Positions 1-64,000 of a stretch of 64,000 bases of DNA are shown piece by piece (position 1 is the stretch's first letter; the number at the start of each line of letters is the position of its first letter). The notes under the pieces are model-generated. The model was not told the DNA's origin. It saw only the letters and a program-made list of their open reading frames with translations, and did no database searches. The DNA comes from Actinomycetota bacterium (GTDB lineage Bacteria; Actinomycetota; Nitriliruptoria; Nitriliruptorales; Nitriliruptoraceae), in the NCBI GenBank assembly GCA_019347575.1, contig JAHWKY010000013.1, positions 1 through 64,000 on the forward strand, given 5' to 3'. The translations under genes were made by a program, and so were the position numbers.

Positions 1-242
1 TTGGTGGCCGGCCCCGACTTCTTGGACGACGTGCGCTTGCGCTTCTTGGGCTCGTCCTTCCCGGTCTCCTGGACGAGCCCCGCCTTGCGCAGCCGCCGCA
101 GGCAGGGGTAGAGAGAGCCGAAGGAGACGGTCCAGAGGGGCCCCAGGGTGACCCCGAGGCGCTTGCGGATCTCGTACCCGTGCATCGGCCCCTCCTTGAG
201 GAGGCCGAGGATCGCGATCTCGAGTGATGAGGACGAAGCCAT
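1..242 (-). CDS. PadR-family transcriptional regulator (partial)
   Basis: This is the N-terminal 80 codons of a PadR-type repressor; the gene runs off the left edge. From the ATG at 242 the protein reads through a winged helix typical of PadR, with LEIAILGLLKEGPMHGYEI at about residues 7-25, the recognition region around residues 31-45 and LYPCLRRLRKAGLV at about 44-57. After that comes a Lys/Arg-rich stretch. PadR proteins are dimeric repressors that usually bind their own promoter, and an inverted AT-rich repeat lies 47-72 bases upstream of the start. In many actinobacteria this regulator is divergent from a DUF5318 gene and a penicillin-binding protein gene; here only the first part of that arrangement survives. 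Confidence 0.9.
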   Translation of the reverse strand, partial: MASSSSLEIAILGLLKEGPMHGYEIRKRLGVTLGPLWTVSFGSLYPCLRRLRKAGLVQETGKDEPKKRKRTSSKKSGPAT

Positions 243-288
243 CCGGGCGTTCTTCCCTGTGTCGATTCCCTGTGTGCCGATACGTCGG

Positions 289-314
289 TTAGATATATCG
301 AACCGATATATCGA
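289..314. promoter_or_regulatory. Candidate PadR operator: repeated ATATATCG palindromes
   Basis: Two near-identical blocks, AGATATATCG (291-300) and CGATATATCG (304-313, a perfect 10-base palindrome), sit in the gap between the PadR gene and the divergent frame. They are very AT-rich in a GC-rich background. PadR-family operators are often short AT-rich dyads in the regulator's own promoter, so autoregulation is likely. The assignment rests on position and symmetry only. Confidence 0.55.
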
Positions 315-445
315 GATACCCTCCGCATCATACCCGCGTCAAGCTCGGTGGGTGGCCCTTCTCGGCCCGGACGGTTTCGTAGGGTGGGGCCTGCGGGGCC
401 GGGCCCTTGCCCGCGCCGGAAGCGACCGGGGAGAATGGCCGGACG

Positions 446-1198
446 ATGCACGGGACCGTCGACTACGGACTCGCCAGGCGCGCGGTGCTGCAGCGCTTCC
501 GCGCCGGCCGCCTCTCCCGCTCCCTCCGGCTGGCCGGACTCATCGCCACCGTCGCCGAGCGCGGGCTCGACGGGACCGTCGTCTTCGCCGGCTACCGCGA
601 GGACGCACCGCGCGTTGCGGGCGCGTTCGACGTGTTCGTGCTTCCGTCGATCCACGAGGGGCTCCCCATCGCGTTGCTCGAGGGAATGGTGTGGGGGACG
701 CCCGCGGTCGTGACCCGCGTCGGGGGGAACGCCGAGGTCGTGGACGACGGTGTCACCACAACCGGCATCGCCCACCTGTCCCAAGGACGGTGGTCGTGGA
801 AGTCCGCCGACATCCCTCCCGTCGACCTCAACACCGCCACCTTGGAAGTGCTGGACACGCTACCGGGGGTTGGTCCCGTCACCGGTCAGGCCATTCTCGA
901 CTGGCGGGCCGAGCACGGTGTGTTCAGCAGCGTCGACGAGCTGCTCGAGGTGGACCCCGACAAGGTCGCCTCGGCCGCGCTCGCGGAGCACGGGTCCACC
1001 GCCCCCGACGCGGTCAAGCAGCTGCGTGAGGTGCTCGAGGAGACCCGCGCGTGGGCCGACGAGAACGGGATGCCGCACGGTCGCGGCATCCTGGCTCGGA
1101 CCGCGGTGGTCCTCGAGGGCATCACCGATGAGGTGCCGACCGCGACGCCGCCAGACGACGAGCGGTCGGCGGAGCAGGTCGAGAGCGCCCCGGAGTAG
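446..1198 (+). pseudogene. Chimeric open frame: DUF5318 N-end + GT4 C-end + ComEA HhH pieces
   Basis: One uninterrupted frame joins segments from unrelated families. Bases 446-520 encode MHGTVDYGLARRAVLQRFRA, the usual beginning of actinobacterial DUF5318 proteins, in the expected place beside PadR. Bases 521-751 match the C-terminal half of GT4 glycosyltransferases (VVFAGYRED, DVFVLPSIHEGLPIALLEG, TRVGGNAEVVDDG) with no N-terminal acceptor domain. Bases 821-952 give a ComEA-like helix-hairpin-helix (VDLNTATLEVLDTLPGVG, then AILDWRAEHGVFSSVDELL). The tail to 1198 is unrecognised. None of the pieces is complete, so a working enzyme is unlikely. It is either recombination debris or an assembly join. 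Confidence 0.6.
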
Positions 1199-1271
1199 CG
1201 TCACCGAAGTGCTAGTTGCGCACAGGCCTCCTAAACGAGCCCGCACGCCTGGACGGGGAAACCCGGCCGCT

Positions 1272-1478
1272 TCAGAGCGAGACGATGTTGAGGTTCGTGA
1301 CGCGGTCCTCGTCACCCTCGTCCTCGACCTCGAAGCGGACCCGCTGGCCGACGCGCAGCTCGAGCAGGCCCGAGGCCGCGAACGCCTCCTGGTCGACCGA
1401 CAGCTCACGGAGCTGATCGTCGAGCAGCGTCGCGGTCTGCGTCTCGTGGTCGAAGCTTCGCACGGTGCCCTGCGGCAT
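1272..1478 (-). CDS. Small cold-shock-like OB-fold protein
   Basis: A 68-residue protein beginning MPQGTVRSFDHETQTATLL resembles the first strands of cold-shock domains (the G-x-V-K/R-x-F/Y-D start) and continues with DQEAFAASGLLELRVGQRVR and an acidic tail. The aromatic RNP1/RNP2 nucleic-acid-binding motifs of CspA are not conserved, so this belongs to the divergent CSD-like group common in actinobacteria, with a possible nucleic-acid-binding role that the sequence does not prove. It is monocistronic, on the strand opposite to its neighbours. Confidence 0.6.
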   Translation of the reverse strand: MPQGTVRSFDHETQTATLLDDQLRELSVDQEAFAASGLLELRVGQRVRFEVEDEGDEDRVTNLNIVSL

Positions 1479-1555
1479 CGGGGCGCGTCCTCCGAACGGG
1501 TCGGCCGATCGTACCCGGGCCCCGTACTAGGCTCGCGCCAACGCGGAGGTGGACC

Positions 1556-1918
1556 GTGGCCGAGGACCCGGAGCGCGACGAGCAGCAGGAGGAGACCGCG
1601 CCACGTGAGGGCGGCGTGCAGGAGGTCGCGCCCGGGACACCGCTCACCCAGCAGGTGGGCCGCGCCGTCATGGTGGTGTCCGCCATCCTCTTCGTCATCT
1701 TCGCGCTCGCGAACTTCCAGTACGTCGACTTCTCCTGGATCTTCGGCGAGACCGAGGTCGTCAAGCAGGGCGGCGAGCGGGTCTCGGGCGGGATCCCGCT
1801 GATCGTGCTGCTCGTGATCGCCTTCGGGCTCGGGATCCTGGTCGGAACCTTCGGGGCGTGGCGCCGGGGGCGCCGGGGCAGCCGCGGGAAACGTCGCGAC
1901 GAACGCGAGCGCGGCTAA
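1556..1918 (+). CDS. LapA-domain (DUF1049) membrane protein
   Basis: A 120-residue protein with a charged N-terminus (about 1-35), a first membrane segment at about 39-56 (VMVVSAILFVIFALANF), a short outside loop and a second membrane segment at about 79-101, followed by a strongly basic cytoplasmic tail (RRGRRGSRGKRR). Two helices with the intervening NxQxVxF-like stretch match the LapA/DUF1049 family. The GTG start at 1556 follows the purine-rich GGAGGTGG. In Gram-negatives LapA helps lipopolysaccharide assembly; the actinobacterial homologues have no established role. Confidence 0.75.
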   Translation: MAEDPERDEQQEETAPREGGVQEVAPGTPLTQQVGRAVMVVSAILFVIFALANFQYVDFSWIFGETEVVKQGGERVSGGIPLIVLLVIAFGLGILVGTFGAWRRGRRGSRGKRRDERERG

Positions 1919-1980
1919 CGCTGGCCAAGCAGCTTGGGGCCGCGCCCGCTGGCGATCCGATACTGACGCGCGGCCTGCCG

Positions 1981-2346
1981 AGGAGGACCCTGCGAACGGC
2001 TGGTATCGATCTCGCGGTCGCAGCGAAGAACACGGGCGTGGCGATCCTGACGCGGCACGCAGCCGGCGTCCACGTCGACCAACTGTCGACGGGCGCCCAG
2101 GATCACAAGTCAGGAGAACGGGCCCACGTGCTCAAGTCCGAGATCTCCGATGCTCTTGATCAGGAGTTCCATCTTGCGCCGCACGGCGATCCAGCCGACG
2201 ATCACCAGTTGGACGCGCTCATCGCCGCTCTCGTGGCAGGTCTAGCGCGACAAGGGAGAACCGCTCCCATCCCTGACGAGTGGCTGGAGGACGCGGTGCG
2301 GGAGGGTTGGATCCACGTCCCGATCGGTGTGGTCAGCGACGGGTAG
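1981..2346 (+). pseudogene. DUF429-family remnant with internal deletion
   Basis: The frame contains the start motif of DUF429 predicted nucleases (TAGIDLAVAAKNTGVAIL) and their end motif (DDHQLDALIAALVAGLA followed by REGWIHVPIG), but only about 120 residues in all, against roughly 230-280 in the family. The middle carries an unrelated-looking stretch. There is no ATG, GTG or TTG start close to the conserved beginning; the only upstream in-frame ATG is inside the preceding lapA-like gene. A decayed gene with a lost centre is the simplest reading. It adds to the signs that the left 2.4 kb has been rearranged. Confidence 0.55.
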
Positions 2347-2804
2347 CCCTCTCAGTGTGGGCTCAGCGCAAGACGCCACAGAGGCCGAAGATGCCAGGGC
2401 ACCTCAGGGCAGTTCGCGCGTTCGAGCGTGACACGTGGCTGGGCTTGCGCCCGCATCATCCGCGTGGGCGTGGCGGACACCCGGATCGAGGCGGGGGCGG
2501 CCCCTTGCGGCGCTCCATCGACTATCCGTGGCCTGGATGACGTACGGCGTCGTTGTGGGACGATGCCGCGCTAGCGCAGAAGCCGGCCGATGACGCGAAC
2601 GCGCATGGATGCGTGTTTCCGTCGGGCTGACGTGCCCTGGTCGCGATGGCGGTGACGCGAACGCGCGCGGATGCGTGTTCCCGTCGGGCTTGACGTGACC
2701 GGTCGAGCCCCGCGGTGCCGTGCAGCAGCGTGGACTGCCTGACAGGCGCGTTCTCCGAAGACGGCGGCGACCGGCCCGACGAGCACGACGCCGTCCCGCC
2801 CATC
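2347..2804. other. 458-base gene-free stretch with paired hairpins
   Basis: No credible protein was found between the DUF429 remnant and the end of livF. Its only clear structure is the family-A repeat pair at 2591-2690. The segment 2347-2590 shows no recognised site. No tRNA or terminator with a T-run was seen. Confidence 0.6.
2591..2690 (+). repeat. Family-A repeat pair (38-base hairpins, 62-base spacing)
   Basis: Two 38-base copies lie at 2591-2628 and 2653-2690. Each starts TGACGCGAACGCG and ends CCGTCGGGCT and can fold through AACGCGCAT/ATGCGTGTT-type arms. The same element, in reverse orientation and again as a pair with exactly the same 62-base offset, lies at 23426-23525. The 24-base spacers differ between the loci. 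This is a REP-like intergenic element; no RAYT transposase is visible in the window. Confidence 0.75.
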
Positions 2805-3566
2805 TCAGCCGCCGACGCGCGCGGCGACGGCGCGGCGGACACGGTCGGCGAGCAGGGTCCCCATCCCGAGCGCGTCGAGCAGCTGGGTGGGATCGTCGAG
2901 GTCGTCCACGGTGGTGTGCATCGCGACCGCGCCCTTCTGCAGCAGGTACAGGCGGTGTGCGAGCCGGATCGCGAACGTCACGTTCTGCTCCACCAGCAGC
3001 ACCGCGGTCCCCGCATCGTTCACCTGACGCAGCACCTCGGTCAGGTCCGCCACCGCGGTCGGTGCGAGTCCCTGCGACGGCTCGTCCACGATCAACAGCT
3101 TCGGATCGCTCATCAGCGCCCGCCCCGCGGCGAGCATCGCCCGCTCGCCGCCGGACATCGTCCCGGCGCGCTGGTCCATCCGTTCCTGCAACCTCGGGAA
3201 CACGTCGAGGACGCGGTCGAGGTTGGCCGCGTAGCGGTCCTTGTCCGCGACGGTCGCCCCGCCGAGACGGAGGTTCTGCTCGACCGTGAGGTTGGGGAAC
3301 ACACGGCTGCCCTGGGGCACGTGGGCGAGCCCGGCTCGGACCCGGTCCTCGGGCTGCAGGTGGCTGATGTCGTCGCCGTCGAGGAACACCGATCCGCGCC
3401 AGATCTCCACGAGCCCCGAGACGCAGTTCAGCGTCACGGACTTGCCCGCCCCGTTGAGTCCGAGGATGGCGACGAACTCCCCGTGATCGACGTCGAACTC
3501 GACCCCGTGCAGGACGGGATGCGATCCGAACCCCGTGTACAGGTCGCGTACCTCCAGCAGAGCCAT
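2805..3566 (-). CDS. livF: Branched-chain amino acid-type ABC ATPase LivF
   Basis: A 253-residue ABC ATPase of the LivF type. The Walker A motif GLNGAGKS is at residues 36-43, the signature reads TMSGGERAMLA, and Walker B is LLIVDEPSQGLAP with the downstream LVEQN switch histidine replaced by the LivF-typical Gln/Asn context. It powers import by the HAAT-type transporter encoded next to it. The ATG at 3566 shares its A with the stop codon of the livM-livG gene (TGATG), so translation is probably coupled. It is the last gene of a three-gene operon read leftward. Confidence 0.93.
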   Translation of the reverse strand: MALLEVRDLYTGFGSHPVLHGVEFDVDHGEFVAILGLNGAGKSVTLNCVSGLVEIWRGSVFLDGDDISHLQPEDRVRAGLAHVPQGSRVFPNLTVEQNLRLGGATVADKDRYAANLDRVLDVFPRLQERMDQRAGTMSGGERAMLAAGRALMSDPKLLIVDEPSQGLAPTAVADLTEVLRQVNDAGTAVLLVEQNVTFAIRLAHRLYLLQKGAVAMHTTVDDLDDPTQLLDALGMGTLLADRVRRAVAARVGG

Positions 3567-5521
3567 CACGCCACCTCCGTCGTCTCGGCTGCGGCTTCCT
3601 CGCCGAGGTAGGCCCCGACCACGGCCGGCGAGGCGAGGACCCGCTCGGTCGGGCCCCAGGTCAGCGTGCGGCCCTGGTGCAGCACGTAGGTCGCGTCGCA
3701 GACGTCCTGCACGATGGGCAGGTGGTGCTCGATGAGCAGCACGGTGCGCCCGAGGGTGTCGCGGATCGCGGCGAGCCGTTCCGCCAGGGACTCCGCGGCG
3801 GCAGGTGCCATCCCCGCCGACGGCTCGTCGAGCAGCAGCAGTTCGGGGCCGGTGACGAGGGCGCATCCCAACTCGACGATGCGCTTCTGGCCGTGTGACA
3901 GGTCTGCCACGCGTTTGTGGGCGACGTCGCCGAAGCCGAGCGCCTCGACCGCCTCGTCGGCGCGCTCGCGCATCTGCACCTCGATGGCCTTCACGTGCCC
4001 GCCACCCACGATGGCGTCGAGGTCGCCGTACGTGGCCAGTGGCTGCTGGGCGAGCAGGAAGTTGTCGAGCACAGTCTGGTCCTGCACCAGTCCCAGCAGC
4101 TGGAAGGTGCGGCCGATGCCCAACCGCGTCCGCGTGTGCGGGGCGAGGTAGGTGATGTCGCGACCGCGGAACCAGATGTGGCCGGCGTCGGGCTCGAGGA
4201 AGCCCGAGATGATGTTGAACAGCGTCGACTTGCCCGCGCCGTTGGGACCTATCAGGCCGGTGACCGTCCCGGCCCTGACATCGAGATCCACCCCCTGCAG
4301 CACGTGCAGTCCACCGAAGGACCGTTCGACGTCGCGGACCGAGAGCAGCACCTCGCCGGGGGGTGTCGCGCCCCGGCCGTGCAGGGCGATGTCGGGCACC
4401 TTCGGGACCGATGCGCCAGCGACCGTGGCGACATCGATCGCGGCGTCCTCCTCCGCCGACTCGCCGGCGAGACGTCGCCGCAGCTCGCGTTCAGCCTTCT
4501 CCTCGCGGGCCTGACGCAGACCCTGGATGATCCCCCCGGGGTTGCGTGCCACCGTGAATATCAGCAGCACCGACCCGAGGATGGGCGCCCACGCCTCCAA
4601 CCGCAGCGATGCCAGCGACGACGGCAGGATGCGGGTGAGTATCACGAAGAGGATGGCGGCCACGACCGCGCCGACCCGCGAGCCCAGCCCGCCGACCACG
4701 ACGATGATGACGAACAGCAAGGAGAGATCGAAGCTGAACTCGGTGGACTGGAAGCTGCCGATGGCGCCCGCGAACACAGCGCCGCCCATGCCGGCGAAGG
4801 CGCCCGACAGGACGAAGGCGATCAGCTTCGTGCGGGTCACGTCGACGCCGTAGCTGGCTGCGACCTCCTCGTCCTCCTTGACGGCGTGGAACGCGCGGCC
4901 GAGACGCGAACCGGCGATCTGGCGGTCGAGGATCCAGACGAGGGCCAGCACGAGCCCGGCGTAGACGTAGTAGTCGGCGTGCTCGGCCAGCCACGGGTGC
5001 CGCTCGTGCACCGCTCCGGATGCTGCGCCGGTGAGCCACGGCTGCTGGAACACGAACCCCTGGATGCCCACGCCCGCCGCGAGCGTGGCGATGGCGAGGA
5101 GCAGTCCGCGGAGGCGCACCGCCGGGAGACCGACGACGAACGTGACCAGGGCGCCGATGGCGGCGGCGAAGAGCAGGTCGAGCGGCTGTGGCAGGTCCCA
5201 TCGCCCCGTGACCGTCGCCGCGGAATACGCCCCGACGCCCAGGAACGCCGCGTGGCCGAGCGAGATCTGACCCGAGTAGCCCATCAACAGGTTGAGGCTC
5301 AGAGCCACCGTGGCGAAGGCGAGTCCGATGGCGAGGTTCAGGGCGCGTGCCGTCGGCATCAGATCGGGTGCGACCCGCGCGAGGATAGGCACGATCGCGA
5401 TGAGGAGCACGACGATCGCCGCGCGGATGATGGGATCACCGCCACGGGAGGGCGAACTCGCCGCCTGGGTCGAGGCACGGTCGTCGAACGGCAACTCGAG
5501 GACCTCGGTGTCGTTGCTCAC
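3566..5521 (-). CDS. Fused LivM permease-LivG ATPase
   Basis: One 651-residue protein combines two subunits that are usually separate. Residues about 30-330 form the LivM permease with many membrane helices and the family motif LNLLMGYSGQISLGHAAFLG. A charged linker (about 335-385) leads to a LivG ATPase with Walker A GPNGAGKST, signature LSHGQKRIVELG, Walker B LLLLDEPSAGMAP and the switch LLIEHH. The GTG start at 5521 overlaps the livH stop by four bases. Such fusions occur in actinobacteria. The substrate is not given by these parts; the linked acyl-activating genes hint at an organic acid or lipid-derived acid rather than an amino acid. Confidence 0.9.
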   Translation of the reverse strand: MSNDTEVLELPFDDRASTQAASSPSRGGDPIIRAAIVVLLIAIVPILARVAPDLMPTARALNLAIGLAFATVALSLNLLMGYSGQISLGHAAFLGVGAYSAATVTGRWDLPQPLDLLFAAAIGALVTFVVGLPAVRLRGLLLAIATLAAGVGIQGFVFQQPWLTGAASGAVHERHPWLAEHADYYVYAGLVLALVWILDRQIAGSRLGRAFHAVKEDEEVAASYGVDVTRTKLIAFVLSGAFAGMGGAVFAGAIGSFQSTEFSFDLSLLFVIIVVVGGLGSRVGAVVAAILFVILTRILPSSLASLRLEAWAPILGSVLLIFTVARNPGGIIQGLRQAREEKAERELRRRLAGESAEEDAAIDVATVAGASVPKVPDIALHGRGATPPGEVLLSVRDVERSFGGLHVLQGVDLDVRAGTVTGLIGPNGAGKSTLFNIISGFLEPDAGHIWFRGRDITYLAPHTRTRLGIGRTFQLLGLVQDQTVLDNFLLAQQPLATYGDLDAIVGGGHVKAIEVQMRERADEAVEALGFGDVAHKRVADLSHGQKRIVELGCALVTGPELLLLDEPSAGMAPAAAESLAERLAAIRDTLGRTVLLIEHHLPIVQDVCDATYVLHQGRTLTWGPTERVLASPAVVGAYLGEEAAAETTEVA

Positions 5522-6411
5522 GCCGCTGCCTCCTTCCCCATCATGCCTCGGGGCCGCAGCACCAGGACCGCGAGCACGAGCAGCATGAGCACGAACTCCG
5601 CGAGGCCGGGCGGTGTGCGATCGACGAAGGGGAGCGTGTCGGCCTGCCGGATCGCGGCTTCGATCAAGCCGACGCTCACGCCGCCGATCACGGCGCCGGG
5701 CAGGCTGGTCAGTCCACCGAGCAAGGCCGCGGCGAGGCCGCGGACGAACCACGTCGTCATCGTGAACGGCTGGAACTGGGGGATGGCGCTGATGGTGAGG
5801 ATCCCCGCCAGCGCCCCGAGTGCGAAGGCCGACGTCCACGTGAACGCGCTGATGCGTGACAGGCGCACACCCATCAGCCGCAGCGTCGAGGGATCCTCCG
5901 CGGCAGCGAGCATGCCCAGACCCAGCGTCGTGCGGCGGAGCAACAGCCACAGGGCGATGGCCAACATCGCGGCCGCGGCCAGGGCGAGCACCTGGACCGC
6001 GCTGATGACGACGCCGGCCACCGTGATGCTGCCGTCGACGAGGTCGGGCGGGAAGCGTGGACTCACCCGCCAGAACACGATGGGGAGGAACCCCATGATG
6101 GACATCAACCCCAGCGTGGCGACCGTCAGCGACAAGCGCGGCCCGTCGAGCATCGGGCGCACGACGAAGCGTTCGAACACCAGTCCGACCACGATCAGGG
6201 CGGCGATCCCGAACACCGCGGTCGCCCATCCCGGTAGCCCCGTCGTATCGTGCAGCCACCACGACAGGTACATCGCGAAGGTGCCGGCCTCGGCCTGAGC
6301 GAAGTTGAGCACCCGCGTCGTCTGGTACACGAGCACCAGGCCGATCGCGAGGAGCGCGTAGATGGCGCCGCTGGACAGACCCAGCACGACGATCTCCCCG
6401 AGCGTGCGCAC
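5518..6411 (-). CDS. livH: Branched-chain amino acid-type permease LivH
   Basis: A 297-residue integral membrane protein of the LivH family, with about eight hydrophobic segments, the N-terminal LGLSSGAIYALLAIGLVLVY and the family loop VLNFAQAEAGTFAMY. The late segment GLAAALLGGLTSLPGAVIGG is the EAA-like coupling region that contacts the ATPases. It pairs with the LivM half of the fused neighbour to form the channel. It is the first gene of the leftward operon, 111 bases from the divergent binding-protein gene. Confidence 0.93.
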   Translation of the reverse strand: MRTLGEIVVLGLSSGAIYALLAIGLVLVYQTTRVLNFAQAEAGTFAMYLSWWLHDTTGLPGWATAVFGIAALIVVGLVFERFVVRPMLDGPRLSLTVATLGLMSIMGFLPIVFWRVSPRFPPDLVDGSITVAGVVISAVQVLALAAAAMLAIALWLLLRRTTLGLGMLAAAEDPSTLRLMGVRLSRISAFTWTSAFALGALAGILTISAIPQFQPFTMTTWFVRGLAAALLGGLTSLPGAVIGGVSVGLIEAAIRQADTLPFVDRTPPGLAEFVLMLLVLAVLVLRPRGMMGKEAAA

Positions 6412-6442
6412 GCTGCTCCTCCTTCGACCTCGGCCCGAAGGC

Positions 6443-6472
6443 TTGACACCTGACAGGTGATTCAGGTTACAT
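6443..6472 (+). promoter_or_regulatory. Divergent promoter with CACCTG-A-CAGGTG operator
   Basis: The 111-base gap between livH and the binding-protein gene contains TTGACA (6443-6448) and, 18 bases on, TTACAT (6467-6472), a plausible sigma-70-type pair reading right. A perfect inverted repeat CACCTGACAGGTG (6447-6459) sits inside this promoter, overlapping the -35 box. Its size and place suit a dimeric regulator; the TetR protein encoded at 12579-13256 in the same operon is the obvious candidate. This would control importer and operon together. Confidence 0.55.
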
Positions 6473-6522
6473 CTTTACCGGAGAGGGCCCGCCGGGTCAA
6501 GGACACACCAGGGGAGGCCACC

Positions 6523-8070
6523 ATGGCCGCGCAGCGCTACGAGCGACTGCTCGCGATCGTCACCTCGTTCCTGCTGATCGTCGGCGTCGCCGCGGTCGCC
6601 GAGGGCGAGATCGGCGCGCGTGACTTCACACCCGAGATCGACGACGTCGCCGCGCCCGCGACCGAGGGGCCTGCCGACGTCGGCAGCGAGGGCCCGGTCG
6701 ACACGCCGTCCGAAGCCGCGAGCCCGAGCCCCGCACCCGCTGGCGTGTCCTCGCCCGGTCCCACCACGAGGAGGTCGCCCGCCACCACCAGCGGCCCCGA
6801 CCCCCAGCCCACGACCGCCACGGCCGGTGAGCAGCCGACGACGCAGCCGTCGAGCCAGCCCACGCCGACGCCCACCACGCAACCACCGCCACCGCCGCCG
6901 AGCCCCACCCCTCAGTGGCCGTCCTCGGGTCTCTACAGCGCCGACGAGGCACGGATCGGCATCACCGACACGACGCTCCGGCTCTGCATGCACGCGGCGT
7001 TCCTCCTCGGGCCGGTGTTCGACAACCGCCCCGAGGACGAGGACGTGTACTGGCGCTGGCTGAACGACCAGGGCGGCGTGCACGGCCGCCAGGTCGAGAT
7101 CACCTTCACCGACGACCAGTACACGGCCGCCGGAGCGGCGCAGGCGGCGGCGGAGTGCGACGACCGCGATCCGTTCCTCATGCTCGGCGGCGTCGGCTTC
7201 GATCAGACGCCGACCGTGCGCAACTACGCCGAGACGCACGGCATCCCTTACGTGCACACGATGGCGGTGGAGGCCGACCCGGCGAAGCTCGACCACAGCC
7301 ACACCGGCTCGCCGACGATCGAGCAGGTGGGCCGCTTCGTCGCGCAGCGGGTCGCAGCCAAGCACCCCAACAAGCGCATCGGCGTGATCTGGGTCAACTC
7401 CGAGAACTGGAAGGCTGGCCGCGACTCGTTCCTCGACGAGCTGGAGCGACTCGGCAAGGCCGACAACGTCACCTACGACCAGGACATCCCGAACAACAAC
7501 GAGCAGTTCACGCCCTACATCATCGACATGCGCGACAAGGTCGACGTGCTGTACTTCCACGCCAACGCGCTCGCCATGGCGCGCTTCTTCAACGAGGCCG
7601 ACCAGCAGGGCTTCTACCCGCACGTGATCGGCGAGGACGGCTTCAACCTCGTGACCGACACCGCGGGTCAGGCGATGCGCGAGTTCCCCTCGGCCGAGGT
7701 GGTCTGGATCACGCCCGCGTACGACCCCTCCGACACCTCCACGCCGTACTACGACGAGGTCCAGCGGATGCAGCAGGCGTACGCTCAGTACCGGCCCCGC
7801 AAGACACCCAACGATGTCGACTGGATGTTCTGGCTCGCGTTCAAGCAGATCCACCGGATGCTCGAGGACTGCGGGCGCCAGTGCGACCGCAACATCCTCA
7901 CCGGCATGATCCAGAGCGGCTACTCGGCCACCGTCGATCCGATGTGCAACGTCGACTTCAGCCGTGGAGGCGGGCACTTCGGCGGCCACCTCGTCAACCT
8001 CTACAGCTCGGTGCCGAAGGGCGACACGTCCGTCTGGAAGCAGTCCGCGACCTGCGTCAGCAGGTTCTGA
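6523..8070 (+). CDS. Substrate-binding protein of the liv-type importer
   Basis: A 515-residue exported binding protein of the Peripla_BP_6 (LivJ-like) fold. Residues about 9-27 are a hydrophobic signal or anchor segment (LLAIVTSFLLIVGVAAVA) without a lipobox cysteine. Residues about 45-135 are a Pro/Thr/Ser-rich linker of the wall-spanning kind. The ligand-binding domain follows, with GVFDNRPEDEDVY-like and LMLGGVGFDQTPTVRNYAE segments and several cysteines near the end. The ATG at 6523 was chosen because GGGGAGG precedes it and the signal segment then starts correctly. It is the first gene of a coupled operon divergent from its membrane subunits. Confidence 0.85.
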   Translation: MAAQRYERLLAIVTSFLLIVGVAAVAEGEIGARDFTPEIDDVAAPATEGPADVGSEGPVDTPSEAASPSPAPAGVSSPGPTTRRSPATTSGPDPQPTTATAGEQPTTQPSSQPTPTPTTQPPPPPPSPTPQWPSSGLYSADEARIGITDTTLRLCMHAAFLLGPVFDNRPEDEDVYWRWLNDQGGVHGRQVEITFTDDQYTAAGAAQAAAECDDRDPFLMLGGVGFDQTPTVRNYAETHGIPYVHTMAVEADPAKLDHSHTGSPTIEQVGRFVAQRVAAKHPNKRIGVIWVNSENWKAGRDSFLDELERLGKADNVTYDQDIPNNNEQFTPYIIDMRDKVDVLYFHANALAMARFFNEADQQGFYPHVIGEDGFNLVTDTAGQAMREFPSAEVVWITPAYDPSDTSTPYYDEVQRMQQAYAQYRPRKTPNDVDWMFWLAFKQIHRMLEDCGRQCDRNILTGMIQSGYSATVDPMCNVDFSRGGGHFGGHLVNLYSSVPKGDTSVWKQSATCVSRF

Positions 8071-8071
8071 G

Positions 8072-9151
8072 GTGCACCGCGTCCGGATCGCAGCGGTGAC
8101 GGCCGCGGCTGCCGTCGGGCTGCTCGTCCCTGGCGTGACGCACGCCGACCACGTCCCGGGGCACGGAGCGCCCAACCAGGGGCCCGCACCGAACGAGTTC
8201 GCGGACGACTTCGAGCCGCCCCTCGACGCCGAACAGGGCTACCCCATCGGCGGCTTCGGAGGCCTCGACCGTGGCGCTCCGACCGAGCGCCTACCGGTGA
8301 TCCTCGTCCACGGCAACACCGAGACTCACGACTTCTGGCAGCGGTCCGAGAGCCCACCCACGATCGTCAACGTGCGCCAGCGCCTGCTGGATGCGGGCTA
8401 CTCCGAGCAGGACGTCTGGGCGCTCAGCTACGACGGCGCCGCGGGCTGCTCCACGACCGGTTGCGGGACCGCGAACGACGTCAACGTCCCCGACCTCGCG
8501 GCCTTCCTCGACGCGGTGCTCGACTACACCGGGGCTCCTGGGTTCGACATCGTGGCCCACTCGCTCGGGGTGACCGTGACGCGCAAGACGCTGCAACAGC
8601 GCCCCGACCTGTTCGCGAAGGCCGACGACCTCGTGCTCATCGCGGGCGCCAACCACGGCACGAGCGTGTGCCGCGGCATCGAGGACACGTGGTGGGGGTG
8701 CGACGAGATCGCGCCCGGCACCGCGTGGCTCGACGAGCTCAACGGTGACGACGAGACCCCCGACGGACCGACGTACACGACCATCTACGACGGCAGTGGC
8801 GTCGCCGACCAGTTCTACGTCAACGGCGGAGCGTTCGACGACAGCCAGAGCCCACGCCTCGAAGGTGCCGAGAACATCCAGCTCCCCGGCACCGCCCACA
8901 ACACGCTCGCACGGGGAGAGGAACCGTTCGGCATCTACCTGCCGATCCTCCAGAGCGACGAGCTGGAGCCGACGCGGCGTGGTGGCCCGCCACCGCACGC
9001 TGGGCCGCCGCCGCGCGTCGAGCCCCCGCCGCGGGCCGGACCGTCCGACGCGACGCCTTCCGCCGCGGACCTTCCCACGACCGGGGCGGGGCTCACGACC
9101 GCAACCATCGCGCTGCCGCTGGTGGCGATCAGGAGGCGTCGCCGTGGGTGA
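8072..9151 (+). CDS. Secreted lipase-like hydrolase with LPXTG wall anchor
   Basis: A 359-residue exported alpha/beta-hydrolase. An N-terminal signal peptide (about 1-26, ending near THADH) is followed by the oxyanion motif VILVHGNTETHDFW and the nucleophile elbow AHSLG with Ser164, then GANHGT as in actinobacterial lipases. The C-terminus has a proline-rich spacer, the sortase signal LPTTG at residues 334-338, a hydrophobic segment and an Arg-rich tail. It should therefore be covalently attached to the wall by a class of sortase encoded elsewhere. The GTG start lies one base after the binding-protein stop. It probably releases acids or alcohols outside the cell for the adjacent importer; the true ester is unknown. 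Confidence 0.82.
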   Translation: MHRVRIAAVTAAAAVGLLVPGVTHADHVPGHGAPNQGPAPNEFADDFEPPLDAEQGYPIGGFGGLDRGAPTERLPVILVHGNTETHDFWQRSESPPTIVNVRQRLLDAGYSEQDVWALSYDGAAGCSTTGCGTANDVNVPDLAAFLDAVLDYTGAPGFDIVAHSLGVTVTRKTLQQRPDLFAKADDLVLIAGANHGTSVCRGIEDTWWGCDEIAPGTAWLDELNGDDETPDGPTYTTIYDGSGVADQFYVNGGAFDDSQSPRLEGAENIQLPGTAHNTLARGEEPFGIYLPILQSDELEPTRRGGPPPHAGPPPRVEPPPRAGPSDATPSAADLPTTGAGLTTATIALPLVAIRRRRRG

Positions 9152-10013
9152 TGTGCACTTCGTCGACAACGAGGGGGTGCGCATCGCCTACGAGGTCGAC
9201 GGAGCCTCCGGCCCCTGGCTCGTGCTCCAGCACGGCCTCGGCTACGACCGGCGGGACTGGGGCGTGATCCTCGAGCCGCTCATGGCCGCCTGTCGCGTGG
9301 TGCGTCTCGACACGCGCGGCATGGGCGACAGTGACGCGCCCACGATGCCGTGGACCGTCGGTGACATGGCGGACGACCTGCGTGCGGTCCTCGACGACGC
9401 GGACATCGACCGCGCGACCATCGTCGGGACCAGCCTCGGTGGTGCCGTGGTGCAGGAGTTCGCGTGCCGCCACCCCGAACGCGTCGAGCGGCTGATCCTC
9501 ACGGCGCCGCTGATCGCCGATCGAGCGCTGTACCCCGAGTCCGCGGTGTCGCGGACCACGGACCATGCGCTGGTCGACGGCCGCGCCGGGCTCTGTGCGC
9601 TCCTCGCCGGTGCCGACCCCGCCGAGGTCATCGATCCCGACCAGGTGCGTCGCAACGTCGCCGCCGCGCTGTCACCGGCCACCGTGCGCGAGCGCCCCGA
9701 ACTCGTCGACCGGATCGTCGCGCACCGCGCTGCCAAGCCGTTCACCCCAGCCGGATGGATGGGTCAGGACTTCGCGGGCAGCGGGTACCGCTACACCGCG
9801 CAGTTGCACGACTTCGACGTCCCGATCCTCGTGATCCAGGGCACCGACGACCGCGTCGTCAACCCGGCGGTGGCGGACGTGCTCGAGGAGCGGTGGCCCG
9901 ACGCCCACGTCGTTCGTCTCGACGGGCGCGGTCACCTGCCGCACTGGGAGGACCCTGACCGGATGGCGTCGTTGCTGACGACCTGGGCGGTGTCGGGGGA
10001 GGTCGCGTCGTGA
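9144..10013 (+). CDS. Alpha/beta-hydrolase (OleB- or esterase-like)
   Basis: A 289-residue cytosolic alpha/beta-hydrolase with the oxyanion segment LVLQHGLGYDRRDW, nucleophile motif GTSLGG (Ser97), the acid in QGTDDRVVNP and the histidine in GRGHLPHW. The GTG start at 9144 is set by AGGAGG seven bases upstream and overlaps the previous gene by eight bases. It lacks a signal peptide. Homologues include esterases, lactonases and 3-oxoadipate enol-lactonase-like proteins. Next to a ligase, an SDR and a thiolase-fold enzyme it could correspond to OleB, but OleB normally has an Asp nucleophile of the haloalkane dehalogenase type, so a serine hydrolase role is more likely. Confidence 0.8.
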   Translation: MGDVHFVDNEGVRIAYEVDGASGPWLVLQHGLGYDRRDWGVILEPLMAACRVVRLDTRGMGDSDAPTMPWTVGDMADDLRAVLDDADIDRATIVGTSLGGAVVQEFACRHPERVERLILTAPLIADRALYPESAVSRTTDHALVDGRAGLCALLAGADPAEVIDPDQVRRNVAAALSPATVRERPELVDRIVAHRAAKPFTPAGWMGQDFAGSGYRYTAQLHDFDVPILVIQGTDDRVVNPAVADVLEERWPDAHVVRLDGRGHLPHWEDPDRMASLLTTWAVSGEVAS

Positions 10014-10135
10014 CTGACCGACTCACCCCCCAGGCCGGCAACGCCGGCCCCTCCCCCCTCCAGGGGGGAGGCGCGACTGACCGACTCACCGCCCAGGCCG
10101 GCAACGCCGGCCCCTCCCCCCTCCAGGGGGGAGGC
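10012..10135 (+). repeat. Family-B double-hairpin repeat, two tandem copies before the ligase gene
   Basis: Two 63-base tandem units (10012-10074, 10075-10135 with truncated end) each contain GGCCGGC-AAC-GCCGGCC, a perfect 7-bp hairpin, followed by a second perfect stem whose 3' arm AGGGGGGAGG would act as or mask a ribosome-binding site. The last copy ends one base before the ATG at 10136. A third copy sits in the same position before the larA-like gene (28181-28224). The unit length is a multiple of three, so a GTG at 10010 would read through both copies in frame. Confidence 0.8.
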
Positions 10136-11647
10136 ATGGCTGAACTCCACACCGTCGGACGCATGCTCCGTCACCGCGCACGCACGACCCCGGCGCGCAC
10201 CGCGATCGACTTCGACGGTGTCGCCACGACCTACCGCGAACTCGACGAGCGCTCCGAGCGGCTCGCAGCCGGGCTGCTCGACCGGGGCTTGACCCGCGGG
10301 GACCGCGTCGCGACGCTGACGACCAACAGCCCCGAGCACGTCGTGGTGTTCTGGGCCTGCGCCAAGGCGGGGCTGATCCTGCTCCCGCTCAACTGGCGGC
10401 TGACCGCTCCCGAGCTTGCGTACCAGCTCGACGACGCCGAGCCGCAGCTGCTCCTGGTCCAGCCTCGGCACGAGGAGCTGGCCGCGCAGGCGCTCGCTGG
10501 GGAGAGGGCCGATCCGCGCGTGCTCGAGCTCTCGGCCAGCGGACTGGAGCGGCTCGCGGTCACCGGTGATGTGCTCGGGGCGGAGGTCGCCGACGACGAC
10601 GGGCTGCTGCTGATCTACACGTCCGGCACGACCGGCAAGCCCAAGGGCGCGCTGCTCACCCACGCGAACACGTTCTGGACCAACCTCAGCCTCGACCTGA
10701 CCGCCCCGCTGCGCTACGACGACGTCGTGCTCCAGATCCTCCCGCAGTTCCACGTCGGAGGGTGGAACGTCCAGGCGGTCCAGGCGTGGTGGAAGGGTGC
10801 GACGGTCGTGCTCGAGGAGGGCTTCGACGCCGCGCGCGTCCTCGACCTGATCGGCCGTGAGCGCATCACCGCGATGATGGGCGTCCCCGCGAACTACCTC
10901 TTCCTCGCCGAGCATCCAGCGTTCGCTGATGCCGACCTGACGTCGCTGCGTCTGGCGATCGTGGGTGGTGCCCCGATGCCGGAGGCGCTCCTGCGAACCT
11001 GGCAGGAACGCGGCGTCGCCATCGCGCAGGGCTACGGACTGACCGAAGCGGCACCCAACGTCCTGTGCCTGCCACCGGAGGACGCGACGAGCCGGATCGG
11101 GTTCGCAGGCAAGCCCTACCTGCACGTCGAGGTGGCGTTGCGCGACGTCGCGACGGGACGGCTGCTCCTCGGTCCCGGGGAGGGCGAGGTCCTGGTCCGT
11201 GGACCTAACGTCTTCGCGGGGTACTGGCGCGACGCGGAGGCGACGGGTGCCGCCCTCGTCGATGGCTGGCTCGTCACCGGCGACATCGCGCAACGCGACG
11301 CGGAGGGCTTCTACCGCATCTGCGACCGTACGAAGGACATGCTGATCTCGGGCGGCGAGAACGTCTACCCCGCGGAGGTCGAGTCGGTCCTGCACGAGCA
11401 CGACGCCGTCGTCGAGGCGGCGGTCATCGGCGTGCCCGACGACCGGTGGGGCGAGGTCGGGCTCGCCGTCGTGGTCCTGCGTCGCGATGTCACTGAGGAC
11501 GAGCTGCTCAGCCACTGTCGGGAACGGCTGGCGGCGTACAAGGTCCCCAAGCACGTACGCGTCGTCGACGCGCTCCCGCGGTCCTCGATGGACAAGGTGC
11601 GCAAGGACGAGCTGCGTGAGCGCTACGCCCCGGAGGTTGCGACGTGA
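10136..11647 (+). CDS. AMP-forming acyl-CoA ligase-like enzyme
   Basis: A 503-residue ANL-superfamily adenylating enzyme. It has the P-loop LLIYTSGTTGKPKGALL, the QGYGLTEAAP motif, the TGD motif (WLVTGDIAQRD), the hinge region CDRTKDMLISGGENVYP and the C-terminal catalytic lysine in SSMDKVRKDELR. It should activate a carboxylic acid with ATP and CoA. The start is uncertain: ATG 10136 gives a normal N-terminus, while GTG 10010 overlaps the previous stop in the GTGA manner seen throughout this operon and would add 42 repeat-encoded residues (TDRLT, QAGNAGPSPLQGGG twice). An OleC-type beta-lactone synthetase is related, but the motifs look like an ordinary fatty acyl-CoA ligase. Confidence 0.85.
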   Translation: MAELHTVGRMLRHRARTTPARTAIDFDGVATTYRELDERSERLAAGLLDRGLTRGDRVATLTTNSPEHVVVFWACAKAGLILLPLNWRLTAPELAYQLDDAEPQLLLVQPRHEELAAQALAGERADPRVLELSASGLERLAVTGDVLGAEVADDDGLLLIYTSGTTGKPKGALLTHANTFWTNLSLDLTAPLRYDDVVLQILPQFHVGGWNVQAVQAWWKGATVVLEEGFDAARVLDLIGRERITAMMGVPANYLFLAEHPAFADADLTSLRLAIVGGAPMPEALLRTWQERGVAIAQGYGLTEAAPNVLCLPPEDATSRIGFAGKPYLHVEVALRDVATGRLLLGPGEGEVLVRGPNVFAGYWRDAEATGAALVDGWLVTGDIAQRDAEGFYRICDRTKDMLISGGENVYPAEVESVLHEHDAVVEAAVIGVPDDRWGEVGLAVVVLRRDVTEDELLSHCRERLAAYKVPKHVRVVDALPRSSMDKVRKDELRERYAPEVAT

Positions 11648-12582
11648 CTGCACTCGTGACCGGTGCCGCCGGCTTCCTCGGTCGCGCCCTCGTCCGCCGG
11701 CTGCGCGAGGACGACCGTCAGGTCGTGGCGTTCGACGTCGCTACTGGCGTGCACGAGCTGGCGGAGATCGGAGCGACCACGGAGCAGGGCGACCTCGGCC
11801 GCTGGAACGATCTGCTGGACGTCGTGACCGCCTACGGCCCCGAGGTGGTCTTCCACTGCGGGGCGCTGCTGTCCGCAGCCGCCGAGGCGGATCCCACCGC
11901 CGCGTACGAGGCCAACGCGACCGGCACCCACAACCTGCTCGAGATCGCGAGGACCGTCGGCATCGATCGCATCGTGTTCACCTCCACGATGGCCACGTTC
12001 GGCCGCGGCGCGGGCGACCCCGTGGCCGACGACGCACCGCAGTGGCCCACGACGATCTACGGCGCCACGAAGGTCTTCGGGGAGCGGCTGGTCGAGTACC
12101 ACCACCTCCGCTACGGCACCGATGTGCGTGCGCTGCGGTTCCCGTCGATCGTCGGAACGGGGCGTGGAGGCAGCGGGGCGAGCGGCTACTCGAGCATGGT
12201 GTTCGACGCGGCCGCCCACGGGGCGCCGTACCAGCTCTACGTCGGACCCGACACGCGTTGCCAGCTCCTGCACGTCGACGACGCGGTCGCGGCGCTGCTG
12301 GCCCTCGCTGAGGCTGCGCCCGAGCGGCTGTCGCGCCGGATCTACAACATCGGCGGCATCGCCCCCACGGCGCAGGAACTGGTCGAGGCCATCCGCCGCG
12401 TCCTGCCCGAGGCCCGCCTCGGCTACGAACCCGATCCCGAGCTCGAGGCGATCGTGGGCTCGTGGCCGCTGCGCCTCGACGACCGCAACGCGCACCGGGA
12501 CTGGGGCTGGAAGCTGGGTCTCGATCTCGACGGCATCGTCGCGCGGTTCGTCGCCGACGCTCGGACCGAGGTGGCACCGTGA
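11644..12582 (+). CDS. Extended SDR (NAD-dependent epimerase/dehydratase family)
   Basis: A 312-residue Rossmann enzyme with the dinucleotide motif TGAAGFLG at residues 7-14, the acidic end of strand 2 (VVAFDVATG) and the active-site pair YGATK. The size and the RFPSIVG segment suit the sugar epimerase/threonine dehydrogenase-like or 3-beta-hydroxysteroid dehydrogenase-like branch. The GTG overlaps the ligase stop by four bases. OleD of olefin and beta-lactone pathways is an extended SDR of similar type, so reduction of a 3-oxo acyl intermediate is a possible role. The substrate cannot be read from the sequence. Confidence 0.8.
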   Translation: MTALVTGAAGFLGRALVRRLREDDRQVVAFDVATGVHELAEIGATTEQGDLGRWNDLLDVVTAYGPEVVFHCGALLSAAAEADPTAAYEANATGTHNLLEIARTVGIDRIVFTSTMATFGRGAGDPVADDAPQWPTTIYGATKVFGERLVEYHHLRYGTDVRALRFPSIVGTGRGGSGASGYSSMVFDAAAHGAPYQLYVGPDTRCQLLHVDDAVAALLALAEAAPERLSRRIYNIGGIAPTAQELVEAIRRVLPEARLGYEPDPELEAIVGSWPLRLDDRNAHRDWGWKLGLDLDGIVARFVADARTEVAP

Positions 12583-13256
12583 CCGCAGCCGAGTTCCCGA
12601 CGTCGGAGCACGGACCGTCCCACACCGGCGTGGACGGCAAGCAGCTCACGAGCCGCGGCGAGGCCACGAGGCACCGGGTGCTCGAGGCCGCGGAGTCCGT
12701 GTTCGCCGATCTGGGCTACCACGAGGCGTCGATCGTGAAGATCACCGAAGCCGCGGGCGTCGCCCAGGGCACCTTCTACCTGTACTTCGAGAGCAAGCAG
12801 CAGGTCTTCGACGAGCTCGTGGTCGATCTGAACCGGCGCGTCCGCCACGCCATGACGGAGGGGTCGCGGGGCGCATCGTCCCGGGCCGAGGCCGAGCGCC
12901 TGGGGTTCCGTGCGTTCTTCCGCTTCACCGCCGAGCACCCGGCCCTGTACCGGGTCATCCGCCAGGCCGAGTTCGTCTCCCCCCGAGCGCTCCACTACCA
13001 CTACAGCCGCATCGCTGCGGGCTACATCGCCAACCTGCGCGGCGCGATGGACGCGGGCGAGATCGCGGAGGCCGATCCCGAGGCGCTGGCGTGGGCACTC
13101 ATGGGGGTCGGAGAGCTCATCGGCATGCGCTGGATCCTGTGGAACGCTCTCGCTGGCGGCGACGCTCCATCCCCCGATCCGTCGGATCCCGTCCCTGACG
13201 AGGTGCTCGACACGATCTTCGAGTTCATCAGCCGTGGTCTGGGAGCCGGATCGTGA
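12579..13256 (+). CDS. TetR-family regulator
   Basis: A 225-residue TetR-type protein. An N-terminal tail of about 25 residues precedes the DNA-binding domain (RHRVLEAAESVFADLGYHEAS, then KITEAAGVAQGTFYLYFESK with the recognition helix at about residues 55-65). The C-terminal ligand domain (about 85-220) is typical of acyl-CoA-responsive regulators. It is encoded inside the operon with GTGA overlaps on both sides and probably controls it through the palindrome at 6447-6459. Which ligand releases it is unknown. Confidence 0.88.
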   Translation: MTAAEFPTSEHGPSHTGVDGKQLTSRGEATRHRVLEAAESVFADLGYHEASIVKITEAAGVAQGTFYLYFESKQQVFDELVVDLNRRVRHAMTEGSRGASSRAEAERLGFRAFFRFTAEHPALYRVIRQAEFVSPRALHYHYSRIAAGYIANLRGAMDAGEIAEADPEALAWALMGVGELIGMRWILWNALAGGDAPSPDPSDPVPDEVLDTIFEFISRGLGAGS

Positions 13257-14269
13257 CGCGCGTCGGCATCACGGCGATCGCCCACCACCTGCCCGAGCGC
13301 TGGATGCCGGCCAGCGAGCTCGCCGAGCTGAGCGGCATCCCCGAGCGTGTCCTGATCGACAAGTTCGGGCTCCGTGGCAAGCACATCGCGGCCGCGGACG
13401 AGCACGTCTCCGATCTCGCGGTCGCAGCCGGGCGGGCGCTGTTCGAGGAGCACGTCGTCGATCCGGCGAGCGTGGACGCCGTCGTGTACTTCGGCTCGAC
13501 GTGGAAGGACCATCCCGTCTGGCACGCGGCACCCCACATCGCCCACCGCCTCGGCTGCACGCGCGCGTTCGCGCTCGAGCTCGACTACGTCTCGTGCGGC
13601 ACGCCCGTGGCGCTGCGCGTCTGTCGCGACCTGCTGCGAGCCGAGGACGACATCGAGACCGTGCTGGCCGTCGCGGCGTGTCGCGAGTCGGCACTGCTCG
13701 ACTACCGCAACGAGCGCGCACGGTTCATGTTCAACTTCGCCGACGGGGCCGTGGCGTCGCTGCTGTCCAAGGACGCGTCGCGCAACGAGCTCCTCGGTTG
13801 CCACATGATCACCGACGGATCGTTCTCCCTCGACGTCAAGGTCCCGGCCGGTGGCAGCGTCGAGCCAGCCAGTCACGCCTCGGTGGCCGCACACCGCCAC
13901 AGCCTCGACGTCGCGGAAACCGCGTCGATGAAGGAGCGTCTCGACCCGGTCACGCTGCCCAACTTCGTCGCCGCGGCGGAGGGCGCCCTCAAGCGCTCCG
14001 GTGCCACGCTCGAGGACGTCGGCTACGTCTGTGGCATCCACATGAAGCGGTCGATGCACCAGGACCTGCTGGATGCGCTGGGGGTGCCCCCCCAACGAGC
14101 CGCCTACCTCGACGACACCGGGCACATGAGCGGTGTCGATCCGCTGCTCGCACTCGACCGAGCCGTGCGTGCTGGCGACGTCGTCGATGGTGATCTCGTG
14201 CTGCTGATCGCTGCGGGCACCGGGTACACCTGGGCGGCATCAGTGGTCCGCTGGGGCGCCGCGGTGTGA
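13253..14269 (+). CDS. Ketoacyl synthase III-like (thiolase-fold) enzyme
   Basis: A 338-residue thiolase-superfamily protein of the KAS III group. The nucleophilic cysteine lies in LDYVSCGTPVAL (about residue 118) and the first active-site histidine in VCGIHMKRSMHQ (about residue 262). At the position where FabH and OleA have the third residue, Asn in GNTS, this protein has TGHMSG, a histidine. The protein therefore has a Cys-His-His set rather than Cys-His-Asn. It is the last gene of the operon. Condensation of an acyl-CoA, or the reverse cleavage, are both possible; the linked ligase, SDR and hydrolase make acyl-CoA chemistry likely. Confidence 0.78.
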   Translation: MTRVGITAIAHHLPERWMPASELAELSGIPERVLIDKFGLRGKHIAAADEHVSDLAVAAGRALFEEHVVDPASVDAVVYFGSTWKDHPVWHAAPHIAHRLGCTRAFALELDYVSCGTPVALRVCRDLLRAEDDIETVLAVAACRESALLDYRNERARFMFNFADGAVASLLSKDASRNELLGCHMITDGSFSLDVKVPAGGSVEPASHASVAAHRHSLDVAETASMKERLDPVTLPNFVAAAEGALKRSGATLEDVGYVCGIHMKRSMHQDLLDALGVPPQRAAYLDDTGHMSGVDPLLALDRAVRAGDVVDGDLVLLIAAGTGYTWAASVVRWGAAV

Positions 14270-14356
14270 TGCGGTGGACCCTCGGTCGGGGACGCCTCTG
14301 ACATCCGTGGGTCACTGCGGGCTACACCGTCACCGTCCACCGCGGGGAGACACGAC

Positions 14357-15013
14357 GTGTTCGATGAAGCTCTCGTCCGGTTCGCCGTCGCCGCCGTCCT
14401 CGCCGCCGTCATCGGTGTCGACCGCGAGCTGCGGTCGAAGCCGGCCGGACTACGGACGAACATCGTCGTGGGCGTCGCAGCCGCGGCCTTCACGTACACG
14501 GGGTCGGAGCTGTTCCAGGGCGGCGATCCGACGCGGGTGTCCTCGCAGATCGTGTCCGGGATCGGCTTCCTCGGTGGTGGCGCCATCTTCGCCGCGGGCA
14601 GTGAGCCCCGCGGCCTCACCACCGCCGCAGCGCTATGGGGGTCGGCCTCGATCGGCGTCGCTGCCGGCTTGGGCAACTACGCGGTCGCTGTCGCGATCGT
14701 CCTGGTGACCGTCGTCGCCTTGATCCCGCTCGACCTCACCGTCGCTCGTCTGCTGAAGACCCGGTCCCGACAGATCGTCCGGTACCAGATCGTCGTGCCG
14801 GACAGCGGGGCGCTCGCCTCGGTCGTGGACCTGGTGGAGCAGCGTGGCTTCGGTCAGCACCCGACCGAGCTCACGACGCTGCAGGATCGGCTGCTCCTCG
14901 ATGTCCGCGTGGAGGGGTCACGCGACGATCTCGATGGACTGACGACGGCGCTGCGCGAGCGTCCCGACCTGGTCGTCGTCACGAACCGGGCAGCGGACGC
15001 CCCGGCGTCCTGA
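14357..15013 (+). CDS. MgtC/SapB-family membrane protein
   Basis: A 218-residue protein with four membrane segments in the first 130 residues and the family motifs AVIGVDRELRSKPAGLRTN and QIVSGIGFLGGGAIF. A soluble ACT-like C-terminal domain (about 135-215) follows. MgtC proteins help survival at low magnesium or in host cells, and the actinobacterial members vary in role. The GTG at 14357 follows GGGGAGA. Its end overlaps the convergent cofC gene by 35 bases. Confidence 0.85.
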   Translation: MFDEALVRFAVAAVLAAVIGVDRELRSKPAGLRTNIVVGVAAAAFTYTGSELFQGGDPTRVSSQIVSGIGFLGGGAIFAAGSEPRGLTTAAALWGSASIGVAAGLGNYAVAVAIVLVTVVALIPLDLTVARLLKTRSRQIVRYQIVVPDSGALASVVDLVEQRGFGQHPTELTTLQDRLLLDVRVEGSRDDLDGLTTALRERPDLVVVTNRAADAPAS

Positions 15014-15668
15014 GGGCGGGGCCGTCAGCATCGACGGGACGAGCGAGATCCGCATCGGCGAGCCACCCCCTGGTGGACGGACCGACCGGTGCCGCCGCCA
15101 GTGCGGCGAGATCGCCGACCGTGTCGACGTCGAGCTCGGTACCCGGACGGTCGATCCGTCGACTCGTCACTCCCGCGTTGCGTGCCAGCTCGAGGTGACG
15201 CACGGCCGAGTCGGGTCCGTAGGCGGTCGTGATCACCTCGCCAGGTACGCGCAGCAGCACCGCGGTGCCGCCGTCGGCCGTCGGCGCGACGACGACCGGC
15301 GCCTCGTCGGCGAGGACGGCGTTCACGTCGGCTGACTGAAGGCAGGGCAGGTCCGCGACGACCACGACGATACGTGCGGCGTTGGGGCTCAGTCTCCTGG
15401 TCGCCACGGCCAACGCGGGGTTGAGGCCTGGCGTGTCGACATCGTCGAGGAGCACATCGAGTCCCAGCGCCTGGCCCGCGACGGCCGCCTGCGATCCGCT
15501 GGCGAGGAGCACGACGTCGTCGACGGCGTCGGTCAGCGCCTGCACCACGTCGGCGAGCATCGCCTCGGCGAGCGCGGCGCGCTCGTCGCGATCGAGCGCC
15601 GGAGCGAGGCGGGACTTGCCGGAGCCAGGATCGCGCAGCGGGATGAGAGCGACGGTTCGGGCGGTCAT
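14979..15668 (-). CDS. cofC: 2-phospho-L-lactate/phosphoenolpyruvate guanylyltransferase CofC (FbiD)
   Basis: A 229-residue nucleotidyltransferase of coenzyme F420 synthesis, which joins GTP to phospholactate or phosphoenolpyruvate. Recognisable parts are IPLRDPGSGKSRLAP at about residues 8-22, the metal-binding DLPCL, and PTADGGTAVLL. The C-terminus is longer than usual by a Pro/Asp-rich tail. The start is the ATG at 15668, after which the nucleotide-binding loop falls in the right place. The gene stands near gpsA and ddl as in mycobacteria. It implies that the organism makes F420; the other fbi genes are outside the window. Confidence 0.88.
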   Translation of the reverse strand: MTARTVALIPLRDPGSGKSRLAPALDRDERAALAEAMLADVVQALTDAVDDVVLLASGSQAAVAGQALGLDVLLDDVDTPGLNPALAVATRRLSPNAARIVVVVADLPCLQSADVNAVLADEAPVVVAPTADGGTAVLLRVPGEVITTAYGPDSAVRHLELARNAGVTSRRIDRPGTELDVDTVGDLAALAAAPVGPSTRGWLADADLARPVDADGPALRTPGRPLPGS

Positions 15669-15710
15669 CCAGGTCAGCGTACGACCTCCGAGGGCAGCCG
15701 CTAACGTCAC

Positions 15711-15778
15711 GGGTGACGGCCGCCGTACGAGTGGGCGGCCGTTACCGGGTGACGGCCGCCGTACGAGTGGGCGGCCGT
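15711..15778. repeat. Tandem hairpin repeat between cofC and gpsA
   Basis: Two identical 32-base copies (15711-15742 and 15747-15778) lie 36 bases apart. Each holds the perfect inverted arms ACGGCCGCC and GGCGGCCGT around a 9-base loop, so each can form a stable hairpin. They occupy the divergent promoter region of cofC and gpsA, and could act on expression of either gene. No other copy was seen in the window. Confidence 0.75.
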
Positions 15779-15807
15779 GGTGGTCCAGTGACCCGAGCGA
15801 GGTGGCG

Positions 15808-16821
15808 GTGACGAGGATCGCGGTCATGGGCGCAGGTTCCTGGGGAACCGCGTTCGCGATGATGTGCCACGACGCGGGTGCCGAGGTCTCGCTGTGGGCG
15901 CGCCGGCAGGAGATCGTCGACCGCATCAACGACGAGCACGCCAACCCCGACTACCTGCCCGGGGTCGAACTCCCTGACCCCGTCCGTGCGACGACCCACC
16001 CCGACCAAGCCCTGGCGGACACGGCTGTCGTGGTGCTCGCGATCCCGTCGATCGGGATCGTGGAGCAGCTCGCCGAGTGGGGCGAGCACATCTCAGATGC
16101 AGCGACGCTGGTCAGCCTGATCAAGGGTGTCCAGGTCGATTCGATGAAGTTCGGCAGCGAGGTCATCAGCGATGGCCTCGGATGCGATCCCGATCGCGTG
16201 GTGGTCGTGAGCGGTCCCAACCTCGCCAAGGAGTGCGCCCAGCGGCTGCCCGCCGCGACGGTCGCAGCGAGCCCGGACCTCGACCGCGCCGAGCGGGTCC
16301 AGGCCTCGGTGATGACCCCTTACTTCCGGGTCTACACCAACCCCGACAAGGTCGGCGTCGAGATCGCCGGGGCGGTCAAGAACGTCATCGCGCTCGCCGC
16401 AGGCATCGCCCGGGGGATGGAGTTCGGCGACAACACCCTCGCCACCGTGATCACGCGTGGGTTGGCCGAGATGACCCGGCTGGGCGTCGCGATGGGTGGC
16501 CATCCCCTCACGTTCGCTGGGCTCGCCGGCGTCGGCGACCTCGTGGCGACGTGCACCTCGACGAAGTCGCGCAACAACCAGGTCGGCGAGAAGCTCGGAC
16601 GCGGCATGAAGCTCGAGGACATCATCAGTCAGATGAACATGGTCGCCGAGGGTGTGAAGTCCTCACGGGCGATCGTCGGCCTCGCCCGGTCGCACGATGT
16701 CGAGATGCCCATCGCCGAGGGTGTGGTGCGCGTCGTCCACGATGGGCTCGATCCCTCCCTGATGGTCAAGGAGCTGATGAGCCGCGACGCCAAGCCGGAG
16801 ATGTACGGCCTCGACGCCTGA
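15808..16821 (+). CDS. gpsA: Glycerol-3-phosphate dehydrogenase GpsA
   Basis: A 337-residue NAD(P)-dependent enzyme that reduces dihydroxyacetone phosphate to sn-glycerol 3-phosphate for phospholipid synthesis. It starts VTRIAVMGAGSWGTAFA (dinucleotide loop), has the substrate motif SGPNLAKECAQRLPAA, the catalytic lysine in EIAGAVKNVIALAAGIA and the TRGLAEMTRLG motif. The GTG at 15808 is preferred; another in-frame GTG is six bases upstream. Its place between cofC and ddl is the common actinobacterial order, here with three extra genes before ddl. Confidence 0.95.
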   Translation: MTRIAVMGAGSWGTAFAMMCHDAGAEVSLWARRQEIVDRINDEHANPDYLPGVELPDPVRATTHPDQALADTAVVVLAIPSIGIVEQLAEWGEHISDAATLVSLIKGVQVDSMKFGSEVISDGLGCDPDRVVVVSGPNLAKECAQRLPAATVAASPDLDRAERVQASVMTPYFRVYTNPDKVGVEIAGAVKNVIALAAGIARGMEFGDNTLATVITRGLAEMTRLGVAMGGHPLTFAGLAGVGDLVATCTSTKSRNNQVGEKLGRGMKLEDIISQMNMVAEGVKSSRAIVGLARSHDVEMPIAEGVVRVVHDGLDPSLMVKELMSRDAKPEMYGLDA

Positions 16822-16926
16822 CGGCGGGGACGAGCGAACACCCGTCGGTCGGCCGGAGGCGGCGTCCGGCCTGCACCGGTGTAGGGCGTACCGTCTTGAG
16901 TACAGGCCTGAGGTAGGAGGAGCGAG

Positions 16927-17358
16927 GTGCCCGATCTCCTGGAACGCGTCCGCAAGGCGGTCGATGATGAGGAGCTGCTCGAACCTGGGGATCAGGTTCA
17001 CGCAGCGATCGTGGTGATCCGCCCCGACCGGCCGGCGTCAGCCGACGATGGGGCCCGCGCCGTCCAGCTCGATTGGCCGGTCTCGACCCGTACCGCGCTC
17101 GCCCTGACCGACGACCGACTCGTCTTCCTCAGGACGGACGAGAACGGCGACCCCAGACAGATCGTCCACGTGCAGGCACTCGAGCAGGTCGAAGACCTCG
17201 TCCACGAGGAGACCGACGTCGGCGGCGTCCGGACCGTGGACCTGACGCTCGTGCTCGAGGACGGCTCGGTCATCCCCACCGAAGCGGTGGTAGAGGACGC
17301 CGATGGGGACGAGCTCGACCGCTTCGTGGGCTTGCTCGAGCAGCGACTCGCGAGCTGA
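16927..17358 (+). CDS. Hypothetical protein, 143 aa
   Basis: An acidic soluble protein that I do not recognise. Residues about 20-95 alternate strands such as QVHAAIVVIRPD, RTALALTDDRLVFLRTD and QIVHVQALEQVEDL, which resembles a bacterial PH-like (bPH) barrel that reports a value through the TDDRLVFL strand, and the C-terminus ends in an amphipathic helix. The GTG at 16927 follows TAGGAGGAG. It stands alone between gpsA and a convergent SDR gene. Confidence 0.6.
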   Translation: MPDLLERVRKAVDDEELLEPGDQVHAAIVVIRPDRPASADDGARAVQLDWPVSTRTALALTDDRLVFLRTDENGDPRQIVHVQALEQVEDLVHEETDVGGVRTVDLTLVLEDGSVIPTEAVVEDADGDELDRFVGLLEQRLAS

Positions 17359-17373
17359 GGCGCCGTCGTCGTA

Positions 17374-18285
17374 TCAGCCGAGCTCGATGCCCAGCGTCGT
17401 CACGATCTGGCCAGTCTGCTCCATGACGCCGCTGAGCTCCTTGCCGGCCGAGATGTCGGCGATGTCGGCGTAACGCTCGGCGATCTCTTCGATGCTGGGC
17501 ACCTTCTCGAACCCAACGCCCTGCCCCTCGACCAAGGCGACGCGGGAGTAGTAGCCACCGCCTGCGGAGAAGATGCGGCCCGTCTCGGTGTTCGTTTCCG
17601 ACACCAGGTACGCCACCAGCGGGGAGACCCACTCGGGCTCGAGCTTGTCGAGCAGCTGTGGCGGCATCACGTCCTCGGTCATCCGCGACCTCGCCACCGG
17701 CGCGATCGCGTTGGCCAGGATGTTGTACTTGGCGCCCTCGATGGCCAGCGTCCGCGTGAGCCCGACCAGGCCCATCTTCGCGGCGGAGTAGTTGGTCTGG
17801 CCGAAGTTGCCGTACAGGCCTGACCCTGACGTGGTGTTGATGATGCGGCCGTAGTTGTTCTCGCGCATCGACTCCCACGCGGCGCGCGTCACGTGGAAGC
17901 CGCCGTAGAGGTGCACCTTGAGGACCATGTCGAGCTGATCCTCTTCGAGGTTCTTGAACGACACGTCGCGCAGGATCCCGGCGTTGTTGATGACGATGTC
18001 GACCCGACCCCAGGTGTCCAGGGCGGTCCTGACGATGTTCTCACCACCCTCCCAGGTGTGTACCCCGTCGTAGTTGGCGACCGCCTCGCCGCCGGCCTCG
18101 TTGATCTCGTCCACGACGGCGTCGGCCATGTCGGAGCCGAAGCCTTTCCCGTGGCGGTCACCTCCGAGGTCGTTGACGATGACCTTCGCGCCGCGGCTCG
18201 CGAGCAGCAGTGCGTGACTCCTGCCGAGCCCGCCCCCGGCCCCCGTCACGATCGCGATCCGACCCTCGTAGTTGATCTCCGCCAC
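17374..18285 (-). CDS. SDR dehydrogenase, 3-hydroxyacyl-CoA dehydrogenase-like
   Basis: A 303-residue classical SDR. It has the cofactor loop TGAGGGLGRSHALLLA, NNAG at about residue 100, and the catalytic Ser/Tyr/Lys in TTSGSGLYGN and NYSAAK. The extended insert GGDRHGKGFGSDMADAVVDE and the segment after the active site are typical of the hydroxyacyl-CoA dehydrogenase domain of peroxisomal multifunctional enzyme 2. It probably oxidises a 3-hydroxyacyl-CoA or a steroid-like substrate. No MaoC hydratase partner is adjacent. It is transcribed leftward, away from the PLP enzyme. Confidence 0.82.
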   Translation of the reverse strand: MAEINYEGRIAIVTGAGGGLGRSHALLLASRGAKVIVNDLGGDRHGKGFGSDMADAVVDEINEAGGEAVANYDGVHTWEGGENIVRTALDTWGRVDIVINNAGILRDVSFKNLEEDQLDMVLKVHLYGGFHVTRAAWESMRENNYGRIINTTSGSGLYGNFGQTNYSAAKMGLVGLTRTLAIEGAKYNILANAIAPVARSRMTEDVMPPQLLDKLEPEWVSPLVAYLVSETNTETGRIFSAGGGYYSRVALVEGQGVGFEKVPSIEEIAERYADIADISAGKELSGVMEQTGQIVTTLGIELG

Positions 18286-18374
18286 CTGCTACCTCCATCA
18301 GCGTCGTCCGGGGCCGAGCAGGCTAGCCACGGGGACGAGACGCCTTCACATCCGGGGTCGTCGGTAGCCTGCCC

Positions 18375-19616
18375 GTGGCCGGCCAGAGGACGCCTCCCGT
18401 GGAACCCCGCCCCGAACGCCCCGCCGGTGCCTTCGAGACCCTGGCGGTGCACGCCTCCACGGTTCTGCCCGAGGTCGCGCAACAACCGGTCGCGCCACCG
18501 ATCTGGCCGGTCGCGACGTGGGCCACGACCCGTTCGGCGGAGGTGGGCGCGCTCCTCGAGGATCGCCTCGACGGCTACGTGTACGGGCGCTACGACAACC
18601 CCACGAACACGGCCCTGCACACCGCCGTGGCGGCTCTCCACTCGGCTCCCGCGGCGTGGTCCTTCGCGTCCGGTACCGCCGCCATCCACGCGGTCCTCGA
18701 CAGTCAGCGTCGCGGCGGTCGCCTGCTCGTCACGAAGCGACTCTACGGTGGGACCTACGCCCTGCTGCATCGGCTGGCGGACGAAGCGGGATGGGGTGTG
18801 GATGCCATCGACCTGAGTGACCCGGCGAACGTCGACGCTGCGGTCACCGACGAGCACACGGTCCTGTACGCCGAGACGATGGCGAACCCCAGTACGCAGG
18901 TCGCGGATCTGGGTGCTCTCGCCGACCGTGCCCGTACGCACGGGCTGACCTTCATCGTGGACAACACGTTCGCCTCGCCGTGGCTGTGTCGGCCGCTGGA
19001 GCTGGGTGCTGACGTCGTGGTCGAGTCCGCGACCAAGTACCTCGGCGGGCACGGCGACGTCGTCGCCGGCGTCATCGCCGGCAGTGTCGACACGATCGCC
19101 GCGGCGCGCGAGGCCGGCTACGAGTTCGGGGGATCATTGGGACCGTTCGAGGCGTGGCTCGTCGCACGCGGGATCCAGACCCTCGCACTGCGGATGGAGC
19201 GGTCGTCACGGACCGCGCTGTCTTTGGCCGAGCACCTCGAGGGACGCCCCGGCGTGGTCTCGGTGGCCTACCCGACGCTGCCCTCTCACCCCCAGCACGA
19301 TCTCGCGGTGAAGCAGTTCGCCGGTCGCGGCGGCGGCGGGATCGTGGCGGTCGACCTCGGCGATCGCCACGTCGCTGAACGCGTCGCCGACGCGTGCCGG
19401 GTCTTCCTCCGCGCCGCCTCGCTCGGTGGGACCCGGTCGCTCGTGCTCCACCCGGCGTCGACGAGCCACCGCCAACTGTCCGATGACGACCTCGTCGCGG
19501 CGGGAGTCGGGCCTGGTCTGCTGCGCTTGAGCGTCGGCATCGAGGACCTCGGCGACCTTCGCGCCGATCTCGACCACGCTCTGGCGACCGCCACGACCGG
19601 AGACGGACCAACGTGA
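18375..19616 (+). CDS. Cys/Met-metabolism PLP-dependent enzyme
   Basis: A 413-residue fold-type I PLP enzyme of the trans-sulfuration family. It has YGRYDNPTN near the N-terminus, the cofactor-stacking and substrate region YAETMANPSTQVADL, the aspartate in IVDNTFASPWLCRPL and the PLP lysine in VESATKYLGGHGD. The C-terminal SLGGTRSLVLHPASTSH and LRLSVGIED are family marks. It may be a methionine gamma-lyase, cystathionine synthase/lyase or O-acetylhomoserine sulfhydrylase; sequence motifs alone do not decide. The ddl gene follows with a four-base overlap, an unusual partner. Confidence 0.85.
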   Translation: MAGQRTPPVEPRPERPAGAFETLAVHASTVLPEVAQQPVAPPIWPVATWATTRSAEVGALLEDRLDGYVYGRYDNPTNTALHTAVAALHSAPAAWSFASGTAAIHAVLDSQRRGGRLLVTKRLYGGTYALLHRLADEAGWGVDAIDLSDPANVDAAVTDEHTVLYAETMANPSTQVADLGALADRARTHGLTFIVDNTFASPWLCRPLELGADVVVESATKYLGGHGDVVAGVIAGSVDTIAAAREAGYEFGGSLGPFEAWLVARGIQTLALRMERSSRTALSLAEHLEGRPGVVSVAYPTLPSHPQHDLAVKQFAGRGGGGIVAVDLGDRHVAERVADACRVFLRAASLGGTRSLVLHPASTSHRQLSDDDLVAAGVGPGLLRLSVGIEDLGDLRADLDHALATATTGDGPT

Positions 19617-20704
19617 AGCAGCGCGTTCTCATCCTGTACGGAGGCCGTTCGAGCGAGCACGAGGTCTCGTGCCTGTCGGCCCGATCCGTCCTCAACGCGA
19701 TCGACCGTGACCGCTACGAGGTCGTGCCGGTGGGCATCACGCGCGCAGGCCGTTGGGTCCTCACCGATGGGACGATCGAACCGCGGCCGGGCCATCCGCT
19801 CCCCGAGGTCGAGGACGTCGGCGACACCGTCGCGCTCGTCCGCAGCCGGTCCGGGGCCAACCTCGTGAGGTTCGTGGGCGACGAAGTCGAGACCGTCGGG
19901 GCGATCGATGTCGCGTTCCCGGTGCTGCACGGGCCCTACGGAGAGGACGGCACCGTGCAGGGCCAACTCGCCACTGTCGACGTCCCCTACGTCGGAGCGG
20001 ATGTGACCGCCAGTTCGGTCGGTATCGACAAGCGCGCGATGAAACTGGCGTTCAAGGCGCGGGGGCTACCTCAGGTCCCCTTCCTCGCGGTGCGCATCGA
20101 GCGTTGGCAGGCAGAGCGAGGTGCGCTCCTCGACGAGATCGAGGGAGCGATCGGCTACCCGCTGTTCACCAAGCCCGCCCGTCAGGGGTCCTCGATCGGC
20201 ATCAGCAAGGTCGGCGATCGTGAGGAGCTCGCGTCGGGGCTAGAGGAGGCGTTCGGCTACGACCGTGTGGCGATCGTCGAGGAGGGTCTCGAGCACCCGC
20301 GTGAGGTCGAGGTCGCGGTCCTCGGCAACGACACGATCGAGGTCACGCCGCCGGGGGAGATCAAGCCGAGCCACGACTTCTACGACTTCGAGGCCAAGTA
20401 CCTCGACGAGTCGGAGCTGATCGTCCCCGCCGAACTCGACGACGAGATGCTGAAGCGGATCGACGACATCGCCCGGCAGGCCTACGGGTCGATCGGCTGT
20501 CGCGGGATGGCTCGCATCGACTTCTTCGTGACGCGGGCGGGCGAGCTGTACCTCAACGAGATCAACACGATCCCGGGGTTCACACCGGCGTCGATGTTCC
20601 CGCGCCTGTGGCAGGCGCAGGGCGTGAGCTACCCCGAGCTCGTCGACCGCCTCCTCGAACTCGCCTTCGAGGCCGCCCAGGAGGACGCGCGCTACGCCCC
20701 TTGA
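19613..20704 (+). CDS. ddl: D-alanine--D-alanine ligase
   Basis: A 363-residue ATP-grasp enzyme that makes the D-Ala-D-Ala dipeptide for peptidoglycan. It begins MKQRVLILYGGRSSEHEVS, with FPVLHGPYGEDGTVQG as the first substrate motif, KPARQGSSIGISKV in the ATP-grasp domain, the omega-loop DFYDFEAKYLDESELIVPA, and LYLNEINTIPGFTPASMFP near the end. The length fits the actinobacterial DdlA type. The GTG overlaps the PLP-enzyme stop by four bases, and a strong hairpin follows the gene. Confidence 0.95.
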   Translation: MKQRVLILYGGRSSEHEVSCLSARSVLNAIDRDRYEVVPVGITRAGRWVLTDGTIEPRPGHPLPEVEDVGDTVALVRSRSGANLVRFVGDEVETVGAIDVAFPVLHGPYGEDGTVQGQLATVDVPYVGADVTASSVGIDKRAMKLAFKARGLPQVPFLAVRIERWQAERGALLDEIEGAIGYPLFTKPARQGSSIGISKVGDREELASGLEEAFGYDRVAIVEEGLEHPREVEVAVLGNDTIEVTPPGEIKPSHDFYDFEAKYLDESELIVPAELDDEMLKRIDDIARQAYGSIGCRGMARIDFFVTRAGELYLNEINTIPGFTPASMFPRLWQAQGVSYPELVDRLLELAFEAAQEDARYAP

Positions 20705-20715
20705 TACCCGATACG

Positions 20716-20741
20716 GGCGACGCCGCATCCGCGTCGTCGCC
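20716..20741. terminator. Hairpin between convergent ddl and RAM-domain genes
   Basis: Arms GGCGACGCCGC and GCGTCGTCGCC (one G-T pair) enclose an ATCC loop. It lies twelve bases after the ddl stop and three bases from the end of the convergent gene at 20744, so it can serve both strands. There is no long T-run, as is common in GC-rich actinobacteria. A close sequence relative occurs at 37619-37640. Confidence 0.65.
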
Positions 20742-20743
20742 TG

Positions 20744-20980
20744 TTACAGATGCACGACGGGGCAGGTGAGGGTGCGGGTGATGCCGGGGATGGCCTGGAT
20801 CTTCGATACGACCATCTTCCCCAGCTCGTCGACGTTGCCCGCCTCGGCGCGGACGATGACGTCGTAGGGGCCGGTTACGTCCTCGGCAGCGACGACGCCA
20901 GGGATGTCGTCCACCGCCTCGGCGACCGCGCCAGCCTTGCCGACCTCGGTCTGTATCAGGATGTACGCCGATACGGCCAT
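20744..20980 (-). CDS. Stand-alone Lrp/AsnC ligand-binding (RAM) domain protein
   Basis: A 78-residue protein with the RAM fold pattern of Lrp/AsnC regulators (AYILIQTEVGKAGAVAEAV, VVAAEDVTGPYDVIVRAEA, then VVSKIQAIPGITRTLTCPVV) but no DNA-binding domain. Such small proteins form oligomeric rings that may bind amino acids. They are widespread in actinobacteria, often in this part of the chromosome, and have no settled function. It is convergent with ddl and divergent from thiL. Confidence 0.88.
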   Translation of the reverse strand: MAVSAYILIQTEVGKAGAVAEAVDDIPGVVAAEDVTGPYDVIVRAEAGNVDELGKMVVSKIQAIPGITRTLTCPVVHL

Positions 20981-21089
20981 GTTCGCTCCGTTCCACGACC
21001 GACCCGCGTCGATCGCCCGGTCGGCGAGCCTAGTCGCCGTCCCTCTACGCGGTCCGTGCTTGCTTCACTACCTCCGACGGAGGAGCCGT

Positions 21090-22067
21090 GTGGCCTCACC
21101 CGAGTTCGTCCTGCTGGAACTGCTGTCGCCGCTCCTCGACGGCGACGGACCTGGCGTGCCCGTCGGATACGGCGACGACGCGGCGGTCGTCGAGGTCGCC
21201 GGTACGCCGGTCGCGATCGCGGTCGACACCCTGGTCGCCGCGGTCCACTTCGACCTCGTCCTGTCGAGCTGGGAGGATGTCGGTTACAAGGCGCTCGCCG
21301 TTAACGTCAGCGATCTCGCGGCGGTGGGTGCCCAGTGCAGCGCCGCCGTCGTCTCGCTCCAGCGCCCCCCCGGTCTCGAGGACGCCGACGTGCTCGCGCT
21401 CTACCGCGGCCTGCGTGCCGCCGCCGACACGTGGCGCTGTCGCATCGTCGGGGGCGACACCGTCGGGGGACCGGTCGCAGCGGTCAGCGTCACCGCGGTC
21501 GGGGCGCTGCTGGGTCCGGAGCCGCTCCGCCGCGGTGCGGCGGAGGTCGGTGACGTCGTGCTGATCGTGGGAGAGCTCGGCGTCGCCGCTGCGGGGTTGG
21601 CGGCACACCGGGCGGGGCGCACCGACCTGCTCGAGGAGCATCCACTCGTCGCCGCAGCCCACCGACGCCCGCGGGCACTCCCCGAGGCTGGAGCAGCGCT
21701 CGCCGTTGCCGGAGCCAACGCGTGCATCGACGTCAGCGACGGTCTCGGCCGGGACGTGGGCCACATCGCCGCGGCATCGCAGGTCGGTGTCGTGCTGGAT
21801 CCCGACCGGCTGCCCCTCCATCCTGACGTGGTGGCCGTGGCGGACGAACTCGACATAGATCCGGTCGATCTCGTCGTCGGTGGCGGTGACGACTACGCGC
21901 TCGTGGCCACGGTCCGACCTCACCGTCTCGCCCGTGTCGAGACCGCGTTGGAGGCCGCCGGGCTGCGGCCCCGTGTCGTGGGTGAGGTCGTCGAAGGTGA
22001 GGGGGTCCGGCTGGGCGACCGCGACGTGGTGCAGGCAGGCTGGGAACACGACGTGGAGGAACCGTGA
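21090..22067 (+). CDS. thiL: Thiamine-monophosphate kinase ThiL
   Basis: A 325-residue kinase that converts thiamine monophosphate to the diphosphate. It shows the ATP and metal sites [10 protein letters not shown] (about residues 22-31), [36 protein letters not shown] and, near the end, [15 protein letters not shown] and [13 protein letters not shown]. The GTG at 21090 follows GGAGGAG with good spacing; an overlapping GTG at 21088 is out of frame. It overlaps thiD, the next pathway enzyme, by four bases. I saw no TPP riboswitch upstream. Confidence 0.94.
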
Positions 22068-22870
22068 CCGCGACACCACCCCGTGCCCTGACGATCGCTG
22101 GGTCGGACTCCGGCGGGGGAGCCGGCATCCAGGCGGACCTGAAGACGTTCGAGGCTCTCGGCGTCTACGGCATGAGCGTGCTCACCGCGCTGACGGCCCA
22201 GAACACGGTCGGAGTCCAAGGGGTGCACGAGGTGCCACCCGACTTCGTCCGGCGACAGCTCGACAGCGTGGTGACCGACATCGGTGTGGACGCGGTGAAG
22301 GTCGGGATGCTCGCGAGCGCCCCGATCGTCGAGACCGTCGCCGCGGGCCTCGACGCGCACGACCTCACGATGGTCGTCCTCGACCCCGTCGCGGCGTCGA
22401 AGCATGGCGACGCGCTGTTGCGGCAGGACGCGGTCACCGCGCTGCGCGACGCGTTGGTCCCACGTGCGCTGGTGATCACGCCCAACGTGGGCGAGGTCGC
22501 ACTGCTGACCGACGTCAAGGTGGAGACCGTCGACGACATGCCGCGCGCTGCCGAGGCACTGCTCGCGCTCGGACCGCGTTGGGTCGTCGTCAAGGGTGGT
22601 CACCTGCGCGACAACGAGGACGCCGTCGACCTGCTGACCGACGGCGACTCCTGGCACGAGATCCGCTCGGAACGACTCGACACCCGCGACACCCACGGGA
22701 CCGGCTGCACCTTCAGCAGCGCCATCGCCGCCGAGCTAGCCAAGGGAGCAGATGTGGTCGCTGCGGTCACCGCAGCGAAGCGCTACCTCACGGGAGCGCT
22801 ACGCCGAGGCGTGCGCATCGGACGCGGCATCGGGCCCGTCGACCACGCCTGGCAGCGTCGTGAGGACTGA
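22064..22870 (+). CDS. thiD: Hydroxymethylpyrimidine (phosphate) kinase ThiD
   Basis: A 268-residue ribokinase-fold enzyme of thiamine synthesis that phosphorylates hydroxymethylpyrimidine (phosphate). It begins with [20 protein letters not shown], and has [39 protein letters not shown] and the catalytic [18 protein letters not shown] start at 22064, coupled to thiL. The following lipoprotein gene overlaps its end by 11 bases. Confidence 0.94.
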
Positions 22871-23408
22871 GATCGCGGGGCTGCTCGTCCTGGTCGCGCT
22901 CACGGCGTGTGGGGGCGGGACGACTCCGTCGAGCTCTGGGGTCGGCACCGCGTCCGAGATCCCGCGGTCGCAGCAGGGTGTCGTCGACGTGACGGTCGAG
23001 GAGCGGGGCGGGATGTGCGCCGCTCCCGACGGCACCGGGACCGTCTGCGCGCGGACCGTCACGGTCACCAGCGACGGCACGGTGACCGTGGCCGACGCGA
23101 CGACGACGAGTCCGGAACTCGTCGAGCAGGTCGAGCCTGACGTCGCGCCGGCACTGGCCGAGATCATCGAGAACGGCTTCAACGACCTCACCGCCGTCAA
23201 GTTCGAGGGCACCTGCCCCACCGCTATCGACGGCGTGGAGCGGACGATCACGGTGCGACGGCTCCCCGGCGGGCCCCAGGCCGCCATGGCGGACGCCGCC
23301 GTGATCGCGATCTCGTCCTGTCAGCACGACCTCGACACGCCCGCAGCACGACGGGTCCTCGACCGCTTCGATGAGGTCTGGGACGGCGCCGACCTACCCC
23401 GCCCCTGA
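22860..23408 (+). CDS. Putative lipoprotein, 182 aa
   Basis: A secreted lipoprotein candidate: a short basic start and hydrophobic segment run to the lipobox LTAC (cysteine at about residue 17), followed by a Gly/Ser/Thr linker and a folded domain with four further cysteines that could form disulfides. I do not recognise the domain. The GTG at 22860 is 11 bases inside the end of thiD, so expression may be coupled to thiamine genes, though a functional link is not shown. Confidence 0.72.
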
Positions 23409-23425
23409 CCGCCGATCGACGCGAC

Positions 23426-23525
23426 CGTCCGACGGAAACGCGCGTCCACGCGCGTTCTCGTCATCGCCGGGCCGCTCAGCCCCGACCAGTCCGACGGAAA
23501 CGCGCATCCACGCGCGTTCTCGTCA
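23426..23525 (-). repeat. Family-A repeat pair, second locus
   Basis: Two 38-base copies at 23426-23463 and 23488-23525 match, in reverse complement, the pair at 2591-2690. The arms AACGCGCGT and ACGCGCGTT of the first copy pair perfectly. The offset between copies is again 62 bases, although the 24-base spacers differ. They lie between the lipoprotein gene and the next gene. Confidence 0.75.
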
Positions 23526-23615
23526 CCGCCGCCAGCTCCTTCGGACGCACGAGGCCACCGGTCGAGCAAGCCCCGCGACGTCTACGCTGGCTCGGCGGTC
23601 GAAGGGGGAGGTGCT

Positions 23616-24116
23616 GTGGCCGAGGTCCGGGTCCGGTTGGCTGACGTCGACGACCTGCCCGACGTCTGCGTAGCGACTGGCGAACCGACCTCGCAGCGTG
23701 CCCCGTTGCGGTTCCGGTGGGTGCCGGGGGCGCAGTGGCGATGGAACGTGATGGTCCTGCCGACGCCGCTGGCGGTGGCAGCAAACCGGCGCGACGCGCG
23801 CACGGCGACGGTCGTGCTGCCGGTCGCCCCGGAGGCGCTGACGCGACGTCAGCGGCTGGACCGGGGGTTCCGTGCCGCACTGTTCGTCGGTGCGGTGGTC
23901 TTGACCGCGTCGGTCGTGCTGGGCTCGAACGCCCTGCTGGGACTGTCCATGATCCCGGCGGGTGTGGCCCTGGTCCTGGGGGACCGTCACCGTCGGTCCC
24001 TGCTACTCGGCGAGGTCGACGACGAGGACGCGCTCATCCTGCGCCACGCCCACCCGGCGTTCGGTCGAGCGCTCGACCTCCGAGCTGATCAGATCGGAGA
24101 CGTCAGCGGGACTTGA
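23616..24116 (+). CDS. Hypothetical membrane protein, 166 aa
   Basis: A protein with a soluble N-terminal part that carries [20 protein letters not shown], a likely beta-rich segment, then two membrane helices at about residues 89-123 ([20 protein letters not shown] and [12 protein letters not shown]) and a polar C-terminus. I know no function. The GTG at 23616 follows GGGGAGG. It overlaps the convergent rpmB gene by 14 bases. Confidence 0.65.
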
Positions 24117-24306
24117 CGGGAGGGCGCTGCACCTTGCCGGCCTTGAGGCAGGACGTGCAGACGTTCGCCTTCTGAACCCGTCCGTCCTTCCAGATGCGCA
24201 GGCGCTGCACGTTGGGGTCCCAGCGGCGTGACGAGCGGCGGTGGCTGTGGCTGACCTGCTTGCCGAACCAGGGGCTCTTGCCGCAGATGTCGCAGACGGA
24301 CTTCAT
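24103..24306 (-). CDS. rpmB: 50S ribosomal protein L28
   Basis: A 67-residue L28 of the zinc-binding form, with Cys5, Cys8, Cys50 and Cys53 forming the site, and the motif [18 protein letters not shown]28 sits on the large subunit near the E site. In related genomes rpmB is next to the DAK-domain gene and recG; here 7.7 kb holding the lipid cluster and corA lies between. Three family-C hairpins lie 70 bases upstream of its start. Confidence 0.96.
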
Positions 24307-24375
24307 CGCAGACTCCCGCGAGTGATCGGGTGGTGGCGCCTCCGGGAACTCGCCCCGGCGCGGTGCGGCCGCCCC

Positions 24376-24471
24376 GTGCTCAAGTAGCGAAGCGGTAGCA
24401 CGATCGCGCCGTGCTCAAGTAGCGAAGCGGTAGCACGATCGCGCCGTGCTCAAGTAGCGAAGCGGTAGCAC
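24376..24471 (+). repeat. Family-C hairpins, three tandem copies upstream of rpmB
   Basis: Identical 26-base units lie at 24376-24401, 24411-24436 and 24446-24471 (period 35). Each starts GTGCT and ends AGCAC, five paired bases, with an inner 2-bp stem GC-GAA-GC. Nine-base linkers are nearly identical too. The same element occurs at 36901, 38297, 39396 and 50054. Confidence 0.85.
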
Positions 24472-24547
24472 GATCTCGGACGTCGGGGGCGGCCTCGGTC
24501 GGAGGATGGTAGCAGACCTCACCGGACGGCGACCCCTCAGCCCCGGT

Positions 24548-24588
24548 GTCGCCATCCCCGGGACGACGGGCGACGCGGCGCGCCACCA
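24548..24588 (-). pseudogene. Copy of the corA 3' end
   Basis: These 41 bases match 30735-30776, the last coding part of corA, at about 36 positions with one single-base gap. Read leftward they give the ARRVARRPG peptide seen at the CorA C-terminus. The rest of corA is absent. The copy and the real corA end flank the lipid cluster as direct repeats. Confidence 0.6.
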
Positions 24589-24630
24589 GAGGGGCGTCTA
24601 GCCTCAGGTTGCCAGCGGACGGGAGACGGC

Positions 24631-26940
24631 GTGAGCACCTCCGGACAGCTCGCAGAGGGGTCCTCGGTGCACGAGCGGCTGGACGGTCGGCGCATCCTGC
24701 TCACGGGTGTCACCGGCTTCGTGGGGCAGGCGCTGCTCGAACGTCTGCTGTCCTACCTGCCGCGGGCGCGCCTCGTGCTGCTGGTCCGCCCGGTTCCGGG
24801 GGCCTCGGGACGTGACCGCGTCGCGGATCTGCTGACCAAGCCGGTGTTCGACCGCCTGCGCGCGGGCCTCGGCGACGGTGGCGCGCAGCGGATCCTGGAT
24901 CAGCGGATCGACGTGATCGAGGCCGATCTGACCGAGGCCGTCCCGGCGCTGCCCGACGACCTCGACGTGGTGGTCCACCTCGCCGGGACCGTCTCGTTCG
25001 ACCCGCCCATCGACGTCGCGTTCCAGATCAACCTGCTCGGAACCCGCCGCTTGCACGAGGCGCTGCGCGCGTCCGGGAGCGAACCCCACGTCGTGCACGT
25101 GTCCACGGCCTACGTCGCCGGCCTGGCCAAGGGCGTCGTGCCGGAGGCACCGCTCCAGCACGACGTCGACTGGCGCGTCGAGGCCGACGCGGCGCTGGCA
25201 GCGCGGACCGCCACCGAGCAGACGTCGCGGGGCCCCGACCTGCTCGAACGACTCCTCGACGATGCCAACGTCGCCCACAGCCGTGCCGGCCCCAGGACGG
25301 TCGCCCGATCGGCGGAGCAACGCCGCGGCGCGTGGGTCCACGACCGGCTCGTCGCTCAGGGTCGCCAACGAGCCCGCAGCCTCGGCTGGCCGGACGTCTA
25401 CACGTTCAGCAAGGCGCTCGGCGAGCGCTGTGCGGAGGACCTGCACGGTGACTTGCCGCTGTCCATCGTGCGACCGTCCATCATCGAGAGCGCCCTCAGG
25501 CATCCACGGCCAGGCTGGATCGAAGGCTTCAAGATGGCCGAGCCGATCATCCTCGGCTACGGGCGCGGGGACATCCCGGATTTCCCCGGGGTCCGCGATG
25601 CGGTGATCGACATCATCCCGGTCGACCTGGTGGTCAACGCGCTGGTGGCGATCGCCGCCCACCCACCCGCCGCCGGGGACCGGCTCCACTACCACGTCTC
25701 GTCGGGCGCCCGCAACCCGCTGACGTTCGACGAGCTCTACGAGCTGGTCCGCGGCTACTTCGCGCGGGAGCCGTTCGTGCACCCGCGCGAGGGGGAGATC
25801 GCCCCGCCGGACTGGCGCTTCCGTGGCAGCCGACGGGTCATGCGGATGCTCGAGGTCGCGGAGAAGGGCGTGGACGTCGCCGACCGGCTGGTCGCGCGGC
25901 TGCCGCGTTCCGACCGCACCCGCTCCGCCGCCCGTGGCCTCGACCGGCAGCGACGGCGACTGGAGTTCGTCCGCCGCTACGCCGACATCTACGGCCCCTA
26001 CGCCGAGCTGGAGGTCCTCTACGCCGACGACCGTACGCACGCGCTGTTCCGCTCGATCACCGAGCGCGACCGCCGGGACCTCCCCTTCGACGCCGCCGCG
26101 ATCGACTGGCCGCACTACCTCCAGGAGGTCCACTGTCCCAGCGTCACCGCGAACCTGCGCCAGCCGCACGTCCCCCGCCAGCGGACCGACGTCGCCGCCA
26201 ACGGCCTCCCCAGCCGGGCCGACGTGGTGGCGGTGTTCGACCTGGACGGCACGATCGTCGACACGAACGTCATCGAGTCGTACCTGTGGCTGCGGCTGGC
26301 CGAGCGGGGCGGCGCATGGATGGGCGAGATGGCGTCCCTGCTGCGCTCGCTGCCGCGCTACGTGGCGGCCGAGCGGCGGACGCGCGAGTCGTTCCTGCGT
26401 TCGTTCTACCAGCGCTACGAAGGGGCGGACCTCGAGGGACTGCGTCGCCTGGTCGACGAGCACGTCACCCCGGTCGTCCTCGGGCGGAGCGCCCCGGCCG
26501 CGCTGCGGCGCGTGCGCGAGCACCGTACCGCGGGACATCGGACGGTCCTGCTCACCGGCGCGATCGACCTGCTCACCCGGCCGATCGCGGCGCTGTTCGA
26601 CGAGATCGTCGCGGCGGAACTCGCCACCGACGAACGGGGCGTCTGCACCGGGAACCTGGCGACCCTGCCGCTCGTCGGCGAGGCGCGCGCCGCGTGGTTG
26701 CGTCGCTACGCCCACCGGATGGGGCTGGACCTGGACGCGTCGTACGCGTACGCCGATAGCCACTCCGACGTGCCACTACTGGAGGCGGTGGGCAACCCGG
26801 TGGCCGTGAACCCGGACGTGGCCCTGTTCCGCGCGGCCCGGTCTGCTCGTCCCCGCTGGACGGTGGAGGAGTGGCGGCTGGTCGACGAGACGCCGCGCGT
26901 GCTGGCCTCGACCGCCGCGCCACGGCGAGGCCACGCGTGA
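24631..26940 (+). CDS. Fatty acyl-CoA reductase fused to HAD-type phosphatase
   Basis: A 769-residue two-domain protein. Residues about 20-430 are a NAD_binding_4 reductase: the dinucleotide loop GVTGFVG, the strand VVHLAGTVSFDPP, the active-site Tyr257 and Lys261 in YTFSK and SIVRPSIIES. This resembles fatty acyl-CoA reductases that make fatty aldehyde or alcohol. Residues about 530-745 are a HAD-IB (SerB-like) hydrolase with the nucleophile DLDGT (Asp537), the VLLTGA motif and the DSHSDVPLLEAVG acidic motif. The GTG start at 24631 opens a four-gene cluster coupled by overlaps. The pair of activities suggests reduction of an acyl chain and dephosphorylation of a glycerolipid or alkyl phosphate. 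Confidence 0.85.
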   Translation: MSTSGQLAEGSSVHERLDGRRILLTGVTGFVGQALLERLLSYLPRARLVLLVRPVPGASGRDRVADLLTKPVFDRLRAGLGDGGAQRILDQRIDVIEADLTEAVPALPDDLDVVVHLAGTVSFDPPIDVAFQINLLGTRRLHEALRASGSEPHVVHVSTAYVAGLAKGVVPEAPLQHDVDWRVEADAALAARTATEQTSRGPDLLERLLDDANVAHSRAGPRTVARSAEQRRGAWVHDRLVAQGRQRARSLGWPDVYTFSKALGERCAEDLHGDLPLSIVRPSIIESALRHPRPGWIEGFKMAEPIILGYGRGDIPDFPGVRDAVIDIIPVDLVVNALVAIAAHPPAAGDRLHYHVSSGARNPLTFDELYELVRGYFAREPFVHPREGEIAPPDWRFRGSRRVMRMLEVAEKGVDVADRLVARLPRSDRTRSAARGLDRQRRRLEFVRRYADIYGPYAELEVLYADDRTHALFRSITERDRRDLPFDAAAIDWPHYLQEVHCPSVTANLRQPHVPRQRTDVAANGLPSRADVVAVFDLDGTIVDTNVIESYLWLRLAERGGAWMGEMASLLRSLPRYVAAERRTRESFLRSFYQRYEGADLEGLRRLVDEHVTPVVLGRSAPAALRRVREHRTAGHRTVLLTGAIDLLTRPIAALFDEIVAAELATDERGVCTGNLATLPLVGEARAAWLRRYAHRMGLDLDASYAYADSHSDVPLLEAVGNPVAVNPDVALFRAARSARPRWTVEEWRLVDETPRVLASTAAPRRGHA

Positions 26941-28160
26941 GGATCCAGGCCCTGGAGCTGTACCGGTCCGTGCCGCGGTACGTCGCGGCCCGCGTGGTCG
27001 GGTCTCGACTGCCTGGCCTGTTGGCTGGTCCCGTCGCCCCGCTCAGGCTGGTCACGAACGACGAGCCGCGCCCGCTGGGTCCGGGTTGGACCCGGGTCCG
27101 GCCGCGGCTGGCGGGGATCTGCGGATCCGACCTGGCGACCATCGCGGGGCGGTCATCGTTCTACTTCTCCCCGCTGGTGTCCCTGCCGTTCGTACCCGGG
27201 CACGAGGTCGTCGGTGAGGTCATCGACGACGTCGATGACCTCCCTCCCGGCACCCGCGTGGTCCTCGACCCGATCCTGGCGTGCGCTGCACGCGGCCTCG
27301 ACCCCTGCAGCGCCTGCGTCACCGGGCGGCACGACCGCTGCGACCACATCACCGTCGGACACGTGTCGCCGGGCCTACAGACCGGCTACTGCGCCGATAC
27401 GGGGGGCGGCTGGAGCCGCATGTTCGTCGCCCACCGCTCCCAGCTCCACCCCATCCCCGACGAACTGCCGGACGAGCGGGCGGTGCTGGTCGAGCCACTG
27501 GCCTGTGCGGTGCACGCCGCCGAGCGCGCCCAGGTCGACGACACGGCCGACGTACTGCTCGTCGGTGCTGGGACGGTCGGTCTGTTCACCCTGCTGGCGC
27601 TGCGGGCGTTCACCCCAGCGGGGCGGATCACCGTGGTGGCCAAGCACCGCAGACAGGCCGAGCTCGCCCGCCGGTTCGGCGCCACCGAGGTGGTCTCTCC
27701 AGGCGAGGTGGTCGGTGCGGTGCGGCGCGCGACGCGGGCGCTCCGGCTCGACCCCGAGCGCGGCGGCGGCTTCCTGCTCGGCGGGGTCGACGTCGCGATC
27801 GACTGCGTCGGTTCGAGGACCAGCCTCGACACCGCCCTGCGTACGGTCCGCAGCGGCGGACGGGTGGTCCTCGCCGGCCTGCCGACGGAAGGGGCGGATC
27901 TCACCCCTGCCTGGTTCCGCGAGTTGGAGATCGTCGGCGCCTACGCGAGCACGGCGAACCCCGTCGGCGGGCTTCACGCGTCGACGTTCGACGCAGCCGT
28001 CGGGCTGGCCACCGATGCTGCGCTGGGCGACGCCGTCGGTGCCACCTACCGGCTGCCCGCGTGGCGTGAGGCCATCGATCACGCCCTGTCCGCCGGCTCG
28101 TTGGGGACGATCAAGGTCGCTTTCGACCTGCGCGATCACCGCGGTGAGGAGGACGCCTGA
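26937..28160 (+). CDS. Zinc-dependent alcohol dehydrogenase (MDR family)
   Basis: A 407-residue medium-chain dehydrogenase. The catalytic zinc site appears as CGSD and PGHEVVGEV. A structural-zinc-like cysteine group is present but altered (ACAARGLDPCSACVTGRHDRC). The Rossmann domain has VLLVGAGTVGLFTLLAL. The GTG overlaps the reductase stop by four bases. An extra N-terminal stretch of about 60 residues precedes the usual start of the fold. It could interconvert the fatty aldehyde and alcohol of the preceding enzyme, or act on a polyol head group. Confidence 0.85.
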   Translation: MRIQALELYRSVPRYVAARVVGSRLPGLLAGPVAPLRLVTNDEPRPLGPGWTRVRPRLAGICGSDLATIAGRSSFYFSPLVSLPFVPGHEVVGEVIDDVDDLPPGTRVVLDPILACAARGLDPCSACVTGRHDRCDHITVGHVSPGLQTGYCADTGGGWSRMFVAHRSQLHPIPDELPDERAVLVEPLACAVHAAERAQVDDTADVLLVGAGTVGLFTLLALRAFTPAGRITVVAKHRRQAELARRFGATEVVSPGEVVGAVRRATRALRLDPERGGGFLLGGVDVAIDCVGSRTSLDTALRTVRSGGRVVLAGLPTEGADLTPAWFRELEIVGAYASTANPVGGLHASTFDAAVGLATDAALGDAVGATYRLPAWREAIDHALSAGSLGTIKVAFDLRDHRGEEDA

Positions 28161-28228
28161 TGAGCTATCGAACATCACCCCCCAGGCCGGCAACGCCGGC
28201 CCCTCCCCCCTTGAGGGGGGAGGCATGA
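28160..28228 (+). CDS. Possible 22-aa proline-rich leader ORF bridging to larA-like gene
   Basis: An ATG overlaps the dehydrogenase stop (TGATG) and opens a 22-codon frame, MSYRTSPPRPATPAPPPLRG and two more residues, whose TGA overlaps the ATG of the next gene (ATGA). Most of it is encoded by the family-B repeat, which shifts the frame. It contains a PPP run of the kind that slows ribosomes without EF-P. Whether it is translated is not known; it could pass ribosomes to the next gene through the hairpin. Confidence 0.3.
   Translation: MSYRTSPPRPATPAPPPLRGEA
28181..28224 (+). repeat. Family-B double hairpin, third copy
   Basis: A single 44-base unit with the hairpin GGCCGGC-AAC-GCCGGCC and a 10-base stem ending AGGGGGGAGG (28202-28223), identical to the copies at 10029-10135 except for two loop bases (TG for CC). 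It ends one base before the ATG at 28225, exactly as the second copy does before the ligase gene. Confidence 0.8.
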
Positions 28229-29802
28229 CCCGTCCCGGTTTCGTCCTGGAGGTCGACGAGCGCACGCCTCCGCTGCTCGTCCACGAAGGCGAGGGGTTCC
28301 GACTGGAGGACTTCCCGCTCGGGACCCGGGTGGTCTACCCGCCGGATCCTCTGCCCGGCGTACGCGATCTCGATGCCGCCATCGAGGATGCGTTGCTCCG
28401 CCCTCACGGCTCCGAGCCCCTGCCGGAGCTGCTCCGCGCGGGCATGCGTCTGACCATCGCCTTCGATGACCTGTCCCTGCCGCTGCCGCCGATGCGGACG
28501 CCCGACATCCGCCAGCGCATCATCGAGCACGTCCTCGAACACGCGGCACATGCTGGCGTCGACGACGTCGAGCTGGTCGCCGCCAACGCCCTGCACCGGC
28601 GGATGACCCCTGACGAGCTCGAGCGGCTCCTCGGCGAGCGTGTGTTCCGGTCGTTCTGGCCCGACCGGCTGCGCAACTTCGACGCCGAGGATCCCGACGA
28701 TCTGGAGTTCATCGGCACCACCGATCGGGACGAGGAGGTCGAGATCTGCCGACGGGCGGCCACCTCGGACCTTCTCGTCTACGTGAACATCAACCTGGTC
28801 GCGATGGACGGCGGCCACAAGTCCGTCCCGGTCGGCCTGGCCGGCTACCGCAGCCTGCGCCACCACCACAACGTCGACACGATGCTGCACTCGACCAGCT
28901 ACATGGACCCACCGAACTCGGCGCTGCACAGCTCGGCGGGGCGGATGGGCCGGCTGCTGGCCGACCACCTGCGGATCTTCACGATCGAGACGACCCTCAA
29001 CAACGAGACCTTCCCCGAACCGCTGGGCTTCCTCAACGGCCGGGAGTGGGAGTGGTCGTTGAAGGACCAGGCCACGATGCTGGCGGTCCGCCGGGGCCTG
29101 GACGTGATGCCCCGCTGGGCCCGCAGGAAGGTGTTCCACGCCACCGCGGCCCCGTACGGGGTCACCGGTATCAACGCCGGCGAGACCGAGGCCGTCCACG
29201 AACGCACCCTGGTCAACGTCCACCGCCAGCAGCTGGTCGAGGTCGACGGGCAGTCCGACGTGCTGGTCACCGGCGTGCCGTACGTCGGCCCCTACAACGT
29301 GAACTCGATCATGAACCCGATCCTGGCGATGTGCCTGGGGCTGGGTTACTTCTTCAACATGTACCGGGGCCGGCCGCTGGTGCGACCCGGCGGGGCGATG
29401 ATCCTGTACCACCCGGTGGCCCGGGAGTTCCACCAGGTCCACCACCCCAGCTACATCGACTTCTTCGAGGAGGTGCTGGCCGAGAGCACCGACCCGGCCA
29501 CGATCGAGAAGAAGTTCGAGCAGCGGTACGCGACCGACCCCTGGTACATCCACCTGTACCGGACCTCGTACGCCTACCACGGCGTCCACCCGTTCTACAT
29601 GTGGTACTGGGGGGCGCACGCGCTGGACCACCTGCGAGATGTCGTCTGGGTCGGCGCCGACCGGCGCAGCGTCGAGCGGATGGGGTTCCAGGCGGCCTCG
29701 ACGCTGTCGGACGCTCTCGAGATGGTCAGCGGGTCGGTCGGTCGCCACCCGACGATCACCTACCTCCACTCGCCGCCCCTCGCGCTGGCGGAGGTGCGCT
29801 GA
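28225..29802 (+). CDS. LarA/DUF2088-family protein (lactate racemase-like)
   Basis: A 525-residue protein related to LarA, the nickel-pincer-nucleotide lactate racemase. Two marks are visible: VAANALHRRMTPDEL, like the LarA histidine segment, and MDGGHKSVPVGLAGYRSL, where LarA has a lysine that carries the cofactor (GGxK). The protein is about 100 residues longer than LarA. The C-terminal half has many aromatic and His residues (REFHQVHHPSYIDFF, YAYHGVHPFYMWYWG). No larB, larC or larE cofactor gene is in the window. A role in racemising or epimerising a 2-hydroxy group on a lipid precursor is a guess from its neighbours. Confidence 0.72.
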   Translation: MTRPGFVLEVDERTPPLLVHEGEGFRLEDFPLGTRVVYPPDPLPGVRDLDAAIEDALLRPHGSEPLPELLRAGMRLTIAFDDLSLPLPPMRTPDIRQRIIEHVLEHAAHAGVDDVELVAANALHRRMTPDELERLLGERVFRSFWPDRLRNFDAEDPDDLEFIGTTDRDEEVEICRRAATSDLLVYVNINLVAMDGGHKSVPVGLAGYRSLRHHHNVDTMLHSTSYMDPPNSALHSSAGRMGRLLADHLRIFTIETTLNNETFPEPLGFLNGREWEWSLKDQATMLAVRRGLDVMPRWARRKVFHATAAPYGVTGINAGETEAVHERTLVNVHRQQLVEVDGQSDVLVTGVPYVGPYNVNSIMNPILAMCLGLGYFFNMYRGRPLVRPGGAMILYHPVAREFHQVHHPSYIDFFEEVLAESTDPATIEKKFEQRYATDPWYIHLYRTSYAYHGVHPFYMWYWGAHALDHLRDVVWVGADRRSVERMGFQAASTLSDALEMVSGSVGRHPTITYLHSPPLALAEVR

Positions 29803-30707
29803 TGCCCTCCCTGCGACGGGACCTCGAGCAGGTGGCGCGTGGCTGGCGGTGGACACGCCAACCGCTGGTGCCCACCACGGCCGAGCCGCACGCCCCGCCA
29901 CGAGAGACCCGGTACTTCTCGACCGCCTGGGCACGGACCCGCCCGGTCAGCTCGATCCGGGACGCGCTCCAACGGTTCGCTCTCAAGCCACTGGTGTGGT
30001 CGCAGGTACGTCCTCGGGTGCACGGACTGGACCGCCTCGAGGGCCTGGAGGGACCGGTGGTGTTGGCCGGCAACCACGCCAGCCACCTCGACGCTCCGCT
30101 GATCCTGTGCTCGTTGCCGCACGAGTGGCGCCGCCGGACAGCGACGGCAGCCGCGTCGGACTACTTCTTCGATGCGTGGTGGCGCGCGACCGGCACCACG
30201 CTGGTGTTCAACACCTTCCCGGTCGACCGCGGCCGAGGCCGGCTGACCGACACGCCGGGCGAGCTGCTCGACGACGGTTGGAACCTGCTGATCTTCCCGG
30301 AGGGCACCCGCTCCGACGACGGCTGGGTGCACCGGTTCCGGCGGGGCGCGTCGTTCCTGTGCGTGCAGCACCAGGTGCCGGCGGTCCCGTTCGCCGTACG
30401 GGGGACCTTCGCGGCGATGCCGCGAGGTCGAGGCTGGCCGCGGCCGGGGCGGCCGGCGGTGTCGTTGCGCTTCGGGCCGCCGCTGTCGCCCGCGGAGGGC
30501 GAGGCGTTCCGGTCGTTCAACCAGCGGCTGGAGGCCGCGGTCGCTCGACTGCTCGACGAGGACCGGTCGACGTGGTGGGAGTCGCTGCGCCGGGCCGCCG
30601 ACGATGCCACCCCCCCTGCGGGCGGCCCGGACCACGCGAGGTGGCGGCGCGTGTGGGCCTCCTCGGAGCCGCTGCCCGACGGGCGCAGGCGCGTGTTCCG
30701 CCGCTGA
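29802..30707 (+). CDS. PlsC-type 1-acylglycerol-phosphate acyltransferase
   Basis: A 301-residue acyltransferase of the LPLAT/PlsC superfamily, with the catalytic NHASHLD (H-x4-D) at about residue 88, the substrate motif FNTFPVDRGRG, FPEGTRS at about 164 and VPAVPFAVRG. There is no clear long membrane helix, and the N-terminal 60 residues are specific to this protein. The ATG shares a base with the larA-like stop. It probably esterifies a glycerol, alcohol or hydroxyl group with an acyl-CoA as the last step of the cluster. Confidence 0.85.
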   Translation: MPSLRRDLEQVARGWRWTRQPLVPTTAEPHAPPRETRYFSTAWARTRPVSSIRDALQRFALKPLVWSQVRPRVHGLDRLEGLEGPVVLAGNHASHLDAPLILCSLPHEWRRRTATAAASDYFFDAWWRATGTTLVFNTFPVDRGRGRLTDTPGELLDDGWNLLIFPEGTRSDDGWVHRFRRGASFLCVQHQVPAVPFAVRGTFAAMPRGRGWPRPGRPAVSLRFGPPLSPAEGEAFRSFNQRLEAAVARLLDEDRSTWWESLRRAADDATPPAGGPDHARWRRVWASSEPLPDGRRRVFRR

Positions 30708-30722
30708 ACGCCGCCGCTCGTG

Positions 30723-31886
30723 TCACTCTCGTGGGTCGCCGTTCCCGGGGCGACGGGCGACGCGGCGTGCCAACCACAGCGGCAGCCGGAACACGGTGCG
30801 GCCCGTGTCGAACACGGCCCGCGCGCCGTACTGCGGCACCTTCAGCACCTGTCCGAGGACCGGGATGTCGAGCGTGCGTTCCAGTCGGCTGCGGCGTGCC
30901 TGGACGTCCGCCTCCGCACGGCTCCCGATCCATCCCTGGAGGCGGAAGATCACCAGCCCGCCGACCGCGATGGACACGAACACGCCCCACACGAGCGGGT
31001 ACGCCCACGTCTCGTCGAGTTCGGGCATGTGCACGAAGTTCATCCCGTAGATGCTCGCGACCACGCTGATCGGCAGCAGCAGCGCCGAGAACATGGTCAG
31101 GACCTTGAGCATGCGGTTGAGGTCGTCGTCGACCGCGGCCCGGTACTGGTCGTGGGCGTGCATGGCGAGCTGGCCGTAGGACTCGATCAGCTCGCCCATG
31201 CGGAAGACGTGATCGAAGATGTCGCGGAACAGGACGGTGTCGTCGTCGGAGAACACCGTGCTCCCGTCACGGCCCAGGCGACGGACGACCTCGGCCTGGG
31301 GCAGCACGACCCGGCGAAGTTCGACGAGGTCACGCTGCAGCGCGAAGATCTCCCGACGGGTGGTCTGGGTGGGACGGCTGAGGATGTCCTCCTCGATGAG
31401 CTCGAGCCGCTGCTCCATCTGGACGACGAAGGGAGCGAACACGTCGCCCATCACGTCGAGCAGGTGGTGCACCAGCTGACCGGGCCGTTCGAAACCGAGG
31501 CCGCCGAGGTCGTCGATGCGCTCGCCCACCATGCGGACCGACGTGATGGGCTCGACGTGGTGGGTCACGACGACGTTGCCGCGCACCACGATGTCGAGCT
31601 CGGTGGTCCCGATCTCGAGACCGGAGCGCTCGATCGCGATGGCGTGGACGGTCATGAGCACCTGATCGGGGTACGCGTCGAGCTTGGGTAGGTGGCGGTC
31701 CTCGAACATGTCCTCGATGATCAGCTGGTGCAGGTGGAGCGCCGGTGACGACACGACACCCTGCTCCTCGTCGGTCGGTGCGTCGAGATCGATCCACACG
31801 AGCCCGGGACCATCGATGACGTCTGCGAGGTCGCGCCGCTCGACGACACGTGCGCTGCCGTCGCTGAGGTGCCGGATGGTCAGCAT
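30723..31886 (-). CDS. corA: CorA-family magnesium/cobalt channel
   Basis: A 387-residue CorA-type divalent cation transporter. The long cytoplasmic part (about 1-270) includes the helical HVFRMGELIESYGQLAMHAH stalk and two membrane segments follow, the first ending in the selectivity motif YGMNF, then a short loop and FVSIAVGGLVIF. An unusual C-terminal extension of about 70 residues, basic and partly hydrophobic, follows the second helix. The ATG at 31886 was chosen because it begins the normal MLTIRHL start. A copy of its last codons lies at 24548-24588. Confidence 0.9.
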   Translation of the reverse strand: MLTIRHLSDGSARVVERRDLADVIDGPGLVWIDLDAPTDEEQGVVSSPALHLHQLIIEDMFEDRHLPKLDAYPDQVLMTVHAIAIERSGLEIGTTELDIVVRGNVVVTHHVEPITSVRMVGERIDDLGGLGFERPGQLVHHLLDVMGDVFAPFVVQMEQRLELIEEDILSRPTQTTRREIFALQRDLVELRRVVLPQAEVVRRLGRDGSTVFSDDDTVLFRDIFDHVFRMGELIESYGQLAMHAHDQYRAAVDDDLNRMLKVLTMFSALLLPISVVASIYGMNFVHMPELDETWAYPLVWGVFVSIAVGGLVIFRLQGWIGSRAEADVQARRSRLERTLDIPVLGQVLKVPQYGARAVFDTGRTVFRLPLWLARRVARRPGNGDPRE

Positions 31887-32039
31887 CGGAGGCTCCGCTC
31901 GGCCCTGGGACTCGCGCGGCAGGCTACGGAGGTGCTGCGGCGACACGGTGGAGGCGGGGACGGCGCGCCGGACAGCCTGGGTAGGCTCGGGCCGCAACGT
32001 GCCCTGCACGCACGTGTCCCCCGACCGTCAAGGAGCCGC

Positions 32040-33647
32040 GTGCCCGCGCACAGCCTCACCGGGGACGACGTCCGGTCGCTCCTCGAGCGCGTCCACAGCG
32101 CCTTCGCGGCCCACCGCGACGAGATCGACGCGCTGAACGTCTTCCCCGTCCCCGACGGTGACACCGGGACCAACCTCGTCTTCACCGTGCGCAGTGCCCT
32201 CGAGGAGCTGCACGACGTCGCCCCGACCGAGCTGTGGGATGCGCTCGTGCGGGGCGCCATGATGGGAGCACGGGGCAACTCCGGGGTGATCTTCAGCCAG
32301 GTGCTCCGCGGGTTGGCCGAGGCGCTGGCTGAGCTCGGCGACACCGCCCCGACACCCGCCGCCCTCGCCGACGGGTGGAGACGTGCGCGCGACCTCGCCT
32401 ACGACGCCGTCGCTGACCCGCTCGAGGGGACCATGCTGAGCGCGATCTCCGCAGCCGCGGAGGCAGCACGCGACGAGCGCGACGCCGCTGACCTCGAGAC
32501 CGCGACCTCCCGCATCGTCTCACGGGTCCACGAAGCGGTCGCGCGCACACGTGAGCAGCTCGAGGCCAACCGCGCTGCCGGGGTCGTCGACGCCGGAGCG
32601 CGAGGGGTCGAGGTGTTCGCGATCGCCGTCCACGACCACGTCACGGGTGCGCCCGATGTCGATCACGATGCACCTGCTCCGGTCGTCGATCGCAGCAACG
32701 TGCGCAACGTCGCGAGGGAGGCTGGCTCGGACGACTACCGCTTCGAGGTGCAGTACCTGCTCGAGGCCGACGAGGACCGCGCCCCCGACCTGCGTGATGC
32801 GTTGCAGGAGCTCGGCGACTCGGTCGTCGTCGTCGCGGCGAGCGGCGTCATGAACGTCCACGTCCACACCAACGACATCGCCGCCGCGATCGACGCGGGT
32901 GCCGCCCTGGGGCGCGCGTGGCGCATCCAGGTCACCGAGTTTGCCGAGGAGCGTGCCGCCGCCGAGGAAGCGGAAGCGGTCGCCACCGGCGCGCCGTTCG
33001 CGGTCCTCGCGGTCCTGCCTGGACCGGGCTTGCGCGCGCTGGCGGAGGACAGCGGGGCCATCGCCATCCACGGCACCGCCGGAGATCTGCCGTCGGTCGC
33101 CGACCTGCTCCAGGGAGCTCGACGCAGCGGCGCCGACCGCGTCCTGGTCCTGCCAGGTCACCCCAACGTCGTACCGACGGCCCAGCAGGCGGCGAAGATC
33201 GCGGCGGAGGACGGCGGTCCGACCCTCGAGGTGATCGACGCCGTCACCAGCCCGCTGAGCGTGCTCGCCGCACTGGCCGTGGTCGATCCCTCGGACGCCG
33301 CGGCAACGGTGAACGCCGCGACACAGGCGGCGCACGGCTGTCGCGGAGGCGAGGTCGTGGCCGCCGTACGGGATGCCGACGGTCCCGCGGGGCACGTGCG
33401 GCGGGGTCAGTTCCTCGCCGTGGTTGATGGGGACGTCGTGGCGGTCCGCGATGAGCCGGTGGAGGCGCTCCAAGTGGTCGCGGCCACGTGTGACGCGGCC
33501 ACCGCCGAGGTGGTGACGCTCGTGGCCGGCGCTGACGTCGATGAGGACGAGCTCGAGCACGCGGTGTCGATCCTCGGCGAGGGCGCGGAGGTCGATGTGA
33601 TCGACGGCGGCCAGCGCCCCGTGCGCTTCTTCCTCGGCGCCGAGTGA
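32040..33647 (+). CDS. DAK2-domain protein (FakA/YloV family)
   Basis: A 535-residue protein with an N-terminal DhaL-like ATP-binding domain (LNVFPVPDGDTGTNL at about residues 34-48, GARGNSGVIFSQVLRG) and a C-terminal region of the FakA/YloV type (VMNVHVHTND, LVLPGHPNVVPTAQQAA). FakA phosphorylates fatty acids bound to FakB/DegV proteins. The actinobacterial homologue next to recG is strongly conserved and is assumed to do similar chemistry. The GTG at 32040 follows AAGGAG. recG starts three bases after its stop. Confidence 0.88.
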   Translation: MPAHSLTGDDVRSLLERVHSAFAAHRDEIDALNVFPVPDGDTGTNLVFTVRSALEELHDVAPTELWDALVRGAMMGARGNSGVIFSQVLRGLAEALAELGDTAPTPAALADGWRRARDLAYDAVADPLEGTMLSAISAAAEAARDERDAADLETATSRIVSRVHEAVARTREQLEANRAAGVVDAGARGVEVFAIAVHDHVTGAPDVDHDAPAPVVDRSNVRNVAREAGSDDYRFEVQYLLEADEDRAPDLRDALQELGDSVVVVAASGVMNVHVHTNDIAAAIDAGAALGRAWRIQVTEFAEERAAAEEAEAVATGAPFAVLAVLPGPGLRALAEDSGAIAIHGTAGDLPSVADLLQGARRSGADRVLVLPGHPNVVPTAQQAAKIAAEDGGPTLEVIDAVTSPLSVLAALAVVDPSDAAATVNAATQAAHGCRGGEVVAAVRDADGPAGHVRRGQFLAVVDGDVVAVRDEPVEALQVVAATCDAATAEVVTLVAGADVDEDELEHAVSILGEGAEVDVIDGGQRPVRFFLGAE

Positions 33648-33650
33648 CCC

Positions 33651-35792
33651 GTGCTGGCTCCTGACGATCCGGTCACCGCGATCACGGGCATCGGTCCCGC
33701 GAAGGCCAAGGCCCTCGGGCAGCTCGGCATCGCCACGGTGCGCGATCTGATCGAGCACTACCCCCGCCGGCACGCCGACCTCGGCGCGATCAGCTCGGTC
33801 GAGGACGCACCCATCGGTGACCCCGTGACGCTGATGGGCACCATCACGTCGTGGGAGCAGCGTCGCGCCCGCGCGAAGGGAGGTCGCCGGCTCGACATCG
33901 CGACCGCCACGGTCCGCGATCGCGATGGCGCCTACTTCACCGCCACGTTCTTCAACCAGAGCTGGCGCGAGAACCAGCTCCCCGCGGGCACGTTCGCGTC
34001 CTTCAGCGGCAAGCTCAAGCGCTTCCGCGGCGACCTCCAGGTCACCATGCCGGAGGTCACGGTCCTCGGGGACGAGGAGGAACCAGGCAACCACCGCCGG
34101 CTCACGCCCATCTACCCCGCCACCTCGGCGCTGCCTTCCTTCAGGTTGGCGCAGTGGATCGAGGCCGCGCTCGACGACCTGCCGCCGCTGCCCGACCACC
34201 TCCCGGCGTCCCTGAAGGACGAGTACGACCTCGTGGACCTCGACTTCGCGTTCCAGCAGCTCCACCACCCCGACGACCGCGCGAGCGCCGACGCCGCGAC
34301 GCACAGACTCAAGTTCGACGAGCTGTTCACCCTCCAGGTCGGCCTGCAGTGGCGACGCGTGCGGCTCGAGGCGGAGGTCGCGGGGAAGGACAACAGCCCC
34401 GTCGCGGGACGCTTCGCCGCTCGCTTCCTCGAGCACCTGCCCTTCGATCCGACCGGCGCGCAGCATCGCGCGTTCGACCGCATCGCCGCGGATCTGAAGC
34501 GCGATCGTCCCATGCACCGCCTCCTGCAGGGGGATGTGGGCTCGGGCAAGACGCTGGTGGCGGTCTGGACCATGCTGTGCGCGGTCGACAACGACCGCCA
34601 GGCCGCCCTGATGGCCCCGACCGAGGTCCTCGCCGAGCAGCACCTGCGCACCCTGACCGACCTGCTCGCCCCGCTGGGTGTCAACGTCCTGGACGGCCTG
34701 CGCATCGAGGCGCTGACCTCGTCGACGCCCACCTCCGAGCGGCGCCGGATCCTCGGCGAGCTGCTGTCGGGCGACGTCGACGTGATCATCGGCACCCACG
34801 CGCTGCTCGAGGAAGGGGTGCGTTTCGCCGACCTCGGGGTCGTCGTCATCGACGAGCAGCACCGCTTCGGCGTCGGCCAGCGGGTGCGCCTGCGCCAGAA
34901 GGGCGAGGAGGCGGGCGGTGGTCCGGACGTGCTCGTGATGACCGCGACGCCGATCCCGCGTTCGCTCGCGCTCACGCTCTACGGCGACCTCGACGTGACC
35001 GTGCTGGACGAGCTCCCGCCCGGCCGCAAGCCGATCGTCACCCAGCTCATCACGCCCCGCGAGGCGGCGCGGCGCCAGGGCTTGTACGGCTTCGTCCGGG
35101 AACAGGCCCAGCGTGGGTTGCAGACCTACGTCGTCTGCCCGCTGGTCGAGGGATCGGAGGCCATCGAGGCTGCGTCCGCAGAGCAGACCCACCGACGGCT
35201 GGCGGAGGAGGTGTGGCCGGACCTCGAGGTCGGGCTGGTGCACGGGCGCATGCGCTCCGACGTCAAGGAGGGGGTGATGTCCGCGTTCCGACGGGGCGAG
35301 ATCCACGTCCTGGTCGCGACGACCGTGATCGAGGTGGGGGTCGACGTGGCCGCGGCCAGCGTCATGGTCATCGAGGACGCGGAGCGCTTCGGGATCAGCC
35401 AGCTCCACCAGCTGCGAGGTCGGGTCGGGCGGGGCGCTGAGAAGAGCTACTGCGTGCTCTTCGCCGGCTGGAACGCCCCGCTGACCGATGAGGCCGTGCG
35501 TCGGCTCGAGGCCGTGACGGCCACGACCGACGGGTTCGAACTGGCCGAGGTCGACCTCGAGATCCGCGGCGAGGGCCAGCTGTTCGGCGAGCGCCAGTCC
35601 GGCCTGCCGGACCTGAAGCTCGCGCGCCTCACCCGCGACCGCAAGCTGATCGAGCAGACGCGCGAGGCTGCCAGGACCCTCGTCGAGGCGGATCCCGATC
35701 TCGACGAGCGGACCAACCACGCACTGCGCGCCGAGGTGGTCCGGCGCTACCGCGGTGGCCTCGAGGAGCTCGAGGCGCTCGCGACGGGCTGA
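33651..35792 (+). CDS. recG: ATP-dependent DNA helicase RecG
   Basis: A 713-residue superfamily 2 helicase that remodels stalled forks and branched DNA. The N-terminal wedge/OB domain (about 1-230) begins with a helix-hairpin-helix-like ITGIGPAKAKALGQLGI. The motor has Walker A LQGDVGSGKTLVA, the DEQH box VVIDEQHRFG, TATPIPRSLALTLYGDLD and, in the second lobe, VATTVIEVGVDV and QLRGRVGRG. GTG start at 33651. Confidence 0.96.
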   Translation: MLAPDDPVTAITGIGPAKAKALGQLGIATVRDLIEHYPRRHADLGAISSVEDAPIGDPVTLMGTITSWEQRRARAKGGRRLDIATATVRDRDGAYFTATFFNQSWRENQLPAGTFASFSGKLKRFRGDLQVTMPEVTVLGDEEEPGNHRRLTPIYPATSALPSFRLAQWIEAALDDLPPLPDHLPASLKDEYDLVDLDFAFQQLHHPDDRASADAATHRLKFDELFTLQVGLQWRRVRLEAEVAGKDNSPVAGRFAARFLEHLPFDPTGAQHRAFDRIAADLKRDRPMHRLLQGDVGSGKTLVAVWTMLCAVDNDRQAALMAPTEVLAEQHLRTLTDLLAPLGVNVLDGLRIEALTSSTPTSERRRILGELLSGDVDVIIGTHALLEEGVRFADLGVVVIDEQHRFGVGQRVRLRQKGEEAGGGPDVLVMTATPIPRSLALTLYGDLDVTVLDELPPGRKPIVTQLITPREAARRQGLYGFVREQAQRGLQTYVVCPLVEGSEAIEAASAEQTHRRLAEEVWPDLEVGLVHGRMRSDVKEGVMSAFRRGEIHVLVATTVIEVGVDVAAASVMVIEDAERFGISQLHQLRGRVGRGAEKSYCVLFAGWNAPLTDEAVRRLEAVTATTDGFELAEVDLEIRGEGQLFGERQSGLPDLKLARLTRDRKLIEQTREAARTLVEADPDLDERTNHALRAEVVRRYRGGLEELEALATG

Positions 35793-35834
35793 CACCGCGG
35801 GACCGACGAGGGATAGAGGGGAGGAAGGAGCTCG

Positions 35835-36410
35835 GTGCGAGTCATCGCCGGCATCGCCAAGGGCCGCACCCTGGTCGCGCCCGAGGGTCGACGCGTCCGT
35901 CCGACGACCGACCGCACGAAGGAGGCCCTCTTCTCGATCCTGCAGCCCGAGCTGCGCGCGGCGTCGGTAGTCGACCTGTACGCCGGGTCCGGCGCGCTCG
36001 GGATCGAGGCGCTCTCACGCGGGTCGGCGCACGCGACGTTCGTCGAGCGTCACGGACGCGCACTCGCGGCGCTCGAGCGCAACCTCGAGGTCACCGGGCT
36101 CGGCGATCGGGCCACCATCGTGCGCGCCAGCGTCGGCGCGGCTCTGACGGAGCGGCTGCCCGGCGCCCCCTTCGGTATCGCCCTCCTCGACCCGCCGTAC
36201 GACATCGACAGCGACCAGCTCGCCGACGTGCTCATGGCGCTCGTGGGCCAGCTCGCGCCCGGCGCCCACGTGACGGTCGAGCTCGGTCACCACGGCGACC
36301 CGCCCCGCTGGCCCCCCGGTATCGAGCCGGGCCGGGACCGCCGCTACGGTGACACCCGCCTCCACGAGGGGCACGTCCCACACGACCGCAGCCCGGGAGA
36401 AGCAACGTGA
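35835..36410 (+). CDS. rsmD: 16S rRNA (guanine966-N2)-methyltransferase RsmD
   Basis: A 191-residue SAM-dependent methyltransferase of 16S rRNA. It has MRVIAGIAKGRTLVAP, the TKEALFSIL helix, the SAM loop VVDLYAGSGALGIEAL and the catalytic DPPYD. The C-terminus is a little longer than usual. GTG start at 35835; overlaps coaD by four bases, as in most actinobacteria. Confidence 0.95.
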   Translation: MRVIAGIAKGRTLVAPEGRRVRPTTDRTKEALFSILQPELRAASVVDLYAGSGALGIEALSRGSAHATFVERHGRALAALERNLEVTGLGDRATIVRASVGAALTERLPGAPFGIALLDPPYDIDSDQLADVLMALVGQLAPGAHVTVELGHHGDPPRWPPGIEPGRDRRYGDTRLHEGHVPHDRSPGEAT

Positions 36411-36898
36411 CCGTCGCGGCCGTGATCCCGGGCAGCTTCGACCCCATCACGATGGGCCACGTCGACATCATCGAGCGGGCGGCGTCACGCTTCGACCAGG
36501 TGACCGTGGCGGTGCTCGAGAACCCTTCCAAGCAGCCGCTGTTCACGATCGACGAACGGGTCGAGCTGATCGAGGGCACGGTCGCCCACCTCGACAACGT
36601 CAGCATCGCGCGCTTCCGCGGGCTGCTGGTCACCTTCTGCAACGCCCACGGCATCCGGCTCATCGTCAAGGGTCTGCGCGCCGTCAGCGACTTCGAGTAC
36701 GAGCTGCAGATGGCGCAGATGAACCAGCGCATGGGTGACGTCGAGACGCTGTTCCTCACGACGACGCCGGAGTTCAGCTACCTGTCCTCCTCGCTGATCA
36801 AGGAGATCGCGCGGTTCGGGGGACCGCTCGAGGGCTTCGTGCCCGACCTGGTGCAGAAGGCGCTGCGCGAGCGTCTCGGCCACGAGGAGTCCCCCTGA
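36407..36898 (+). CDS. coaD: Phosphopantetheine adenylyltransferase CoaD
   Basis: A 163-residue nucleotidyltransferase that makes dephospho-CoA. It has PGSFDPITMGHVDIIERA with the HxGH-type site (here TMGH), VKGLRAVSDFEYE and the SSSLIKEIARFGG motif. GTG start at 36407. A family-C hairpin begins two bases after the stop codon. Confidence 0.96.
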   Translation: MTVAAVIPGSFDPITMGHVDIIERAASRFDQVTVAVLENPSKQPLFTIDERVELIEGTVAHLDNVSIARFRGLLVTFCNAHGIRLIVKGLRAVSDFEYELQMAQMNQRMGDVETLFLTTTPEFSYLSSSLIKEIARFGGPLEGFVPDLVQKALRERLGHEESP

Positions 36899-36900
36899 GG

Positions 36901-36930
36901 GTGCTCAAGGAGGCCGGAGGCCGTTAGCAC
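36901..36930 (+). repeat. Family-C hairpin, long form, after coaD
   Basis: A single 30-base copy: GTGCT and AGCAC outer arms and a 4-bp inner stem GGCC-GGA-GGCC. It begins two bases after the coaD stop codon. Confidence 0.8.
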
Positions 36931-37048
36931 GACCTGACCTGCGCCCCGCTCCGTGGAGACCTGGCCTCACTGGTGAGCACAACTCTCCACGCAGCGACAT
37001 GTGGGTACGCTCACCTGGCGCATCCCCCCGAGCGCAAGGCGGTGCCTC

Positions 37049-37612
37049 ATGTCCGCGGACGCGTCCCAACAGACCAGCGAGTACATCACGCCGGCGGCCA
37101 TCCCGCCGGACGTCGAGGCGAAGCTGCACGTCCTCGAGCGGCTGGTCGCCGACGCGAAGACCGTGCCCCTGTCGGCGAGCATCATGCTGAACCGCGCCGA
37201 GATCGATGGCGTCCTGGCTGAGCTGCGGGCCACCATCCCCGAGGAGCTGCGGCAGGCGCGCTGGGTCATGAAAGAACGCGACGAGCTGATCGAGAAGGCG
37301 CTGCGCGACGCCGAGCGGCTCGTCGGCGACGCCCAGGACGAACGCGCCCGGTTGATCGCCAAGACCGAGGTGGTCCACGCCGCTAACCGCGAGGCCGACC
37401 GCATCGTCGAGGAGGCGCGCGAGCAGGCGCGCCAGATCCGGCTGGAGGCCGAGGACTACGTCGACGCCAAGCTCGCCAACTTCGAGGTGGTGCTCACCAA
37501 GACCCTCTCCGCCGTCGAGCGGGGACGGGAGAAGCTGCGGGGGCGGATGGGCACCGACGAGCTGGCCGAGGCCGAGCCCGACGTCGAGGACGACGAGCTC
37601 GACGAGGCCTAG
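37049..37612 (+). CDS. SepIVA-like coiled-coil cell-division protein
   Basis: A 187-residue protein whose centre (about 25-165) is almost all heptad-patterned helix rich in Glu, Arg and Ala (VHAANREADRIVEEAREQAR), with an acidic C-terminal tail. It is like the DivIVA-domain protein SepIVA of mycobacteria and the F0F1 ATPase b-subunit-like annotations of the same gene. It stands between coaD and DUF177, the place of the mycobacterial gene. The ATG at 37049 starts the conserved part; an earlier in-frame ATG (37001) would add 16 basic residues that look unrelated. Confidence 0.72.
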   Translation: MSADASQQTSEYITPAAIPPDVEAKLHVLERLVADAKTVPLSASIMLNRAEIDGVLAELRATIPEELRQARWVMKERDELIEKALRDAERLVGDAQDERARLIAKTEVVHAANREADRIVEEAREQARQIRLEAEDYVDAKLANFEVVLTKTLSAVERGREKLRGRMGTDELAEAEPDVEDDELDEA

Positions 37613-37618
37613 TACGAA

Positions 37619-37640
37619 CGACGCCGCATCCGCGGCGTCG
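37619..37640 (+). terminator. Perfect 9-bp hairpin after the SepIVA-like gene
   Basis: CGACGCCGC and GCGGCGTCG pair perfectly around ATCC, seven bases after the stop codon. There is no T-run. The sequence is close to the hairpin after ddl (20716-20741), so it may belong to a repeat class used as a terminator. Confidence 0.65.
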
Positions 37641-37776
37641 ATGGAGCGTCCTGCCTCGTCCGCCGACCATCCGTGCGCTCCGCGCGCGTCTCGTGCGCTC
37701 GTTCGGGCCGCAGTGGCGTGTGGTACTCTCCCGCACCGGCAGGCACGTAGAGCACCCGGCAAGGATCTGTAGCACC

Positions 37777-38295
37777 GTGCGCGTAGCGGTCAGTGACCTC
37801 GTCGGACGCCCTGGGGAGACCCGTCCACTCGCCCGCGAACTCACCCGTGAGGACCTCGGGGGTGAGCCGTGGGGGCCAGCAGACGACACGCTGTCCGGGC
37901 CGCTCCGACTCGACCTCCACCTCGATTCCGTGGTGGAGGGCATCCTCGTGCGCGGCACGGTCGAGGTCGACCTCGAGCTGGCGTGTGCTCGCTGCCTCGA
38001 ACCCGTCGAGCAGCACGTCGACATCGACGTCGTCGAGCTGTTCCGTCCGGCAGGCGACGAGGACATCGAACCTGGCTACGCGATCGTCGACGAGGCGATC
38101 GAGCTCGACACCCTGATGCACGACGCCATCGTCATGGCGGTACCGCTGCGGGTGCTCTGCCGCGAGAACTGCGCCGGCCTGTGCCCCGTCTGCGGCACCG
38201 ACCGCAACGAGGCCGAGTGCGGACACGATCAGAGCTCCGGCGGCGACCCTCGTTGGGCTCCGCTGAGGCAGCTCGACCTACACGCCCGCAACTGA
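37777..38295 (+). CDS. DUF177 (YceD) family protein
   Basis: A 172-residue protein of the DUF177 family, which is almost always next to rpmF and is linked to 23S rRNA or ribosome maturation (YceD in bacteria and plants). The N-terminal RPGETRPLARE is followed by ELACARCLEPVEQHVDIDV and, near the end, CRENCAGLCPVCGTDRNEAEC, a cysteine cluster that may bind metal. The GTG at 37777 starts the conserved part. Three family-C hairpins separate it from rpmF. Confidence 0.88.
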   Translation: MRVAVSDLVGRPGETRPLARELTREDLGGEPWGPADDTLSGPLRLDLHLDSVVEGILVRGTVEVDLELACARCLEPVEQHVDIDVVELFRPAGDEDIEPGYAIVDEAIELDTLMHDAIVMAVPLRVLCRENCAGLCPVCGTDRNEAECGHDQSSGGDPRWAPLRQLDLHARN

Positions 38296-38296
38296 A

Positions 38297-38390
38297 GTGC
38301 TCAAGTAGCGAAGCGGTAGCACAACCTGAAGTGCTCAAGTAGCGAAGCGGTAGCACAACCTGAAGTGCTCAAGTAGCGAAGCGGTAGCAC
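38297..38390 (+). repeat. Family-C hairpins, three tandem copies between DUF177 and rpmF
   Basis: Copies at 38297-38322, 38331-38356 and 38365-38390 (period 34) are identical to those at 24376-24471. The first starts one base after the DUF177 stop, so the transcript between DUF177 and rpmF would carry three hairpins. They could reduce read-through or shield a 3' end. Confidence 0.85.
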
Positions 38391-38430
38391 AACCTGACCG
38401 ACCTGACCGACGACCCACTCGGAGGATCCG

Positions 38431-38616
38431 ATGGCCGTTCCCAAGCGCAAGATGAGCCGGTCGCGTACGCGCCGCCGGAAGGCCCACTGGCTGCGGATCT
38501 CCAAGCCGACATACGCCACCTGCCCGCGCTGCAAGAGCCCGATCCGCCCGCACACGGTCTGCAAGGAGTGTGGAACCTACGCGGGGCGCGAGGTCATCGA
38601 AGTCGAGGAGTTCTGA
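38431..38616 (+). CDS. rpmF: 50S ribosomal protein L32
   Basis: A 61-residue L32 with the basic start MAVPKRKMSRSRTRRRKAHW and a zinc ribbon of Cys31, Cys34, Cys44 and Cys47 (CPRC, CKEC). GGAGGA lies before the ATG. The DUF177-rpmF-rnc order is conserved over many phyla. Confidence 0.97.
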   Translation: MAVPKRKMSRSRTRRRKAHWLRISKPTYATCPRCKSPIRPHTVCKECGTYAGREVIEVEEF

Positions 38617-38651
38617 GCGGTGTCCGCGTTCGCCGTCCCGTACCCCGGCCC

Positions 38652-39392
38652 GTGAGCGCCGGAGGGGATCGGACGAACGTCGAGCAGCTCAGCGACGAAC
38701 TCGGGGTCCGTTTCCGTCACCCCGACCTGCTCGAACGAGCTCTGACGCACCGTTCGTACGCGTTCGAGAACGGCGGGCTGCGGACCAACGAGCGGCTCGA
38801 GTTCCTCGGCGATGCGGTGCTCGCCATCGTGGTCACCGACGCCATCTTCCACGATCACCCGGACGCCCCCGAAGGCGATCTCGCCCGGCTCCGTGCGGCC
38901 GCTGTCCGGGCGTCGTCGCTGGCTGACGTCGCGCGCAACCTCGGGTTGGGTCGCTACGTGCGCCTCGGCAAGGGCGAGGAGGCATCGGGCGGCCGGGACA
39001 AGGACAACATCCTCGCGGATACGTTCGAGGCGGTGCTGGGAGCCATCTACGAGGATGCCGGCCTCGAGGCTGCCGAGGCCGTCGTGCGTCGGCTGTTCAC
39101 CGATCGTCTCCACCAGCTAGCCACGCAGGGGGCCGCGCTCGACTACAAAACCAGCCTGCAGGAGCTCGCAGCCGCCGAGTACGAGACGTTGCCGCACTAC
39201 AGCGTGGTGGCGGAGGGTCCCGATCACGAGAAGACCTTCACCGCGCGGGTCGAGGTCGCGGGACAGGAGCTGGGCACGGGCAAGGGCAAGAGCAAGAAGG
39301 ACGCCGAGCAGGCCGCTGCGCGCGAGGCCTACACCCGCATCAAGGATGCCGGCGCGGCGCGAGCCGGCGACGAGCTGGGCGAGGTGGGCTGA
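38652..39392 (+). CDS. rnc: Ribonuclease III
   Basis: A 246-residue dsRNA endonuclease. The catalytic domain (about 10-150) has HRSYAFENG, the signature ERLEFLGDAVL and DTFEAVLGAIYED. The double-stranded RNA-binding domain (about 165-238) has DYKTSLQELAAAE and GKGKSKKDAEQAAAREA. The GTG at 38652 was taken because the frame before it overlaps rpmF and has no start. It matures rRNA and cleaves structured RNAs, which might include the hairpin repeats near it. Confidence 0.94.
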   Translation: MSAGGDRTNVEQLSDELGVRFRHPDLLERALTHRSYAFENGGLRTNERLEFLGDAVLAIVVTDAIFHDHPDAPEGDLARLRAAAVRASSLADVARNLGLGRYVRLGKGEEASGGRDKDNILADTFEAVLGAIYEDAGLEAAEAVVRRLFTDRLHQLATQGAALDYKTSLQELAAAEYETLPHYSVVAEGPDHEKTFTARVEVAGQELGTGKGKSKKDAEQAAAREAYTRIKDAGAARAGDELGEVG

Positions 39393-39395
39393 TGA

Positions 39396-39464
39396 GTGCT
39401 CAAGCAGGCCGAAGGCCGGTAGCACGATCGAGTGGTGCTCAAGCAGGCCGAAGGCTGGTAGCAC
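39396..39464 (+). repeat. Family-C hairpins, long form, two copies after rnc
   Basis: Copies at 39396-39425 and 39435-39464. The first has the inner stem GGCC-GAA-GGCC; the second has GGCC-GAA-GGCT with a G-T pair. The first copy starts three bases after the rnc stop. Confidence 0.8.
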
Positions 39465-39486
39465 GATCGAGTAGGAGGATCTGAGG

Positions 39487-40332
39487 GTGCTCGAGCTTCC
39501 TGAGGTCGAGGTCCTGCGCAAGGACATCGAGAAGGAGATCGTCGGCAAGCGGGTGAAGGACGTGCAGGTCGAGACCGCCTCGATCGTGCGGCCCTTCCAC
39601 CGGACGCGACCGCAGTTCGTCGAGGCGCTGGAGGGGCGCAAGATCGAGGCGGTCCGGCGCCGCGGTGCCGTTCTCTTCCTCGATCTCGACGATGGTGTGA
39701 CCTGGATCATCGACCCGGGCGACCGCGGCACGCTGCACCGTGAGACCGCGACGGCCGATCCCGGTCCCGACACGCACTTCGCCGTGAGCTTCACGATCGG
39801 CGGCGCTCTCCACCTGACCGACACCGACCGCGATCCCACCTCACGCACCGGCGTCGTCCCCACGGAGGAGGTCCTGGAGGCGGCCGGCATCGTCGACGAC
39901 GCGCTCGATCCGTTCGAGGACAACCCCACCTGGATGGAGTTCGGTCACCTGCTGCGACAAGCGGCGATGCCGCTCAAGCAGTTGCTGACCGACAAGCGCG
40001 TCATGCTCGGGATCGGGCCCGTCTACAGCGACGAGGTCCTCTGGGAGGCCGGGTTGCGCTTCGACCGCGGCTCCGAGACGCTCACCACGCAGGAGGTGCG
40101 CCGCCTCTACCGCGGCATGCACGAGGTGCTCGCGGCGGCGATCAAGCACCGGGGATCGAGCCTCGACGAGTCGCAGCCCGAAGAGGTGCTCGACGACGAG
40201 GGCGAGGTCCAGGAACACATCCGGGTGTACGGGCGTGAGGGCTCGCCCTGCTTCCGTTGCCGACAGACCATCGTGAAGGAACGGATCAGGACCCGCGTCT
40301 ACACCTACTACTGCGAGCAATGTCAGATGTGA
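39487..40332 (+). CDS. Fpg/MutM-Nei-family DNA glycosylase-like protein
   Basis: A 281-residue protein of the formamidopyrimidine glycosylase family. It has ELPEVEVLRKDIE at the start, the helix-two-turn-helix region (LKQLLTDKRVMLGIGPVYSDEVLWEAG) and a C-terminal zinc finger (CFRCRQT, YYCEQCQ). The first residues read M-L-E-L-P-E, so the residue after Met is Leu, not the Pro that is the Schiff-base nucleophile in MutM. The catalytic Glu3 is kept. Either the enzyme uses another amine or it only binds damaged DNA. AGGAGG before the GTG at 39487 supports this start. It stands where mutM does in related genomes. Confidence 0.82.
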   Translation: MLELPEVEVLRKDIEKEIVGKRVKDVQVETASIVRPFHRTRPQFVEALEGRKIEAVRRRGAVLFLDLDDGVTWIIDPGDRGTLHRETATADPGPDTHFAVSFTIGGALHLTDTDRDPTSRTGVVPTEEVLEAAGIVDDALDPFEDNPTWMEFGHLLRQAAMPLKQLLTDKRVMLGIGPVYSDEVLWEAGLRFDRGSETLTTQEVRRLYRGMHEVLAAAIKHRGSSLDESQPEEVLDDEGEVQEHIRVYGREGSPCFRCRQTIVKERIRTRVYTYYCEQCQM

Positions 40333-40607
40333 CCGTCACCGCCCGGCACGTGGTCGTCCACGGCCGGGTGCAGGGCGTCTTCTTCCGTGACAGCACCCGC
40401 CGACGGGCCGCGGCATCCGGCGTCACCGGCTGGGTACGCAACAACCCCGACGGTACGGTCGAGGCGTGGCTCGAAGGCGCCCCCGAGGCGGTCGAGGGCA
40501 TCGAGACGTGGATCCGCGGCGGGGGGCCGTCGCGGGCCGAGGTCCGTCGGGTCGAGGCCGAGCCGGCCGAACCCGAGGGTCACGGATCGTTCCAGGTCCG
40601 TCACTGA
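40320..40607 (+). CDS. acyP: Acylphosphatase
   Basis: A 95-residue acylphosphatase with both family signatures, VHGRVQGVFFRDSTRRRA (catalytic Arg) and GWVRNNPDGTVEAWLEG (catalytic Asn). It hydrolyses acyl phosphates in the cytosol. The ATG at 40320 lies 13 bases inside the end of the glycosylase gene. The mutM-acyP-smc order is the actinobacterial one. Confidence 0.93.
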   Translation: MSDVTVTARHVVVHGRVQGVFFRDSTRRRAAASGVTGWVRNNPDGTVEAWLEGAPEAVEGIETWIRGGGPSRAEVRRVEAEPAEPEGHGSFQVRH

Positions 40608-40866
40608 GAGTCGACGGTCTCGGCGTGGTCATCCGGTCGCGTCCGGTTGGCCTGGGTTGTGCCGCTAGACGGCCCCGCCCGGCCTGAGGTACGCTTTGGT
40701 ACACGCATCCAGCGGACCGCTGCGGCCCGCCCCGGGCCGTCCATGCACACGTCCGCACGGGACACGACGCACCGCGACCAGCCGGATGAGGGCCAGACGG
40801 CCGACGGCACCAACCGCATCCGCCTGTCGGCGCGCACGCGCGTCGAGCAGAGGGAGGAGAGACCGT

Positions 40867-41049
40867 ATGAGCAAGGCTCTGATGGGTTCGTTCGGTACCC
40901 CTCGCACCATCGAGTTGCTGGACCAGGTCCGCGCCCTGCGGGCCCGGGTCGAACAGCTCGAGGAGGCGCTCGCCGAGGCGGAGGCCGCCCGCGATGCACG
41001 TGAGGCCGAGGTGGTGTCCCTCGAGACCCCCGAGACCGTCAGCGCCTGA
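40867..41049 (+). CDS. Small coiled-coil protein, 60 aa
   Basis: A 60-residue protein: MSKALMGSFGTPRTIELLDQ followed by a heptad-rich helix (VRALRARVEQLEEALAEAEAA) and an acidic tail. Small proteins with the MSKALxG start and a coiled coil are common near smc in actinobacteria; no function is known. GAGGAGAG lies before the ATG, and a strong terminator follows. Confidence 0.78.
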   Translation: MSKALMGSFGTPRTIELLDQVRALRARVEQLEEALAEAEAARDAREAEVVSLETPETVSA

Positions 41050-41072
41050 CGACGCACCGCGCACCATCCTGA

Positions 41073-41095
41073 CGGGCCCCTCCGGGGGCCCGTTT
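41073..41095 (+). terminator. Rho-independent terminator after the small coiled-coil gene
   Basis: CGGGCCCC and GGGGCCCG pair perfectly around a 4-base loop and are followed by TTT. It lies 24 bases after the stop codon and separates the small gene from smc. Confidence 0.85.
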
Positions 41096-41216
41096 CGCGG
41101 TGTGTCAACGGTCGCGGCCGCGGCACCTCCGCGGCGCGTACGAGACCCCGCGCTACCCTTCGCCACCTTCCCCCGCTGACCATCCGCGGCCAGGCCGCGA
41201 GAGCGAGGCTTCAGGG

Positions 41217-44200
41217 GTGTTCCTCAAGTCCCTCACCATCCGCGGCTTCAAGTCGTTCGCGGACCGCACGGAGCTGCCGGTCGAACCCGGTATCACGGTG
41301 ATCGTCGGGCCGAACGGATCGGGCAAGAGCAACGTCGTCGACGCGTTGTCGTGGGTCCTCGGCACCGCCTCGCCGAAGAAGCTGCGGGGCGGGCAGATGG
41401 CCGACGTCATCTTCGCCGGGTCCCCGACGCGCAACCCGCTCGGCCACGCCACCGTCGAGATCGTCATCGACAACAGCGACGGCCAGCTCGGCGAGGGAGG
41501 CTTGGGGACGAGCGCCAGCGCGAAGGAGTTCGCCGAGGTCCGCGTGTCACGCGAGATCTTCCCCACCGGCGAGAACGTCTACCGCATCAACGGCGAGGAG
41601 TGCCGCGCTCTCGACGTGCAGGAGCTGCTGTCCGACACCGGCCTCGGGCGCGAGCTGCACACGATCATCGGCCAGGGCCAGCTCGACGCGATCCTCAACG
41701 CCAAGCCCGAGGACCGACGCGCCTTCATCGAGGAGGCTGCCGGGATCCTCAAGCACCGACGCCGGCGCGAGCGCGCGGTCCGCAAGCTCGAGCAGGTCGA
41801 TGTGCACATCGACAAGCTGCGCTCGATCCTGCGCGAGCTCCGTCGCCAGCTCCGACCGTTGGAACGACAAGCTGAAGCCGCCAACAAGCTGAGCCAACTC
41901 CAGGCCGAGCTCCGGGACGTCCGTGTGACGCTCGTCGCTCACGACGCGGCGGTCCTGGCGAGCCAACTGCACGCGGACGCCACGAGCGGCGAGGAGGTCG
42001 TCGAGCGCCTGGTCTCCACCGAACAGGCCATAGCCGAGGTGCGCGAGCGTGAGCAGCGGCTCACCTCGCAGATCCGCGGTCACGAGCCGCGACTCGAGCG
42101 CGCCCACGCCACCTACCACGACCTGCGTTCGCTCCTGGAACGGGTCCGCGGCACGGGGGACCTCATCGAGGCCAAGCGGCGCCACCTCATCGAGTTCACC
42201 GAGGAGCCCCTGGCTGGTCGCCCTCCAGCAGAGCTGCGCGCAGCCGCGGACCGCGTCGAGGCCGACGGTCGTGCACGTGACGCCGAACGCGACGAGGTGC
42301 GGCGCAGCTTCGAGGAAGCGGTCGCGCAGCGCCGTCACGCCGAGTCGGCACGGCGTGAGTACGAGCAGCAACAGCAGGCGGAGGCCCGACGGCGTGCGGA
42401 GCAGCGTGAGCGGGTGTTGCGCTGGGAGGGGGAGGTCAGCGCCCTGCGCGGTTCGATCGCGTCGGCCGAGGCGGAGGCGGGACGGGTCGGCGCACAGTTG
42501 CAGAGCCTCGACGGCCGCATCGCCGAGGCCGAGGCCGACGTGCAGAAGGTCCAGGACGAGATCCAGCGCCTCGACACCAGCGAGGTCGAGCTCACGGCCG
42601 GACTCGAGACGGCCGAGGTCGAGGTCGCAGCGGCACAGCGACAGCTCGACGAGCTGCTGACGCGAGAGCGTGAGCTCGAGCGTGAGCGCTCATCACAGTC
42701 CGCGCGGGCCGAGGCGCTGCGCGCCGCCGAGGCTGAGACCAGCGGCGGCGCCGCGGCCCTGCTCGAGTCGGGACTCGACGGGGTCGTGGGCCGTGTCGCC
42801 GACGCGCTGCGGGTCCCCAGCGACCTGCAAGCGGCGTTCGCGGCGGCGCTCGGACCGCTGGGCGAGGCGGTGCTCGTCACCAGCCCGGAAGGGGCTCGAC
42901 GTGCGGTCGGCTGGCTCCGCGAGGTGGGCGCGGGGCGTGCGGTGCTCGTCGCGGTGCGCGGAGCGCGCCCCGCGGCCGACGACCTCGATCCTGGCTTGGT
43001 GGAGCAGCTCGCGGCGGTGGGCGCCATCCCGATCGCCTCGACCCTGCAGGGGCGCGGCCGGAGCGTGGACGTCGTCCAGGCACTGCGGGCCGCGCTCGGC
43101 GCCACGTTCGTGGTCGATCATCTCGACGCGGCGATCCTGCTGCACGGCCGCCACCCCCGGCTCACCTTCGTGACGCGCGACGGGGACATCGCCGGGCCGT
43201 GGGGCATCAGCGGCGGATCCGCCCCGGAGCGCTCCGCCGTCCTGACCGCCGCCGCCGCGGACGAGGCCGAACAGCGTGTGGCGACGCTCAGCGCGGCGCT
43301 CGCGGGCCTGCATCGGGACCTCACTGCGGCGCGCGAGGCGCTGGCGAGACGCCATCGGGCACTCAGGGAGGCGACCGACCGCATCAACGAGTCGGATGCG
43401 CGCATCACCGGTGCCGCGGAACGCTTGGCACGCGTGAACAAGGAGCTGGCGGCGCTGCAGAACCAGCGCGATGTCATCGCTGCTCAGCACGCCGAGTTGG
43501 CCGAGCTGCTCGTGCGGGACCGCGGGACGCTCGACGCGCTGGTCGGTCGCGGACCCGACGCCCGCGACGACACCGACGCGCGGGACGCTGACCCGCGCGA
43601 GCTCGAACGGCTGGATGCCGACGTCGAGACCGCGCGCGAGTTGGAGCTCGAGGTTCGGGTCCAGCTCGAGCGGCTCAGCGAGCGCATCCGCAACCTCGAG
43701 ACCACTGCCGCCGATCTGCGCCGCGAAGCGGATGACGTCGAGCGCGCCCTGGCTGAGGCCGCACGGCGGCGTGAGGCACGGCAGCGTGCGATCGTGCGGT
43801 GCCGGGAACTGTCGACCGTCTGCGACGAGGCCATCGCGGCGCTGGGACGTGCCATCGCCGATGCCGAGCAGCACCGTGACCGTCTCGACAGCGAGCTCCG
43901 CGCGCAGCGCCAGGAACTCGAGCGTGTCCGAGAGCGAGAGCAGCAGGTAGCTGCGCAGCTCGAGGAGGTCCGTGAGGAACGCCACGCGGCCGATCTGCGC
44001 CGAGCCGACCTGGAGCACCGGCGTGAACAGCTGGCGACCCGGGCTGCCGAGCTCGGTCTGTCGCTCGACGAACTGGACGACGAGCAGCCCGCCGCGTTCG
44101 ACGCCGACCGTGACGCGCTGACCGAGCGCGAGGATCTGCTGGTCCGGCGCATCGGACTGCTCGGACGCGTGAACCCCCTGGCGCTCGAGGAGTTCCAGGC

Positions 44201-44774
44201 GCTGGAGGAGCGCCACGCGTTCCTATCGGGTCAGCTCGACGATCTGCGCCGGTCCAAGCGCGATCTCGAACAGGTCATCGAAGCCGTCGACGACCGCATC
44301 CGGCAGGTCTTCATGAGCGCGTTCGAAGACGTGGCCCACGAGTTCGAGACCGTGTTCGGGCAGATGTTCCCCGGTGGGCACGGGCGGCTCGTGCTCACCG
44401 ACCCAGACGAACCCCTCACGACCGGGGTCGAGGTCGAGGCACGTCCACCGGGCAAGCGCGTGAAGCGGCTGTCGCTGCTCTCCGGCGGCGAGCGTTCGCT
44501 CACGGTGCTCGCGTTCGTGTTCGCCATCTTCCGGGCTCGGCCCTCGCCGTTCTACGTGCTCGACGAGGTGGATGCCGCGCTCGACGATGCCAACATCATC
44601 CGGCTTGTCGACGCGATCGAAGCCTTCAAGGAGCGCAGCCAGCTCATCGTCGTCACCCACCAGCGGCGGACGATGGAGATCGCCGACGTGCTGTACGGCG
44701 TGACGATGAACCGCGACGGGATCAGCAAGGTCGTCGCCCAGCGTCTCGAAGAGGGCGAGCCGCTGTCGGCCTAG
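41217..44774 (+). CDS. smc: Chromosome segregation protein SMC
   Basis: An 1185-residue SMC protein. The N-terminal head has Walker [11 protein letters not shown] at residues 30-39 and the Q-loop [13 protein letters not shown]. Coiled coils run to about 500 and from about 700. The hinge between them has [19 protein letters not shown] and GAIPIASTL-like segments. The C-terminal head has [16 protein letters not shown] and the Walker [16 protein letters not shown]. It forms the ring that folds and separates the chromosome with ScpA/ScpB. GTG start at 41217. Confidence 0.96.
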
Positions 44775-44814
44775 GGCGGGTACCGTCTCGGGCCCGTCGA
44801 CGTGGGGTTGCAGC

Positions 44815-46029
44815 GTGGAGATCGTGATCGCCATCAGCGTCGTGGTGGTCATCAGCGCCTTGGTCGCCGGCTTCGTCGTGGCCCGACGACCGCCCGACCA
44901 GCCGCCGGCCGGGTCCGAGGGCACCACGACCCTCGAGCTCGATCGGGATGAGCTCACTGACACCGACACCGCGGTGCTCGACGTCCCACCGACGCCGCCG
45001 GTCGCCGAGCCGGAAGTGGCTGAGCCGGAAGTGGCTGAGCCGGAGGTGGCTGAGCCGGAGGTCGTCGAGCCGGAGGTCGTCGAGCCGGAGGTCGTCGAGC
45101 CGGAACCGCTCACCCTCGGCGAGCGCTTCCGCCGCCGCCTCGTCCGGACCCGCAACGTGCTGGGCACCAGCGTCGCCGAGCTGTTCGGGCGCGGCATCTC
45201 CGACGAGGCATGGGAGGGCCTGGAGGAGGCTCTGATCGGCGCCGACGTGGGGGTCGAGGCCTCCCTCGCGATCGTCGAGGAACTCCGACGCCGCGCCCGT
45301 GAAGAGGGGGTGAGCACCGGCGACGGCGTCCTGCGCCTGCTCAAGGAGGAGCTGAAGCAGGCGCTCGCCGTCGGTGACCGCTCGCTCGCCCGGTCCACCG
45401 ACGACGACCCGACCGTGTGGCTGGTCACGGGCGTGAACGGGACCGGGAAGACGACCAGCATCGGCAAGCTCGCCGCGCGTGAGCAGCGCGACGGCCGCCA
45501 GGTCGTGCTCGGTGCTGCTGACACCTTCCGCGCCGCCGCGATCGAACAACTCGGACTGTGGGCCGAGCGCAGCGGATCGCGTCTCGTCTCCAAGGGGGCA
45601 GGCGCCGACCCCGCGTCGGTGGCCTACGACGCCTACCTCGCCGCGAAGGCGACCGACGCCGACATCGTGATCGTCGACACCGCGGGGCGCCTGCACAACA
45701 AGCGCGAGCTCATGGACGAGCTCGGCAAGGTCAAGCGGGTGCTCGAGAAGCAGGCTGGTCAGCTGGAGGAGACCTTGCTCGTGCTCGATGCCACCGTGGG
45801 CCAGAACGGGATCGCACAGGCGCGGGCGTTCCTCGAGGCGGTCGACGTGAGCGGTCTGGTGTTGACCAAGCTCGACGGCACGGCCAAGGGCGGGATCGTC
45901 ATCGCGGTCCAGCGCGAGCTCGGTCTGCCGGTGAAGCTCGTGGGGCTGGGCGAGGACATCGACGATCTCGCCGACTTCGACGCCGATGCGTTCGTGGATG
46001 GCCTGTTCGCGGAGGTCAGTGTCGGCTGA
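44815..46029 (+). CDS. ftsY: Signal recognition particle receptor FtsY
   Basis: A 404-residue GTPase that receives the signal recognition particle at the membrane. A single N-terminal membrane segment (about 3-23) anchors it, which is the actinobacterial form. An acidic linker with seven [AV]-E-P-E-[VP] repeats follows (about 64-98). The NG domain has [15 protein letters not shown], the [11 protein letters not shown] box, [16 protein letters not shown] and [13 protein letters not shown] start at 44815. Its 3' end overlaps a convergent histidine kinase gene by 14 bases. Confidence 0.95.
45004..45108 (+). repeat. Seven tandem 15-base repeats inside ftsY
   Basis: Units such as GCTGAGCCGGAAGTG encode the pentapeptide AEPEV, changing to VEPEV in the last three. 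They form the acidic linker between the membrane anchor and the NG domain. Copy number could vary by slippage without breaking the frame. Confidence 0.9.
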
Positions 46030-47920
46030 GGCTTGCCGATCGGGCGGGCACGAGCGAGATCGTGAAGCGTGCCCCCGGGGCATCGATGTCCTCCAGCCAC
46101 AGCTCCCCACCCATCGCTGCCATCAGCCCGGTAGCGATCGGAAGGCCCAGGCCGCTGCCTCGCTGGTGCGCCATCGTGTCCTCCACCTGGAAGAACCGGT
46201 CGAAGATCCGTTCCTGGTGCTCCGGAGCGATCCCGGGCCCGTTGTCGGCGACGGTCAGCAGTACCGTGCCGTCGACGAGCCGCCACGAGACCTCGACCTC
46301 GCTACCCCCGTGGTCGAACGCGTTGGACACCAGGTTCGCGATCACCTGCCGCAGCCGGTTGGGATCGGCGTGCACCGCGAGGTCCGGTCCCGCGGTGCGG
46401 ATCCGGGAGGCGTGCGGGGACTCGTCTCGCACGGTCGTGACGACCTCGGCCAACGCGACATCGCGCGGCTGGACCTTCAGTTTCCCACGGTCCAGGTGGC
46501 TCACGGTCTGCAGGTCGTCGACGAGGTGCGCGAGCCGGCGCGCCTGGCTCAGCAACGACCCCAGCAGCTGTCCCGTCTGCTGCTCGCTGAGGTCCAGCTC
46601 GGGTCGCAGCAGGGTCTCGGCGAACCCGAGGACGGCGGTGAGGGGCGTACGCAGCTCGTGGGAGGTGATCGCCACGAAGTCGGTCTTCATCTCGTCGAGC
46701 TGGCGGTACTCCTCCACGAGGGCTGCCTCCTTCTCGAAGGCGCGCGCGGCTTCGATCACGAGCCCCATCTGATCGGCGAGGCGCTTGAGCATGCCGAGCT
46801 GTTCGGTGCCCAGGGCGGTCGTGTCGCCCGACTGCACGACCAGCGCCCCGGACGTGCCGGTCTTGGCGTGGAACGGGGCCGCCACCTGCACCACCGGGTC
46901 GGACCCTCCCAGGCGGTCGGCGGTGTCCGCGTCGGCCAGCTGCGATCGCCCCGACTCCAGCGCGCTCGCCACCGGGCCGTGGGGTCGGGGCGCCACGACC
47001 TCTCCGACGGCCGCGCCGGGGATGGTGGATGCGGCCAGCACCGGTCCCGCATCGCCTACGACGATCAGGCTGACGCCGGGCAGATCGAGCTGAAGCGCGA
47101 CCTCGTGGACCATCCGGTCCAGGGCATCGATCTCGACGCTGGCGATACCGGCCACGACGACGCGCTGCATCGCCGTCACCTCGCGACTCGTGGCGGCGCT
47201 CTGTTCGGCGAGCAGGGTCGCCCGCCGGGTCTCGCGCTCCGACACCTCCCGCCGGGCCTCCGCGTCACGTGCCAGCCACCCGAGGGCGACCCCGAGCACC
47301 ACCGCGAGCCCGAAGCTCAGAGCGGCGATCTCCCACGTCGGATCGACCTGCCAGACGGTCACTCTCAGGATCTGGCGCGCCACCTCGGCGACCGCGACGA
47401 CGCCGATCGCCAGGAGCGCACCGGTGAGAGCGAACTTGAACGCCCCGATGACGAGCAGGACCAGCAGCAACGCGCCCGTGAGCGGGATCTCCTCGGCCCC
47501 GAGGAGCAGCGAGGGGAGGCTGAGGAGGACGGCGTCCAGACCGAACGTGACCCGAGCGAAGCGCTCCAGATCGCTGCGACCGAGCTGCTGGATGGTGCCG
47601 AGCGCGATGACGCCGAGCGCTGCGGTGAGGGTCAGCACCACCCACATCGCGGCCGTCGCGGCCTCGCCGAGGTCCGGTTCGCGGAGGACCATGAGGGCCG
47701 CGCCGTAGGCGGCAGCGCCCAGCCGCAGCGCGCCCGCCGCGCGTTCGCGCGACCGTCGCCAGTTGAGCGGTCCGATCCGGTCGGACGGGGGACCGGGGTC
47801 ACCAGCGGGCACGGCGGAACGAGCCTCGCCACGTTGCTGACCGGTCTGCACGAGCAACCCCCTGTCGGCGCCGCCCCGACGCCCAGGACCTGCTCCCCGT
47901 CTCTCGCGATGGTACGCCAC
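46016..47920 (-). CDS. Membrane sensor histidine kinase with GAF-like domain
   Basis: A 634-residue kinase. Residues about 60-215 hold five or six membrane helices ([53 protein letters not shown]). A GAF-like sensor domain follows (about 240-390), then HisKA with the phosphorylated His in [13 protein letters not shown] and HATPase with [22 protein letters not shown] and GSGLGLPIA. No response regulator is adjacent, so it is an orphan kinase here. The ATG at 47920 gives a basic disordered start of about 50 residues; a later GTG could be the real one. Confidence 0.85.
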
Positions 47921-48009
47921 GTCCCCGGGCAGGTCGTGCTGCTTCCCTCACGGGACAGGGCCAGGAGGCGTCCCGGTACGCTTGCGTCCATCCCGTGGAG
48001 AGGTAGACC

Positions 48010-49467
48010 GTGTTCGAAGCGCTGTCCGAACGACTCGACGGCGTCCTCGACCGCATCCGTGGGAAGGGCCGTCTCGACGAGGAGACGGTCGACGAGACCC
48101 TCAAGGAGATCCGCCTCGCGCTGCTCGAGGCCGACGTCAACTTCAAGGTCGTCAAGGACTTCGTCGCCCGCCTCCGCGAACAGCTCGTAGGGGAGGAGAT
48201 CGCCAAGGCCCTCAACCCCAGCCAGCACGTGGTCAAGGCGGTGAACGCCGAGCTCGAACGCGCTCTCGGCGGCGACGTCGTCCCGCTCGACCTCGGCAAG
48301 GACAGGCCGGCCGTCATCATGCTCGCGGGTCTGCAGGGATCGGGGAAGACGACCGCGACCGGCAAGCTCGCCGCCCACCTCAAGAGCAAGGGTCGCAACC
48401 CGATGGTGGTGGCCTGCGACCTTCAGCGTCCCGCCGCCGTCCAGCAGCTCCGCGTGGTCGCGGAACAGGCCGGCGTACACGTCTACGCGCCGGTCGAGGC
48501 CGGCGATCCGGTGCCGGTCGCGCGCGAGTCGATCGACAAGGCACGCCAGACGGGGTGCGACGTCGTGATCGTCGACACCGCGGGACGGCTGCACGTCGAC
48601 GCCGAGATGATGGCGCAAGCACGCGACATCCGCGACGCCGTCGATCCGGTCGAGACCCTTTTCGTCATCGACGCGATGATCGGTCAGGAGGCCGTCAACG
48701 TCGCGAAGGCGTTCCTCGACGACGTCGGCTTCGACGGCGTGATCCTCTCCAAGCTCGACGGTGACGCGCGCGGCGGCGCGGCCCTGTCCGTCCGCGAGGT
48801 GACCGACCGGCCGATCAAGTTCGCCTCGATCGGTGAGAAGCTCGAGGACTTCGAGGTCTTCCACCCCGACCGTCTCGCTGGCCGCATCCTCGGCATGGGC
48901 GATGTGATGACGCTCATCGAGAAGGCCGAGGAGGCGTACACCGAGGAGGAGCAGCAGCGCGCCGAGGAGGCGCTGCTGTCGGGCGACTTCAGCCTCGAGG
49001 ACTTCCTCGAGCAGATGCAGATGTTGAAGAAGATGGGTCCACTCCAGGGACTGCTCGGGATGCTCCCGGGGATGGGCAAGCAGCTGAAGGACCTCGATAT
49101 CGACGACAAGCAGGTCGGCAGGGTCGAGGCCATCATCCGCTCGATGACCCCGCAGGAGCGACGCAACCCCAAGGTGCTCAACGGCAAGCGTCGCAAGCGC
49201 ATCGCGACGGGTTCGGGGACCACGGTCACCGAGGTCAACCGGCTGGTGAAGCAGTTCCGCGAGGCTCAGAAGCTCATGAAGTCGGTGTCGAAGATGGCCG
49301 GCGGCATGGGGGGCCCCCAGCGCGGGGGCGGGAAGCGGCGGGGCGGGCAGCCCAGCGCGCGTCAGCAGGTCCAGGCGCTGCGCCAGCTGCAGCAGAGCGG
49401 CGGCGTGCGGGGCGGCGGACTCGGCGGCTTCCCCGGGCTCTCGCCGGCACCCAAGGACGACCGCTGA
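48010..49467 (+). CDS. ffh: Signal recognition particle protein Ffh
   Basis: A 485-residue SRP54 homologue. The NG GTPase has GLQGSGKTTATGKLA, the CDLQRPAAVQQL box, DTAGRLHVDAEMM and SKLDGDARGG. The methionine-rich M domain (about 320-440) binds 4.5S RNA and signal peptides (EQMQMLKKMGPLQGLLGMLPG; GSGTTVTEVNRLVKQF). A Gly/Arg/Gln-rich tail ends the protein. It works with FtsY, encoded just upstream. GTG start at 48010. Confidence 0.96.
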   Translation: MFEALSERLDGVLDRIRGKGRLDEETVDETLKEIRLALLEADVNFKVVKDFVARLREQLVGEEIAKALNPSQHVVKAVNAELERALGGDVVPLDLGKDRPAVIMLAGLQGSGKTTATGKLAAHLKSKGRNPMVVACDLQRPAAVQQLRVVAEQAGVHVYAPVEAGDPVPVARESIDKARQTGCDVVIVDTAGRLHVDAEMMAQARDIRDAVDPVETLFVIDAMIGQEAVNVAKAFLDDVGFDGVILSKLDGDARGGAALSVREVTDRPIKFASIGEKLEDFEVFHPDRLAGRILGMGDVMTLIEKAEEAYTEEEQQRAEEALLSGDFSLEDFLEQMQMLKKMGPLQGLLGMLPGMGKQLKDLDIDDKQVGRVEAIIRSMTPQERRNPKVLNGKRRKRIATGSGTTVTEVNRLVKQFREAQKLMKSVSKMAGGMGGPQRGGGKRRGGQPSARQQVQALRQLQQSGGVRGGGLGGFPGLSPAPKDDR

Positions 49468-49693
49468 CCGGCGGTGTGACGCGCTGAGCGGTGGCGGGTA
49501 CCCTCCCCATCGCGTCGTCCTCGGGCCCGCCCCCTGGACGTTGCCGCAACCAACGAGAGCGTGCGAACGGCCTCACGGCCTTCTAGAGCACGGGTCGAGC
49601 CCGCCCCGCCAGTCCGCGACCCCGCGGCCGCGTGGGTACCGCCCGACCACGACGCCGCGGCGACCGTCGCCCGGCACGGACCGGAGACCATCC

Positions 49694-50143
49694 ATGGCCG
49701 TCAAGCTGCGCCTCCGACGCGAGGGCACGAAGAAGACCCCCCACTACCGCATCGTCGCTGCGGATCACCGCTCGCCACGCGACGGGCGCTTCATCGAGAT
49801 CATCGGGCACTACCACCCGCTGCGCGAGCCGTCCGGCATCGAGGTCGACGCCGAGCGCGCGCTGCACTGGCTGCGCAACGGCGCCCAACCCACCTCCGCG
49901 GTCGAGAAGCTCCTGCGCATCAGCGGCGTGTGGGCGGAGTTCAAGCCCGGCGACGAGCCCACCCGCGACCGCTCCCAACGCGAACGCGAGAAGGTCAGCA
50001 GGAAGAAGCGCGAGAAGCAGCGCGAGGCTGCCGAGGCGGCGGCCGCGCCGGCCGTGCTCAAGCAGCAAAGCGGTAGCACAACTGACGAGGCCGCCCCGGC
50101 AGAGCCGTCTGAGTCCGACGCGATCGAGGAGAGCAGCGAGTGA
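49694..50143 (+). CDS. rpsP: 30S ribosomal protein S16 with repeat-bearing tail
   Basis: A 149-residue S16. The conserved domain (about 1-85) has VKLRLRREGTKKTPHYRIV and GHYHPLREPSGIEVD. Actinobacterial S16 often has a charged C-terminal extension; here residues about 121-129 (VLKQQSGST) are coded by a family-C hairpin at 50054-50079, inserted in frame between an Ala-rich and an acidic stretch. The ATG at 49694 begins the family start. The KH gene overlaps its end by four bases. Confidence 0.95.
   Translation: MAVKLRLRREGTKKTPHYRIVAADHRSPRDGRFIEIIGHYHPLREPSGIEVDAERALHWLRNGAQPTSAVEKLLRISGVWAEFKPGDEPTRDRSQREREKVSRKKREKQREAAEAAAAPAVLKQQSGSTTDEAAPAEPSESDAIEESSE
50054..50079 (+). repeat. Family-C hairpin inside rpsP
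   Basis: A 26-base copy with GTGCT/AGCAC arms and inner GC-AAA-GC. It differs from the intergenic form at two internal bases, which replaces the stop-containing codon AAGTAG by AAGCAG in this frame, so the gene stays open. Confidence 0.8.
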
Positions 50144-50376
50144 AGGCCAAGGAGGTCCTGGAGTACGTCGCCAAGCAGCTCGTCGACAACCCCGACGATG
50201 TCGAGGTCGTCAAGGTGGACGGCGAACGCAACACCGTCCTCGAGCTGCACGTCAACGACGACGACCTCGGCAAGGTCATCGGCAAGCGGGGCCGCACCGC
50301 GAAGGCTCTGCGCACGCTCGTCAAGGCCGCCGCGTCGCTCGATGGGGACAACGTCACCGTCGACATCGTGGACTGA
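50140..50376 (+). CDS. khpA: KH-domain RNA-binding protein KhpA
   Basis: A 78-residue single KH-domain protein with the RNA-binding loop VIGKRGRTAKALRTL. KhpA-type proteins bind many RNAs and affect cell elongation and division in Gram-positives. GTG start; it overlaps rpsP by four bases and is followed by rimM after one base, the standard order. Confidence 0.94.
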   Translation: MKAKEVLEYVAKQLVDNPDDVEVVKVDGERNTVLELHVNDDDLGKVIGKRGRTAKALRTLVKAAASLDGDNVTVDIVD

Positions 50377-50377
50377 T

Positions 50378-50905
50378 GTGTCCGGGGCCGACGAGGTGCT
50401 CGTGGGGCGCATCATCAAGCCTCACGGCATCCGCGGCGAGGTCACGGTCGAGGTCCTTTCCGATGTCGCAGGCCGGTTCGACGTGGGCGCGAGCGTGCGC
50501 AGCCTCGACGGCACGTTGACCGTCGTGACATCGCGACCGCACCAGGGTCGCCTCCTCGTGCGGTTCGAGGGCGTCACCACCCGCAGCGACGCGGAGCTGC
50601 TGCGTGGCCTCGAGCTCACCGCAGAGGCGGCGGATCTCAGCGCGACCGAGACCTACTTCGCCCACGAGCTCGTCGGGCTCCCCGTTCGCCTGGCGGTCGA
50701 CGGTCGCCATCTGGGGACGGTCGCGGCACTGATCGAGCTCCCCGATCAGGCTGGCTACGACCTGCTCGAGGTCCATCGGAGCGATGGCTCGACGTGGTTG
50801 CTGCCCACCGTCGACGAGTACGTCGAGGTGGTCGAGACCGACGAGGGCCTGCACCTGGGGGTGGTCGATCCCCCCGAGGGGCTGGTCGACGGCGAGCCGT
50901 TGTGA
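50378..50905 (+). CDS. rimM: Ribosome maturation factor RimM
   Basis: A 175-residue 30S maturation factor that binds S19. It begins [19 protein letters not shown] and has the PRC-barrel [19 protein letters not shown] and [13 protein letters not shown]. The GTG at 50378 is one base after the KH stop. It shares a base with the trmD start. Confidence 0.94.
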
Positions 50906-51648
50906 TGCGCATCGACGTCATCACGATCTTCCCCGAGTTCTTCGAGGGACCGTTCTCGGCGTCACTGCTCGGCAGAGCGTCGGCGGCCGGCACGGTCGAG
51001 CTGCACGTGCACGACCTGCGTGGCTGGACCGACGACCGCCACCGCACCGTCGACGACGCGCCGTACGGGGGTGGAGCCGGGATGGTCATGCGCGCCGACG
51101 TGTGGTTCCGGGCTGCCGAGGCGGTGTGGGGGAACGACGCGCCGCAGGGGGTGGAGGGGCCACGTCCGCGCACGATCGTGCTCACTCCTCGCGGCCGCCT
51201 CTTCGACCACGACCTCGCCCAGGAGCTGGCGGCGGAGGCTCGCCTGGTGCTCTGCTGTGGCCGGTACGAAGGCATCGACGAGCGTGTCCACGACGTCGTC
51301 GCCACCGACGAGGTGTCGATCGGCGACTACGTGCTCGCGGGCGGCGAGGTCGCTGCGGCCGTGATCGTCGAGGCGGTCACACGCCTGGTCCCCGGCGTGA
51401 TGGGCAACGAGGCGTCGCCGGAGGACGAGTCGTTCCGCGACGACCTGCTCGAGTACCCCCAGTACACCCGGCCGGCCGAGATCGTCGGCCACCGTGTCCC
51501 CGACGTGCTCCTCAGCGGTGACCACGGGGCGATCGCCGCGTGGCGGCGCGAGCAGGCCGAGGCGATCACCCGTCGTCGGCGCCCCGACCTGTGGGACCGA
51601 CGCGGTGGCTCCTCCGAGGACCTCCCCCCTTCCTCCGGGGACGTTTGA
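50905..51648 (+). CDS. trmD: tRNA (guanine37-N1)-methyltransferase TrmD
   Basis: A 247-residue SPOUT methyltransferase for m1G37 of tRNA. It has [20 protein letters not shown], the [11 protein letters not shown] motif, the trefoil-knot region [12 protein letters not shown] and [12 protein letters not shown], and [19 protein letters not shown]. The ATG at 50905 overlaps the rimM stop by one base; an in-frame GTG directly precedes it. Confidence 0.95.
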
Positions 51649-51791
51649 CCCATCTCGGAGGACCGACGTATCCTCCCTGTCTGCTCTGCGCCGATCGCTC
51701 GCCCGCGCGCAGCACGTGCACCGCCCCCGCCACCACACCGGCCGACCTCGGGTCGTGCGCCGCCCCGGACGACCACAGGAACGGACACGTC

Positions 51792-52142
51792 ATGAACAAG
51801 CTCGACATGGTCGAGGAGCAGCACCTGCGTGAGGTGCCCGACTTCCGACCGGGCGACAACGTCAAGGTGCACGTCCGCGTCGTCGAGGGCACGCGCTCCC
51901 GCATCCAGGTGTTCGAGGGCGTCGTCATGCGCCGTCAGGGTGGAGGTGTGCGCGAGACGTTCACCGTGCGCAAGGTGTCCTTCGGGGTCGGTGTCGAGCG
52001 CACGTTCCCCGTGCACAGCCCGATCATCGACCAGATCGAGGTGACCCGTCGCGGGAAGGTGCGTCGCGCGAAGCTGTACTACCTCCGTGAGCGGCGGGGG
52101 AAGAAGGCGCGCATCAAGGAGAAGCGCGACGCGCAGACGTGA
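51792..52142 (+). CDS. rplS: 50S ribosomal protein L19
   Basis: A 116-residue L19 at the subunit interface, with [38 protein letters not shown] and the C-terminal [20 protein letters not shown]. The 143-base gap after trmD may carry its own leader, since the ATG is preceded by only a weak purine run. Confidence 0.96.
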
Positions 52143-52186
52143 TCGGCTACGCACCGACGCTGTCGCTGCTGGCGTAGGCTCGCCCG

Positions 52187-53005
52187 ATGACCGAACCCGA
52201 AGAGCGTCCCGTGGTGACCCACGGCGAGATGTTCCACGCGAGACGGCGACCGGCCGCCGACGCCGAACCCCAGGAGCCGGCGCCCGACGATGGCCTCGAG
52301 CCCGCCGGCGACGGCCCCGATGCTCCCGACGATGACGGCTCGGTCCTGCAGTTCCTGCGCGAGCTGCCGGTCCTGCTGTTCGTGGCCTTCCTCCTGGCGT
52401 TCCTCCTCCGGACGTTCGTCGTGCAGGTGTTCTACATCCCGTCGAGCTCGATGGAGCCGACGCTGCAGATCAACGACCGGATGATCGTCGAGAAGATCAC
52501 CTACCGTCTCCGCGAGCCCCGCCACGGCGAGATCATCGTCTTCGAGGGCGAGAGCAGCGACCCCTTCGCCGACGACCGTGGCACGCTGTCGCGGGTCGCG
52601 AACCGGGTAGGTCAGTTCCTCGGGATCGTCCCCGCCAACGCCCGCGATTTCGTCAAGCGCGTGATCGGCCTCCCCGGAGACGAGATCCGGATCGACGACG
52701 AGGGACACGTGTTCGTCAACGGGATCCAGCTCGACGAGACCGACTACGTGCTGCCGCAGCAGCGCTCCTTCGGGCCGATCACGGTCCCCGACGGCAAGCT
52801 GTTCGTGCTCGGTGACAACCGCTCCAACTCGTCCGATTCACGCGGCGGCCTCGGCTTCGTCAGCCGCGATCACGTCGTGGGACGCGCGATGGTGATCATC
52901 TGGCCGCCGAGCCGGTTCGACGGCGTCGGCGTCCCCGACATCGGTGACATCCCCGACGTGCCACCGGCCGAGGACTCCAGCGCGGCGTACCAGGACGCAG
53001 CGTGA
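52187..53005 (+). CDS. lepB: Signal peptidase I
   Basis: A 272-residue type I signal peptidase that removes signal peptides at the membrane. A 52-residue acidic cytoplasmic start precedes one membrane helix (about 60-82). The catalytic Ser88 lies in IPSSSMEPTL and the general base Lys157 in DFVKRVIGLPGDEI; LFVLGDNRSNSSDSR is the box E motif. There is one anchor, not two, as in actinobacteria. Confidence 0.95.
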   Translation: MTEPEERPVVTHGEMFHARRRPAADAEPQEPAPDDGLEPAGDGPDAPDDDGSVLQFLRELPVLLFVAFLLAFLLRTFVVQVFYIPSSSMEPTLQINDRMIVEKITYRLREPRHGEIIVFEGESSDPFADDRGTLSRVANRVGQFLGIVPANARDFVKRVIGLPGDEIRIDDEGHVFVNGIQLDETDYVLPQQRSFGPITVPDGKLFVLGDNRSNSSDSRGGLGFVSRDHVVGRAMVIIWPPSRFDGVGVPDIGDIPDVPPAEDSSAAYQDAA

Positions 53006-53033
53006 GCCGACGACGCTGCGTACCCTCGGTCCG

Positions 53034-53351
53034 ATGAGCCCCGACGACCTCGACGCCTACGAGAACGATCTCGAGCTGCGGCTGTACCGCGAGTACCGCG
53101 ACGTCGTCCGCACCTTCCGTTTCGTGGTCGAGACCGAGCGCCGCTTCTACCTCGCGAACCGCGTCGAGGTGACGCCACGGGGCGAGGGCGACAGCATGTA
53201 CTTCGAGCTCGATCTCGAGGACGCCTGGGTCTGGGACATGTACCGCCCCGCCCGGTTCATCAAGAAGGTCCGCGTGCTGACCTTCCGCGACGTCAACGTC
53301 GAGGAACTGGCCCACGACGACGACGCCATCGACAAGCTGCTCGACAGCTGA
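53034..53351 (+). CDS. DUF2469 family protein
   Basis: A 105-residue protein of the actinobacterial DUF2469 family, with MSPDDLDAYENDLELRLYRE, TERRFYLANRVEV and MYFELDLEDAWVWDMYRP. It is conserved between lepB and yraN in most actinobacteria. Its function is not known. The ATG at 53034 starts the conserved part. Confidence 0.9.
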   Translation: MSPDDLDAYENDLELRLYREYRDVVRTFRFVVETERRFYLANRVEVTPRGEGDSMYFELDLEDAWVWDMYRPARFIKKVRVLTFRDVNVEELAHDDDAIDKLLDS

Positions 53352-53352
53352 C

Positions 53353-53472
53353 GTGGGTTTCAACGCGAACCGGCGGTACCGGGACGACAAGCGCAACGAC
53401 ATCGTCCTGCTCGTCACCGCGGCCGCGATCGTGGTCGGCCTGCTCCTGTGGGCCACCGGCATCCTCGGCTGA
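53353..53472 (+). CDS. Small single-helix membrane protein, 39 aa
   Basis: A 39-codon frame starts with GTG one base after the DUF2469 stop. Its product has a basic start (GFNANRRYRDDKRND) and one hydrophobic helix (IVLLVTAAAIVVGLLLWATG), the layout of an inner-membrane microprotein with a cytoplasmic N-terminus. The spacing and the protein-like design support a real gene. Its last codons form part of a 15-base direct repeat. Confidence 0.6.
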   Translation: MGFNANRRYRDDKRNDIVLLVTAAAIVVGLLLWATGILG

Positions 53473-53602
53473 CCTCCGACCGTTCACCGTGGTCGGCTGC
53501 CACCACTTCGTCACCCGATCCGTTCGGATATGCGAGCGATGTGGGGGACGAAGTGACGAGTGGACGAGGGACTGGGGCCGCCGGCAGCCTCGGCTGACCT
53601 CC
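53463..53602. repeat. Possible MITE-like insertion with 15-base direct repeats
   Basis: CCTCGGCTGACCTCC occurs at 53463-53477 and 53588-53602. Between them lie inverted arms CACTTCGTC (53504-53512) and GACGAAGTG (53547-53555), extended by CCC/GGG, and inside these a smaller hairpin ATCCG-TT-CGGAT. This could be a small non-autonomous element with its target duplication, or a local duplication next to yraN. Confidence 0.4.
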
Positions 53603-53667
53603 AGTTTCCACAGGCGCGGGACACGTCACCGACCGCAGAGGGCGTGGGGCGACGTAGCGTCGCGGCT

Positions 53668-54057
53668 ATGCCCACCGAACCCGCCCCCTCGCCCCGCGCC
53701 GCGACCGGCGCCCACGGCGAGGACCTGGCCGCCGACCACCTCCGCGCCAACGGCTACGTCGTGCTGGCAAGGAACTGGCGCCTCGCCGCCGGCGTGCTCC
53801 GGGGTGAGCTGGACCTGATCTGTCGCGCCCCGGACGGGGCACTCACGTTCGTCGAGGTGAAGACCCGCCGGGCGGGCGGACGCTTCGGCGGACCGCTGGC
53901 TGCGGTGACCCCCGCGAAGCAGGCCAAGATCCGCTCGCTCGCGCTGGCGTTCCTCCGGCAGTCCGGCCTCGCCGCCCGGACCCTCCGCTTCGATGTCGTG
54001 GGCATCGAGGTGGGCGACGGCACGCCGCGCATCACCCACCTCGAGAGTGCGTTCTGA
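53668..54057 (+). CDS. YraN family (UPF0102) nuclease-like protein
   Basis: A 129-residue protein with the Holliday-junction-resolvase-like fold: GAHGEDLAADHLRANGYVVL, GELDLICRAPD and TFVEVKTRR, the conserved Glu/Asp/Glu/Lys set of a PD-(D/E)XK-type site. Its role is unsettled. The ATG at 53668 precedes the conserved part by about 14 residues. It overlaps comM by one base, as is usual. Confidence 0.9.
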   Translation: MPTEPAPSPRAATGAHGEDLAADHLRANGYVVLARNWRLAAGVLRGELDLICRAPDGALTFVEVKTRRAGGRFGGPLAAVTPAKQAKIRSLALAFLRQSGLAARTLRFDVVGIEVGDGTPRITHLESAF

Positions 54058-54971
54058 TGGGCTTCGCCACGGTCCACGCCATCGCGCTGCTCGGTGTGAG
54101 GGGCCGTGACGTTCGGGTGGAGTGCAACGCGAGCGTGGGCTTGCCCACGACCCGGATCACCGGACTGCCAGACACCGTCATCCGGGAGGCCGCCGAGCGG
54201 GTCAAGTCAGCGGTGCAGCGCTCCGAACTCGGGTGGCCGGACCAGCGCATCGTCGTCAACCTCGCTCCGGCTGGACTGCCGAAGTCCGGTACCGGCTTCG
54301 ACCTCGCGATCGCGCTCGCGGCACTGGGCGCGACCGAGCAGATCGACGACACCGCGCTATGCGACGTGTGGGCGTTCGGTGAGCTCGGTCTCGACGGCGA
54401 CACCAACCCTGTCGCGGGTGCCCTCCCGGTCGCGAAGACCGTGCGCGATCTCGGCGGGCGTCGCCTGTTCGTCACCGAGACTTCGGCACCCGAGGCGGCA
54501 CTCATCGAGGGCATCGAGGTTGTGCCGGTGGCCAACCTCCGGGAGGCGTACGCCATCCTCCGGGGCGAGCAGGCGCCCCGCACGATCGCCGCCGCCCCGA
54601 CCGTGGTCGAGATCGCTGGGCCGGACCTGCGCGATGTGCGAGGCCAGGCGACGGGGCGCCGCGCGATCGAGATCGCGGCGGCCGGAGGCCACCACCTGCT
54701 CCTCGCCGGGCCCCCAGGCTGCGGCAAGTCCATGCTCGCTGCGCGCCTGCCATCGGTGCTCCCGCCGCTCGCCATCACCGAAGCGCTCGAGGTGGCGTCC
54801 ATCCACTCGATCGCAGGCACACGTGAGCCGGACGCTCCTCTCCCTCGGCGGCCCCCCTACCGCGATCCCCACCACGGCACATCCGCCGTCGGCCTCATCG
54901 GTGGGGGCACCGGCATCGCGACCCCCGGCGAGCTCAGCTTGGCGCACCCCAGGGTGAGACCATGTCACTAG
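54057..54971 (+). pseudogene. comM: comM (YifB Mg-chelatase-like ATPase), cut by a prophage
   Basis: This is the first 300 codons of the YifB/ComM AAA+ ATPase (normally about 500), a helicase-like protein for branch migration in transformation and recombination. The N-terminal domain (VHAIALLGVRGRDVRVECNA) and the Walker A GPPGCGKSMLAARLP are intact. The match ends at PGELSLAH, just before the GVLFLDE Walker B region, where five foreign codons and a stop follow. The missing half should lie beyond the prophage. The protein as it stands lacks Walker B and cannot be active. Confidence 0.93.
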
Positions 54972-54975
54972 GCGA
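54925..54975. other. attL junction within comM
   Basis: The comM reading frame is normal up to GAGCTCAGCTTGGCGCACC (about 54929-54947) and foreign after it. The integrase gene starts about 45 bases on. Large serine integrases cross over at a 2-base core in the middle of sites of about 40-50 bases, so the core is expected near 54935-54950. The exact core cannot be fixed without attR or an empty site. Confidence 0.7.
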
Positions 54976-54990
54976 CGGTAAGTTCCGAAC

Positions 54991-56394
54991 ATGCGTGCAG
55001 CCATCTACGTCCGCATCAGCGACGACCGCGAATCCACCGGTCTCGGTGTGGCCCGCCAAGAGGCCGACTGCCGGGCCCTCGCCGAGCAGCGCGGCCACGA
55101 GATCGTCGAGGTCTACACCGACAACGATCTGACCGCGGCCGACCCGCGTAAGCCACGTCCCGGCTATCAGCGCCTCATCGCCGACATGGAAGCAGCCGCC
55201 TGGGACGTGCTGATCGTGTGGGACCTGGACCGACTTCACCGGCGCCCGGCCGAGCTCGAGAGCTTCTTCGAGGCGTGGGACCGTTCCGGTCAGCCGGCGC
55301 TGCTGAACGTCGGCGGGGAGGTCGATCTGGCCACGCCGCAGGGCCGGTTGGTGGCCCGGATGAAGGGCACGGTGGCGGCGTACGAGGTCGAGCAGCTGCG
55401 GCGCCGGATCCGCCGCAAGGCTGAGGAGCTAGCCCGGGCCGGCAAGGTCGGGGGTGGGGGGACGCGCCCCTTCGGGTTCGAGCCTGACCGTGTCGCGATT
55501 CGCGAATCGGAGGCGGTGCTGATCCGTGAGGCGGCGTCGAGGGTGGCGGCGGGGGAGACGCTGCGGTCGGTGATCGCTGACTGGACCGAGCGTGGCGTGG
55601 AGACGGTGACCGGGGCCGGGTGGAGCCACCAGGTGCTGCGGCACATGCTGTGCTCGCCACGGATCGCGGGGCTGCGGCAGCACCACGGCGAGGTGGTAGC
55701 TGAGGCGGTGTGGCCGGCGATCGTGGACAGGGTGACGTGGCAGCGTGTTCGCGCGGCGATCGACGACCGTGCGGCCGCGTACGCGCACAGGCGCGCGTCG
55801 CGCCGCTACCTGCTCACCGGCGGTGTGGCGACGTGTGGGCGGTGCAGCAACCGGCTGGTGGCGCGGCCGCGGGAGGACGGGTCCCGCAAGTACGTGTGCG
55901 CGGCCGAGCCGATGCACGGTGGCGGGTGCGGCCGGATGGCGATGCTCGCCGATCCGTTTGAGGAGTGGGTCGCCGCCCAGCTCGGGATGCGGCTGGACAG
56001 CGACGCGTACCGGCAGGCCCGATCCGAGCGCAACGGCGACGAATCGGAGGTCGCCACGTTGATGGCGGCAGTGGAGCGGGACGAGGCCATGCTGACCCAG
56101 CTCGCCCGTGACCACTACACCGACGGGCTGATCGGCCGGGGCGAGTACCTGGCGGCACGTTCGGGGCTGGATGCGCGCCTGGCCGGGTCGCGCCGCGAGT
56201 TGGAGCGGCTGCGTACCTGCGACGTGCTCGACGGGTTGTCGCCGGTCAGCTTCGCGGGGGACTGGGACGGGATGAGCTTCGGTCAGCGCCGCGCCATCGT
56301 CGAGGCTCTCATCGAGACGGTGACCGTCAACGCGGCGGTGAGGGGCCGGAACTTCTTCGACCCGGGCCGGGTCGCGATCGCGTGGCGGGTCTAG
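54991..56394 (+). CDS. Large serine integrase
   Basis: A 467-residue serine recombinase. The catalytic domain begins MRAAIYVRISDDRESTGLGV, with Arg8 and the nucleophile Ser10, and has VWDLDRLHRRP and RLVARMKGTVAAYEVEQLR. The recombinase domain (about 160-260) has RPFGFEPD. The zinc-ribbon domain has CGRCSNRLVARP and YVCAAEPMHGGGCGR, with a coiled-coil part (about 355-410) that controls the direction of the reaction. It should integrate the element at the comM site. An excision factor is not recognised nearby. Confidence 0.94.
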   Translation: MRAAIYVRISDDRESTGLGVARQEADCRALAEQRGHEIVEVYTDNDLTAADPRKPRPGYQRLIADMEAAAWDVLIVWDLDRLHRRPAELESFFEAWDRSGQPALLNVGGEVDLATPQGRLVARMKGTVAAYEVEQLRRRIRRKAEELARAGKVGGGGTRPFGFEPDRVAIRESEAVLIREAASRVAAGETLRSVIADWTERGVETVTGAGWSHQVLRHMLCSPRIAGLRQHHGEVVAEAVWPAIVDRVTWQRVRAAIDDRAAAYAHRRASRRYLLTGGVATCGRCSNRLVARPREDGSRKYVCAAEPMHGGGCGRMAMLADPFEEWVAAQLGMRLDSDAYRQARSERNGDESEVATLMAAVERDEAMLTQLARDHYTDGLIGRGEYLAARSGLDARLAGSRRELERLRTCDVLDGLSPVSFAGDWDGMSFGQRRAIVEALIETVTVNAAVRGRNFFDPGRVAIAWRV

Positions 56395-56518
56395 CCAGCC
56401 AGTCCGTCGCGGGGGCGTCGTAGTCGGCCTGGATGGCCGCTGCCGGCTCGGGCCTCTTCGGTACCGGTACCTCTGCCACCGCGGGCTCACAGCGACCTGG
56501 CACTGTCCCAGGCGTGGG

Positions 56519-56902
56519 TCAGCCTGTGACCTCGCTGCACAGGGCGGATCCGGTCACATCCGGGTCGTCGGCGGACTGGCAGATGTTGTCCAGCCACGTC
56601 TCCGGGTCGACACCGTCCAGCGCGCCGGGATGGTCCTCGGCCGCATCGGCGAACGCGGCCAGGTCCTGGCATGCGATGACGGCGGGGTACAGGTCCTCGT
56701 TGGTGTCCTGCATCGCGTCGACCGCGGCAGCGTCGGCGAACGCGTCGCCGCACTCGGCGGTGTACGCCGGCGCGATCGGCACGTCGGTCTTCTCCGGCAC
56801 GGTCGGTGACTCGATGACGGTGAGGTCGTCGGAGGTGTCGCCGCATCCGGCCAGCGTGAGCGTCAGGACGATCGTCAGCAGGCATGTGCGGTGGATGGTC
56901 AT
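56519..56902 (-). CDS. Prophage lipoprotein, 127 aa
   Basis: A small exported protein with signal segment TCLLTIVLTLTLAGC; the lipobox LAGC gives a lipidated Cys20. The mature part is acidic with four more cysteines. It lies next to the immunity genes and is probably expressed in the lysogen, since its ATG shares a base with the protease gene upstream. Some temperate phages make lipoproteins that block infection by related phages; that role is a guess here. Confidence 0.75.
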   Translation of the reverse strand: MTIHRTCLLTIVLTLTLAGCGDTSDDLTVIESPTVPEKTDVPIAPAYTAECGDAFADAAAVDAMQDTNEDLYPAVIACQDLAAFADAAEDHPGALDGVDPETWLDNICQSADDPDVTGSALCSEVTG

Positions 56903-57372
56903 CAGAACCCCCGTTCGTGCCGGGTGAGGTTGTCCAGGGCGGCTTCGGCGATGCGGCGGGTGACGTCGAACTCGTCCATCACTTCGTCGGGGCCGACGCC
57001 TTCGCCCAGATCGGCCATGCGGTCACAGAAGCCTGCCAGAGCTTCGACCGGGACGAGACGGGAAGCGGCTTCGCGGTCGACCTGGGCCTCGTCGATCGCG
57101 ACTCGGGAGGCCCACGTGTCGGGCATGGCTGGGTGGTGGGCGCCGCCGCCGCGCTCGTCGTGGACCAGCTCGTGCGCCAGGACGTCGCGACGTTGCTGCT
57201 GGGTCAGGGCACGGTCGAGGACGATCGCGGCGCCGTGCTCGTCGGGCAGGTACATGCCGCCGCCGACGCTGGCGGGCAGGTTGCGGATGAGCAGGAGCAG
57301 GTGGGGTCGTTCGCGCAGGCTCCGCCACGGGTTCCACGTCATGACGGGGAGTCGAGCCGCCCGGTGCGACAT
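56902..57372 (-). CDS. ImmA/IrrE-like zinc metallopeptidase
   Basis: A 156-residue protein with the zinc site LAHELVHDERGG (HExxH) at about residues 80-91, preceded by GGMYLPDEHGAAIVLDR as in ImmA/IrrE (DUF955) proteins, and a third-ligand candidate in AIDEAQVDREAASRLV. In ICEBs1 and phages such proteases cut the repressor and start induction. The repressor gene is two genes upstream in the same operon. The ATG at 57372 overlaps the previous stop (TGATG). Confidence 0.85.
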   Translation of the reverse strand: MSHRAARLPVMTWNPWRSLRERPHLLLLIRNLPASVGGGMYLPDEHGAAIVLDRALTQQQRRDVLAHELVHDERGGGAHHPAMPDTWASRVAIDEAQVDREAASRLVPVEALAGFCDRMADLGEGVGPDEVMDEFDVTRRIAEAALDNLTRHERGF

Positions 57373-57593
57373 CACGCCTTGGGGCGCTTGAAGAAGCACA
57401 GGTACGCGTAGCCCTTGACGTTCCCAGAGAACGAGCCCGTGAGTGGGATCGACTCGTAGCTCACCATCTCCCAGTTGTCGGACCCCATCTCGTTCAGGTG
57501 CTCCATGAACCGCTCGACCTCTTTGGCCTGGCGCTTCGACCCCCACTTCTCGGAGATGTTCAGCTCAGAGATCTTGTATTCCCAGCCTGCCAT
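57372..57593 (-). CDS. DUF4177-like small protein
   Basis: A 73-residue protein, MAGWEYKISELN with LNEMGSDNWEMVSYESIP, the layout of DUF4177 proteins (a helix ending in GWE[ML]V, then a strand). Its C-terminal GYAYLCFFKRPK fits too. No function is known. It lies between repressor and protease. The ATG at 57593 gives the family start. Confidence 0.7.
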   Translation of the reverse strand: MAGWEYKISELNISEKWGSKRQAKEVERFMEHLNEMGSDNWEMVSYESIPLTGSFSGNVKGYAYLCFFKRPKA

Positions 57594-57603
57594 CGTGATG
57601 CCT

Positions 57604-57969
57604 TCAGTCGGTGCGCTCCTCGAGCTGGCGCCGCAGCTCCCTGACCTCGTCTTGCAGTTCACGGACCAGCGTGGCGAGCTGCTCGATGCTGCCGTCGTGC
57701 GCGGCCGTGCCGCCGGGCACCTCGGGCTCCATCTCGGCGGGGTCGGCGCCCTTGCTGATCCGGTCGAGCGCGTCGGGAAGCCACTTCAAGGCGGTGGAGA
57801 TCTTCGCGAGCGTGACGTAGTCGTAGGAGCTGCGGGCGGCGGTCTCGACGTTGCGGATGGTGCTGGGGTCGAAGCCGGCGGCTTCGGCGAGTTCCTTCTG
57901 CTTCATGCCGAGCTCCGCCCTGCGGTTCTTGACGGCGGCGGCGACGGCCTGCCAGTCGGGTGTCGTCAT
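57604..57969 (-). CDS. XRE-family repressor with C-terminal coiled coil
   Basis: A 121-residue DNA-binding protein. The helix-turn-helix (about 10-70) has NRRAELGMKQKELAEAAGFD and PSTIRNVETAARSSYDYVTL. The C-terminal part (about 95-121) is a short coiled coil (IEQLATLVRELQDEVRELRR), probably for oligomers. It is the likely immunity repressor, divergent from the cro-like gene at 58239. The ATG at 57969 (MTTPDW) is used; the upstream ATG at 58002 is also possible. Confidence 0.8.
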   Translation of the reverse strand: MTTPDWQAVAAAVKNRRAELGMKQKELAEAAGFDPSTIRNVETAARSSYDYVTLAKISTALKWLPDALDRISKGADPAEMEPEVPGGTAAHDGSIEQLATLVRELQDEVRELRRQLEERTD

Positions 57970-58238
57970 GGGCTGAACCGTCCTCGATCGGTGCCGCGAC
58001 ATCCACCACGCTAGCGCGACGTAGCGCGACGTCGAGGGCAGTTACACGCTTGTTTTTTCGCAGGTCAGGGCGGGTTTGACGCTTCGCACGTCGCGTGTCG
58101 CGCTCGGTCGCGCGTGTGCGCGCTACGTACCAGGACAGAGCGCGTAGCGCACGTCGTCGCGGAAAGTCGCGGTCGTTCGTTGACGTCGCGCGACGTCGCG
58201 CGTAGTGTCGCGCTACGAACCGAGATGGAGCGCGACGA
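57970..58238. promoter_or_regulatory. Prophage switch region with repeated CGCGAC/GTAGCGCGAC sites
   Basis: The gap between the two divergent regulators is crowded with related blocks: TAGCGCGAC at 58012-58020 and 58022-58030, its inverse GTCGCGCTAC at 58207-58216, and variants near 58090, 58108, 58140 and 58185-58203 (GTCGCGCGAC, GTCGCGCGTAG). This is the pattern of multiple operators bound by the repressor and the cro-like protein. Divergent promoters must lie here; TTGTTTTTTCG near 58050 stands out as AT-rich. Confidence 0.65.
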
Positions 58239-58484
58239 GTGGTCAGCAGCAGGCGGATCCGGATCAACCGAGAGGCGCTCATCGCGCTGCGCCGGAAGTC
58301 GGCTCTTAGCGTCACCGAGCTGGCTACGAAGGCGAAGCTCAGCCACGGCACCGTCATCGATCTCGAGAGCGGTCGCCGTCAGGGCTCGGCCAAGACGATC
58401 CGCGCGCTCGCGCAGGCGCTCGGTGTTCACCCCGATGCGCTCATCGCCAACCCGGTTGAGTCCGAGCCCGAGGCGGTGGCGTGA
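58239..58484 (+). CDS. Cro-like XRE regulator
   Basis: An 81-residue single-domain HTH protein: INREALIALRRKSALSVTEL, then AKLSHGTVIDLESGRRQGS and KTIRALAQALGVHPDAL. It is divergent from the repressor and starts the early operon, the cro position. GTG start; the next gene overlaps by four bases. Confidence 0.82.
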   Translation: MVSSRRIRINREALIALRRKSALSVTELATKAKLSHGTVIDLESGRRQGSAKTIRALAQALGVHPDALIANPVESEPEAVA

Positions 58485-58786
58485 TGGCGACCACGTTCAG
58501 CCCTGCCGTGCTCGCCAAGGCCGACGACTGCACCGTCACCCACGCGGTGGGGGAGCTGTACACGGTCGTGTCCCCGTCGGGCGCAACCTACGGCGTCCAC
58601 ACCGACGGCAAGACCGGCGTGTGCAACTGCCCGGCCCGCACGCCGCGGTGCGCCCACCTCGCCGCGGCGCTGGTGCACATCTCCGACGGGCGCCTCGACC
58701 TGCGCGACCCCGCCCCGCCCATCAGCGATCCGTTCGAAGGCCTGGTCAACGACGACGACCCCGACCGTGTGTGGGGCCGTCGATGA
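58481..58786 (+). CDS. SWIM-zinc-finger-like protein, 101 aa
   Basis: A short protein with a CxC...CxH pattern (CNCPARTPRCAHLAAAL) at about residues 47-63, the SWIM zinc-binding arrangement that binds DNA or protein. The preceding strands (LYTVVSPSGATYGVHTD) fit the SWIM context. It starts at GTG 58481 or ATG 58484. Role in the phage is unknown. Confidence 0.65.
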   Translation: MMATTFSPAVLAKADDCTVTHAVGELYTVVSPSGATYGVHTDGKTGVCNCPARTPRCAHLAAALVHISDGRLDLRDPAPPISDPFEGLVNDDDPDRVWGRR

Positions 58787-59184
58787 GCGTCACCGGGTAC
58801 AGCCGCTACATGACCGAGGGCGACTACGAGGCCGAGGAGCGTGGCCGCGACCTCCGCGAGAAGTTCACGCGCAGCCTCAAGCCGCAGCCTCACCTGACCG
58901 AACCGGAGCGGATCGCCGAACTCGAGCGGGTCGCCGCGTCGGTGGACGTGAACGTGGACGACCGGGCCCGTGCCAAGCAGCTGCTCGACGTCATCGCCGA
59001 GCACGCGCCCGAGATGGTTGAGGTGGCCGATTCCCGCTGGCTGGTGCGCTGCGGTTGCGGGGAGACGTTGACGCGCTGTCCGGGCCTGATCGTGGAGCAC
59101 ATCTCCACCGAGCGGTACGCGTGGCGTGCCCACGAGGCCCATGTCCGCCAGGTCGCTCGCGGGGCGGGGGTGGCTCGTGTCTGA
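58783..59184 (+). CDS. Hypothetical phage protein, 133 aa
   Basis: I do not recognise it. Residues about 28-70 are helical and charged (ERIAELERVAASVDVNVDDR), and a small cysteine group VRCGCGETLTRCPG at about 86-99 may bind zinc. ATG at 58783, four-base overlap with the gene before. Confidence 0.6.
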   Translation: MSVTGYSRYMTEGDYEAEERGRDLREKFTRSLKPQPHLTEPERIAELERVAASVDVNVDDRARAKQLLDVIAEHAPEMVEVADSRWLVRCGCGETLTRCPGLIVEHISTERYAWRAHEAHVRQVARGAGVARV

Positions 59185-59344
59185 GCGTCGCTGGACCGAT
59201 CAGGACGTCGCCGAGGCTGTCGAGCGGTCCACGGTCGCGTCGGGGGTGCCGCTGAAGGTCGAGGATCCGGCGACGTTGGCACGCATCGCGACGATCGCCC
59301 GGACCGTCGACACGGTCCGCGAGGTCGAGGCGGGTGCCGCATGA
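59177..59344 (+). CDS. Hypothetical phage protein, 55 aa
   Basis: A 55-residue soluble protein, mostly helical (WTDQDVAEAVERSTVASG). GTG at 59177 overlaps the previous gene by eight bases and its stop overlaps the next start, which supports it. No family recognised. Confidence 0.5.
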   Translation: MSERRWTDQDVAEAVERSTVASGVPLKVEDPATLARIATIARTVDTVREVEAGAA

Positions 59345-59664
59345 GCACCGTTGATTCGTGGCTGCTCCTGATCGGTCTGCTCGCTGTGCTCACCGTGATC
59401 GCGGTCGTGGCGACGCTCCGGCTCGAGCAGCGCTGGGACCGTGACGAGATCGACGAGCTGGTCCGCCAACGTCGTGCGCGTGAGCGGTCGGGCGTCGGCA
59501 CGTCCCACTCCGTATCCGAACCCGGCACTTCACCCGGCCGGGTGCCCTTCCGCGATGAGGGCTGCGGGGTGGGACGTGCGGGCGGCTGGCCCGCTGACGT
59601 GGACGTGTTGCTCGTCGGCCAACAGCAGCCCCGACCGTTGGCGGGTCGGCCGCACCGGACCTGA
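59341..59664 (+). CDS. Small membrane-anchored phage protein, 107 aa
   Basis: An N-terminal membrane helix (WLLLIGLLAVLTVIAVVATL, about residues 7-26) is followed by a charged helix (EQRWDRDEIDELVRQRR) and a Gly/Pro-rich, possibly disordered tail. No family recognised. Confidence 0.55.
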   Translation: MSTVDSWLLLIGLLAVLTVIAVVATLRLEQRWDRDEIDELVRQRRARERSGVGTSHSVSEPGTSPGRVPFRDEGCGVGRAGGWPADVDVLLVGQQQPRPLAGRPHRT

Positions 59665-59739
59665 ACGAGAAGCGGCCTGCCGGTCGCGCACCACGGGGGT
59701 GAGCACACGAACCGGCAGGCCAGAGCGAGGAGAGCGTAC

Positions 59740-60030
59740 ATGCACAAGGTTGAGGTCATGTTCCGCGATGACGGCCACGTCGTCCATCACGACGTGCTGG
59801 CGACCGACGATCAGGGGCACGAGTTGACCGGGCTCGTATACCCGCCCGAGCCGCTGTCGTGCGGGTGCGATACCGGCCCGCGCGTGTTCGTCGAGGGTGA
59901 CGGCGGGGACGGCTGCTGTGTCGATCTGATCCGGGCGTTCGTGACGGCCGTCGAGGAGGTACTGGCGGTCCCCAATCCGCACGTGGGGGAGGAGTGCCCG
60001 TACCGGGACTTGGTGGCGGTCCCGTCGTGA
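59740..60030 (+). CDS. Hypothetical phage protein, 96 aa
   Basis: An acidic protein beginning MHKVEVMFRDDGHVVHHDVL, with a cysteine group SCGCDTGPR and GDGCCVD. It has its own GAGGAGAG site before the ATG at 59740, after a 75-base gap. Function unknown. Confidence 0.55.
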   Translation: MHKVEVMFRDDGHVVHHDVLATDDQGHELTGLVYPPEPLSCGCDTGPRVFVEGDGGDGCCVDLIRAFVTAVEEVLAVPNPHVGEECPYRDLVAVPS

Positions 60031-60674
60031 CCGACCTGATCGCGTTCACCGTCCCTGAGACCCCGGCCGATGCGGTCGCCGAGATCGCTCGTGTGAAGGC
60101 GGCCGAGTCGCTGATCGCCGGCCACGACAAGGCTGTGCGGGCGTGGCTGGAGCCGCGCATCCGTGACCTGTCCGAGCAGGCCGGCGGCCAGTTCACGTTG
60201 CGGGCCGACGCCGGCACGGCAGTGATCCAGGGCGGCAACGCCAAGCCGCGCATCACCGACGCGGACGCGTTCGCGGACTGGTGCCGCGACGTCGACGACA
60301 CCCTCGTCGAGCAGACCGAACGGGTCGAGGTCATCGACCACCAGGCCGTCATCACCGCGATCACCGACCCGCGCGACCCGACCCGGTCCATCGCCGAGAC
60401 CCACGCGGACCGCTGGCACGACCTGGTGGCGGCGCTGAAGATCGTGACGGAGTGGCGCGTCGCCGACGGGGCGGTCGAGGGACTGCTCGACCGTGGGCTG
60501 CTGATCGTTCTCGACGGCTACTGCGTGGACACGACGACCGGGGAGAAGGTCCCCGGCGTGGCTGTCACCTACAGCCGCGAGATGCTGGTGGTCCGCCCTG
60601 ACAAGAAACTTGTCAGTCGCCTTGCGGCGGAGATGGCCCCGTCCGTTCCGGAGCTCGACGGTGGTGAGTCGTGA
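60027..60674 (+). CDS. Hypothetical phage early protein, 215 aa
   Basis: A soluble protein with a helical first third (DAVAEIARVKAAESLIAGHD), then AGGQFTLRADAGTAVIQGGN and several alpha/beta segments. Its place just before the annealing protein suggests a part in phage DNA recombination or replication, but I cannot name the family. Confidence 0.6.
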   Translation: MTDLIAFTVPETPADAVAEIARVKAAESLIAGHDKAVRAWLEPRIRDLSEQAGGQFTLRADAGTAVIQGGNAKPRITDADAFADWCRDVDDTLVEQTERVEVIDHQAVITAITDPRDPTRSIAETHADRWHDLVAALKIVTEWRVADGAVEGLLDRGLLIVLDGYCVDTTTGEKVPGVAVTYSREMLVVRPDKKLVSRLAAEMAPSVPELDGGES

Positions 60675-60898
60675 CCCGCGACGAGCTGGTGGCCAGGTTC
60701 ACCGACGCGTGCCGGTCGGCGGCGGAGTTCGCTGCGGGCTACGGAAACGATCGGGCGAGCTACCGGGACCATATGCACGGTGGGATGCGGTACCTGCTCG
60801 CCGAGGCGGTCGGGCTCGACCCGGGCGACACGAAGGGGCTGTGTGACGAGCTGAAGGCGATCGAGGACTGTCACCGCCCGTGGAAGGTCGCGTCGTGA
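60671..60898 (+). CDS. Hypothetical phage protein, 75 aa
   Basis: A 75-residue helical protein (TRDELVARFTDACRSAAEFA; GGMRYLLAEAVGLDPGDTKG). GTG start; four-base overlaps at both ends. Unknown. Confidence 0.55.
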   Translation: MTRDELVARFTDACRSAAEFAAGYGNDRASYRDHMHGGMRYLLAEAVGLDPGDTKGLCDELKAIEDCHRPWKVAS

Positions 60899-61620
60899 CG
60901 ACCGACACGGGCATCGACGAGGCGGGCCTGGCGAAGCTCCGCGAGCCGTTCGGTCCCGACGCCACCGACAAGCTCCCCAGGGGCGTCGACAAGAGCAAGC
61001 CGAAGGCCCGATGCGGCGTCTGCAACGGCTGGCACGAGCCCGCGTCGATCCACCTCGACTACGTCGGCCACGCCCAGGTCACCGCGCGGCTGCTCGACAT
61101 CGACGCGTGCTGGACGTGGGAACCGTTCAGCGTCGACGAGCAGGGCCAGCCCGCCCTGGTCCGCAACACCAAGGGTGAGCCGATCGGGCTGTGGATCCGC
61201 CTGACGGTGTGCGGGATGACCCGTCCCGGGTTCGGGGAGCTGCCCGCGTCGAAGGGTGCGGACGGCATCAAGGAAGCCATCGGCGACGCGATCCGGAACG
61301 CGGCGATGCGGTTCGGCGTCGCACTGGAGCTGTGGGCCAAGGGCGACCTCGCCAGCGACGAGCAGCCCCCGTCGCCGCAACAGCAGGCGCAGGTGCCGTC
61401 TCCGACCGATGACGCCCCTGCTCAGCAGCAGGAGCCGCCGCCGTTGACGACGTCGCAGCAGGCCGCGTTCGACGCGATCAAGCAGATCGACGAGCAGGGC
61501 CGCGCGCGCGTGAAGGCGTGGATGGACGAGCAGGGCTGGCCGGTCCAGTTCCGCGAGCTGACCGACGAGCAGGCGGACGCGGTTCGCAACCGCGCCATCC
61601 AGGAGGACGTGCCGTTCTGA
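60895..61620 (+). CDS. Phage single-strand annealing protein, Rad52-like
   Basis: A 241-residue protein. The N-terminal part has KLREPFGPDATDKLPRG and a cysteine pair CGVCNGWH; the core VTARLLDIDACWTWEPFSVD, IGLWIRLTVCGMTRPGFGE and DGIKEAIGDAIRNAAMRFGV is the Rad52/Sak-like (DUF1071-type) annealing fold of actinobacteriophages. A Gln/Pro-rich linker leads to a small C-terminal helical domain. It should pair complementary single strands in phage recombination. The nearby exonuclease could supply the strands. Confidence 0.72.
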   Translation: MTTDTGIDEAGLAKLREPFGPDATDKLPRGVDKSKPKARCGVCNGWHEPASIHLDYVGHAQVTARLLDIDACWTWEPFSVDEQGQPALVRNTKGEPIGLWIRLTVCGMTRPGFGELPASKGADGIKEAIGDAIRNAAMRFGVALELWAKGDLASDEQPPSPQQQAQVPSPTDDAPAQQQEPPPLTTSQQAAFDAIKQIDEQGRARVKAWMDEQGWPVQFRELTDEQADAVRNRAIQEDVPF

Positions 61621-61982
61621 TGGAGACGCTGACCGAGCTGATGGCTGAGGGGTCCCGCTTGTCGGGGCTGCTCGACGCGGGCCTGGACGTGTTGCGCGCG
61701 TCGGCGCGTGAGTGTGCCGAGGCGTACCGGAAGGCGAAGTCGCAGGCGTGGCTGCGCGCGCCCGAGGGGACGGTCCCGGAGCGGCAGGCGTGGGTGGATG
61801 CGCAGGTTGCTGACGAGCGGGACGCGCGTGATCTGGCGGAGGGGATGCGTCAGGCGGCGCTGGAGTCGGTGCGGTCCCGTCGCCAGCAGGTGAGCTTGCT
61901 CCAAACCGTGGCGAACGCGCACAGGGCAGAGGCGGAGTTCGTCGCCAAGGCCCCCGAGACGAGAACGGGGGTGGCCGCGTGA
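61620..61982 (+). CDS. Helical phage protein, 120 aa
   Basis: An almost wholly helical, Ala/Arg/Glu-rich protein (LRASARECAEAYRKAKSQAW; VRSRRQQVSLLQTVANAHRA). Proteins of this size and type often follow the annealing-protein gene in actinobacteriophages; function unknown. ATG at 61620 overlaps the previous stop. Confidence 0.62.
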   Translation: METLTELMAEGSRLSGLLDAGLDVLRASARECAEAYRKAKSQAWLRAPEGTVPERQAWVDAQVADERDARDLAEGMRQAALESVRSRRQQVSLLQTVANAHRAEAEFVAKAPETRTGVAA

Positions 61983-62356
61983 GCGACGTGCTGGGATCGC
62001 TGGTCGGGAACGTGCCGTTCCGCGAGTTCGGCCAGCCAGTGGCGTCCGACATGGCCGCAGTCGTCGCTGACGGGTTGGCGATGTCGGGCATGACCGTCGA
62101 GGGCCGTCCCGCCGTGGCGTTCCAGTTCCGGGTCCAGGGCGAGCCGCGCACCCCCATCGTGATGTTCGACCTCGACGGTCTCGTCGACCTCGTAGCGGGG
62201 TGCGTCGCGGCGGCGTTCAAGCAGGACGGCTACCAGCGGCCCGATGGCGAGACCGAGGTGCCGTACGTGAAGTGTCCCGGCTGCAAGCGGCGGCTGTTCG
62301 GTGAGCGGGCCGACGAGGGTTCGTGCGTGCCCTGCGCAGAAGCGGGTGACGAGTGA
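61979..62356 (+). CDS. Phage protein with C-terminal zinc ribbon, 125 aa
   Basis: The first 85 residues are alpha/beta (VAFQFRVQGEPRTPIVMFDL). The end holds CPGCKRRLFGERADEGSC and CAEAG, a four-cysteine zinc ribbon. GTG at 61979. Function unknown. Confidence 0.6.
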   Translation: MSDVLGSLVGNVPFREFGQPVASDMAAVVADGLAMSGMTVEGRPAVAFQFRVQGEPRTPIVMFDLDGLVDLVAGCVAAAFKQDGYQRPDGETEVPYVKCPGCKRRLFGERADEGSCVPCAEAGDE

Positions 62357-62922
62357 GTCGCATCGTCGCGTTGGACACCGAGACGACCGGGCTGGACCCG
62401 GACGTCGAGGACGTGTTCGAGATCGCCACCATCGACCTGGACACGGGCATCGAGACGGTGTGGCGCATCGAGCCGCGTCCCGAGGTCGTCGCTGCGATGC
62501 ATCCGAAGGCGGCGGAGGTCAACCGCTATCACGAGCGCATCGCCGATCCAGACTGGAGGTGGGACGAGGCCCCGCTGACCGCGCTCCACGAGCTGCGTAC
62601 GTGGCTGGACGGAGCGCACATCCTGGGCGCGGTGCCCGACTTCGACGCCCGTCATCTGACGTCGCTGTACCGCCGGTTCGAGCAGTTGCCGCCCCGCTGG
62701 CACTACCACCTGATTGACGTCGAGACACTTGCGGTGGGGTGGCTGTACGGACGCGACGCGGAGCACGGCTCCGTCCAGCTCCTGCCGCTGCCGTGGGACA
62801 GCGAGGAGCTGTCGCGCCTGGTCGGTGTCGAGCCTCCTGCCGACGAGGAGCGCCACACGGCGCTTGGTGACGCCCGCTGGGTGAAGCGGCTCTACGAGAG
62901 GTTCACGGAGGTGGTCGCGTGA
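62353..62922 (+). CDS. DEDDh 3'-5' exonuclease (DnaQ/RNase T type)
   Basis: A 189-residue exonuclease. The metal-binding residues are in IVALDTETTGLDPD (DxE, Asp7 and Glu9), VPDFDARHLTSLY (second Asp) and EERHTALGDARWVKRL (His and last Asp), the DEDDh order. It should remove nucleotides from 3' ends and may work with the annealing protein. GTG at 62353. Confidence 0.85.
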   Translation: MSRIVALDTETTGLDPDVEDVFEIATIDLDTGIETVWRIEPRPEVVAAMHPKAAEVNRYHERIADPDWRWDEAPLTALHELRTWLDGAHILGAVPDFDARHLTSLYRRFEQLPPRWHYHLIDVETLAVGWLYGRDAEHGSVQLLPLPWDSEELSRLVGVEPPADEERHTALGDARWVKRLYERFTEVVA

Positions 62923-63176
62923 GCACCTGTGATGCGCGCTGCATGGCCGGCAACGAGCGTGCGGGCACGTCGCTGATGGTCATCGAGTGTGGCCAGCCGT
63001 CCGGCCACAGGGGGTTCCACGAGGGGGCAGTCGTGGAGGTCGATGGGGTACCGACGCCGACGCGGGTGTCGTGGGATGAGCGTGATCGTCGGACGTTCCG
63101 GGGCTCGCCGTTGCTGTGCGGGATGTGGCCGTGGTGCGTGCTGCCGGACGGGCATCCGGGGAGGCACGCGACGTGA
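62919..63176 (+). CDS. Small phage protein with two C-x-GHxGxH motifs
   Basis: An 85-residue protein with two similar groups, IECGQPSGHRGFHEG and WCVLPDGHPGRH, each a Cys followed by GHxGxH, that may bind zinc. This repeat is common in small actinobacteriophage proteins of unknown role. GTG at 62919. Confidence 0.6.
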   Translation: MSTCDARCMAGNERAGTSLMVIECGQPSGHRGFHEGAVVEVDGVPTPTRVSWDERDRRTFRGSPLLCGMWPWCVLPDGHPGRHAT

Positions 63177-63793
63177 GGGGACTGTCGCTGTGGCAGCCGC
63201 GGGCGTCGCTGATGCCGCTTGGGGTGAAGCGGATCGAGACCCGGTCGTGGTCGACGTCGTATCGCGGCCCGGTCGTCATCCATGCCGCGAAGCGTCGGCC
63301 GGAACCTGGGTGGCTCGGTGACTGGCTGGTGGAGCCCTGGTACTACGACGTCCGTCACGTCGATGGATGTGCGTGCGACGGAGAGATCGACGCGCCATGT
63401 GCGCGACGGTCGAAGCAGCGCATGGTGCTCATGCAGCCGCGGACCCCCGCGACCGACACCGTCATCCACGAGCTGCCCTTCGGTGCGGCGGTCGCACGCG
63501 GCGAGCTGGTCGATGTGCTCCCGATCGTCGCATCGGGTGACCTAATCGATTGGTCTCAACCATACGTCGGGTGGTGGTCCGGTCGCCCGCCCGGGCACCC
63601 GGAGGCGTCACTGCACATCTGGGAGGAGGACGAGGTCGCCGAGACGATCACGGACCAGGCCCCCTACGGCGACTTCACCCCGGGCCGGTTCGCATGGATG
63701 TTCGAGGACGTCGAGTCCATCGACCCGCCGGTCCCGATGCGTGGCTACCAGGGGCTGTGGCGGCCGCCTGCTGACGTGGCGGTGTCGGCATGA
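63173..63793 (+). CDS. ASCH/PUA-like domain phage protein
   Basis: A 206-residue protein that starts VRGLSLWQPRASLMPLGVKR and goes on IETRSW and YRGPVVIHAAKR, the ASCH-domain pattern (RNA- or nucleotide-binding beta barrel of the PUA type). An insert carries cysteines (DGCACDGEIDAPC), and the end has YGDFTPGRFAWMFEDVE and GYQGLW as in ASCH proteins. It may bind modified nucleotides or RNA. GTG at 63173, overlapping the gene before. Confidence 0.75.
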   Translation: MRGLSLWQPRASLMPLGVKRIETRSWSTSYRGPVVIHAAKRRPEPGWLGDWLVEPWYYDVRHVDGCACDGEIDAPCARRSKQRMVLMQPRTPATDTVIHELPFGAAVARGELVDVLPIVASGDLIDWSQPYVGWWSGRPPGHPEASLHIWEEDEVAETITDQAPYGDFTPGRFAWMFEDVESIDPPVPMRGYQGLWRPPADVAVSA

Positions 63794-64000
63794 GCTACGA
63801 CGAGCTGACGATCAACGGGCTGGTCCCCGGCGCCGGCCGCTGCGTTGCCGATGGGTGCGGGGCGAGCATCGCTGGCGGCTACCTGATGTGTGGTCGGCAC
63901 TGGTCCCGTGTGGATCTCCACCTCGCCGCTGAGCTGCAGCACGCCGTGGACCGCTGGCGAGGCGGCGTCGGCACGCTCGGCGAGCTCCGCGACGTGCAGC
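63790..64000 (+). CDS. Hypothetical phage protein (partial)
   Basis: The first 70 codons of a gene that runs off the right edge. A small Cys/His group, CVADGCGASIAGGYLMCGRH, at about residues 18-37 looks like a zinc site typical of phage HNH-adjacent or small zinc proteins. ATG at 63790, overlapping the ASCH gene stop. Confidence 0.6.
   Translation, partial: MSYDELTINGLVPGAGRCVADGCGASIAGGYLMCGRHWSRVDLHLAAELQHAVDRWRGGVGTLGELRDVQ

Follow-up and report, generated by a model that had tools for sequence, protein, structure and literature searches.

A HAAT importer, a wall-anchored lipase and a serine-type KAS-III-fold protein in one actinobacterial gene cluster with a predicted TetR operator

In this study, we analysed a 64,000-nucleotide stretch of DNA (hereafter the window) from an actinobacterial genome of 4.9 Mb in 120 contigs. 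Seven open reading frames were confirmed on the forward strand between 6523 and 14269, encoding a substrate-binding protein (SBP), a lipase (LIP), a hydrolase (HYD), an AMP-forming ligase (LIG), an extended SDR, a TetR regulator and a KAS-III-fold protein (KAS), the last a single copy in the genome (table 1). Profile matches bear out the general types that a first-pass annotation had given to these genes, the LPXTG end of the lipase included. The same annotation had them spaced by one base or by overlaps, which holds for most junctions (+1, -8, -4, -4 and -4 bases) but not for that between HYD and LIG. A GTG at 10010 overlaps the HYD stop codon, and the start matching that of homologous ligases is the ATG at 10136; because the 122 bases before this ATG hold both 63-bp tandem copies, LIG probably starts at 10136, with a gap of 122 bases to HYD rather than a one-base junction.

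Table 1. Features of the cluster and its surroundings in the window
Feature	Position	Strand	Evidence
LivF-type ABC ATPase of the HAAT importer	2805..3578	-	PF00005; TIGR03410, 214.7 bits; LivF NF008626, 203.6 bits
LivM permease-LivG ATPase fusion, one ORF	3566..5629	-	BPD_transp_2, 126 bits, and ABC_tran, 117 bits, in one open frame
LivH-type permease, divergent from the operon	5518..6411	-	PF02653, 103.7 bits
Predicted TetR operator, TGAATCACCTGTCAGGTG	6447..6464	-	PWM hit in the 111-bp divergent promoter region (importer versus operon)
SBP, HAAT; N-terminal hydrophobic segment, ~100-residue Pro/Thr-rich linker	6523..8070	+	PF13458 (Peripla_BP_6), 91.5 bits
LIP, secreted class-2 lipase; AHSLG nucleophile motif, LPTTG wall-sorting end	8072..9151	+	PF01674, 63.6 bits; homolog alignment; sortases
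HYD, cytosolic alpha/beta hydrolase; Ser nucleophile GTSLGG	9144..10013	+	PF00561, 110 bits; PcaD-like, 128-131 bits; motif
Two near-identical 63-bp GC-rich tandem copies, in frame, between HYD and the probable LIG start	10014..10135	+	sequence
LIG, AMP-forming acyl-CoA ligase, PRK06187/PRK06839 type, not OleC	10136..11647	+	NF004837, 482 bits (cut-off 476); tree
Extended SDR, L-threonine-3-dehydrogenase-like	11644..12582	+	best PDB match, 186 bits
TetR regulator	12579..13256	+	PF00440, 51.5 bits; orthologs 56-70% identical beside KAS; recognition-helix region conserved
KAS, KAS-III-fold, NF005308 family; Ser114-His291-Asp296 triad	13253..14269	+	NF005308, 415 bits; invariant columns; AF2
Classical SDR, MFE-2/FabG type	17374..18285	-	SDRs adjoining KAS in L100 (61% to the window SDR) and L102

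The operon is divergently coupled to livH, the livM-livG fusion and livF on the reverse strand (2805-6411), which lie outside the stretch covered by the first-pass annotation and complete an importer. With the SBP encoded in the operon they provide two permease and two ATPase domains, the composition of a HAAT (LivFGHMK-type) importer. The LivM-LivG fusion is also open in five relative loci. The window SBP gave no PDB match, and HAAT binding proteins do not predict substrate. Orthology with the widespread importer of the family was rejected: the SBP was unmatched in 150 relatives at 1e-10, and the window Liv subunits show ~26-48% identity to that importer versus 38-58% to importers linked to LIP. 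SBP homologs occur with LIP in other genera. Judged by sequence, the window importer belongs to a lineage other than the widespread one, and it is this lineage that accompanies LIP. LIP itself is a class-2 lipase by its PF01674 score (gathering score 20.3) and Ser nucleophile motif, and it has the makings of a sortase-anchored wall protein, with a C-terminus in which LPTTG is followed by a short hydrophobic stretch and RRRRRG, in a genome carrying four sortase genes. Its closest solved relatives are the PHB depolymerase PhaZ7 and Bacillus LipA, which share the PF01674 match and the nucleophile motif, whereas LIP has an added LPXTG anchor; identity with the PHA depolymerase PhaZ7 was rejected (NF050060, 63 bits against a cut-off of 450). 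In other clusters NHL/SGL propeller proteins replace LIP.

The cassette recurs well beyond the window. A search for related loci gave 80 relatives, those of Actinomycetota mostly at 62-72% identity, one from a Chloroflexota MAG and those of Bacillota at 43-49%. Among 56 loci with full context, a ligase lies near KAS in all (56/56), TetR in 54, a binding protein in 48, Liv ATPases in 46 and MaoC in 37, matches to the hydrolase and classical-SDR queries being less specific. The recurring cassette is a HAAT importer with an acyl-CoA ligase, TetR, a Ser-type KAS and hydrolases. The linkage of lipase and importer extends to other genera and families of the phylum, and the whole set to one locus (L106, genome G085), where importer, SBP, TetR, HYD, KAS, LIG and LIP form a single cluster; L108 has LIG, LIP, importer and SBP, with KAS at the edge of a separate contig (L107), and L104, L109 and L110 hold parts of the set. 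Two importer types thus accompany one enzyme core, which argues that the functional link between import and the core enzymes is real. The extended SDR found no match in the relative loci and is an addition specific to the window lineage. Since SDRs stand directly behind KAS in two same-family relatives, the classical SDR of the window is probably a displaced partner of the cassette.

The first-pass annotation had likened HYD, LIG, the extended SDR and KAS to OleB, OleC, OleD and OleA, in the order B-C-D-A, and had entertained a new Ole-like acyl-condensing pathway fed by import. In a variant of this kind KAS would serve as OleA, the SDR as OleD, the ligase as the beta-lactone synthetase OleC and the hydrolase as OleB, and imported acyl groups would be turned into a beta-lactone or olefin. 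The four adjoining genes are of the same superfamilies as OleABCD, and the SDR has a weak, partial match to the OleD model (NF042422, 68 bits over residues 1-128 only, cut-off 580); yet the subfamilies, active sites and order are different. As controls we used OleA and OleC from locus L125, where OleC and OleD stand beside OleA, in a genome of the same class as that of the window. Against the OleA model NF006720 (cut-off 285), KAS scores 22 bits and the control OleA 423, while the control OleC scores 528 bits with NF006754, a model absent from the top 25 of the window LIG. Both phylogenies, which the first-pass annotation had proposed as a check, separate the window proteins from OleA and OleC at strongly supported nodes: in the KAS tree (62 proteins) five OleA group together (100/100), split from the KAS family at 99/95, and in the LIG tree (63 proteins) the OleC pair falls outside all other ligases (100/100). 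At the columns of KAS Ser114, His291 and Asp296, OleA has Cys, Asn and Gly/Ala/Ser, so that the catalytic Cys-His-Asn of OleA is lacking in KAS, and an OleA whose active-site Cys was changed to Ser showed no p-nitrophenyl ester hydrolysis (PMC7064751). A survey of the relatives found the gene order unkept and the SDR missing. OleB has a haloalkane-dehalogenase-type Asp as nucleophile, whereas HYD has Ser; no OleB sequence was identified as a control. Membership in Ole as homology was rejected on the OleA and OleC models, the trees and the catalytic residues, and we consider an Ole pathway at this locus highly improbable. Because KAS, LIG, HYD and SDR each differ from Ole, and the SDR is without counterpart in relative loci, the B-C-D-A order is an accident of the window lineage.

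Window LIG forms a clade with its neighbourhood orthologs (100/100) inside a larger group (99/94) that also holds feruloyl-CoA synthetase (PDB 8weu/8wev, its best PDB match at 396 bits) and FadD13 (3r44, 338 bits), the closest solved ligases, from which the window clade is nonetheless separate. KAS lies above the curated cut-off (315 bits) of NF005308 (PRK06840), a family in which Bacilli and actinobacterial orthologs have a common neighbourhood. The model name, "3-oxoacyl-ACP synthase", points to a ketosynthase for making fatty acids; yet the position aligned to the nucleophile Cys of FabH is Ser in all 82 aligned primary members, and the gene stands beside an importer. His291, which is invariant, occupies the place of Asn in FabH and OleA, His263 and Asp296 are invariant as well, and each of the 41 KAS sequences in the tree has the Ser-His-Asp triad. 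Cys115 was rejected as nucleophile, as its column reads S/C/H/A/M/Y in relatives and Ser114 is invariant. An AlphaFold model of KAS (AF2, aligned; pLDDT 94.9) matched KAS-III structures, BioZ and FabH first and DpsC 50th.

DpsC, the priming ketosynthase/acyltransferase of the daunorubicin PKS and a companion of CerJ and ChlB3, also does without a Cys nucleophile. Its triad S118-H297-D302, as given in a review (PMC12664062), shares alignment columns with Ser114, His291 and Asp296 of KAS; elsewhere it is described as Ser-His-His (PMC9573744), and both histidines of that version also occur in the window KAS family. A second KAS of the Bacilli clusters (KAS2) has Cys-His-Asp, as in CerJ and ChlB3 (PMC9573744). 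The similarity of window KAS to DpsC amounts to just 63 bits, the branch leading to DpsC in the KAS tree is very long, and we are unsure of a kinship between the two. Like these enzymes, KAS could move a ligase-derived acyl group onto a small molecule or carrier to give a modified metabolite, a biosynthetic role with which the triads of the acyltransferase branch, Ser-His-Asp here and Cys-His-Asp in KAS2, agree (PMC9573744, PMC12664062). The surroundings of KAS, on the other hand, are an importer, a CoA ligase and hydrolases in place of the type II PKS/ACP partners of a DpsC-type priming enzyme: phmmer with AcpP found no ACP gene beside KAS-family loci, no PKS gene is among the identified neighbours, an importer and not an exporter is constantly present, and the regulon includes crotonase and MaoC. 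A biosynthetic acyltransferase cassette is for us quite unlikely, and we infer from the conserved residues that KAS works through acyl-Ser chemistry.

Within the 111-bp divergent region, which includes CACCTGACAGGTG, lies the predicted operator, for which the likely consensus is TGAATCACCT(C/G)TCA. A related site (TGAATCACCTCTCAGGT or the like) stands ahead of the first gene in ~18 loci of Actinomycetota and Chloroflexota, those with a contig extending to this region. Sites in Actinomycetota were discovered by palindrome search and by PWM; with a PWM trained without the window and L106, the window site ranked first in 64 kb (23.8, the maximum of 20 Markov nulls being 18.0), as did the L106 site in its 19 kb (18.5). 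Blind 9-mer counting upstream of tetR genes of Bacilli gave the same sequence independently. In these Bacilli the site lies directly before tetR in 47 of 48 TetR-bearing loci, with two other sites in 1.05 Mb and one for the reversed pattern. The exact site is usually single per whole genome. The next-best site of the window genome, with one mismatch, is on contig C19, with the start of a paralogous LPXTG lipase gene 22 bp downstream. Nocardioides flavus has a second site ahead of an operon of the order crotonase-NHL propeller-ligase-MaoC-MaoC, which points to acyl-CoA catabolism. In one genome (G004), where the front part of the operon is broken off, the site led to it on a different contig, ahead of the SBP gene. 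Operator-like sites at G000:C6:144501, G206:C19 and G214:C54, which adjoin unrelated genes, were taken as chance. A sigma-70 promoter scan found no promoter; by eye, TTGACA-18-TTACAT overlaps the predicted operator. Position suggests that TetR pairs with this operator.

A regulator of this kind may also be seen in the light of lactone signalling. For TetR, the butyrolactone-receptor type ScbR is the best NCBIfam match (54.9 bits, below its cut-off), HYD resembles the enol-lactonase PcaD, and the propellers that stand in place of LIP elsewhere fit a quorum-quenching-like scavenging of lactones or signal molecules, in which an extracellular or cytosolic lactonase, import of the acid and CoA activation would be governed by a TetR sensing the lactone. 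The qsd operon of Rhodococcus erythropolis likewise unites a TetR regulator (QsdR), a lactonase (QsdA) and an acyl-CoA ligase (QsdC) for an external acylated compound (PMC6262395). QsdA, however, is a phosphotriesterase-like lactonase, a hydrolase of a different class with no representative here, qsd has no counterpart of the HAAT importer or of KAS, and every family score on the lactone side is under its cut-off. We rate this account as rather unlikely.

Overall, the likely model, and the best in our judgement, is a pathway, released from TetR repression, that scavenges an extracellular ester or lactone and continues with CoA activation. A scavenging route for an extracellular lipid ester was the other reading of the first-pass annotation, and it gains support from the linkage of importer, lipase and ligase/KAS in other lineages and from the predicted operator before the importer, the operon and the second lipase gene. 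Running in the catabolic direction, wall-anchored LIP would cut an ester (or a lactone or oligoester) outside the cell, and the membrane-tethered SBP with LivH, LivM-LivG and LivF would bring in the freed carboxylic acid; HYD would break any remaining ester or lactone bond, and LIG would form the acyl-CoA. The SDRs may adjust a hydroxy or keto group, while in other lineages MaoC and crotonase would also process the 3-hydroxy/2-enoyl function. KAS may then accept the acyl group at Ser114, which His291-Asp296 would activate, and hand it on to CoA or another acceptor, or it may cleave a 3-oxoacyl-CoA in the manner of a thiolase; transfer, hydrolysis and retro-Claisen cleavage are candidates for the step after acyl-Ser. 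TetR, a probable acyl-CoA or ligand sensor, would repress the operon, the divergent importer and the second lipase gene through the consensus site, derepression turning on all together. Against the scavenging model stand the bond-building that is the usual role of KAS-fold enzymes, the absence of LIP from most loci of the KAS family, and the lack of an acyl-CoA dehydrogenase and an ordinary thiolase in the cluster, so that full beta-oxidation is not encoded there. For NF005308 as a whole we tentatively raise the possibility of a catabolic thiolase-fold branch with carrier-free acyl-Ser (Ser-His-Asp) chemistry, which might cleave or transfer imported acyl-CoA within one TetR regulon, under a single operator kept across Actinomycetota and Bacillota.

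A search of open-licence literature found no paper on PRK06840/NF005308, on the operator sequence or on the gene combination, in line with the first-pass annotation, which knew of no described system of this make-up. The parts are of known kinds; what seems new is that they are combined with a Ser-type KAS and with an operator conserved in two phyla. Our findings remove one false Ole cluster and suggest that a family annotated as "3-oxoacyl-ACP synthase" probably does without Cys-based condensation and lies outside fatty acid synthesis, as part of a regulon for import and CoA activation. The near-unique operator offers a handle on this regulon, with one TetR, one site and few targets per genome in culturable Bacillus-like strains, which puts ligand and pathway within reach of ordinary genetics.

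Beyond the operon itself, the predicted TetR operator precedes genes elsewhere. One encodes a second class-2 lipase with an LPXTG anchor, at a locus (L111) of the window's genome, where it adjoins a cluster encoding a TetR regulator, a ligase, an acyl-CoA dehydrogenase, an SDR and a thiolase. On a Nocardioides flavus contig (L204), the operator precedes a crotonase-NHL-ligase-MaoC-MaoC operon adjoining an MFS permease gene, likely a second regulon unit.

Features of the window and of locus L111 (contig C19 of the window's genome, G000)
Feature	Coordinates	Strand	Remarks
Glycosyltransferase family 4 C-terminal piece joined to a ComEA-like HHH motif	407-1198	+	ORF
LivM-LivG fusion	3566-5629	-	single ORF
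Binding protein, N-terminal part	6523-6940		hydrophobic segment, then ~100 Pro/Thr/Ser-rich residues
Two 63-bp GC-rich tandem copies	10014-10135		between hydrolase and ligase; in frame, with inverted repeat
Classical SDR	17374-18285	-
Second LPXTG class-2 lipase	L111 8797-9990		predicted operator 22 bp before start

Two genomes from the window's family carry a homolog of the classical SDR directly behind the KAS-III-fold gene; in the window the SDR lies 3 kb away and is inverted. The tandem copies could add 42 residues to the N terminus of the ligase, or they could act as an insulator between hydrolase and ligase, and the ORF at the window start is possibly a rearrangement or an assembly join.

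As positive controls for the Ole pathway we used genuine OleA-bearing, Ole-type loci from other actinobacterial genomes of the phylum (L125, L127, L130, and L131). The clusters of Bacilli (L039, L044, and other loci) contain a second KAS, with a Cys-His-Asp triad, a BTAD/MalT-like regulator of ~1084 residues, or a secreted NHL beta-propeller.

The LivM-LivG fusion is also an open frame in five relative loci (L104, L106, L108, L109, and L110). No evident lipobox occurs in the N-terminal part of the binding protein, whose hydrophobic segment and Pro/Thr/Ser-rich stretch resemble a wall-spanning tether.
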